Of a stretch of DNA of 33,260 bases, positions 1-33,260 are shown one piece after another. The notes under the pieces were generated by a model. The model was not told where the DNA came from and ran no database searches. It saw nothing but the letters and a program-made list of their open reading frames with translations. The stretch comes from an uncultured Lachnospiraceae bacterium (GTDB lineage: Bacteria > Bacillota > Clostridia > Lachnospirales > Lachnospiraceae), in the NCBI GenBank assembly GCA_900314445.1, contig OMVA01000025.1:1-33260 (forward strand). The letters run 5' to 3'. The number at the start of each line of letters is the position of its first letter. Position 1 is the stretch's first letter. The position numbers and the translations under genes were made by a program.

Positions 1-38
1 ATAAAAGCTTAAATAAAGGTTAAATAAAAGCTTAAATA
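1..38. repeat. Short AT-rich direct repeat
   Basis: A 15-bp sequence beginning ATAAAAGCTTAAATA occurs at 1-15 and again at 24-38, separated by 8 bp. It probably belongs to the intergenic region after a gene lying off the left edge. No function is visible. Confidence 0.5.
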
Positions 39-44
39 GATTCA

Positions 45-63
45 TGCAAATGGATTTGGCGTA
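45..63 (+). repeat. Dispersed GCAAATGG/TTTGGCG motif, copy 1
   Basis: The sequence TGCAAATGGATTTGGCGTA is one copy of a motif that recurs in gaps between genes at 6397-6415, 12426-12444 (minus) and 26142-26159 (minus). The shared consensus is about GCAAATGG(A/G)(T/C)TTGGCGAA. The copies were seen directly by comparison; their function is unknown. Confidence 0.55.
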
Positions 64-94
64 GATTTCAAAAAATTGCTAATAAGAAGCGAGG

Positions 95-121
95 ATTGGC
101 CCGAGAATTCGGGCCAATTTT
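95..121 (+). terminator. Rho-independent terminator of an upstream gene
   Basis: A perfect 10-bp stem (ATTGGCCCGA at 95-104, TCGGGCCAAT at 109-118) with loop GAAT is followed by a short T run. It most likely ends a plus-strand transcript that begins left of the window. It separates that gene from recD2. Confidence 0.75.
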
Positions 122-234
122 CATGTTTAGAAAGTAAGAAAATTGCATTTACAACCACAGGTTGTTTGCATTTTAGAGGCAAGTCTGCGAAACTAGGTAT
201 ACTTATTTTTGTGGATTTGAAATGAAGGATTTTT

Positions 235-2673
235 ATGATTCGAGAAGGATACATCGAGAAAATTAAATATCAGAGTGAAGATTCTGCTTACTGTGTTCTT
301 ATTGTGGATGGACCAGAAGGGGAAGAGATTTTCGTGGGAGATATTGCAGGAGCGGCAGAGGGTGTTTACATCCAGGCCGAGGGTGAGTATACCCATCATC
401 CAGTGTATGATCTGCAGTTCAAGGTGACTTCCTATGAGATTTCCATGCCAGAGGATATTGGAGGCATTGTGGCCTTTCTGGGCTCTGGTGCCATTAAGGG
501 TATTGGAAACGCACTTGCCAAGCGAATCGTAAAAAAATTTGGTACAGATACTCTTAGAATCATCGATGAAGAGCCAGAAAGACTGGCAGAGGTTAAGGGA
601 ATCTCTCAGATGGCAGCGGAAAAGATTGCCATCTATTATCACGAAAATCGTTCCAGCAGAAATGTGGTTATGTTCCTTTCCAAGTTCGGAATTTCCACAA
701 ATCTGGCCATGAAAATTTACAAGGAATTTCATGATGACGTATACAAAATTGTACGTGAGAATCCTTATGAACTGGCAGACAAGGTTACTGGTGTGGGATT
801 TAAAATTGCAGACCAGATTGCCATGAATGCGGGCATTTCCCCTGAGTCTGACTTTAGAGCTCAGTCGGCTATTCTTTTTGAATTAAAGCAGGCAGAATAT
901 TCAGGACACATGTACCTGCCTGAAATGGAATTGGCAAAAGAAGTATACAGACTGGTGGGGAATCCAGATATTCAGCAGGAGGAATTCCTCAGTCGTCTGG
1001 ATGATCTGATTACAGGTTTGCATGTAAAAGGTAAAGTCCATGTGGAAACGGTGGATGGCGTAAAGTGCATTTACTCTGGCTGGAATTTCAAACTGGAACA
1101 GGACAGCGCCACCATGTTATTGGGGCTGAGAGATGATTTCCCAGCGGATCCAGGAGCTTTTACCGAAGCAGTTGATACAATTGAAGATGAGGAAGGTATC
1201 GCTCTGGAGGATGAGCAGAAGGATGCTGTAGATGCGGCTGTGAGAAATGGTGTGGCTGTTATTACAGGTGGTCCTGGTACAGGTAAGACCACAATTATTC
1301 GTGCCATCATTGAATACTTTAAACTGGAAGAAAAGGAGACTCTTCTGGCTGCTCCAACTGGACGTGCTGCCAAACGTATGAAGGAGTCTACAGGTTACGA
1401 TGCCCAGACCATTCATCGTATGCTGGAATTTTCTGGTATGCCATCAGAGGATGGTAGTCAGAAGAACACCTTTAAATTTATGCGTAACAAAGAGAATCCA
1501 TTGGAATGTGATGCTATTATCGTAGATGAGGCATCCATGATTGATGCCAATCTTTTCTACGTGCTTTTGTCTGCCATTCCAATTGGTACCAGACTGATTC
1601 TGGTAGGTGATACAGATCAGTTACCATCTGTTGGTGCAGGCTCTGTTCTGGACGATATTATCAAGTCAGGAGTATGCCCGGTGGTTAGACTGAATCGAGT
1701 ATTCCGACAGGGAGAGAAATCCTCCATTATTGGTAATGCCCATAAGATTCGTCGAGGGGAACAGCTGAAACTTACCAACGATTCGGAAGACTTTTTCTAC
1801 TTCCAGAAACAGGATGAAAGATCCTGCGTAGAAGAAATTAAGAGTCTGGTTAAGGAGAGAATTACAAAGTTCTCCGGCATTGAATCCAAGGATATCCAGG
1901 TCTTAACACCTCTTAGAAAATATGGCCTGGGTGTAGAAGAACTGAATGTACAGTTGCAGGAAGTTCTGAATCCACCAATGCCATTTAAGAGAGAGAAGAA
2001 GCGTGGAGAGATTATTTTCCGAGAAGGCGATAAGGTTATGCAGACTCGGAATAATTATAAGCAGGAATGGAAAATGCTGGATGACCATGAGAATCTGGTG
2101 GACCAGGGAATCGGTGTCTTTAATGGTGACATGGGACTGATTACAAAGATTAATGACTTTGATGAGATTGTTTCTGTACAGTTTGATGATGGCAGAATTG
2201 CAGATTACACCTATACAGATCTGGATCAGCTGGAGCATTCCTTTGCCATTACCATTCACAAGTCACAGGGTAGTGAATATCCTGCAGTGGTAATTCCTCT
2301 GCTTCGTGTGAATCCGGGATTCTTTAGTAGAAATCTTTTATATACGGCGGTTACCAGAGCTAAGTCCATGGTAGCCATTGTTGGTAATCCAGGTGTAGTA
2401 AATTACATGATTACCAATGTCAGTGAGCAGAAACGTTATACAGGCTTTGCCTCCAGGTTAAAGGAAATGGCTGAGGCTTTGTCAAAAGGGGAATCACCTG
2501 TGGCAAAACCAGAACCTGCTGAACAGATTGCCATTGATTTTGGTCCGGAAGATTATGACGAGGAAGTAGCTTTAGACAGTGGCTCTAAGGAAGATGGAAT
2601 TAAGGAAGATGACTTTGATGATGAATCGGAATCTGATTACGAAGACGACTTTGGTGATGATGAATCAGAATAA
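235..2673 (+). CDS. recD2: RecD2-type ATP-dependent DNA helicase (YrrC family)
   Basis: This is a superfamily 1B 5'-3' DNA helicase of the RecD2 type, found in bacteria as a stand-alone repair helicase not bound to RecBC. It has 812 aa, close to the family's usual length. The N-terminal third contains helix-hairpin-helix-like segments (for example GSGAIKGIGNALAKRI near residue 83 and AEVKGISQMAAEKI near residue 118). Walker A is GGPGTGKTT at 345-353, Walker B is DEAS at 431-434, and the C-terminal helicase motif HKSQG is at 675-679, followed by LLYTAVTRAK. The last 50 or so residues form a very acidic tail rich in D and E, probably disordered. An AAGGA-type site precedes the ATG. It starts a unit with comF (27 nt downstream) and ddl. 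No convincing promoter was found upstream. Confidence 0.95.
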   Translation: MIREGYIEKIKYQSEDSAYCVLIVDGPEGEEIFVGDIAGAAEGVYIQAEGEYTHHPVYDLQFKVTSYEISMPEDIGGIVAFLGSGAIKGIGNALAKRIVKKFGTDTLRIIDEEPERLAEVKGISQMAAEKIAIYYHENRSSRNVVMFLSKFGISTNLAMKIYKEFHDDVYKIVRENPYELADKVTGVGFKIADQIAMNAGISPESDFRAQSAILFELKQAEYSGHMYLPEMELAKEVYRLVGNPDIQQEEFLSRLDDLITGLHVKGKVHVETVDGVKCIYSGWNFKLEQDSATMLLGLRDDFPADPGAFTEAVDTIEDEEGIALEDEQKDAVDAAVRNGVAVITGGPGTGKTTIIRAIIEYFKLEEKETLLAAPTGRAAKRMKESTGYDAQTIHRMLEFSGMPSEDGSQKNTFKFMRNKENPLECDAIIVDEASMIDANLFYVLLSAIPIGTRLILVGDTDQLPSVGAGSVLDDIIKSGVCPVVRLNRVFRQGEKSSIIGNAHKIRRGEQLKLTNDSEDFFYFQKQDERSCVEEIKSLVKERITKFSGIESKDIQVLTPLRKYGLGVEELNVQLQEVLNPPMPFKREKKRGEIIFREGDKVMQTRNNYKQEWKMLDDHENLVDQGIGVFNGDMGLITKINDFDEIVSVQFDDGRIADYTYTDLDQLEHSFAITIHKSQGSEYPAVVIPLLRVNPGFFSRNLLYTAVTRAKSMVAIVGNPGVVNYMITNVSEQKRYTGFASRLKEMAEALSKGESPVAKPEPAEQIAIDFGPEDYDEEVALDSGSKEDGIKEDDFDDESESDYEDDFGDDESE

Positions 2674-2700
2674 TGAATCAAAGTAAGGGGGATGCACTTC

Positions 2701-3438
2701 ATGAAGCTTATGCAGCTGATAAATCCTTGCGTGGATTTGTTCTTTCCACCTAGATGTGTGTTTTGCAATAGTCTCCTTCCTGCGGGAAAGAGCGGGATTT
2801 GTTATGCCTGTAAAGATCGTGTTAAGTTCATTCAGGAACCACGCTGTCTTAAGTGTGGAAAAGCAATAGAATATGATGAGTCCGAGTACTGCTTGGACTG
2901 TGCAAGTAAAGAGCGGGACTTTGTGAGAGGTTACCCGCTCTTTTCATACCTGCCACCGGTTTCAGGAGCTTTGTCTTTATTGAAATATCATGGGAAAGAG
3001 GAGGTGGGCCAGTACCTGGGAAGACTGCTGGGCCAGCATTTTGGTCCGGAATTTCAAAGTCTTCATCTGGATGCCATTATACCGGTGCCTGTGTCCGAAA
3101 AGAAAAGGAAGCTTCGTGGCTACAATCAGGCGGAAATCATTGCAAGAGCCTGCCGGGATGCCTTTGACTCCAGTCTCCCTCTGGTGTGCGATTTGCTGAT
3201 CAGAAAAAGTGATACCCAGGCCCAGAAAAAATTAAGCGCCAGTGAGAGAGAAAAGAATTTATGCAAGGCCTTTACCTGTGCAAATGAGATGCACAGTTCA
3301 TTTGCAGGGTGGAGGGTGCTGCTGGTGGATGATATTTACACCACAGGGGCTACAATTCAGGCTTGCACAAAAGCCCTTATGGAAGTTGGCGTGGAAAAGG
3401 TGTATTATACCTCTGTATGTGCCGGTCGCGGAAATTAG
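2701..3438 (+). CDS. comF: ComF family protein (phosphoribosyltransferase fold)
   Basis: This ComF/GntX-like protein has an N-terminal zinc-ribbon part and a C-terminal type I phosphoribosyltransferase domain. Eight cysteines form four CxxC pairs (residues 19/22, 34/37, 49/52 and 64/67). The PRPP-loop motif VDDIYTTGAT is at about 209-218. In naturally competent Firmicutes, ComF helps bring in single-stranded DNA, but many non-competent species carry homologues, so a role in transformation is not shown here. I chose the ATG at 2701, not 2692, because the AAGGGGG site ends at 2691: it touches 2692 but is 9 nt from 2701. The product is 245 aa. It lies between recD2 and ddl in the same direction, consistent with one operon. 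Confidence 0.9.
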   Translation: MKLMQLINPCVDLFFPPRCVFCNSLLPAGKSGICYACKDRVKFIQEPRCLKCGKAIEYDESEYCLDCASKERDFVRGYPLFSYLPPVSGALSLLKYHGKEEVGQYLGRLLGQHFGPEFQSLHLDAIIPVPVSEKKRKLRGYNQAEIIARACRDAFDSSLPLVCDLLIRKSDTQAQKKLSASEREKNLCKAFTCANEMHSSFAGWRVLLVDDIYTTGATIQACTKALMEVGVEKVYYTSVCAGRGN

Positions 3439-3491
3439 AAAGAGTGCGGCGGGCAAAAGAAACTGGGTACAGTTTAAAAAAGGAGTTTATT

Positions 3492-4565
3492 ATGGCAAAG
3501 AATTTGATGATTGTTTTCGGTGGTATGTCAAGTGAACACGAGGTTTCTTGTGTGTCTGCTGCAACTGTTGTAAAGGCAATCAATACTGAAAAATATAATG
3601 TTTATCTGGTGGGTATCACAAAGGATGGTCAGTGGATTTATACAGATTCTGTAGCTTCCATCGAGAGCGGACTTTGGAAGAAGGGCACAACACGTGCAAC
3701 ACTTACTCCAGATACAAAACATGAGCTTCTTCTTTCTGAGGATGGCGTGGTAAAGAAGATCATTCCAATCGATGTTGCTTTCCCGGTAATGCACGGACTT
3801 TTCGGTGAGGATGGAACAATTCAGGGACTCTTTGAACTTGCTCATCTGCCATATGTTGGATGTGGACATCTTTCATCTGCTGTTACTATGGATAAGTTCT
3901 TCACAAAGGTTATTGCGGATCACGCAGGTGTGGCTCAGGCTGCCTTCGTTCCAGTATATCGTGAAGATTTAGAGGATATGGATTCTGTTGTCGCTCGTAT
4001 TGAAGAAGAGAGAGAATACCCAGTATTCATCAAACCTTCCAATGCAGGTTCATCTGTTGGTATCACAAAGGCTCATGACCGTCAGGAACTCATTAAGGGC
4101 CTTAGGATTGCTGCAGAGCAGGATACAAAGATTCTTGTTGAGGAAGCAATTTCTGGTCGTGAAGTTGAGTGTGCAGTATATGGCCATGGCAAGAACATTT
4201 TCGCAGCAGCAGTTGGTGAAGTTGTGGCTGCAGCTGAGTTCTATGACTATGATGCTAAGTACAACAATGCAGAATCAAAGACTGTAATTAATCCAGAACT
4301 TCCAGAAGGAAAGCTTGAGGAAATCAAGGAGAAGGCTGTACAGATCTTCCGTGCTTGTGATGGCTTCGGCTTCTCTCGTGTGGATTTCTTTCTGGAGAAT
4401 GATACAAACCGCGTAGTATTTAACGAAATTAATACCATTCCTGGTCACACAGCAATCAGCATGTACCCAATGCTTATGAAGGCTGCTGGTCATGATATGT
4501 CTGAATATGTTGAGGGCCTCATCGAAATGGCCTTTGAACGTAGCTACGGCGCAGCTAAGAACTAA
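3492..4565 (+). CDS. ddl: D-alanine--D-alanine ligase
   Basis: This ATP-grasp ligase joins two D-alanines for the peptidoglycan stem peptide in the cytoplasm. At 357 aa it has the normal length. Visible motifs are GGMSSEHEVS (10-19), HGLFGEDGT (101-109), KPSNAGSSVG (181-190), EFYDYDAKY (249-257), RVDFF (296-300) and NEINTIPGHT (311-320). The tyrosine-containing EFYDYDAKY loop is typical of D-Ala-D-Ala ligases rather than the D-Ala-D-Lac ligases of vancomycin resistance. The reading frame is open from 3363, but the ATG at 3492 is preceded by AGGAG at the right distance and begins with the conserved N terminus, so it is the start. It is the last gene of the recD2-comF-ddl unit, followed at once by a strong terminator. 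Confidence 0.96.
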   Translation: MAKNLMIVFGGMSSEHEVSCVSAATVVKAINTEKYNVYLVGITKDGQWIYTDSVASIESGLWKKGTTRATLTPDTKHELLLSEDGVVKKIIPIDVAFPVMHGLFGEDGTIQGLFELAHLPYVGCGHLSSAVTMDKFFTKVIADHAGVAQAAFVPVYREDLEDMDSVVARIEEEREYPVFIKPSNAGSSVGITKAHDRQELIKGLRIAAEQDTKILVEEAISGREVECAVYGHGKNIFAAAVGEVVAAAEFYDYDAKYNNAESKTVINPELPEGKLEEIKEKAVQIFRACDGFGFSRVDFFLENDTNRVVFNEINTIPGHTAISMYPMLMKAAGHDMSEYVEGLIEMAFERSYGAAKN

Positions 4566-4606
4566 TAAAAAATCCTGCTTCACATGGTGTGAGGCAGGAT
4601 TTTTTT
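4566..4606. terminator. Bidirectional terminator shared by ddl and the CPBP gene
   Basis: The arms AAAAATCCTGCTTCACA and TGTGAGGCAGGATTTTT pair over 17 positions with one G-T wobble, around a TGG loop, with A and T runs on either side. It works in both directions. The stop codon and last residues of the minus-strand CPBP gene lie inside the hairpin, so the two converging genes share it. Confidence 0.9.
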
Positions 4607-5560
4607 CTTTCCAGCAATATAGAGAAAGAAGCTAATTACGCATATAGCAAGAGACAGGCCAAACATGATCCAGTAATTAAGTGCGGTCTTCTTTACCCCT
4701 GAGAAAATAATAGGATAGAGGAAGGCAGAGCCGTTAATGGCGATATGCAGGATGATAGAAGGAAGTAAGGTGTCTGTTTTTTCCACCAGCCATGCAAGTA
4801 AAAGACCAATCAGAAAAGCGTAGATTCCCTGAATCAAATTCCCATGGAAGATGGCAAATAGAATTGCTGAAATAAAGATGGCAGGCAGGGATTTTTGGGC
4901 TGCTTTTTTCGCATAGGTAAAGCTGAGTCCACGGAAGATAAATTCTTCTGCTACAGGTCCCAAGAGAATAACAGTGAGCATATTGAGAATCCCGTGATTG
5001 CCACTGGTTGCCTGTATGTTGCCAATGTATGAGGAGAAGACACCTGGAAATGCATTGGAAAGCAGGGCAATGGCAGAAGTAACAAGAACCTGCAGGATGG
5101 CTCCAAAAAGGATGAGACCAAGGATGATTGCCAGGGGCTTCAGTCTTGTGTTTTTCTGGGCCTTGTTCTTAGTATCATCTTTAGCAATACTTTCTTTACC
5201 GAGAGCAAAGATGCGAGGTGTGCTTATATTTTTCTTTATCTTTGTGCTACCAAAAGCGGCGGCAGAAGCGGACATTCTTTCAAACTCATCCTGATCTTTA
5301 ATGGCCAGGCGAAGGTACCAGTAAGGAAATACAATCAGGCTTCCCAGATAGAAGAGAAAATGCCAAATGTAAAGATTTACCGGACTTGCACTTTCCAGCA
5401 CTTGGTCTGTGGCAAAGATGATAGTCAGAGCCAGTGCTGCAAAATAGGTAATGAAGGAAATGATGTAGAAGACCAGAAGAGGTGCCACTGTCATTCCAAT
5501 CAGCTTTAAAGTTTTCAGTTGAGGATTCTCTATTTTATTAATCTTTTTAGAAGTGCTCAT
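4580..5560 (-). CDS. CPBP family intramembrane metalloprotease (CAAX/Abi type)
   Basis: This is a multi-pass membrane protein of the CPBP (CAAX protease and bacteriocin-processing) family. Signatures are the EE pair in GPVAEEFIFRG (205-206, with R210), FHGN (H239) and HIAINGSA (H272), matching the family's metal-binding glutamates and histidines. Several hydrophobic stretches are visible: two near residues 20-60, one near 70-85, then a cluster from about 145 to 315. The linker at roughly 90-140 is charged. The frame is open to a GTG at 5599, but the ATG at 5560 has AAAGG 8 nt upstream, so I chose it (326 aa). The substrate is unknown; family members include prenyl-protein proteases, bacteriocin self-immunity proteins and uncharacterised proteins. 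It appears to be a single-gene unit. Confidence 0.88.
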   Translation of the reverse strand: MSTSKKINKIENPQLKTLKLIGMTVAPLLVFYIISFITYFAALALTIIFATDQVLESASPVNLYIWHFLFYLGSLIVFPYWYLRLAIKDQDEFERMSASAAAFGSTKIKKNISTPRIFALGKESIAKDDTKNKAQKNTRLKPLAIILGLILFGAILQVLVTSAIALLSNAFPGVFSSYIGNIQATSGNHGILNMLTVILLGPVAEEFIFRGLSFTYAKKAAQKSLPAIFISAILFAIFHGNLIQGIYAFLIGLLLAWLVEKTDTLLPSIILHIAINGSAFLYPIIFSGVKKTALNYWIMFGLSLAICVISFFLYIAGKKKILPHTM

Positions 5561-5645
5561 AGATTTTGCCTTTCGAATTTTATCAACATATTCTAACACA
5601 TTTAGGGCGATAAGGCATTTAGAAGACTGCTAAATACAAAGGTCT

Positions 5646-5681
5646 AAATGGAATGACGAAAATACGCAGTCCATTTGCAAA
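5646..5681. repeat. Dispersed motif copy with inverted partner
   Basis: GCAGTCCATTTGCAAA at 5666-5681 repeats almost exactly at 24486-24498 and 27972-27987 and resembles 10852-10865. Here AAATGGA (5646-5652) and TCCATTT (5670-5676) form a 7-bp inverted repeat. It lies between the CPBP gene start and the terminator of the minus-strand gene at 5727. Confidence 0.45.
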
Positions 5682-5683
5682 AG

Positions 5684-5708
5684 AAAAAGGGAGCAAATCT
5701 GCTCCCTT
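5684..5708 (-). terminator. Rho-independent terminator
   Basis: On the minus strand, AAGGGAGCA and TGCTCCCTT form a perfect 9-bp stem with loop GATT, followed by TTTCTTTT. It ends the transcript of the gene at 5727-6332 and insulates it from the CPBP gene. Confidence 0.85.
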
Positions 5709-5726
5709 ACATTCTTTTTATTTACT

Positions 5727-6332
5727 TTAGAAGCTATCAGAAATCTTCTTAGCTCTGTCAGCTTTTTTCTTTTCTGCGGCCTTGGCAGCTTTCTTATCTT
5801 TCTGTGCCTTCTTGTTTGCGATTTCGTAATCAAGCTGCTGCTGATACTTTGCCTGACGCTCCAGCATCTTTTCGCGAACGCTCTTCTTTTTCTTCTTTCC
5901 GTTCTCATCGAATTGAGAAGCCTCAAGAGCTTTCTTAGCACCCTTGTGAAGTGCCTTAACCTGTGTCAGGTAAATTCCACTTACCATACCCTTGATTTCA
6001 CCGTGTGGTGGAACATCAGCGTAGATGGATTCATCGCAGATCAGAGTCATGATCTGTGGACCAACCTTGGCCTTGATTACAGGAATCTTTGCCTTGGCCA
6101 TACGCTTTGCCTGCTTGCCACCCTGTTCAAATACAGCCTTAGGAAGGTTGGCGTCTTTCATAGGAAGGATTTCCTTCTTAATGATGAACATTGTCATAGG
6201 TGTCGCTGCGGCATTGATCATTTCTTTCTGTTCCATCTGCTTTTTCTGCATCTTCTGTCCAACAAAGTACAGAACAAGCATGACAGCTACGAGAACAAGA
6301 AGAACGATGCCGATAATAATTGCAACTTTCAT
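5727..6332 (-). CDS. Hypothetical membrane-anchored lysine-rich protein
   Basis: I do not recognise a named family. The 201-aa product starts with one strong transmembrane segment (about residues 3-25, IIIGIVLLVLVAVMLVLYFV), followed by positive charges, so the rest may face the cytoplasm. The middle (about 40-130) looks like a small folded domain with conserved-looking stretches such as MTLICDESIYADVPPHGEIKG. From about 140 to the end it is dominated by K, A and E in a likely helical or coiled-coil tail ending KKADRAKKISDSF. A GGAGG site precedes the ATG. It has its own sigma-A promoter and terminator, so it is probably a single-gene unit despite lying just after plsC. Confidence 0.8.
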   Translation of the reverse strand: MKVAIIIGIVLLVLVAVMLVLYFVGQKMQKKQMEQKEMINAAATPMTMFIIKKEILPMKDANLPKAVFEQGGKQAKRMAKAKIPVIKAKVGPQIMTLICDESIYADVPPHGEIKGMVSGIYLTQVKALHKGAKKALEASQFDENGKKKKKSVREKMLERQAKYQQQLDYEIANKKAQKDKKAAKAAEKKKADRAKKISDSF

Positions 6333-6365
6333 TTCTTTCCTCCAGATTTAGTTTTACTGCTGTAT

Positions 6366-6394
6366 ATACTATACGTTGCAGTGTAAAAAGTCAA
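6366..6394 (-). promoter_or_regulatory. Sigma-A promoter of the gene at 5727-6332
   Basis: On the minus strand TTGACT (6389-6394) and TAGTAT (6366-6371) are separated by exactly 17 bp. Transcription would start about 25 nt before the ribosome binding site. A copy of the dispersed GCAAATG motif (6397-6415) lies directly upstream of the -35 box. Confidence 0.75.
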
Positions 6395-6396
6395 AA

Positions 6397-6438
6397 TGCA
6401 AATGAGTTTGGCGAAGATGCCACTTTTGTTAATTTGCA
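6397..6438. repeat. Dispersed motif copy forming an inverted repeat
   Basis: TGCAAAT (6397-6403) and ATTTGCA (6432-6438) form perfect 7-bp arms, with GGC and GCC pairing inside. The left half, TGCAAATGAGTTTGGCGAA, matches the copies at 45-63 and 12426-12444. The right arm is the end of plsC, including codons for its last residues. It sits upstream of the promoter of the next minus-strand gene. Confidence 0.5.
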
Positions 6439-7160
6439 TGAGTTTTTAACATGTCAGCAATCTTGGAAGGAATTTGTGAATAGAATTCCTTCTGTTCTTC
6501 ACGAGTCATATCAGCAATGTAATATGGCTTGCTGAATTCCAGTGTTACGTGACGAGCCTTGATGGTAAAGCCTTTATTTGCTTCCAGAATCTGGTCGTTA
6601 CCTGTCATGGCAACCAGTACCATAGGTGCTTTTGCTTTTTCAGCAATGCGGTAACCACCTTCCTTGAATGGAAGTAAGTCTGTTCCCTTATTACGAGTGC
6701 CTTCAGGGAAGAGAGTCATGTTCAGTCCATTTGCAAGATTGTCTGTTGCTTCCTTAATAGACTTCATGGCTTCTCTGGGACTTTGACGGTTAAGATATAC
6801 ACAGCCGATGTCTGACATGAAGTAGTGGAAGAGTGGAATCTTCTTTAATTCCTTTTTCGCAACGAATCCCACAGGACGTCCTAATACGGCCTGCAGAATG
6901 ATAATGTCAAAATAGGATCTGTGGTTGGCCAGGAAAAGCACACCTGTATTTTCATCAGGTAAATTTTCCAGACCTCTTACATCAACCTTAGTACCAGACA
7001 GGAACATGATATTTTTGAAGAATCCTCTTACATATTGAGAACTCTTAAGCCATGCCTTCTTTGGATCTTTTTTGGCTAGAGAGGCAAAGTGCCAGTGAGC
7101 AGGCATGGAGAAAATTACGCCAAAGACTGCATAGAGTCCTACGATTAAAGCACGAAGCAT
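6429..7160 (-). CDS. plsC: 1-acyl-sn-glycerol-3-phosphate acyltransferase
   Basis: PlsC-type acyltransferase that makes phosphatidic acid from lysophosphatidic acid at the cytoplasmic membrane. The catalytic HX4D motif is NHRSYFD (H80, D85) and the substrate-binding motif is FPEGTR (151-156). A hydrophobic segment at the N terminus (about 3-20) probably anchors it. At 243 aa the length is normal. A CAGGAGG site is well placed before the ATG. It follows malQ by 17 nt on the same strand and is the last gene of the aminotransferase-malQ-plsC unit. The link with glycogen or maltodextrin metabolism is only by position. Confidence 0.93.
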   Translation of the reverse strand: MLRALIVGLYAVFGVIFSMPAHWHFASLAKKDPKKAWLKSSQYVRGFFKNIMFLSGTKVDVRGLENLPDENTGVLFLANHRSYFDIIILQAVLGRPVGFVAKKELKKIPLFHYFMSDIGCVYLNRQSPREAMKSIKEATDNLANGLNMTLFPEGTRNKGTDLLPFKEGGYRIAEKAKAPMVLVAMTGNDQILEANKGFTIKARHVTLEFSKPYYIADMTREEQKEFYSQIPSKIADMLKTHAN

Positions 7161-7177
7161 TCGTTTTCCTCCTGGAT

Positions 7178-8701
7178 TTATCTACCGTACATCTTTGCGG
7201 TCTCGAAGAGACGATCAGACAGGTGCTTTGTTAACTGTTCAGATTTATAGCGCCATGCCCAGTTGCCTTCCCCTACACCTGGTGTGTTGAAACGTGCCCA
7301 GGAATCCAGTTCCAGAACATCCTGCATAGGAACGATTGCCATGTTGGCAACAGAACTGAAGCAAGCCCGGATCATTACCCAGTCAATATCATTTCCATCT
7401 GTGCTGTAGTATCTTCTCAGCTTATCACGAGAAGCTTCGAAACAGTTCTTGTACCAGCCCAGAGTTGTGTCGTTGTCATGAGTACCTGTGTAACATACAC
7501 AGTTCTTAACATGGTTGTGAGGCAGGAAGTTGTTTTCGTTTGGATTTTCAAAGGCAAACTGCAGAACCTTCATACCTGGCAGACCGAATTTGTCACGGAG
7601 TTCCACCACAGAGCGGTCAATTTCACCTAAGTCTTCAGCAATAATTGGCATATGATAACCAAATGTAGCTTCCAGAGCAGTGAAGAAGTTGTCCCCAGGT
7701 GCCTTTACCCACTTTCCGTTTTCAGCAGTGGTGTCACCGTAAGGAACAGCCCAGTACTGATCAAAACCACGGAAGTGATCGATTCGAAGGAAGTCTGTTA
7801 ACTGAAGCTGAAACTTAATTCTGTTGAACCACCATTCGTAACCAGTCTTCTGATGCTCAGGCCAGTTGTAAAGCGGGTTGCCCCAAAGCTGACCAGTAGC
7901 TGAGAAATAATCAGGTGGAACACCGGCTACAACTTTTGGATAGCCCTTTGTGTCCAGCTGGAATAATTTCTTATTTGCCCAAACGTCTGCAGAATCCCAT
8001 GCCATAAAGATTGGAATATCACCAATGATGGGAATTCCCTTGTCATTTGCGTACTTCTTAAGTTTTGCCCATTCTTCAAAGAAGAGGAACTGGATAAATT
8101 CATAGTAGCCCATTTCGTGAGCAAGTTTTGATTCCCACTTAATGCGTTCCTTCTTATTTGGATTCTTTAAAGTATCTTCCCATAGATACCATGGTGCTCC
8201 TTCGTGATAATCCTTACCGGCCATGAAAAGAGCGTAGTCCTTTAACCATTCAGTATTTTCCACGAATTCGCCGAAACGAACCATAAGTTCCTGATCAGCT
8301 GAGAAACTATCATCAATGGCATCATCTGTGAAACGCTCATAAGCTGTATGCAGCAGATTTGTCTTAAAGGAAATAACTTCACCGTAACTGATGTTTTCTG
8401 GGTTCCACTGTGGCATATCTGCAAAATCCTCATTGTGCAGAAGCCCCAGTTCCTTAAGGTGATCCAGGCTGATAATCAGTGGCTGTCCAGCAAAAGCTGA
8501 AAATGGCTGATATGGTGAATCACCAAAACCTGTGTGTCCAAGTGGCAGAACCTGCCAAGCGGTCATGCCTGATCTTTCGAGAAAGTCTACGAACTCAAAA
8601 GCTTCCTTACCCAGTTCACCAATTCCGTAAGGACCAGGGAATGATGTTGGATGCAGAAGGATACCAGCGTAGCGCTTCTCAATATCTAAGTTTTCTTCCA
8701 T
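7178..8701 (-). CDS. malQ: 4-alpha-glucanotransferase (amylomaltase)
   Basis: This GH77 enzyme transfers alpha-1,4-glucan segments between maltodextrins and releases glucose, so it serves in maltodextrin or glycogen breakdown. It has 507 aa, as usual for bacterial MalQ. Visible motifs are GILLHPTSFPGPYGIGELG at the N terminus, GDIPIFMAWDSADVWA near 227, LRIDHFRGF (nucleophile Asp at about 308), IIAEDLGEI (acid/base Glu at about 356) and THDNDTTLGWY near 407. The open frame reaches an ATG at 8716, but GGAGG lies 8 nt before the ATG at 8701, so I chose 8701. It is the middle gene of a three-gene minus-strand unit. Confidence 0.95.
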   Translation of the reverse strand: MEENLDIEKRYAGILLHPTSFPGPYGIGELGKEAFEFVDFLERSGMTAWQVLPLGHTGFGDSPYQPFSAFAGQPLIISLDHLKELGLLHNEDFADMPQWNPENISYGEVISFKTNLLHTAYERFTDDAIDDSFSADQELMVRFGEFVENTEWLKDYALFMAGKDYHEGAPWYLWEDTLKNPNKKERIKWESKLAHEMGYYEFIQFLFFEEWAKLKKYANDKGIPIIGDIPIFMAWDSADVWANKKLFQLDTKGYPKVVAGVPPDYFSATGQLWGNPLYNWPEHQKTGYEWWFNRIKFQLQLTDFLRIDHFRGFDQYWAVPYGDTTAENGKWVKAPGDNFFTALEATFGYHMPIIAEDLGEIDRSVVELRDKFGLPGMKVLQFAFENPNENNFLPHNHVKNCVCYTGTHDNDTTLGWYKNCFEASRDKLRRYYSTDGNDIDWVMIRACFSSVANMAIVPMQDVLELDSWARFNTPGVGEGNWAWRYKSEQLTKHLSDRLFETAKMYGR

Positions 8702-8730
8702 GTTGTCTTCCTCCATTTTGGCGAATGAGT

Positions 8731-9918
8731 TTACTTATAGAAATGATATGCCTTTTCGAATAATGGAATGGCCTTTTCAACAAGCTCTGTAGGTACGCAG
8801 TAAGAAATTCTGAAATGTCCAGGGCAGTCGAAGGAGTCACCAGGAACGATGATAAGACCAAGTTCCTTGGCAGCCTTCCAGCAAAATTCATTTGCATCTT
8901 CGCATGGTGATTCTGGGAACATGTAGAATGTGCCCATTGGCTTAATGCACTTGTAACCAATCTTTGTCAGTGCATCATAAAGAAGGTTTGCATTTCTTTC
9001 ATAGATAGAAAGGTCTGAAGTTTCGTCCAGGCACTTTTCAACAGCGAACTGCATAAGAGCAGTTGGGCAGTTGTGACCTGTGAAACGAGAAACCTGACCC
9101 ATCATAGGAACCAGATAGTCAGCATCCTTTGCAGCAGGGTTAACAGCAGCATATCCAATACGCTCACCAGGAAGGGAGATGGACTTTGAGAAGCTGTAGC
9201 AGCAAATGGAATTGTCGTAGAACTTAGAAACGAATGGAGCATCAGCACCAGCGAATACAAGCTCACGATAAGGTTCATCAGTAATCAGAAAGATTTCGTG
9301 ACCGTATTCTTTCTGCTTCTTTGACATAATTTCAGCAAGACGAGTGATTGTCTCAGTTGTGTAAACAATACCAGATGGATTGTTAGGTGTGTTGATGAGA
9401 ACAGCGGCAACGGATGGATTCATCATTGCTTCGAACTTTTCGAAGTCAATCTGGAAAGCAGTTGTGTCTGCAGGAACAACTTCCAGTTTTGCACCAGCGC
9501 CTGTTACATATGGAATATATTCTGGGAAGTAAGGTGCAAATGTGATGATTGTTTCGCCTTCAGAAGCTACACAACGGATTGCATGAGCAAGTGCACCAGC
9601 AGCTCCAGATGTAGGGAAGACGTGCTTAGCTTCATAATTCATACCGAAACGACGGTTTAAAGAATCAGCAATAGCCTGCTTTGTAGAGTTCTGACCCAGT
9701 GTTGGGCTGTAACCATGGAGTGCAACAGGTTCTCTTTCCTGAACCAGTTTAATCAGTTCCTCGTTAAAGTCCTCTGGACATGGAACAGATGGGTTACCGA
9801 TTGAGAAATTAAAAACGCTGTCTGGACCTAATTCAGCAGCTCTTGCACGACTATAATCAAAGAACTTTCTGATGACAGATTCCTTGCCAGTCATATCCTT
9901 GTAGAATTGTGAAATCAT
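8731..9918 (-). CDS. PLP-dependent aminotransferase, class I/II fold
   Basis: Fold-type I aminotransferase of 395 aa. The Schiff-base lysine is K245 in SFSKS. Cofactor and substrate residues include NTPNNPSG (176-183), D214 and Y217 in TDEPY, and R253 in GERIGY. The sequence resembles aspartate aminotransferase-like enzymes of clostridia that are annotated only generally; the amino donor cannot be read from the sequence. GAGGAGG precedes the ATG at a good distance. It is the first gene of the minus-strand unit with malQ and plsC, and is divergently transcribed from tatD. Confidence 0.9.
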   Translation of the reverse strand: MISQFYKDMTGKESVIRKFFDYSRARAAELGPDSVFNFSIGNPSVPCPEDFNEELIKLVQEREPVALHGYSPTLGQNSTKQAIADSLNRRFGMNYEAKHVFPTSGAAGALAHAIRCVASEGETIITFAPYFPEYIPYVTGAGAKLEVVPADTTAFQIDFEKFEAMMNPSVAAVLINTPNNPSGIVYTTETITRLAEIMSKKQKEYGHEIFLITDEPYRELVFAGADAPFVSKFYDNSICCYSFSKSISLPGERIGYAAVNPAAKDADYLVPMMGQVSRFTGHNCPTALMQFAVEKCLDETSDLSIYERNANLLYDALTKIGYKCIKPMGTFYMFPESPCEDANEFCWKAAKELGLIIVPGDSFDCPGHFRISYCVPTELVEKAIPLFEKAYHFYK

Positions 9919-9941
9919 CGACGTGTCCTCCTCGTCTTTTA

Positions 9942-9970
9942 TTGTTTATAAATACTTTATCTGTTATGAT
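9942..9970 (+). promoter_or_regulatory. Promoter of tatD
   Basis: TTGTTT (9942-9947) and TATGAT (9965-9970) are separated by 17 bp. The predicted start, near 9977, falls inside the inverted repeat at 9970-9988. Confidence 0.55.
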
Positions 9971-9988
9971 ATGTGCCGAAGGCACATA
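9970..9988. promoter_or_regulatory. Perfect inverted repeat between divergent promoters, possible operator
   Basis: TATGTGCC (9970-9977), loop GAA, GGCACATA (9981-9988) is a perfect 8-bp inverted repeat. It lies between the -10 boxes of two divergent promoters and covers the expected tatD start site. It could be a repressor site on DNA or a hairpin at the start of either RNA. The position is seen; the role is inferred. Confidence 0.55.
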
Positions 9989-9995
9989 CGCACTA

Positions 9996-10024
9996 ATTAT
10001 AGAGAATTTAATAGGAAGTAGCAA
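9996..10024 (-). promoter_or_regulatory. Promoter of the aminotransferase-malQ-plsC unit
   Basis: On the minus strand TTGCTA (10019-10024) and TATAAT (9996-10001) are separated by exactly 17 bp. The transcript would start near 9989 and carry the inverted repeat at its 5' end. Confidence 0.7.
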
Positions 10025-10032
10025 GTAAACTT

Positions 10033-10827
10033 ATGAAAATATTCGATACCCATGTTCACTATGATGACCAGGCATTTGACCAGGATCGCGAGGCCGTAAT
10101 TACTGGGTTGAATGGGGAAAATGTTGCAAATATCACAAACATAGGATTTGATCTGGAATCTTCCCGAAGTACGGTGGAACTGACAAAGAAATATCCTTTT
10201 ATATATGGAGCGGTTGGCATTATCCCAGAACATGCCAATGAGGGCAATGAAGAAAACTTGGCGGAGATTGAAAAATTAGCTTCCGAAAATGAAAAAGTAT
10301 GTGCCATCGGAGAAATTGGTTTAGATTACCATTATGATGATGGCCCTTCCAAAGAAAAGCAGGCAGAAGTCTTCCTGGCTCAGATGGACATAGCAAGAAG
10401 ACTGGGACTGCCCATTGCCATTCATTCCCGGGACGCAGCGGAGGATACGCTGAATCTTATGAAGAAGGCCCATGCGGAGGAAATCGGCGGAGTTATGCAC
10501 TGTTATTCCTATTCCTGGGAGACAGCAGAGATTCTACTCAAAATGGGATTTTATTTTGGTATCGGTGGTGTGGTAACATTTAAGAATAGTAAGAAACTGA
10601 AAAGAGTCGTAGAAAATCTGCCAATCGGGAATATAGTTCTTGAGACAGATGGACCTTATCTTTCCCCTGATCCATTTCGAGGAAAGCGAAATGACTCCAG
10701 CCGCCTGAAATATGTGGTGGAGAAAATTGCGGAATTAAAGAACATGGATCCAGAAGAGGTGGCGCGCATTACATTTGCCAATGCGGTAAAGATGTATGGT
10801 CTGGAAGGCAGTCAATATCTTAGATAG
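10033..10827 (+). CDS. tatD: TatD family metal-dependent hydrolase (DNase)
   Basis: TatD proteins are TIM-barrel metal-dependent nucleases of the cytoplasm. Expected metal ligands are all present: H7 and H9 in FDTHVHY, E94 in GEIGLDYH, H131 in IHSRDA, H156 in MHCYS and D206 in ETDGPYLSP. At 264 aa the length is normal. The ribosome binding site is weak: AGGAAG lies about 14 nt before the ATG. In many Firmicutes tatD is followed by rnmV and rsmA; here rsmA follows after 64 nt with only a hairpin repeat in between. It is the first gene of the tatD-rsmA-tadA run. Confidence 0.93.
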   Translation: MKIFDTHVHYDDQAFDQDREAVITGLNGENVANITNIGFDLESSRSTVELTKKYPFIYGAVGIIPEHANEGNEENLAEIEKLASENEKVCAIGEIGLDYHYDDGPSKEKQAEVFLAQMDIARRLGLPIAIHSRDAAEDTLNLMKKAHAEEIGGVMHCYSYSWETAEILLKMGFYFGIGGVVTFKNSKKLKRVVENLPIGNIVLETDGPYLSPDPFRGKRNDSSRLKYVVEKIAELKNMDPEEVARITFANAVKMYGLEGSQYLR

Positions 10828-10831
10828 ATTT

Positions 10832-10865
10832 TGCAAATGGGATTGCCGTGGGCAGTTCATTTGCA
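10832..10865. repeat. Hairpin-forming copy of the dispersed motif
   Basis: TGCAAATG (10832-10839) pairs with CATTTGCA (10858-10865), and the pairing continues inward (GATTGCC with GGCAGTT, two G-T wobbles) after one bulged G, to a GTG loop. That makes about 15 bp of stem in 34 nt. It lies in the tatD-rsmA gap with no T run after it, so it is not a standard terminator. Confidence 0.65.
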
Positions 10866-10891
10866 TTCACCAGTAAAAGAAAAGAGAAAAC

Positions 10892-11800
10892 ATGGCAGAA
10901 GAAAGAATTACAATTCCAGAGGCAGAAAAACTCAGCAACCCAAAGAATACTATTGCGGTGGTCCAGGGACACAGCTTCACGTTTCGTAAAAATTTTGGTC
11001 AGAACTTTCTGATTGATTCCCATGTCATCGATAAAATCGTGGCAGCTGCGGAAATCACAGAAGAGGACGAGGTGCTGGAAATCGGACCAGGTATCGGTAC
11101 TCTGACTCAGTATCTGGCTGAGGCAGCGGGACATGTGACAGCGGTGGAAATTGATAAGAATCTGATTCCGATTTTGGGAGAGACTCTGGCGCCTTACCAC
11201 AATATTGATGTGGTAAATCAGGACGTACTGAAAGTGGATTTCCAGGAACTTTTTGGGGACAAGTCCTTTAAGTGCGTGGCAAATCTTCCTTATTACATTA
11301 CAACGCCAATTATTATGGAATTGCTGGAGAAGAAGATTAATGCCAAGTCCATTACTGTTATGGTACAGAAGGAAGTGGCAGAGAGAATGAAGGCAGGTCC
11401 GGGAACCAAGGATTATGGTGCTCTTTCTCTTGCGGTTCAGTATTATGCGGAACCTTATATTGCGGCTTATGTTCCACAGAACTGCTTTATTCCAAGACCA
11501 AACGTTGGTTCTGCAGTGATCCGCCTGACTCGCCTGGAAAAGCCGGCGGTTGATGTGAAGGACGAGAAGCTTATGTTCCAGGTGATTCGTGCAGCCTTTA
11601 ACCAGAGAAGAAAGACTCTTTCCAATGCAGTTAAGAATTTCTCTGGCTTCACAAATAAGGAGCATGGAATTTCCCGTGAGCAGATTGAAGGTGCTCTTAC
11701 AAATGTTGGTTTTGATGTGCGTGTTCGAGGAGAAGCCCTGACTCTTGCAGAGTTCGCCGCCGTTACAGACGCGTTAACAGATCTGGGCATTCATGCCTAG
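10892..11800 (+). CDS. rsmA: 16S rRNA dimethyladenosine transferase (KsgA)
   Basis: RsmA uses S-adenosylmethionine to dimethylate two adjacent adenosines in the 3' end helix of 16S rRNA during small-subunit assembly. The family's motifs are clear: FGQNFL (35-40), the SAM-binding EIGPGIGTLT (63-72), the acidic residue in AVEIDKN (84-90), and the catalytic NLPYYIT (131-137). It has 302 aa, with a slightly long N terminus before GQNFL. The ribosome binding site is weak (AAGAGAAAAC before the ATG). It lies between tatD and tadA on the same strand. Confidence 0.95.
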   Translation: MAEERITIPEAEKLSNPKNTIAVVQGHSFTFRKNFGQNFLIDSHVIDKIVAAAEITEEDEVLEIGPGIGTLTQYLAEAAGHVTAVEIDKNLIPILGETLAPYHNIDVVNQDVLKVDFQELFGDKSFKCVANLPYYITTPIIMELLEKKINAKSITVMVQKEVAERMKAGPGTKDYGALSLAVQYYAEPYIAAYVPQNCFIPRPNVGSAVIRLTRLEKPAVDVKDEKLMFQVIRAAFNQRRKTLSNAVKNFSGFTNKEHGISREQIEGALTNVGFDVRVRGEALTLAEFAAVTDALTDLGIHA

Positions 11801-11805
11801 GACAA

Positions 11806-12390
11806 ATGGGATTTGCTATGAGTGAAGATAAAGAAAGAACAAGATTAGAAGCTGCAGAAAATGCAGAAGAGAAAACAGAAACAGAAATTCTACAAGAAAA
11901 AACAGATGTCCGTTATATGAAGGAAGCCCTGCGCCTGGCAAAGAAAGCCTATGCAAACGGGGACGTGCCCATTGGCTGCGTCATTGTTCATGAGGAAAAA
12001 ATCATTGGTCGTGGCTACAATCGTAGAAACAAGGATGCCACAACCCTTGCCCATGCAGAAATCCTGGCCATGAAAAAGGCGTCCAAAGTTCTTCAGGACT
12101 GGAGACTGGAAGACTGCACCATGTATGTAACCCTGGAGCCATGTCCAATGTGTGCTGGTGCCATCGTGCAGGCCAGAATTCCGGAAGTGGTAATTGGTGC
12201 CATGAATCCCAAGGCGGGTTGCGCCGGTTCTATCATGAACCTTCTGGATGAAAAGAAGTTCAATCATCAAGTGAAGACCAGAAATGGAATCCTGGTGGAA
12301 GAAGCCTCCCTTCTCTTAAAAAATTTCTTTGCAGAACTTCGAATTAAGAAAAACAAAACAGGGAATAAGATTATTCAGCCTTTGAAATAA
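11806..12390 (+). CDS. tadA: tRNA-specific adenosine deaminase
   Basis: TadA converts adenosine 34 of tRNA-Arg to inosine, which widens codon reading. The zinc-site motifs are HAE (83-85, with the catalytic Glu) and PCPMC (112-116). The 194-aa protein carries about 35 extra charged residues at the N terminus compared with typical TadA of about 160 aa. The start is uncertain: ATG 11806 has an AGGA only 3 nt away, and ATG 11818 has a weak GGGA 6 nt away. It follows rsmA by 5 nt. The start region contains a partial copy of the dispersed motif (CAAATGGGATTTGC at 11804-11817). The SRP RNA gene follows, as in Bacillus. Confidence 0.93.
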   Translation: MGFAMSEDKERTRLEAAENAEEKTETEILQEKTDVRYMKEALRLAKKAYANGDVPIGCVIVHEEKIIGRGYNRRNKDATTLAHAEILAMKKASKVLQDWRLEDCTMYVTLEPCPMCAGAIVQARIPEVVIGAMNPKAGCAGSIMNLLDEKKFNHQVKTRNGILVEEASLLLKNFFAELRIKKNKTGNKIIQPLK

Positions 12391-12412
12391 GGAAAGGCCT
12401 GGGCCGAGTCCC

Positions 12413-12468
12413 TTTGTAAATGATATTCGCCAAGTCCATTTGCAAATAGCTGGCAAATGGTATTTGCC
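12413..12468. repeat. Compound inverted-repeat cluster of the dispersed motif
   Basis: Three nested or overlapping inverted repeats share the same 8-mer. TTTGTAAATG (12413-12422) pairs with CATTTGCAAA (12437-12446). CCATTTGC (12436-12443) pairs with GCAAATGG (12453-12460). GGCAAAT (12452-12458) pairs perfectly with ATTTGCC (12462-12468). The alternatives exclude one another. The cluster lies just upstream of the SRP RNA promoter. Confidence 0.65.
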
Positions 12469-12481
12469 AAGTGGGTTTTGG

Positions 12482-12510
12482 TTGACGGAAAAGCAAATAA
12501 TCTATATACT
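12482..12510 (+). promoter_or_regulatory. Promoter of the SRP RNA gene
   Basis: TTGACG (12482-12487) and TATACT (12505-12510) are separated by exactly 17 bp. The start would be near 12517, giving a leader of about 40 nt that includes a small hairpin (TGCGTC/GACGCA) before the mature RNA. Confidence 0.75.
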
Positions 12511-12555
12511 AACGAATGCGTCTTCAAGGACGCAAATGGATAAGTCTTTAAAATT

Positions 12556-12823
12556 TCCACGCAGCTGGGGAGATAGCGGTGCCCTGTACCTGCAATCCGC
12601 TTTAGCAGGAGTGATGGCTGGCCTAGGATCGTTTTAGTTTGGGCTGCCCTTGGTAAGTGGCGTTGAGATTTGGGTCTTGCGCGACAGGAATCTGTGAACC
12701 GTGTCAGGTTGGGAACAAAGCAGCACTAAACAGAACCTCTCTGTGCGCCGCGAGGTTGCCTGGGTTGAGTCAACTGCTAAGGTAACGCTGAGCTAAGCTT
12801 TACGAAGCTAGCCGCGTGGTTTT
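12556..12823 (+). ncRNA. ffs: Signal recognition particle RNA, large bacterial type
   Basis: This RNA forms the core of the signal recognition particle with Ffh and targets membrane and secreted proteins. The ends pair (CCACGCAGCT at 12557-12566 with AGCCGCGTGG at 12810-12819). The Alu domain sequence GGTGCCCTGTACCTGCAATC near 12579 and the 3' portion TTGCCTGGGTTGAGTCAACT near 12765 match the Bacillus-type 6S-like SRP RNA of about 270 nt. The Ffh-binding helix has GTCAGG at 12703-12708 and the GGAA tetraloop at 12712-12715, with altered but still paired flanking bases. Ends are accurate to a few bases. It lies after tadA, a conserved arrangement in Firmicutes. Confidence 0.95.
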
Positions 12824-12868
12824 TAATTTATATTTATGAAAAAATTCGCCCCCAAAATGACTATTTGT

Positions 12869-12888
12869 CGCCCCAAGGGCGTTTTTTT
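12869..12888 (+). terminator. Terminator after the SRP RNA
   Basis: CGCCC (12869-12873), loop CAA, GGGCG (12877-12881) is followed by seven T residues. The stem is short but GC-rich, and an earlier CGCCC near 12848 could pair instead with the same GGGCG. Confidence 0.65.
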
Positions 12889-13012
12889 GTAACCTTTGTC
12901 AAAAAAACGACATTAAATTGGTGCATTTTACAATTATTTGTGTTACGATTACTTAGGTATTTTATCTGGCAGAAGCTGGATTTGATTATGGGTGTAAGGG
13001 GTACAAATTCAC

Positions 13013-13603
13013 ATGGATTACTCAGAAGTAATTGAGTTCGTACGAAAAAAGACTTCTGAAAATGGTCGACCAAAGGGATATCCATTCCGAAACAGGTTCG
13101 AACATACAATGAGAGTCTATAGATGGGCTATCAGATTACAGGCTAAGTTAGGAGGTAATCTGGATGTCATCGTTCTTGCAGCACTTCTGCACGATGTTGG
13201 TTGGGATGAGAACCGTCCACACAACGAAGTGAGTGCTGAAATCGCCGTTGAGTATCTGGATAGTATTGGCGTGGACCAGGAAACGATCACAAGAGTCGGA
13301 GAAATTGTAATGCTGCACGCAGACAAGGATTCTGAAAAGAATCTGAATCTTGAGTGCCGTATTGTGATGGATGCAGACCTTCTTGATGAAGTTGGTGCCG
13401 TTGGTATTATGTGGGACTGTATGGCTATTGCCTTAGAGGACGAGGCAAGTTACAAGAGGGCCTATTACAGAATCAAGGATTATTACCGTCGTAATAAACC
13501 AAAGATTCGTCGTTGCAAGACCGATGCAGGTCGTACAGAATATATGAAGAGAATGAATCTGATAGATGGTTACCTGTCTCAGCTTGAGAAGGAACTGTTT
13601 TAG
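13013..13603 (+). CDS. HD domain-containing phosphohydrolase
   Basis: An HD-domain metal-dependent phosphohydrolase of 196 aa. The expected ligands are H31 (in FEHTMRVY), H60 and D61 (in LLHDVGW), and D120 (in MDADLLDE), with H102 nearby in MLHADKD. HD proteins of this size are often hydrolases of nucleotides or small phosphorylated compounds; the substrate cannot be predicted here. AAGGGG lies 11 nt before the ATG. The gene follows the SRP terminator and precedes a membrane-anchored protein by 44 nt, so the two may be cotranscribed. I found no confident promoter. Confidence 0.85.
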   Translation: MDYSEVIEFVRKKTSENGRPKGYPFRNRFEHTMRVYRWAIRLQAKLGGNLDVIVLAALLHDVGWDENRPHNEVSAEIAVEYLDSIGVDQETITRVGEIVMLHADKDSEKNLNLECRIVMDADLLDEVGAVGIMWDCMAIALEDEASYKRAYYRIKDYYRRNKPKIRRCKTDAGRTEYMKRMNLIDGYLSQLEKELF

Positions 13604-13647
13604 GATAAAGGGTTTCAAAAAAATAAAGAGTTATAGGGAGAGAAAAA

Positions 13648-14199
13648 ATGGCAAATAAAATTTTCCGAGTTATCTTAGGTATTATTATTGTTTGTGGCGT
13701 TCTTTTCGGTATTTACTACATCTTACCAGGACGTTTCAAGAATCCAATTACTCAGGCATATCAGCAAGCAACAAACAAGTATGCATCTACAGCGTTCGAC
13801 ACATTAAAGAAGGCAGAGGTTCCAAAACATGAGGGTGTTACATTTGATTCTATGATGACAAATGCACTTGGCGACCACACATGGATCATTGCTCCAAACG
13901 GCAATGGCGTGGATAAGGAATCAGGCAATGGTGTTATGACAGTTTACTGTGATGGTTATGAGTGTGATGTTTCTATTCAGGATGCAAAACAGACAGATAC
14001 AAACAACACATACTCAAAGGCTCATGTAAGACTGGTATTCAATGTAACTTTCACAGGTGGACAGATTACAGGTATTGAATTCCCTCAGGTTGAAGTAGAT
14101 GATACCAACGTATGGGCAAAGGGTAGCAGCGCAAACGATGCGGATACTTACTACCATGAGACAATCGATTTCCTTTGCAATGGTCTTCAGGTTGAATAA
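13648..14199 (+). CDS. Hypothetical membrane-anchored protein
   Basis: I do not recognise this family. The 183-aa protein has one N-terminal transmembrane helix (about residues 5-26, FRVILGIIIVCGVLFGIYYI) and otherwise looks like a soluble domain outside the membrane. It has a glycine- and asparagine-rich turn (APNGNGVDKESGNG, about 82-95) and beta-strand-like stretches further on (MTVYCDGYECDVSI, HVRLVFNVTFTGGQITGIEFPQVEV). Three cysteines lie in the C-terminal half. GGGAG precedes the ATG. It ends just before a terminator shared with murG. Confidence 0.8.
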   Translation: MANKIFRVILGIIIVCGVLFGIYYILPGRFKNPITQAYQQATNKYASTAFDTLKKAEVPKHEGVTFDSMMTNALGDHTWIIAPNGNGVDKESGNGVMTVYCDGYECDVSIQDAKQTDTNNTYSKAHVRLVFNVTFTGGQITGIEFPQVEVDDTNVWAKGSSANDADTYYHETIDFLCNGLQVE

Positions 14200-14250
14200 G
14201 CAGCAGGAAAGTGCAAGAGAAACGACTTAACTAGAAAATAGAAAAATAAA

Positions 14251-14279
14251 AAGGCTCGGGAAAATTCCCGAGCTTTTTT
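14251..14279. terminator. Bidirectional terminator between converging genes
   Basis: GCTCGGGAA (14254-14262) and TTCCCGAGC (14265-14273) form a perfect 9-bp stem with an AA loop, followed by six T residues; A residues precede it, so it also serves the minus strand. It ends the 13648-14199 gene and murG. Confidence 0.85.
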
Positions 14280-14287
14280 ATTTGAAA

Positions 14288-15376
14288 TTACTTTGCCTTC
14301 TTGGCTTTGTCTTCTGCAATAACTGTTTCAAATAAATCCGTAATCATGCTGATGGAATCCTTTTCCTGATCCTTATTCATAGCAGCAATATATTTGTCAC
14401 GATTCTCGTAAACCTCATTTACAGTAGAAAGAAGAACTTCGTTTGTTAAATCCTCCTCCTCAATAACCTTGGAATAACCGCTCTTTTCGAAGGAACGAGC
14501 GTTGAGAATCTGGTCGCCACGGCTGGCATTCTTGGAAAGTGGAATCAGAATGTTTGCCTTCTTCAGTGCAAGCAGCTCGCAAATGGCATTTGCACCGGCA
14601 CGGGAGATAACAAGATCTGCCAGAGCAAATAAGTCAGGAAGTTCAGCACCGATATATTCGAACTGAACATAGCCCGGACGTCCGTCATATTCCTTTTCCA
14701 GCTTGCCCTTACCACAGAGGTGAATGACATTGAACTTTTCCAGTAAGGCATCCAGATTTGCATGGATGGCCTGATTTACACGAAGGGCACCAGTGGAACC
14801 ACCGATAACAAGAATGGTTGGGCGCTTTTCTGTGAAACCACAGAAGGTAAATGCCTTTTCTGAGTCTCCATTAAATAACTGCTGACGAATTGGTGTACCA
14901 GTTACAAGGGCATGTCCTTCTGGGAAGAGCTTCTGTGTCTCCGGGAAGTTACAACAAACACGGCTTGCCTTTGGCAAGGCAATCTTATTTGCAAGACCTG
15001 GTGTCATATCGGATTCGTGAATAACAACAGGAATTTTTCTCTTTGCTGCAGCAAGAACAACAGGTACAGAAACGAAACCGCCCTTGGAGAATACGATGTC
15101 TGGAGCCAGTTCCTTCATGAGACGTTTTGCCTGATTGTAGCCGTGAATGACACGGAAAGGATCGGAGAAATTCTTCCAGTCGAAGTAACGACGGAGCTTT
15201 CCGGATGCAATTCCATAATAAGGAATACCGATTTCCTCAATCAGCTTCTTTTCAATTCCATTGTAGGTACCGATGTAGCTCACGTCATAGCCCATTTCCT
15301 TAAGCTTTGGCAGAAGAGCAATGTTTGGTGTTACATGTCCGGCAGTACCACCGCCAGTTAAAACGATTTTCTTCAT
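14288..15376 (-). CDS. murG: MurG, UDP-GlcNAc transferase for lipid II
   Basis: MurG adds GlcNAc to lipid I on the inner face of the membrane, giving lipid II. It has 362 aa. Typical motifs are GGGTAGHVTPN (8-18) in the N-terminal Rossmann-like domain, IGGSTGALRVNQAI near 186 and SRAGANAICELLALKK near 260, followed by ILIPLSKNASRGDQ in the donor-binding domain. The frame is open upstream to 15448, but GAGG lies 6 nt before the ATG at 15376 and the conserved N terminus starts there. It stands apart from the division and cell-wall cluster where murG usually sits. Its leader of about 165 nt is built of AT-rich tandem repeats. Confidence 0.94.
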   Translation of the reverse strand: MKKIVLTGGGTAGHVTPNIALLPKLKEMGYDVSYIGTYNGIEKKLIEEIGIPYYGIASGKLRRYFDWKNFSDPFRVIHGYNQAKRLMKELAPDIVFSKGGFVSVPVVLAAAKRKIPVVIHESDMTPGLANKIALPKASRVCCNFPETQKLFPEGHALVTGTPIRQQLFNGDSEKAFTFCGFTEKRPTILVIGGSTGALRVNQAIHANLDALLEKFNVIHLCGKGKLEKEYDGRPGYVQFEYIGAELPDLFALADLVISRAGANAICELLALKKANILIPLSKNASRGDQILNARSFEKSGYSKVIEEEDLTNEVLLSTVNEVYENRDKYIAAMNKDQEKDSISMITDLFETVIAEDKAKKAK

Positions 15377-15390
15377 AATTATCCTCGTGA

Positions 15391-15513
15391 ATATAAAATA
15401 CAAAAATGAAATCGAACCTAATAAAAATAATTTCATATAAAAATACAAAGAAATTATTTCGAACTTAAAAAAATAATTTCATATAAAAATACAAAATAAT
15501 TTATATCGAATTT
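15391..15513. repeat. AT-rich tandem repeat in the murG leader
   Basis: A unit of 46 bp is repeated. A 27-bp stretch containing TTTCATATAAAAATACAAA is identical at 15423-15449 and 15469-15495, each followed by a degenerate part with TCGAA. A weaker third copy covers about 15391-15420. All of this lies between the murG promoter and its start codon, so it would be transcribed as leader RNA. Confidence 0.65.
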
Positions 15514-15548
15514 ATTTCACTTACAGTAAATTAAATAGTACGTGCAAT

Positions 15549-15577
15549 ATTATAACGAGAAGGGAAAAGTTTGCCAA
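15549..15577 (-). promoter_or_regulatory. Promoter of murG
   Basis: On the minus strand TTGGCA (15572-15577) and TATAAT (15549-15554) are separated by exactly 17 bp. The start would be near 15542, giving a leader of about 165 nt. Confidence 0.75.
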
Positions 15578-15808
15578 GGTCGTCTTATTTATATTTTGAA
15601 CAGAAAAACTATGGAGTGCTTTCCACTTCAATGATATAATGGGAATATCTATGAGTAAATTGCGTTATTGTGCTTATTTTCACGAGACTCAGGGTGCAAT
15701 GAATCAAAAAAAATAGAACAAATTACTTGGTTTTTGTTGGAAATCCCCACATATATTGTTGATACAAGGCCAAGGATAGTTGTAGTAAGGATTTAAGGAG
15801 GAATCATG
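15578..15808 (+). other. Gene-free stretch upstream of the phosphosugar mutase
   Basis: Together with the murG leader this makes a gap of 432 nt. A TATAAT at 15635-15640 and a weaker TTGGTT-N17-CATATA (15727-15755) are possible promoters for the downstream gene; neither has a good partner box, so the true start is unclear. I saw no known riboswitch and no convincing gene. Confidence 0.4.
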
Positions 15809-17539
15809 ATGGCATATCAGGAGGAGTACGAAAAGTGGTTGAATAACCCTTATTTCGACGAGGAAACAAGAAAGGAACTGGCTGATCTTAAGGGTAATGA
15901 CGCTGAGATCGAAGACCGTTTCTATCGTGTTCTTGAATTTGGTACAGGTGGTCTCCGTGGTGTTCGCGGCGCTGGTACAAATCGTATGAACATCTACACA
16001 GTAAGACAGGCAACACAGGGTCTTGCAAATTATATCTTAAAGAATGGTGGAGCAGACGGTGCTTCTCGTGGCGTAGCAATCGCTCATGATTCACGTATCA
16101 TGTCTCCAGAATTCGCTGACGAAGCAGCCAGAACTCTGAATGCAAATGGTATTACTACATATGTATTTGAGTCTCTTCGCCCAACTCCAGAACTTTCATT
16201 TGCAGTTCGTTCATTCGGATGTATTGCCGGTATCGTAATCACAGCCAGCCACAATCCACGTGAATACAATGGTTATAAGGTATATTGGGAGGATGGTGCA
16301 CAGGTTACACCTCCTCATGATACAGGAATCATGGCAGAAGTTTCTGCAATCACAGACTTCGCTACATGTAAGACAATGGATCAGGATGATGCAAGAGCAG
16401 CTGGTCTTTACCGTGTAATTGGTACAGATTTCGATGACAAGTACATCGCTGAAGTTAAGAAGCAGTCTATCCATCCAGAAATTATTCCTGAGATGGCTAA
16501 GGATATGAAGATTGTTTACACACCACTTCATGGTACAGGTAATGTTCCTGTTCGTCGTGTACTTTCAGAACTTGGTTTCACACAGGTATTTGTTGAACCA
16601 CAGCAGAAGATTCCTGATGGAAACTTCCCAACAGTTGCGTATCCTAACCCAGAAAGCCCTAAGGCTTGGGAGCTTGCTCTTGAACTTGCTAAGAAGGAAG
16701 ATGCAGATATTATCATGGCTACAGATCCGGACGCTGACCGTCTTGGTGTTTATGCTAAGGATACAAAGACTGGTGAATATGTTTCCTTCACAGGAAATAT
16801 GTCAGGTATGCTGATTGCTGATTACATTATGCAGGAGCGTAAGGCTACAGGTACAATGCCTGAGAATCCGGCTCTTGTCACAACAGTTGTAACAACAGAT
16901 ATGGCTAAGGCTATTTGTAAGTACTATAACGTTGACTGTATCGAAGTTCTCACAGGTTTCAAGTACATCGGTGAGCAGATTAAGTTCTTCGAGCAGACAG
17001 GTTCTCATAACTATGTATTTGGTCTGGAAGAATCTTATGGATGTCTTGCAGGTACGTATGCAAGAGATAAGGATTCCATCGTTGCAGTAATGATGCTTGC
17101 AGAAGTTGCATCTTTCTACAAGAAGCAGGGTAAGACATTATGGGATGCTATGATCGACCTCTATGAAAAGTATGGCTACTACAGAGAAGGACAGACAACT
17201 AAGGAACTTAAGGGTGCATCCGGCGCTGTTGAAATTCAGAAGATTATGGATTCCTTTCGTCAGAATCCACCTACAGAACTTGGTGGCTTAAAGGTTCTTG
17301 AGAGAAGAGATTATAAGATCGATGAAAAGGTTAATAATGTAACAGGCGAGACATCTAAGACAGGTCTTCCTACATCGAATGTTCTTTACTATCAGTTAGA
17401 GAACGATGCATGGTGCTGTGTACGTCCTTCTGGTACAGAACCTAAGATTAAGTTCTACTTTGGTGTTAAGGGAACTAGTCTGGAAGATGCAAATGCTAAA
17501 CTTGAAGTATTAAAAAATGCTATGGTGGGTGAGGAATAA
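15809..17539 (+). CDS. Phospho-sugar mutase (phosphoglucomutase/phosphomannomutase family)
   Basis: An alpha-D-phosphohexomutase that moves phosphate between the 1 and 6 positions of a hexose, feeding glycogen, cell-wall and exopolysaccharide precursors. It has 576 aa, the size of the PgcA-like group. Residues: GTGGLRGVRGAGTNRMN near 45-61; catalytic serine S147 in TASHNP; metal loop DPDADR at 306-311; sugar-binding GLEESYG; phosphate-binding RPSGTEPKIKFYF near the end. Glucose and mannose specificity cannot be separated by eye. Two ATGs lie in frame (15806 and 15809); AGGAGG at 15796-15801 is 7 nt from the second, so I chose it. The next gene begins 3 nt after its stop. Confidence 0.93.
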   Translation: MAYQEEYEKWLNNPYFDEETRKELADLKGNDAEIEDRFYRVLEFGTGGLRGVRGAGTNRMNIYTVRQATQGLANYILKNGGADGASRGVAIAHDSRIMSPEFADEAARTLNANGITTYVFESLRPTPELSFAVRSFGCIAGIVITASHNPREYNGYKVYWEDGAQVTPPHDTGIMAEVSAITDFATCKTMDQDDARAAGLYRVIGTDFDDKYIAEVKKQSIHPEIIPEMAKDMKIVYTPLHGTGNVPVRRVLSELGFTQVFVEPQQKIPDGNFPTVAYPNPESPKAWELALELAKKEDADIIMATDPDADRLGVYAKDTKTGEYVSFTGNMSGMLIADYIMQERKATGTMPENPALVTTVVTTDMAKAICKYYNVDCIEVLTGFKYIGEQIKFFEQTGSHNYVFGLEESYGCLAGTYARDKDSIVAVMMLAEVASFYKKQGKTLWDAMIDLYEKYGYYREGQTTKELKGASGAVEIQKIMDSFRQNPPTELGGLKVLERRDYKIDEKVNNVTGETSKTGLPTSNVLYYQLENDAWCCVRPSGTEPKIKFYFGVKGTSLEDANAKLEVLKNAMVGEE

Positions 17540-17542
17540 AGA

Positions 17543-19927
17543 ATGCTTCGTTTCATTCGGCGGTTAAACCCGAAACGATTCCAACTTTATAAGCGTGAGA
17601 TTTTACTTAGAAATGCAAAAGCATTGAATACTTATTTGGGTATGGGAATTGCGGTTGCAATGATTAATGTACTCCTGCAGGCTGATATTCATAAGACAAC
17701 TACGTTTATTCAGAATATCGGCCAGATGGTGTACCTTATTGCAGTATATTTGATTCTGCGCTATCTGATTAAGAAACCACAGAATCACGCAACACTGCTC
17801 CTGTATATTGTGCAGGCGCCAATTATTATAATTTCCATATTAATGGGAACGGTATGGGATTCGAAAACGCAAATGGTCACATATCTTATGCTGGTTATCC
17901 TGATGCCACTCTTTATTCTGGATAATCCCCTGAGACAAAGTGGCATTACCATACTCTATACGGTTATGGCATGTTTTCTATCCTATTTAGTGAAAGATAA
18001 TGCTCTGTTTAAACTGGATCTGATTCATTTGACAGGCTTTACCTTAGCTTCTCTTCTTGCCAACCTTTACATATTGGCAGAGAGAATTGATGGTGTAGAA
18101 GACAATGTACGTTCTACATTTCGTGCCGAGCATGATATCAGTACAGGACTGAAAAACAGGTATGCCTTAAAGAAACAGGAAGGCACCTACTTAGATTCAC
18201 CACTTACAGTAATGCTGATTGATATTGACTACTTCAAATTCTTCAATGATATGTATGGACATAATGTTGGAGAAGAGATTTTTAAAGTTTTTGCCAAGGC
18301 AGTCAGCGATGTGTTCAAACCAGAAAACTGTTTCCGTTATGAGGAAGCGGCAATCCTTGTGCTCTTAAAGAATACAAGTGAGCAAAATGTTCTGCATAAG
18401 CTGGATCAAGTAAAAACTGAATTCCAGAGTATTGATGTGAAGGGCAAACATCTGCATCCTTCCTTCAGCGCGGGTTATGTTTATGGACAGGTCAGATATG
18501 ATATTGACTTCCGTGAAATGATTCGTCATGCGGACATCCGACTCTTAGAAGCTATGAATCGTGGAGCTGGTCAGGTTGCAGGTCATGCGTATGACAACAG
18601 TAGAAAACGTCAGACGGATATTTTGTCTGAGGTTGGCCAGAACATGAATCGTGGTACCCTGGATGAACTCACAGGTCTTCCAAACATGCAGTATTTCCGT
18701 GCCAAAGCAGAGGAGATGATTGCCAATACGGTGGATCGAAATAAGCAGACGATCTTTGTTTATTTCAATATTGGTAACTTTAAGAGTTTTAATGAGGAAT
18801 ATGGATTTAAGAAGGGTGATGAACTTCTGCAAAATATTGCGAAGATCATTAAGGAAGAATTTCCAGACCGTCTGATCTCCCGTTTCTCAGAAGACCACTT
18901 TGTTGTTATGACTTATATGGAGGGTGTTGAAAATAACCTGGATAATATTCAGGCTAAAGTAAGACCTCTCTTCAATAAGGTAAATATGACACTCAAGGTT
19001 GGTATTTATAAACAGGCTTTGGGAGAAGATGTTGGTCTCTCCTGTGATAAAGCGAAAATCGCCTGCGATAGTATTAAAAAGGATTTCGCAAAGAAATTCC
19101 GTTACTACGATCAGGAACTTGAGAATAAAACAAAACTTCATCAGTATGTCATTTCTCATATAGATGAGGCAGTAGAAAATAATTACCTTCGCGTATATTA
19201 CCAGCCAATCATTGATGTGAAAACTGGTAAGCTTGCAAAGGTAGAGGCTCTGGCAAGATGGATGGATCCAGTACATGGTATGCTTTCACCAGCGGATTTC
19301 ATTCCAGTACTTGAGGATGCTCACCTGATTCATAAGGTGGATATCTTTGTAGCAGAGCGTGTATGTCAGGATTATATAAATGTCCGTGGTGAGAGAAATG
19401 ATGCCTTACCGGTATCCATTAACCTTTCTCGTCTGGATTTCATGCTGACAGATATTGTTAGCGCCATTAATGGATGTGTGGATGCTTACAAGGTACCACG
19501 TGAAAAAATTCATATTGAAATTACAGAGAGTGCTCTGGCAGAGGATTATCAGGAGCTTCTTAAACGTGTAGATGAACTGAAGAGCCTTGGCTTTGATGTT
19601 TGGCTGGACGACTTTGGAAGTGGATATTCATCCTTCAATGTCCTGCAGGATTTTGATTTTGATGTGATTAAAGTTGATATGCAGTTCATGCATAACTTCG
19701 CGAATAATCCACAGACACCAGTTATCCTGAATTCCATTATGAGAATGTCAGATGATCTGAAGATGCAGTCATTGGTGGAGGGAGTTGAAACAGAAGAGCA
19801 GTTCCGATTCCTGCAGTCCATAGGTACCTCCTATGCACAGGGTTACCTTTTCAGTAAACCAATTCCGCTGGAAGAACTTCGTCGTAAATACATTGACGAA
19901 TTCCCAGGACATGCAAGTGTACAATAA
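17543..19927 (+). CDS. Membrane c-di-GMP phosphodiesterase: two degenerate GGDEF domains plus EAL
   Basis: A 794-aa protein. Residues about 25-190 hold five or six hydrophobic segments. Then come two GGDEF-like domains, both without the active-site motif: the first has RYEEAA (265-270) and the second has RFSEDHF (447-453) where RxGGDEF is expected. The C-terminal EAL domain looks intact: EAL at 568-570, N627 in SINLSR, E659 in EITES, DD at 689-690 in DDFGSGYSS, K710 in KVDM, and E746 in EGVET, then QGYLFSKP. It should therefore hydrolyse c-di-GMP, with the degenerate GGDEF domains as possible GTP sensors or partners; that last point is inference. GAGGA overlaps the end of the mutase gene, suggesting coupled translation. 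It is followed by a terminator. Confidence 0.93.
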   Translation: MLRFIRRLNPKRFQLYKREILLRNAKALNTYLGMGIAVAMINVLLQADIHKTTTFIQNIGQMVYLIAVYLILRYLIKKPQNHATLLLYIVQAPIIIISILMGTVWDSKTQMVTYLMLVILMPLFILDNPLRQSGITILYTVMACFLSYLVKDNALFKLDLIHLTGFTLASLLANLYILAERIDGVEDNVRSTFRAEHDISTGLKNRYALKKQEGTYLDSPLTVMLIDIDYFKFFNDMYGHNVGEEIFKVFAKAVSDVFKPENCFRYEEAAILVLLKNTSEQNVLHKLDQVKTEFQSIDVKGKHLHPSFSAGYVYGQVRYDIDFREMIRHADIRLLEAMNRGAGQVAGHAYDNSRKRQTDILSEVGQNMNRGTLDELTGLPNMQYFRAKAEEMIANTVDRNKQTIFVYFNIGNFKSFNEEYGFKKGDELLQNIAKIIKEEFPDRLISRFSEDHFVVMTYMEGVENNLDNIQAKVRPLFNKVNMTLKVGIYKQALGEDVGLSCDKAKIACDSIKKDFAKKFRYYDQELENKTKLHQYVISHIDEAVENNYLRVYYQPIIDVKTGKLAKVEALARWMDPVHGMLSPADFIPVLEDAHLIHKVDIFVAERVCQDYINVRGERNDALPVSINLSRLDFMLTDIVSAINGCVDAYKVPREKIHIEITESALAEDYQELLKRVDELKSLGFDVWLDDFGSGYSSFNVLQDFDFDVIKVDMQFMHNFANNPQTPVILNSIMRMSDDLKMQSLVEGVETEEQFRFLQSIGTSYAQGYLFSKPIPLEELRRKYIDEFPGHASVQ

Positions 19928-19945
19928 GGTCAAAGTGTTAAACAG

Positions 19946-19985
19946 GGGTATGAAAAATGGTTTTCGTTTTTCATACCCATTTTTT
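19946..19985 (+). terminator. Rho-independent terminator
   Basis: GGGTATGAAAAA (19946-19957) and TTTTTCATACCC (19967-19978) form a perfect 12-bp stem with a 9-nt loop, followed by six T residues. It ends the mutase-EAL unit. Confidence 0.9.
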
Positions 19986-20014
19986 AGAAAATCATTAAGA
20001 ATGTGAGGAAAAGT

Positions 20015-23000
20015 ATGTTATCCAAATACAGCGTTAAGCGTCCATTTACAGTGTTTGTAGGTGTGGTTGCCGTTATCGTTATTGGTATTGTTGCCATGAT
20101 GAGAATGACAATGGACTTACTGCCTAATATGAATCTGCCTTATGTGCTGGTTATTACTACAGATCCGGGCGCCAGTCCTGAGGCGGTGGAAAGTGATGTG
20201 ACTTCCAAGCTGGAAGCTAGTCTTGCCACCACTTCCAATCTGAAGAATATTCAGTCCATGTCCTACAACTCCTATTCCACAGTTATTTTGGAATATGAGC
20301 AGAGTGCGTCCATGGATGCAACTATGATTGAAATTCAGCAGAAAATTGATCAGTTGGATGGCAGCTTTGATGACAAGGTGGGGACGCCAATTGTTATGCA
20401 GCTGGATCCAGATATGATGCCAGTTATGGTAGCTGCAGTTGGTGTGGAAGGTATGGATAATACCCATCTCACAGAATATGTGAAAAATGAAATCCTGCCA
20501 CAGCTTGAATCCATTGAAGGTGTTGCTTCTGTGAATGCCCGTGGTGGAGTGGAAGAAAAGATTCAGATTACTCTGGACGAGGAGAAAATTGGCCAGCTGA
20601 ATGACAAAATCATGGATGACATTGATGCTCAGTTTGCGGAAAAGGCAACTGCTCTGGATGCATCTCGTGAACAGATTGAAGCCGGTAAGAATGCTGTGGA
20701 AAGCGGCAGCCAGACCCTGGCAGATGAAACCAGTTCTGCAAATACAGAACTGCAGTCAACTCAGATTCAACTTTATAATTCTTCATCCGATTTATCCGAT
20801 AAACTGGATACCTTAAATGCTGCGGCTGAGACTTTGCAGTCCACCATTGATACCCTGCAGAGTACTTATGATACAACCAAAGGCTATGCAGATACTCTTT
20901 CCACTCTGCAGACCTTAGAATCTTTATCTGTAAATTCTGCATCTGGAACTGGTGTCTTAACGGATGAACAGTTCCCATCTGCTGCAAATGGAATGAGCTA
21001 CGATGAAGTGGTCGCCCAGATTGCAGCCCTTTCTGCTGGCATTTCTACAGCAAATTCGGAAATTGCAAAGTCTGGTTCCAGCCTGACAGAATATGGAATT
21101 ACCCTGAATACTTACGAAGATATTCCTAGTGCAGTGGAGACACTTACAACAAAACTTGCAGAAACCAATGCAGGTATTGCCACAGTAGAGGCAGCCCAGG
21201 ATTCCGTGGAGGCGAGTAAGTCAACGGTGGAAGACGCCATGACAAGTCTTTCCAAAACTCAGGTAATCAGTGAACTGGAAATCGCCCAGAATGCAGCTCA
21301 GCTTTATGATGGAGAATCAGCTCTGGATGAAGCAGAGTCTCAGATTGAATCCGCCAAGGAATCAACCAAGTCCTCTGCAGATTTAAATACCATTCTTTCT
21401 GTGGATATGGTGAAGAATATTCTCATGGCCCAGAATTTTGAAATGCCTGCAGGTTATGCTTCCAGCAGCAATGGAAAATATCTGGTTAAGGTGGGAGAAG
21501 GTGTTGATTCTGTAGAAGCCTTAGAGGATATGGTGCTTATGGATCTCAATATGGATTCCGTAGGTGTCATCAAGCTTTCCGATGTGGCAGATGTGGAAGT
21601 GGTAGATAATTCCTCAGAAGTATATGCCAAGGTAAATGGAAATTCCGGACTTCTGCTTTCTTTTGAAAAGCAGACAGGTTATGCCACAGGTGATGTTACC
21701 AAGGCCATCTTAAAGAAGTTCGACAGCCTGAAGAAAACAGAAGAGCAGAAAATCTCATTTTCCACACTGATGAATCAGGGTGTTTACATCAACATGATTG
21801 TTAAGGGCATTGCTCAGAATATGATTCTGGGAATGGTACTTGCCATTCTTATGCTGCTGATTTTCCTGAGAGACATTCGCCCAACCATCATCATCTCTGC
21901 AGCAATTCCGCTTTCAGTAATCTTCGCGGTGGTGCTTATGTACTTCAGTCATATCACGTTGAATATTATTTCCATGTCCGGTCTGACTCTGGGTATCGGC
22001 ATGCTGGTGGATAACTCCATCGTTGTTATTGAAAATATTTTCCGCCTTCGTAAGGAAGGTATGCCAATCAAAAAGGCCAGCGTCATCGGCGCCAGCCAGG
22101 TAGGTGGTGCCATCACTGCCTCCACGCTGACAACAATCTGTGTATTCCTGCCAATCGTATTTACCGAAGGACTCACAAGACAGCTCTTTGTGGATATGGG
22201 TCTCACCATTGCCTTCACCCTCACCGCTTCCCTGATTGTGGCTCTGACACTGGTGCCAGCCATGGCCCAGGGCCTGCTCCGCAAAGCCAAGACTCAGGAA
22301 GATAAGGGTTACAGCAGGTTCCTGAACGGTTATGGCAAAGTCCTAGCAAATGTACTGCGCGTAAAGCCTTTGGTATTCCTTGTAATGATTGGACTTTTAG
22401 TCCTTAGTATTTTCCTTTCCCTGTCTCGTGGTACAGAATTTATGCCAGAGATGGATAGTCAGCAGGTAACCGTTACCATGGTGGCACCGGATGATACTCA
22501 GGTAAGTTTTGAAGATATGACATCCTATGCAGATACTTTGATGACACGTCTGCAGGATATTAAGGATGTGAAAACAGTGGGTGCCATGATGGGTACCGGA
22601 ACCACCCTGAACTTAATGTCATCCTCAAGTTCTGACACAGTTACCATGTATGTTCTCCTGAAGGAGAATACAAAGATGACCAATGAAAAGATTAAGAGCG
22701 AGATCGAAAAGGCATCTAAGGATCTGCCTGTGGATGTTAGTGTGGAAACAGCAATGATGGATATGAGTGCTATTAGTGGAAGTGGAATTTCCATTATGGT
22801 TAAGGGGCGAGATATGGAGACTCTCCAGTGTCTTGCCAGTCAGGTTGCAGATATTCTGGAATCCACAGATGGAACCACAGAAGTGGATGACGGTCTTTCC
22901 GATATGACAGATCAGCTGGTGGTTAAAGTGGATAAGGCTAAGGCTGCTGATTATAATCTGACAGTTGCTCAGGTATACTCTGCAATTCAGGAAAAACTTG

Positions 23001-23920
23001 CAGATGACACATCTGCCACAACCATTTCCAGTGATGCCAAAGATCTGGATGTTTATGTACGTACTGGAGAGCAGGCAGAAACTACAGTTAGTGATATTAA
23101 GAAGATGAAGGTGGAGTACACAGATCGTGCTACACAAAAGACTTATGAAGTTATGCTTTCCAAGATTGCAAGCTTTGAGAATGTGCAGGAAGTTTCTTCC
23201 ATCCTTCGTGATGCCCAGACAAGATATATTAATGTTACTGCCCAGGTAAAGGATGGCGAAAACGTTGGACTTGTGGGTGATGCGGTAGAAGATAAGCTGA
23301 AGGATATGAAAATTCCTGAAGGCTATTCAGTAAAACTGGCTGGTGAAAATGAAACCATTAATGAAGCCATGAGACAGGTAATGCTCATGATGGTACTGGC
23401 AGTCATTCTCATTTACCTGATTATGGTAGCCCAGTTCCAGAGTCTGCTTTCACCATTTATCATCATGTTTACTATTCCACTTGCCTTTACAGGTGGTTTC
23501 TTCACCCTTTATTTCGCAGGCCTTTCAGTCAGCGTCATTGCCATGGTTGGCTTTGTTATGCTGTCGGGTATTATCGTAAATAATGGTATTGTTCTGGTGG
23601 ATTATATTAACCAGTTGAGAAGAGAGGGTATGAGTAAGAAAGAGGCCATACTTGAGTCGGCCAAGACTCGACTTCGCCCGGTTCTTATGACAGCTCTGAC
23701 AACCATTATTTCCATGTCCACCATGGCCATAGGCATGGGACAGGGAACAGAAATGGCACAGCCAATGGCTGTGGTTATAGTAGGCGGTATGGTCTACGGT
23801 ACTCTCCTTACCCTGATTGTGGTGCCATGTCTATATGATGCCTTTAATCGGGAAAAGGATATGACAGAAGAGGATATTGAACTGATCAAAGAAGATGATC
23901 ATGAGTTAGAGACGGAATAA
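20015..23920 (+). CDS. RND superfamily efflux permease (HAE-like) with large coiled-coil insertion
   Basis: A proton-driven export pump of the AcrB/SwrC type. Its 1301 aa are about 250 more than AcrB. TM1 follows the conserved start KYSVKRPFTVF; TM blocks lie near 600-770 and after 1110. The TM4 relay has VDNSIVVIEN (D666, N667) and TM10 has GIIVNNGIVLVDYIN, without the lysine of AcrB; these variants are common in Gram-positive RND proteins. The extra length sits at about 195-460 in the first large external loop: Q/S/T/A-rich heptad-like sequence. The frame is open to a GTG at 20003, but GAGG is 6 nt before the ATG at 20015. No adaptor or outer-membrane gene is near, and it lies alone between two terminators. 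The substrate is unknown. Confidence 0.93.
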   Translation: MLSKYSVKRPFTVFVGVVAVIVIGIVAMMRMTMDLLPNMNLPYVLVITTDPGASPEAVESDVTSKLEASLATTSNLKNIQSMSYNSYSTVILEYEQSASMDATMIEIQQKIDQLDGSFDDKVGTPIVMQLDPDMMPVMVAAVGVEGMDNTHLTEYVKNEILPQLESIEGVASVNARGGVEEKIQITLDEEKIGQLNDKIMDDIDAQFAEKATALDASREQIEAGKNAVESGSQTLADETSSANTELQSTQIQLYNSSSDLSDKLDTLNAAAETLQSTIDTLQSTYDTTKGYADTLSTLQTLESLSVNSASGTGVLTDEQFPSAANGMSYDEVVAQIAALSAGISTANSEIAKSGSSLTEYGITLNTYEDIPSAVETLTTKLAETNAGIATVEAAQDSVEASKSTVEDAMTSLSKTQVISELEIAQNAAQLYDGESALDEAESQIESAKESTKSSADLNTILSVDMVKNILMAQNFEMPAGYASSSNGKYLVKVGEGVDSVEALEDMVLMDLNMDSVGVIKLSDVADVEVVDNSSEVYAKVNGNSGLLLSFEKQTGYATGDVTKAILKKFDSLKKTEEQKISFSTLMNQGVYINMIVKGIAQNMILGMVLAILMLLIFLRDIRPTIIISAAIPLSVIFAVVLMYFSHITLNIISMSGLTLGIGMLVDNSIVVIENIFRLRKEGMPIKKASVIGASQVGGAITASTLTTICVFLPIVFTEGLTRQLFVDMGLTIAFTLTASLIVALTLVPAMAQGLLRKAKTQEDKGYSRFLNGYGKVLANVLRVKPLVFLVMIGLLVLSIFLSLSRGTEFMPEMDSQQVTVTMVAPDDTQVSFEDMTSYADTLMTRLQDIKDVKTVGAMMGTGTTLNLMSSSSSDTVTMYVLLKENTKMTNEKIKSEIEKASKDLPVDVSVETAMMDMSAISGSGISIMVKGRDMETLQCLASQVADILESTDGTTEVDDGLSDMTDQLVVKVDKAKAADYNLTVAQVYSAIQEKLADDTSATTISSDAKDLDVYVRTGEQAETTVSDIKKMKVEYTDRATQKTYEVMLSKIASFENVQEVSSILRDAQTRYINVTAQVKDGENVGLVGDAVEDKLKDMKIPEGYSVKLAGENETINEAMRQVMLMMVLAVILIYLIMVAQFQSLLSPFIIMFTIPLAFTGGFFTLYFAGLSVSVIAMVGFVMLSGIIVNNGIVLVDYINQLRREGMSKKEAILESAKTRLRPVLMTALTTIISMSTMAIGMGQGTEMAQPMAVVIVGGMVYGTLLTLIVVPCLYDAFNREKDMTEEDIELIKEDDHELETE

Positions 23921-24002
23921 AAAGCATTAGTACATACTGAAAAAGATATTTGATACTGTCAGACTGATAAGACCGGATACATCACCGCTTAGGGAACCGA
24001 AG

Positions 24003-24034
24003 AAGGACCTGCCAGAATGGCAGGTCCTTTGTTT
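24003..24034 (+). terminator. Terminator after the RND gene
   Basis: AAGGACCTGCCA (24003-24014), loop GAA, TGGCAGGTCCTT (24018-24029) is a perfect 12-bp stem, followed by TGTTTT. The minus strand side has no good T run. Confidence 0.85.
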
Positions 24035-24093
24035 TATTCATTGTGACTAATTTAGTTACTTAGTATTTTTGTCTTTCATTCAGATGTTTAGAA

Positions 24094-24783
24094 TTATTCA
24101 TCGTCACGGATGTAGTTGCTTGGCTTAATTGGAAACCAGGCGTTGGTTGCATTCTTATAACGATCATAGCGAATACCAAACATCTTATGAAGCCATACTT
24201 CTTCCGTGTATTTCATAAGAAGTATAAGGAAAATCCAAAGCACAATGGCTGTGGTGTAGAAGAATGTATTTCCGGAAATGAAGAGAAGTCCAGTGCAGAT
24301 ATAAAGCACACCTGCATATTCAGGATTTCGAATGTACTTGTAAATGCCCTCTCTTACAAGATGTCCCATACGAACTTCATGTCGAATATTGGCATTGGAT
24401 ACGGCGTCCATAATCAGCTTCAGTCCCAGGAAGATTAAGATAACGCCAAAAACGATATAGGTATATCGCTGCCATAATTCCTTGGGCAGTCCATTTGCAG
24501 AAAATGGCAGGTGACCCAGGATGATACTGACAAGAGTCAGCACTGCAGAGATTGGTACATAGAGATAGGTCTTACTGTAGGCTGGCAGTGTCTCCTTTGG
24601 TTTGATGACAATTGGTTCATCAGGATTTAGAGTATGTTCTTCAGAGGCATCTACTACAACTGCATCTTTTACAATCGCATTCTTTTCAGGAACAGTATCC
24701 TTTTTCACGTCTTCTTTTAAGTCTTCCGTATCTTCCTTCACGTCTTCTTTTAAGCCTTCCGTATCTTCCTTCACGTCTTCCAT
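24094..24783 (-). CDS. Isoprenylcysteine carboxyl methyltransferase-like membrane protein
   Basis: A 229-aa protein of the ICMT/PEMT-like family of membrane methyltransferases. Family signatures are GIYKYIRNPEYAGVLY in the middle (the usual RHPxYxG has N in place of H) and the C-terminal TEEVWLHKMFGIRYDRYK, both associated with SAM binding. Four hydrophobic segments lie between about 70 and 195. Residues 1-70 are an added charged region with an 11-residue repeat, (V)KEDTE(G/D)LKED. Bacterial members have mostly unknown substrates, since bacterial prenylated proteins are not known to be common. GGGGAGG precedes the ATG. It starts 11 nt after the GGDEF gene ends, so the two are probably cotranscribed. 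Confidence 0.85.
   Translation of the reverse strand: MEDVKEDTEGLKEDVKEDTEDLKEDVKKDTVPEKNAIVKDAVVVDASEEHTLNPDEPIVIKPKETLPAYSKTYLYVPISAVLTLVSIILGHLPFSANGLPKELWQRYTYIVFGVILIFLGLKLIMDAVSNANIRHEVRMGHLVREGIYKYIRNPEYAGVLYICTGLLFISGNTFFYTTAIVLWIFLILLMKYTEEVWLHKMFGIRYDRYKNATNAWFPIKPSNYIRDDE
24704..24780 (-). repeat. 33-bp in-frame tandem repeat in the ICMT-like gene
   Basis: Units at 24704-24736 and 24737-24769 differ at one base; a partial third unit ends at 24780 near the start codon. Each unit encodes 11 residues rich in K, E and D, so gain or loss of a unit keeps the frame. Confidence 0.85.
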
Positions 24784-24794
24784 TTCTGCCTCCC

Positions 24795-25901
24795 CTAATC
24801 TAGAAAATTGGAAACAATTTTGTTTCCACCTTCTTTTTTTGCTTTAATCAGCATCTGGTCAACACGGGCCATCATTGGTGTGATTTCTGTGAAATCTGAG
24901 CAGTGAATCAGGCCACCGCTGATTGTAATTGGTGTATTTGTTTCGTTCCACTGTAAGGATTCTACAGTTTTACGGAATTTATCGCATCTTTTATAAGCGT
25001 CTTCTGGAGACTTTGCCTGGAAAATGATAACGAATTCTTCGCCACCATAACGGGCAGCTAGCTCGTCTTTCTTTTGGTCCAGAGCATTCATGATTTCTGT
25101 GGCAATGGTTTCCAGTACGTGGTCACCAAAAAGATGACCATAGGTATCGTTGGCCACCTTGAAGTGATCCAGGTCGAATTCGGCAATAAAGAATTTCTTT
25201 GAGAAAATATCAATCTTTTCTAAATGACTGAAAAGGTATCTACGATTATAAAGCTGAGTCAGTTCGTCATGTAAGGACTGTTCAGCCATCTGAGTGAGAA
25301 GAGTAACACGGGAATCACGTTCTCTCTGGTAAGCGCGAAGCATCATGGATGTAACAAAGAAGATGAAGGTGGCTGTGAGAATCAGAGAGAAGACAACATC
25401 AATGGTCTGTGCTTCTTCTGAAAGCTTGGTCAGGATATTTGTTGGAATATCTGCAATGCTTGGCGTGGAATCCATCATGAAGTAGGACACTGCCACCATG
25501 GCACAATCCACCACAAGGCAAATGGCAAATGCGGTGATTCTTGTAGCTCCTCTAAGGATTGGAACAATGAGGAAAAGGCCAATCAGGAGATAGAGAGGCA
25601 TTCCGGAATTCATTCCGCCACAGGAAAAATAGTTGATGGGAATAACCACCAGATTAATGAAATATACAAGAATGACCTTGCAAGGCCCTGGACGTTTAAG
25701 CCAGACGGAAACGTAGAGAAGAGTCAGCATGAAGACGGCACCGATAATAGTGGCCAGAGATGAAAAAGCTGTTAATCTCTCTGCGATGGTAACAATAGTG
25801 GAGGCCAGCATAACAAGAGTACCCACCACTATGATAATAAAATAAATACGATCTTCCAGGGTCTCCTGGTTATCGATATAATCCTTCATTTTTTTATACA
25901 T
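24795..25901 (-). CDS. Membrane diguanylate cyclase (GGDEF)
   Basis: A 368-aa protein with six or so hydrophobic segments at about 19-190, then a GGDEF domain (about 205-365). The active site is RYGGEEF (G286-F290), and the substrate-binding FDLDHFKVANDTYGH (242-256) is intact, so c-di-GMP synthesis is expected. The RxxD inhibitory site is absent (KKDE at 277-280), so product inhibition through it is not expected. The start of the domain reads DELTQLYNRRYL, with Q where G is usual (DxLTGLYNRR). GGGGG lies 5 nt before the ATG. It heads a two-gene unit with the ICMT-like gene and diverges from dnaX. The signal sensed by the membrane part is unknown. Confidence 0.93.
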   Translation of the reverse strand: MYKKMKDYIDNQETLEDRIYFIIIVVGTLVMLASTIVTIAERLTAFSSLATIIGAVFMLTLLYVSVWLKRPGPCKVILVYFINLVVIPINYFSCGGMNSGMPLYLLIGLFLIVPILRGATRITAFAICLVVDCAMVAVSYFMMDSTPSIADIPTNILTKLSEEAQTIDVVFSLILTATFIFFVTSMMLRAYQRERDSRVTLLTQMAEQSLHDELTQLYNRRYLFSHLEKIDIFSKKFFIAEFDLDHFKVANDTYGHLFGDHVLETIATEIMNALDQKKDELAARYGGEEFVIIFQAKSPEDAYKRCDKFRKTVESLQWNETNTPITISGGLIHCSDFTEITPMMARVDQMLIKAKKEGGNKIVSNFLD

Positions 25902-26000
25902 ACATTCCCCCGGTGAATTTGATAATAGTTAAAAAATAGATGAATAAAATCCATCAAATCTCTTATTTCGTAAGGATTTAATAGGCCTATAGATGGAAAA

Positions 26001-26029
26001 ATTATAGCATTCGTTAGAAATAGCGTCAA
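26001..26029 (-). promoter_or_regulatory. Promoter of the GGDEF gene
   Basis: On the minus strand TTGACG (26024-26029) and TATAAT (26001-26006) are separated by exactly 17 bp. The leader would be about 90 nt. Confidence 0.75.
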
Positions 26030-26128
26030 TTATACAAATATAGGAACGTAATGTGCAAATCGTCCCATAAAAAGGGCTTTTTATAGACCTGTATTTCGTC
26101 CAAATTCATTTTCTGGAATGGGCTAATC

Positions 26129-26159
26129 TCATTTGCATAATTTCACCAAATCCATTTGC
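26129..26159 (-). repeat. Dispersed motif copies upstream of dnaX
   Basis: TTCACCAAATCCATTTGC (26142-26159) is a minus-strand copy of the dispersed consensus. TCATTTGC (26129-26136) is a near copy in the same orientation. They lie upstream of the dnaX promoter, whose -35 region (CATTTGTTTGCAT) repeats the theme. Confidence 0.5.
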
Positions 26160-26178
26160 TTTATCAACTCTCATTTGT

Positions 26179-26207
26179 TTGCATAGAGCCTTGATATTTA
26201 TTATAAT
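26179..26207 (+). promoter_or_regulatory. Promoter of dnaX
   Basis: TTGCAT (26179-26184) and TATAAT (26202-26207) are separated by exactly 17 bp, with dnaX starting about 35 nt after the expected start site. Confidence 0.7.
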
Positions 26208-26246
26208 GATTCAATATGCAAAGCTTAAAACTAGGAGTTATGTTAG

Positions 26247-27926
26247 ATGTCTTACGTAGCATTATATAGAAAATTTAGACCGGATTCTTTCGATGAAGTT
26301 AAGGGCCAGGAGCCCATTGTACAGGCACTGAGAAATCAGATTCTTTACGATCATGTTGGCCATGCTTATCTTTTCTGTGGAACCCGTGGTACTGGTAAGA
26401 CGACTCTGGCAAAGCTTCTTGCCAAGACGGTTAACTGTGAGCATCCAGTGAATGGAAATCCTTGCGGGGAGTGTGAATCCTGTAAGGCGGTTGCCAGTGG
26501 CAGATCCACCAATGTAATTGAAATCGATGCGGCTTCCAACAACGGTGTAGACAATGTGCGTCGTATTAATGAGGCGGTTCAGTATTCGCCAGCATCTGGC
26601 AAGTACCTGGTCTACATCATCGACGAGGCCCATATGATGTCGCCTGGCGCTTTCAATGCCTTGCTTAAGACTTTGGAGGAACCACCTGCTCATGTAATTT
26701 TTATTCTGGCCACAACAAATGACCAGAAGATTCCAATCACTATTCAGTCTCGTTGTCAGCGTTACAACTTCCACCGTATTTCTGTGGAAACCATTGCTGC
26801 CCGTCTTAGTGATCTGATGAAACGTGAAAACGTGGATGTGGAAGAGGAAGCGATTCGCTATATCGCAAGAGCTGCGGACGGTTCTATGCGAGATGGACTT
26901 TCTATTTTGGATGAATGTATTTCTTCCTCCCTTGGTGAAAAGCTGACTTTTGAAAATGTACTGCGCACAGTTGGTGCAGTGGACATTGATGTATATGTAA
27001 AACTCATTCGTGCTCTGCAGAACGAAGATGTGGAAGCAATCTTAGACCTCATCAATGAATCTGTTTGGCAGGGCCGAGACTTAACAAAATATGTAGATGA
27101 TTTCATCTGGTTCTTACGAAATATGTATTTCCTGAAACTGAGCCCAAATCTGGCCGAGGAACTGGACCTGACCAAGGAGGATGCATCCATTGTGGCATCC
27201 CTTGGGGAGGAAGTGGGAACCAAAACCATCACCTGGTATATCCAGCAGATGCAGGCTCTGTCTGCAGACATTCGCTATTCCACAATCAAGCGAGTAACTC
27301 TGGAAATGGGCATGCTGAAACTCATGCATCCAGAAACAGAACAGAACTTCATATCCCTTGCCAGTCGCCTGGAAAAACTTGAGGCAAAGGTTGCCAGAGT
27401 GGACGCTGACATGAAGAACATCAAGGCCAATGGCGTGGTTGTTTCTTCCGCCAGTGCAAATGGAATTGCCGCATCTTCTGTGGAATCTTCCATGAGCCCA
27501 GAAGAAGAGAGTAAGGCAATTCAGGAAAATCTGAAGGCAAAGTATCCTCCGGCAGTTTATGAAGAACTGATTGCTCTGGCCCAGGACTGGAAGTCAAAAG
27601 TTATCTATAGCATACAGAAACCAGCCAGAGATTTTCTGATGGATGCATCCATTGCACCGGATGAAAATTTCAAGGATCAAAATGATGTGCCAAGCCTGAA
27701 ACTGGTATATACATACCCAGCCAATGCCCATGCACCAAAGGGACTCGTTTATTATGAGAATCCAAAGAATCTGGAAAGACTGGAAAATATGGTATCTGAA
27801 CTGATTCAGAAGCAGGTACATTTCAAGGTGGAAGCCAGAAAGACTGGTAGCGCAGATGGCATTGATATGCAGTTCGATGCACTGAATAAAATTCATTTCG
27901 ATGACATTGTTATCGAGGATGAATAG
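26247..27926 (+). CDS. dnaX: DNA polymerase III subunit gamma/tau
   Basis: The clamp-loader ATPase that loads the sliding clamp and links polymerases at the fork. Walker A is GTRGTGKTT (45-53); zinc ligands are C64, C73, C76 and C79; Walker B is DEAH (126-129); the sensor SRC is at 168-170. At 559 aa it is within the range of Firmicutes proteins. A C-terminal tau-like part (about 370-559) is present. I did not find a clear slippery frameshift site. AGGAG lies 9 nt before the ATG; an ATG at 26240 is out of frame. It heads the dnaX-ybaB-recR group. Confidence 0.96.
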   Translation: MSYVALYRKFRPDSFDEVKGQEPIVQALRNQILYDHVGHAYLFCGTRGTGKTTLAKLLAKTVNCEHPVNGNPCGECESCKAVASGRSTNVIEIDAASNNGVDNVRRINEAVQYSPASGKYLVYIIDEAHMMSPGAFNALLKTLEEPPAHVIFILATTNDQKIPITIQSRCQRYNFHRISVETIAARLSDLMKRENVDVEEEAIRYIARAADGSMRDGLSILDECISSSLGEKLTFENVLRTVGAVDIDVYVKLIRALQNEDVEAILDLINESVWQGRDLTKYVDDFIWFLRNMYFLKLSPNLAEELDLTKEDASIVASLGEEVGTKTITWYIQQMQALSADIRYSTIKRVTLEMGMLKLMHPETEQNFISLASRLEKLEAKVARVDADMKNIKANGVVVSSASANGIAASSVESSMSPEEESKAIQENLKAKYPPAVYEELIALAQDWKSKVIYSIQKPARDFLMDASIAPDENFKDQNDVPSLKLVYTYPANAHAPKGLVYYENPKNLERLENMVSELIQKQVHFKVEARKTGSADGIDMQFDALNKIHFDDIVIEDE

Positions 27927-27971
27927 TAAAAAATTGATAAGAGAATGAGACTGGCAGAGTAGAAGGTCTGT

Positions 27972-28009
27972 GCAGTTCATTTGCAAAGTTTGTTAATAAA
28001 ATCGATGAT
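27972..28009 (+). promoter_or_regulatory. Possible internal promoter before ybaB, with motif copy
   Basis: GCAGTTCATTTGCAAA (27972-27987) is a copy of the dispersed motif. Its TTGCAA (27981-27986) is 17 bp from GATGAT (28004-28009), a weak -10. The 133-nt gap after dnaX leaves room for separate control of ybaB-recR. Confidence 0.35.
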
Positions 28010-28059
28010 AAATTGATTTTTAGGATAAAGAAAACAATATTCAAAAGGAGATTTTAATA

Positions 28060-28407
28060 ATGGCAAAAAGAGGTGGATTTCCAGGAATGATGCCTGGTAA
28101 CATGAACAATCTGATGAAGCAGGCACAGAAGATGCAGAAGCAGATGGAAGAAACTCAGGCAGCTTTAGAGGAAAAGGAATACGAAGCTACAGCAGGTGGC
28201 GGCGTTATCACGGTTAAGATTAATGGTAAGAAGGAAATCACAGAAGTAAAGATTGATCCAGAAGCAGTTGATCCAGATGATGTGGAAACACTGGAAGATC
28301 TTGTAATTGCTGCAGTAAACTCAGCAATTCAGATGCAGGCAGAAGATGAAAAGTCATCTATGAGCAAGATTACTGGCGGTATGGGATCTATGGGAGGCCT
28401 CTTCTAA
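28060..28407 (+). CDS. ybaB: YbaB/EbfC family nucleoid-associated protein
   Basis: A small DNA-binding protein of 115 aa, commonly encoded between dnaX and recR. It has the usual layout: glycine- and methionine-rich N terminus ([20 protein letters not shown]), a helix rich in Q and E (about 20-45), and a central beta region ([20 protein letters not shown], about 48-67). The last codons ([10 protein letters not shown]) are glycine- and methionine-rich too. AAAAGGAG precedes the ATG. Its stop codon overlaps the recR start by one base (TAATG), which indicates coupled translation. Confidence 0.94.
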
Positions 28408-29003
28408 TGGATTTATACGGCAAAGAAGTCAGCCGTCTGATTGAGGAGCTGTCACACCTGCCAGGTGTTGGAAGTCGTACAGCCCAGCGTCTTGCCTTCC
28501 ACATTATCAATATGCCGGAAGACCAGGCACAGGCTTTATCCGAATCGATTATCAATGCCAAGAAAAAAATTCATTACTGCAAGACTTGTTGCACCATTAC
28601 GGAAGGGGACGAATGTCCGATCTGCGCATCACCCAAACGTGATCACGAGACCATCATGGTGGTTGAAACACCAAGAGATCTTGTGGCAGTGGAAAGAATC
28701 GGCAGATATCAGGGCGTTTATCACGTTCTGCATGGTGTAATCAATCCACAGGCTGGTATTGGTCCACAGGACATTAAATTAAAAGAACTTTTGGTTCGCC
28801 TTCGTGGTGATGTAAAGGAACTCATCGTTGCAACCAACTCTTCTGTGGAGGGAGAAGCAACAGCCATGTACATTTCTAAAATGGTAAAACCTGCAGGTAT
28901 TCCTGTTACAAGAATTGCCAGCGGTGTACCAGTTGGTGGGGACCTGGAAATGACAGATGAAATGACTTTACTGCGAGCGCTGGAAGGCCGAGTAAAGATG
29001 TAA
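28407..29003 (+). CDS. recR: Recombination protein RecR
   Basis: RecR works with RecF and RecO to load RecA at gaps. It has 198 aa, the normal length. The N-terminal HhH region ([17 protein letters not shown], 15-31) is followed by a C4 zinc finger (C58, C61, C70, C73) and a Toprim domain starting [13 protein letters not shown] (about 84). Translation probably depends on ybaB because the start overlaps its stop codon. The last base-pairs of the gene, including the stop codon, form the first part of a 48-bp repeat (29001-29048) that occurs again at 29184-29231. Confidence 0.96.
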
Positions 29004-29231
29004 TGATACAAATGTAGTACAGTCTGGAATGCAACCATGCTTGCATGGAGAAGCATTTCGGACTGCACTACATGTAACAATATGAGCATGGAGAGAAATT
29101 TGAGAAAGCAAATTTCTCGGGAATGCGAATATTGTAGAATTTCGAGAACGTGCGAAGCACGTGGAGAAATTCGTATCATAAAATAATGATACAAATGTAG
29201 TACAGCCCGGAATGCGACCATGCTTGCATGG
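29001..29231. repeat. Cloverleaf-like inverted-repeat element with partial second copy
   Basis: From 29003 to 29179 the outer ends ATGATAC and GTATCAT pair. Inside are three successive hairpins: one pairing ATGTAGT-CAGTC-AATGC (from 29012) with GCATT-GACTG-ACTACAT (to about 29073), tipped by CCATGC-TT-GCATGG; one pairing ACAATAT with ATATTGT, holding a perfect 9-bp stem GAGAAATTT/AAATTTCTC; and one pairing GAATTTC with GAAATTC, holding ACGTGC-GAA-GCACGT. A 48-bp piece (29001-29048) is repeated at 29184-29231 with three differences. No T run follows, and no open frame fits. It occupies the recR-pfkA gap. Confidence 0.8.
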
Positions 29232-29313
29232 TAAAACTTTTCTCGGATAAACGATTATAAATGTATTTAATCAAAGCATCATGGAAGATGCTAATAATGA
29301 AGGAGGGTAACAC
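29232..29313 (+). other. pfkA leader region
   Basis: The rest of the 310-nt gap is AT-rich. It contains a 6-bp hairpin (AGCATC/GATGCT near 29275-29292) and a strong AAGGAGGG site before pfkA. I see no clear -35/-10 pair; TATAAA near 29256 is a weak candidate -10. Confidence 0.35.
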
Positions 29314-30387
29314 ATGAAGAAAATTGGAATTTTAACAAGTGGCGGTGACTGTCAGGCTCTGAATGCTACAATGCGTGGTGTTGTTAAGGGACTTGAAAAT
29401 CTCTTTGGCGAAATTGAAATTTATGGTTTCAAGGATGGATACAAGGGACTTATTTATGGTAATTATCAGAAGATGAAGCCAATGGAATTTTCTGGTATCC
29501 TCGGCAAGGGTGGTACAATTCTTGGCACAAGCCGTGTACCTTTTAAAATGCTGGACATCCCAACAGATGATGGCATTGATAAGGTTCCAGCCATGGTTAA
29601 GACTTATAAGAAACTGGAACTGGACTGCCTGGTAGTTCTTGGTGGTAATGGTTCTCAGAAGACAGCAAACCGTCTGTCACAGGAAGGTCTGAATGTTGTA
29701 GGTCTGCCTAAGACAATTGATAACGATATCTGGGGAACAGATATGACATTTGGTTTTCAGTCTGCAGTTGATGTGGCAACGCATGCCATTGACTGTATTT
29801 ATACAACAGCTGAATCTCACAGCCGTGTATTCGTTATTGAAACAATGGGACATAAGGTTGGCTGGATTACACTTCATGCTGGTATTGCCGGTGGTGCAGA
29901 TGTTATCCTGCTTCCAGAAATTCCATATGATATGAAGAAGATTTACAAGACAATTGATAAGAGAACAAAGCAGGGAAAGAACTTCACAATTATTGTGGTT
30001 GCTGAAGGTGCAATTTCCAAGGAAGTTGCTAAACTGCCTAAGAAGGAAAGAAAGCAGGTTATTGCGGAACGTCCTTATCCATCAATTGCTTATGAAATTG
30101 CTGATAAGATTCGCGAAAAGTATACCAGCGATGTGCGTGTAGCACTTCCAGGTCATACACAGCGTGGTGGCTCTCCAGATGCATACGACCGTGTAATCTC
30201 CAGTCTCTTTGGTGCGAAGGCAGCAGAGATGATTAAGGAAAAGGATTTCGGTAAGCTGGTTGTTATGCTGAACGGTGAAGTAACTGCAATTCCTCTGGAA
30301 GAAACAGCTGGAAAGCTGAAATATGTTGATCCAAATAATCAGATGATTCAGGAAGCGAAGACTCTGGGTATCTCATTTGGTGACTAA
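29314..30387 (+). CDS. pfkA: 6-phosphofructokinase
   Basis: This glycolytic kinase phosphorylates fructose 6-phosphate at position 1. It has 357 aa. Key motifs are SGGDCQALNA (9-18), GGNGSQKTA (110-118), the catalytic PKTIDND (132-138, with D136), MGHKVGW, and GHTQRGGSP near the C terminus. It has the glycine typical of ATP users after the GGN, but lysine (K133) before TIDND, which is more usual in PPi-using and group III enzymes; and N112 replaces the aspartate of GGDGS. The phosphate donor is therefore not certain, though ATP seems likely. AAGGAGGG is well placed before the ATG. The next gene follows after 19 nt. Confidence 0.93.
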   Translation: MKKIGILTSGGDCQALNATMRGVVKGLENLFGEIEIYGFKDGYKGLIYGNYQKMKPMEFSGILGKGGTILGTSRVPFKMLDIPTDDGIDKVPAMVKTYKKLELDCLVVLGGNGSQKTANRLSQEGLNVVGLPKTIDNDIWGTDMTFGFQSAVDVATHAIDCIYTTAESHSRVFVIETMGHKVGWITLHAGIAGGADVILLPEIPYDMKKIYKTIDKRTKQGKNFTIIVVAEGAISKEVAKLPKKERKQVIAERPYPSIAYEIADKIREKYTSDVRVALPGHTQRGGSPDAYDRVISSLFGAKAAEMIKEKDFGKLVVMLNGEVTAIPLEETAGKLKYVDPNNQMIQEAKTLGISFGD

Positions 30388-30406
30388 ATATAGAAAGAAC
30401 AACTAG

Positions 30407-33052
30407 ATGAAAAGAAAGTTATTTGCGGCAGCCCTCTTCGTGATTTTTTTCGCGGGGGCTGTCCTCGTGTTTAATGTAATCCTAAATAGAAATCTGACTT
30501 ATCAGTCAGTAGAAAACACAAAGCCGACAATGGACCTTGCCTATGCCGGCTTTGATGGCGTTGTAATCGACGAGATGCAGGGCCAGAGACAAGTGCTGAA
30601 TACCAGTCTGACTCGTGACAGTATTGTCACGGTGGACAAGAGCCAGGAAATTGAAGTTTTTCTGCCTGGGAAATATGCAGACAAGAAAGTCAGTTACATG
30701 CTTCGAAACTTTGATGGCTCCAATCTTGTGGAAGATGGGGAAATGACTTTTAAGGATATGGAAAATGACATGGCCGTCTTCACGGTTGCCTTCCGTATGA
30801 GTCTTACCCAGGACACAGAATATCGATTCTTCATTTCTATGGATGAAATCAAGGATGCCTCCGCCACAGATGCAAAGGGGGAGACAATCTATTACAGCAC
30901 ACGTGTAAAGAAAATGGAAAAGAATCAGGTTCAGGCCTTCCTTTCCTATGCAGAACTATTTCATGCAAATATGCTTGCCGCAGATCAGAATGCAGCAGTG
31001 GAAGCAGCAAATGCTGCAGGCGAGAGTAATGTCTCTGTTGTAGAAATTGCTACTGGTATGGATGCGGTTATTCAGACAGGTAGTGGCAAAGACAATTCCA
31101 TTTACCATGTGACTCTTGCTTCTAGTGTGGATGCTTTAACCTATGCAGGCATGCAGCTGGAAATTGCAAAAGCACCGGTTGCCAGCATTACAGAGCTTGC
31201 CGGGGATCATGCCACAATCAAGTATTCCTTCAAGGCTATTTGCAAGGAGAACGATGGCGTGCATACCTACTCCATTGATGAGTACTTCCAGTTGAAGTAT
31301 GAGGAGAGTAAAGCGGCGGTTACCATGACGGCATATACCCGTGATATGGAAGAGGATTTCCGCCTTACCAATATTGATTCTAACAATCGCAGCATTCTGC
31401 TGGGAGTAACAGATCCAGACCAGGTGAACTGGATTGAAAACGAAAAGGGCTATGCAGTTGCCTTTGTGGTGGATGATTCTGTATGGTTCTACAATTCCCG
31501 TAGTGAATACATTTCTTCGGTCTTTGGTTCCAATGCAGTAGAAGCAGCAAATGCCACACATTCCTTCACGAGCTCTGGTATTCGCCTATTAAAGCTGGAT
31601 GAGGAGACGCTTACCTTTGCCGTATTTGGACGTGTACAGGAAGGCGAAAGAGAAGGACAGAACGGTATTGCCCTTTATCAGTATCAGATTGATACAGGTG
31701 TTTTGCAGGAAGTTGTATTTATCAAAACAGATCTTGAATATGAGGCTCTAAAGTTACAGGTGGGTCGACTCATGTATTACGTGAGTGAGAGACATATGTT
31801 CTACACTCTTCTGGGTGACAGCCTGCTAGAAGTAAATGTAAGAACAGGTGCCAAGAAGGAACTGGTAAAGGATATGCCCGCTGATTTAATTTATGTATCA
31901 GAGGACATGACAGCGGTGGCTTTCCCGGACACTTCAGATCTCACAGCAGTGAAGAAAATTCATTTGCTTAATCTGGAGAACAATAAGGAATATGTCATTG
32001 AAGATGCAGGAAGAAATTTGAACATCCTTTCCTTCCTGGGAGACAATCTTCTTTACGGTTCTGCAGATGCGGAAAGAGTATCCAAGAGAGCAGATGGTAC
32101 ACCGAACTTCTATTATTCTGCATTCACCATTGTGAATAGGGATAATAGTCAGGTAAAGAAATATGAAAAGTCTGGTTTCTATATTTCAGACTACTCCCTG
32201 GAGCAGGGCAAGGTATACCTGACTCGCGTAACCACAGATCCAAGCCTGGACATTGCAACAGCCAGTGATGCAAATGTAATCGGCGGATACATGGAGGCAA
32301 GTAGCGATTATATGTCCTACCTGCCAGAAGATAAGGCCACAGCAGTGACGGTAACTAGCGAGACTGATGAGGATGGAATTGAAAGAACTTATTTGAAATT
32401 CCCGAATACAGTTTATATCAGTGGCTCTCCAGATGAAATTCTGACCAAGGTTCAGCAGAACAGAGCGGAAAGAGTTCTTAACATTGAATCCACGGTTTCC
32501 AAGGATGATGTATATCTCTATGATGTACGAGGCGTGCAGGGGCTCTATCGTTCCAAAGGAAGTGCCATTAAGCTGGCGGAAGAGAATCATGGATTTATTA
32601 CCGATGGCGATGGAAATAAGATTTACGAAGAGAAGACTGTAAAGCCATTCCTTACAGTGGCAGGAACCTTTGCTTATCAGAAGGCGGATACGGTGGATGC
32701 ATCCTATGATGCCTGCACCTACATGGCTCTTCTTTCCACAGGTAGTGCTGCGGATTATTCATCCGTCCAGAAGTTACACAACTTCGAAGAAGCCTTCCAG
32801 GAATATGGAAGCAACGCTCTGGGTCTCAACGTCTCTGGAGCGGACCTGGATACAGCCATTGTCTTCCTTTCTGACGGTGCACCGTTTGTTGCCCGTATCA
32901 GTAGTGGCTACGTGCTGGTTGTCAGCTACAATTCTGAATATATTAGATACTATGATCCACTCACCGATTCAGAAGAAAGAATGGTTCGTTCTGCATTTGA
33001 AAGAGAATGTATCGGCGCAGGAAATGAATTTTATGTTTGGCAGAAGAAGTGA
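30407..33052 (+). CDS. Large membrane-anchored extracytoplasmic protein of unknown function
   Basis: I do not recognise a family. The 881-aa protein has one N-terminal transmembrane or uncleaved signal segment (about 5-25, FAAALFVIFFAGAVLVF) and no other clear membrane span, so most should lie outside the cell. There is no lipobox cysteine. Repeated short beta-strand-like stretches with turns, such as HLLNLENNKEYVIEDAGRNL near 520-540, suggest a beta-propeller-like middle part, but this is weak inference. No sortase motif or surface-layer repeats were seen. The ribosome binding site is weak (AGAAAG). It follows pfkA by 19 nt and may depend on its promoter. Confidence 0.8.
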   Translation: MKRKLFAAALFVIFFAGAVLVFNVILNRNLTYQSVENTKPTMDLAYAGFDGVVIDEMQGQRQVLNTSLTRDSIVTVDKSQEIEVFLPGKYADKKVSYMLRNFDGSNLVEDGEMTFKDMENDMAVFTVAFRMSLTQDTEYRFFISMDEIKDASATDAKGETIYYSTRVKKMEKNQVQAFLSYAELFHANMLAADQNAAVEAANAAGESNVSVVEIATGMDAVIQTGSGKDNSIYHVTLASSVDALTYAGMQLEIAKAPVASITELAGDHATIKYSFKAICKENDGVHTYSIDEYFQLKYEESKAAVTMTAYTRDMEEDFRLTNIDSNNRSILLGVTDPDQVNWIENEKGYAVAFVVDDSVWFYNSRSEYISSVFGSNAVEAANATHSFTSSGIRLLKLDEETLTFAVFGRVQEGEREGQNGIALYQYQIDTGVLQEVVFIKTDLEYEALKLQVGRLMYYVSERHMFYTLLGDSLLEVNVRTGAKKELVKDMPADLIYVSEDMTAVAFPDTSDLTAVKKIHLLNLENNKEYVIEDAGRNLNILSFLGDNLLYGSADAERVSKRADGTPNFYYSAFTIVNRDNSQVKKYEKSGFYISDYSLEQGKVYLTRVTTDPSLDIATASDANVIGGYMEASSDYMSYLPEDKATAVTVTSETDEDGIERTYLKFPNTVYISGSPDEILTKVQQNRAERVLNIESTVSKDDVYLYDVRGVQGLYRSKGSAIKLAEENHGFITDGDGNKIYEEKTVKPFLTVAGTFAYQKADTVDASYDACTYMALLSTGSAADYSSVQKLHNFEEAFQEYGSNALGLNVSGADLDTAIVFLSDGAPFVARISSGYVLVVSYNSEYIRYYDPLTDSEERMVRSAFERECIGAGNEFYVWQKK

Positions 33053-33110
33053 TGAAGTATAAATAAGTATAAAATTGCATAAGTCACAAATGGGATGATA
33101 AATACAAATT

Positions 33111-33160
33111 TATGCAAATAAATGCAAATAAATGCAAATAAATGCAAATATATGCAAATA
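33111..33160. repeat. 10-bp tandem repeat, five copies
   Basis: Five consecutive units of the form (T/A)ATGCAAATA occur with exact 10-bp spacing, followed by TATGTTC. The ATGCAAAT core is the same as in the dispersed motif. The period is close to one turn of DNA, so it could be bent or bind a protein in a phased array. It lies after the last gene of the window. Confidence 0.8.
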
Positions 33161-33260
33161 TATGTTCACTTTAGCCCTGTAAATGGACTGTTCGCAAACA
33201 TAAAAGTATCAAAATTCTGTCAAACGATGGAAATAAAAGTCCCTCAAACCTTTATGTTTT

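Follow-up and report, generated by a model that had tools for sequence, protein, structure and literature searches.

What is the role, if any, of the perfect inverted repeat found between the divergent genes for an aminotransferase (AT) and the TatD nuclease in an uncultured Lachnospiraceae bacterium? The repeat belongs to a stretch of DNA of 33,260 nucleotides (contig OMVA01000025.1), which is called the window here. Both AT and tatD are housekeeping genes of this bacterium, which comes from gut or rumen; they are read in opposite directions, and tatD is followed by rsmA. The region comprises the following features:

8731-9918, minus strand: AT, an aminotransferase of the NCBIfam PRK06836 type, 395 aa
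9919-9989, minus strand: predicted leader of the AT mRNA, 71 nt, with a hairpin at nt 1-21 and the ribosome binding site AGGAGG at 9932-9927
9942-9970, plus strand: putative tatD promoter, with -35 TTGTTT (9942-9947), a 17-bp spacer and -10 TATGAT (9965-9970); predicted start at about 9977
9970-9988: palindrome TATGTGCC-GAA-GGCACATA, corresponding to nt 2-20 of the predicted AT mRNA on the minus strand
9996-10024, minus strand: AT promoter, with -35 TTGCTA (10024-10019), a 17-bp spacer and -10 TATAAT (10001-9996); predicted start at about 9989
10033-10827, plus strand: tatD, encoding a TatD family nuclease, 264 aa

As a sequence feature the palindrome is real, with perfect arms of 8 bp and a spacer of 3 nt, just as the earlier note on this DNA had described it. 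It is the only place in the window that matches at up to three mismatches, against 0.09 expected. When the 114-bp intergenic stretch was shuffled preserving dinucleotides, an inverted repeat with arms of at least 8 and a loop of 0-8 arose in 47 of 3000 shuffles (about 1.6%), and one that also held at least 8 G+C in 9 of 3000 shuffles of the same type. Taken alone, the palindrome is moderately unlikely in comparison with shuffles of its own intergenic stretch. A known RNA family was ruled out by Rfam, which at gathering thresholds gave no match at the palindrome and only two matches in the window:

12557-12819, plus strand: large SRP RNA (RF01854)
29004-29178, plus strand: Clostridiales-1 RNA (RF01699)

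Regarding the promoters, two with 17-bp spacers had been proposed, and both can be recognised. The AT promoter, TTGCTA-17-TATAAT, scores 10/12 against the consensus, and a promoter of this type is present at the corresponding place in relatives. The putative tatD promoter, TTGTTT-17-TATGAT, scores 8/12, under the threshold of the promoter scan, with TG directly before its -10, and the tatD promoters are consensus matches only; both start sites, AT at about 9989 and tatD at about 9977, are placed from the positions of the -10 boxes. The orientation had been misread: the two promoters were said to point away from one another. The genes do diverge, but with the -10 boxes on the inner side and the -35 boxes on the outer side the promoters face each other. 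A distance of 25 bp separates the two -10 boxes, the RNAs predicted from 9989 (AT) and 9977 (tatD) overlap by 13 nt (9977-9989), and RNA polymerase on one of the facing promoters should block the other. The palindrome lies between the -10 boxes, having base 9970 in common with that of tatD, and covers the tatD start, as proposed, when this start is taken at the predicted position 9977.

This geometry places the palindrome at the very beginning of the AT transcript. The AT RNA from about 9989 begins GUAUGUGCC-UUC-GGCACAUAU, whose predicted fold is a 9-bp stem from nt 1 with -11.1 kcal/mol, the stem thus beginning within the first nucleotides of the transcript on the predicted start only. Meanwhile, the predicted tatD RNA carries the right half of the palindrome only and cannot form the hairpin, because its predicted start is inside the palindrome. 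The proposal of a hairpin at the 5' ends of the RNAs consequently has support for the AT mRNA and not for that of tatD. In the leader fold predicted for AT, the ribosome binding site AGGAGG is also flanked by GACG and CGTC, which form a short weak stem (window 9919-9936, minus strand).

According to a review, mRNAs of B. subtilis can be stabilised by a hairpin located at their 5' end or close to it (PMC3997798), and the mechanism that we propose for AT is of this kind. If the AT promoter initiates at about 9989, as predicted, the palindrome would in the cell give the AT mRNA a hairpin right at its 5' terminus, with the ribosome binding site following some 35 nt downstream. This hairpin would hide the 5' end from the 5'-end-dependent decay that involves the pyrophosphohydrolase and RNase J-type enzymes, and the hidden end would give the AT mRNA a longer life in this organism. 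The aprE-type 5' stem-loops of Bacillus, as they are presented in the same review (PMC3997798), are likewise short stem-loops at the 5' end of a Bacillota mRNA, upstream of a strong ribosome binding site; the AT hairpin differs from them in gene and sequence, few relatives keep its sequence, and both its start and its structure are predicted. That the palindrome is a 5'-terminal hairpin of the AT mRNA, slowing 5'-end-dependent decay and lengthening mRNA life, is the leading reading, which we hold tentatively, at slightly less than an even chance; the role of such a hairpin would probably be a stabilising one. The basis for this reading is the sequence, its geometry relative to the -10, the predicted fold, its partial retention by two relatives and a modest genus-wide surplus of 5'-terminal hairpins, the last two of which are described below. 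Against it stand most of the relatives, which are without the palindrome, the missing genus-wide pairing peak at its offset, and the fact that a similar fold is expected from either strand of any DNA palindrome.

For the comparison among relatives, drawn from GTDB 220 together with fetched stretches, 63 distinct AT upstream regions were collected; the AT gene itself was present at E <= 1e-150 in 58 of the 61 genomes of the genus, a count that takes in the genome of the window. A divergent tatD lies within 400 bp in 39 of the 63 regions, or in 36 after removal of three near-copies of L023 (L104, L106 and L107), which were left out of the counts. Promoters of at least 9 points were found in these 36 regions for AT in 36 and for tatD in 31, against a shuffle mean of 12.9 each. 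Palindromes in the same homologous regions are at the chance level, with 16 against 13.7 for arms of at least 6 and 3 against 1.35 for arms of at least 8. In an ungapped comparison, none of the 35 relatives with a close divergent pair carries the palindrome within 4 mismatches, the best having 5. Absence from relatives with the same gene order had been named by the earlier note as the finding that would refute its view; it applies to most of the genus, but not cleanly to the sister species, where a core with 5-bp arms is kept.

The sister species (L066, genome G073) groups with the window species in both trees, with support of 97/94 for AT and 100/98 for tatD. It keeps ATGCC-AA-GGCAT, in which the right arm has precisely the window's distance to the AT -10, 15 bases. 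It differs from the window by a change in both members of one pair (G-C to A-T), by the loss of two outer pairs and by a spacer that lacks one base, as read from the sequences; the automatic alignment puts the gap at another place. The hairpin of its AT RNA is weak (-3.4 kcal/mol). Another species, L010 (genome G008), has GTGCC-TTG-AGCAC at exactly the window's offset from the AT -10, and its tatD is 596 bp away. Its AT RNA would form UGUGCU-CAA-GGCACA, with six pairs, including an inner U-G on the AT strand, and, like the window, a loop of three bases; since other species are closer to that of the window than L010 is, this likeness may be parallel. Neither L066 nor L010 has a recognisable tatD promoter beside the palindrome, the tatD promoter being elsewhere in both, which ties the element to AT rather than to the pair.

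The tests of offset, alignment and fold covered only those loci in which the AT -10 is exactly TATAAT and the promoter score passes, 44 of the 63 once the three near-copies had been taken out. For L004, L066 and L077 the automatic choice of the AT promoter was wrong by eye and was replaced by other anchors, and the species groups in the offset comparison were chosen by eye. Over the slid offsets there was no genus-wide pairing peak at the window's offset, and a dyad conserved throughout the genus at a fixed offset was rejected. Six other species score once 4 of 5 pairs close to the offset are taken as enough, which by a hand estimate is about the chance level. In L082, the start region of AT is surrounded on the upstream side of the gene by TAACTGTG and CACAGTTA, which face each other at a distance of 13 bp; judged by its sequence, this is another species-specific dyad at the AT promoter.

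A hairpin at the mRNA start can also be looked for whatever its sequence. With the window excluded, the AT RNAs of 43 relatives fold better than shuffles over their initial 22 nt, with z -2.7 at offset 0 and z -3.4 at offset 1, values to be read against a test of 24 combinations of strand and offset in related species, in which offset 16 of the complement reached z -2.9, nearly as large. Hairpins pairing within nt 1-4 number 10 at offset 0 and 13 at offset 1 in these relatives, compared to about 5 expected. On the AT strand the fold values are lower at the offsets on either side of these two, and at the same offsets 0 and 1 the complement strand is weaker (z -1.9 and -1.7). After removal of near relatives, which left 31, z was -2.5 and -2.8. 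There is thus a modest excess of 5'-terminal hairpins at the start of the AT mRNA in the genus. A replicate at the level of the family, with 6 usable loci of 29, was too small, and its best value was at offset -3.

The arrangement of the promoters also varies among the 36 regions. In nine of them a single ATTATAAT holds both -10 boxes, and either side has its -35 at a spacing of 17 bp:

AT/tatD intergenic regions with a shared symmetric -10: L013, L014, L016, L017, L021, L036, L096, L097 and L098

Facing promoters occur in 15 of the 36, the window included (8 with a gap of 0-40 bp and 7 with 41-120); the rest consist of 1 with partly overlapping -10 boxes, 5 with separate promoters, 4 in which no tatD promoter reaches 9 points, and 2 that were not anchorable. 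Bidirectional promoters with a shared symmetric -10 have been described for E. coli by Warman, Grainger and co-workers (PMC12825309), and are matched by the shared -10 of the nine relatives with the gene pair. The window is unlike them, with facing promoters whose -10 boxes stand apart by the distance given above. A narrow search, from which no absence is claimed, gave no description of the promoter of the tatD/AT pair among the papers listed. A broader proposal joins these observations to the hairpins: the AT mRNA would be under genus-wide selection for a hairpin at nt 1-4, whatever its sequence, at the same time as the tatD and AT promoters shift between a shared symmetric -10 and two overlapping facing promoters, so that hairpin and promoter geometry would arise anew time after time while the function persists. 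We regard this proposal as improbable.

The palindrome could act as DNA instead of RNA. A dimeric repressor bound to two half-sites would block AT and, in this species, tatD too, because the site covers both predicted starts. The perfect symmetry, the half-site centres spaced 11 bp apart, that is one helical turn, and the position over both starts are as in operators of dimeric repressors between divergent genes, and the palindromic core at a matching offset from the AT -10 in L066 and L010 is also in favour. Unlike such operators, the palindrome has no adjoining regulator gene and no second site was found, and its persistence tracks AT and not the pair. The genome holds one exact copy; at up to 3 mismatches there are 10 other places, not an unusual number against about 8 expected by a hand estimate for random sequence, and the 9 examined (C100, with 3 mismatches, was left out) comprise 8 in ORFs and 1 that is terminator-like. 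Moreover, all 5 other places with GTGCCNNNGGCAC are inside ORFs, 2 of them coinciding with places at up to 3 mismatches. The best other match in the genome, TATGTGCAAAATGCACATA in L052, looks like a terminator, as it is located 3' of a gene, extends to GGGTATGTGCAAAATGCACATACCC and is followed by a T-run. The search for the palindrome near other promoters, which had been suggested, thus gave no second promoter copy among the sites examined, and the operator of a regulon was dropped as the leading idea, although a repressor with a single site is invisible to such tests. Also against an operator, the spacer length is unequal between the sister species (2 versus 3), and the palindrome is not found in the remaining regions that retain both promoters, facing or shared. 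The earlier suggestion of a repressor acting on both promoters is weakened by the missing second copy among the sites examined and by L066 and L010, the two relatives with a palindrome there, where no recognisable tatD promoter adjoins it. Overall we consider the operator unlikely; an operator for AT is the main rival to the AT hairpin, and chance is the other.

Chance would mean a fortuitous or neutral palindrome in a fast-changing intergenic stretch, as expected from the chance level of palindromes in the 36 homologous regions, the flat profile of pairing at its offset and the roughly 1.6% of shuffles of the stretch that yield such a palindrome. Chance accounts less readily for a palindrome that starts exactly at nt 2 of the predicted AT RNA, for the core at a matching offset in the sister L066, with its paired change, and in L010, and for the modest surplus of hairpins that the genus shows at the 5' end (+1/+2). 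We find this explanation unlikely too, to about the same degree as the operator.

Similar sequences exist elsewhere in the genus. CATGTGCC-N3-GGCACATA is present in three other genomes (G042, G014 and G076), with seven copies in G042, and forms a hairpin repeat scattered in G042, an E. ruminantium-like genome, and in G076, and is possibly a small mobile element, judging by the sequences. The flanks at L061, L063 and L064 are partly alike and, by eye, unlike the window beyond the palindrome; the idea that the window's palindrome is a copy of this repeated element was rejected on these three flanks, that of G014 (L062) being left out.

The palindrome points to no new regulator or system; the part it most probably plays is a modest one, of a type already known, and it is most likely an ordinary feature, a small and weakly conserved hairpin at the mRNA start of one gene. 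If the reading as a 5'-terminal hairpin of the AT mRNA is right, this locus would offer a small, testable case of mRNA 5'-end protection in the Lachnospiraceae, and the tatD/AT pair would allow promoter geometry to be traced among related species, with a shared -10 at one end and facing promoters at the other.
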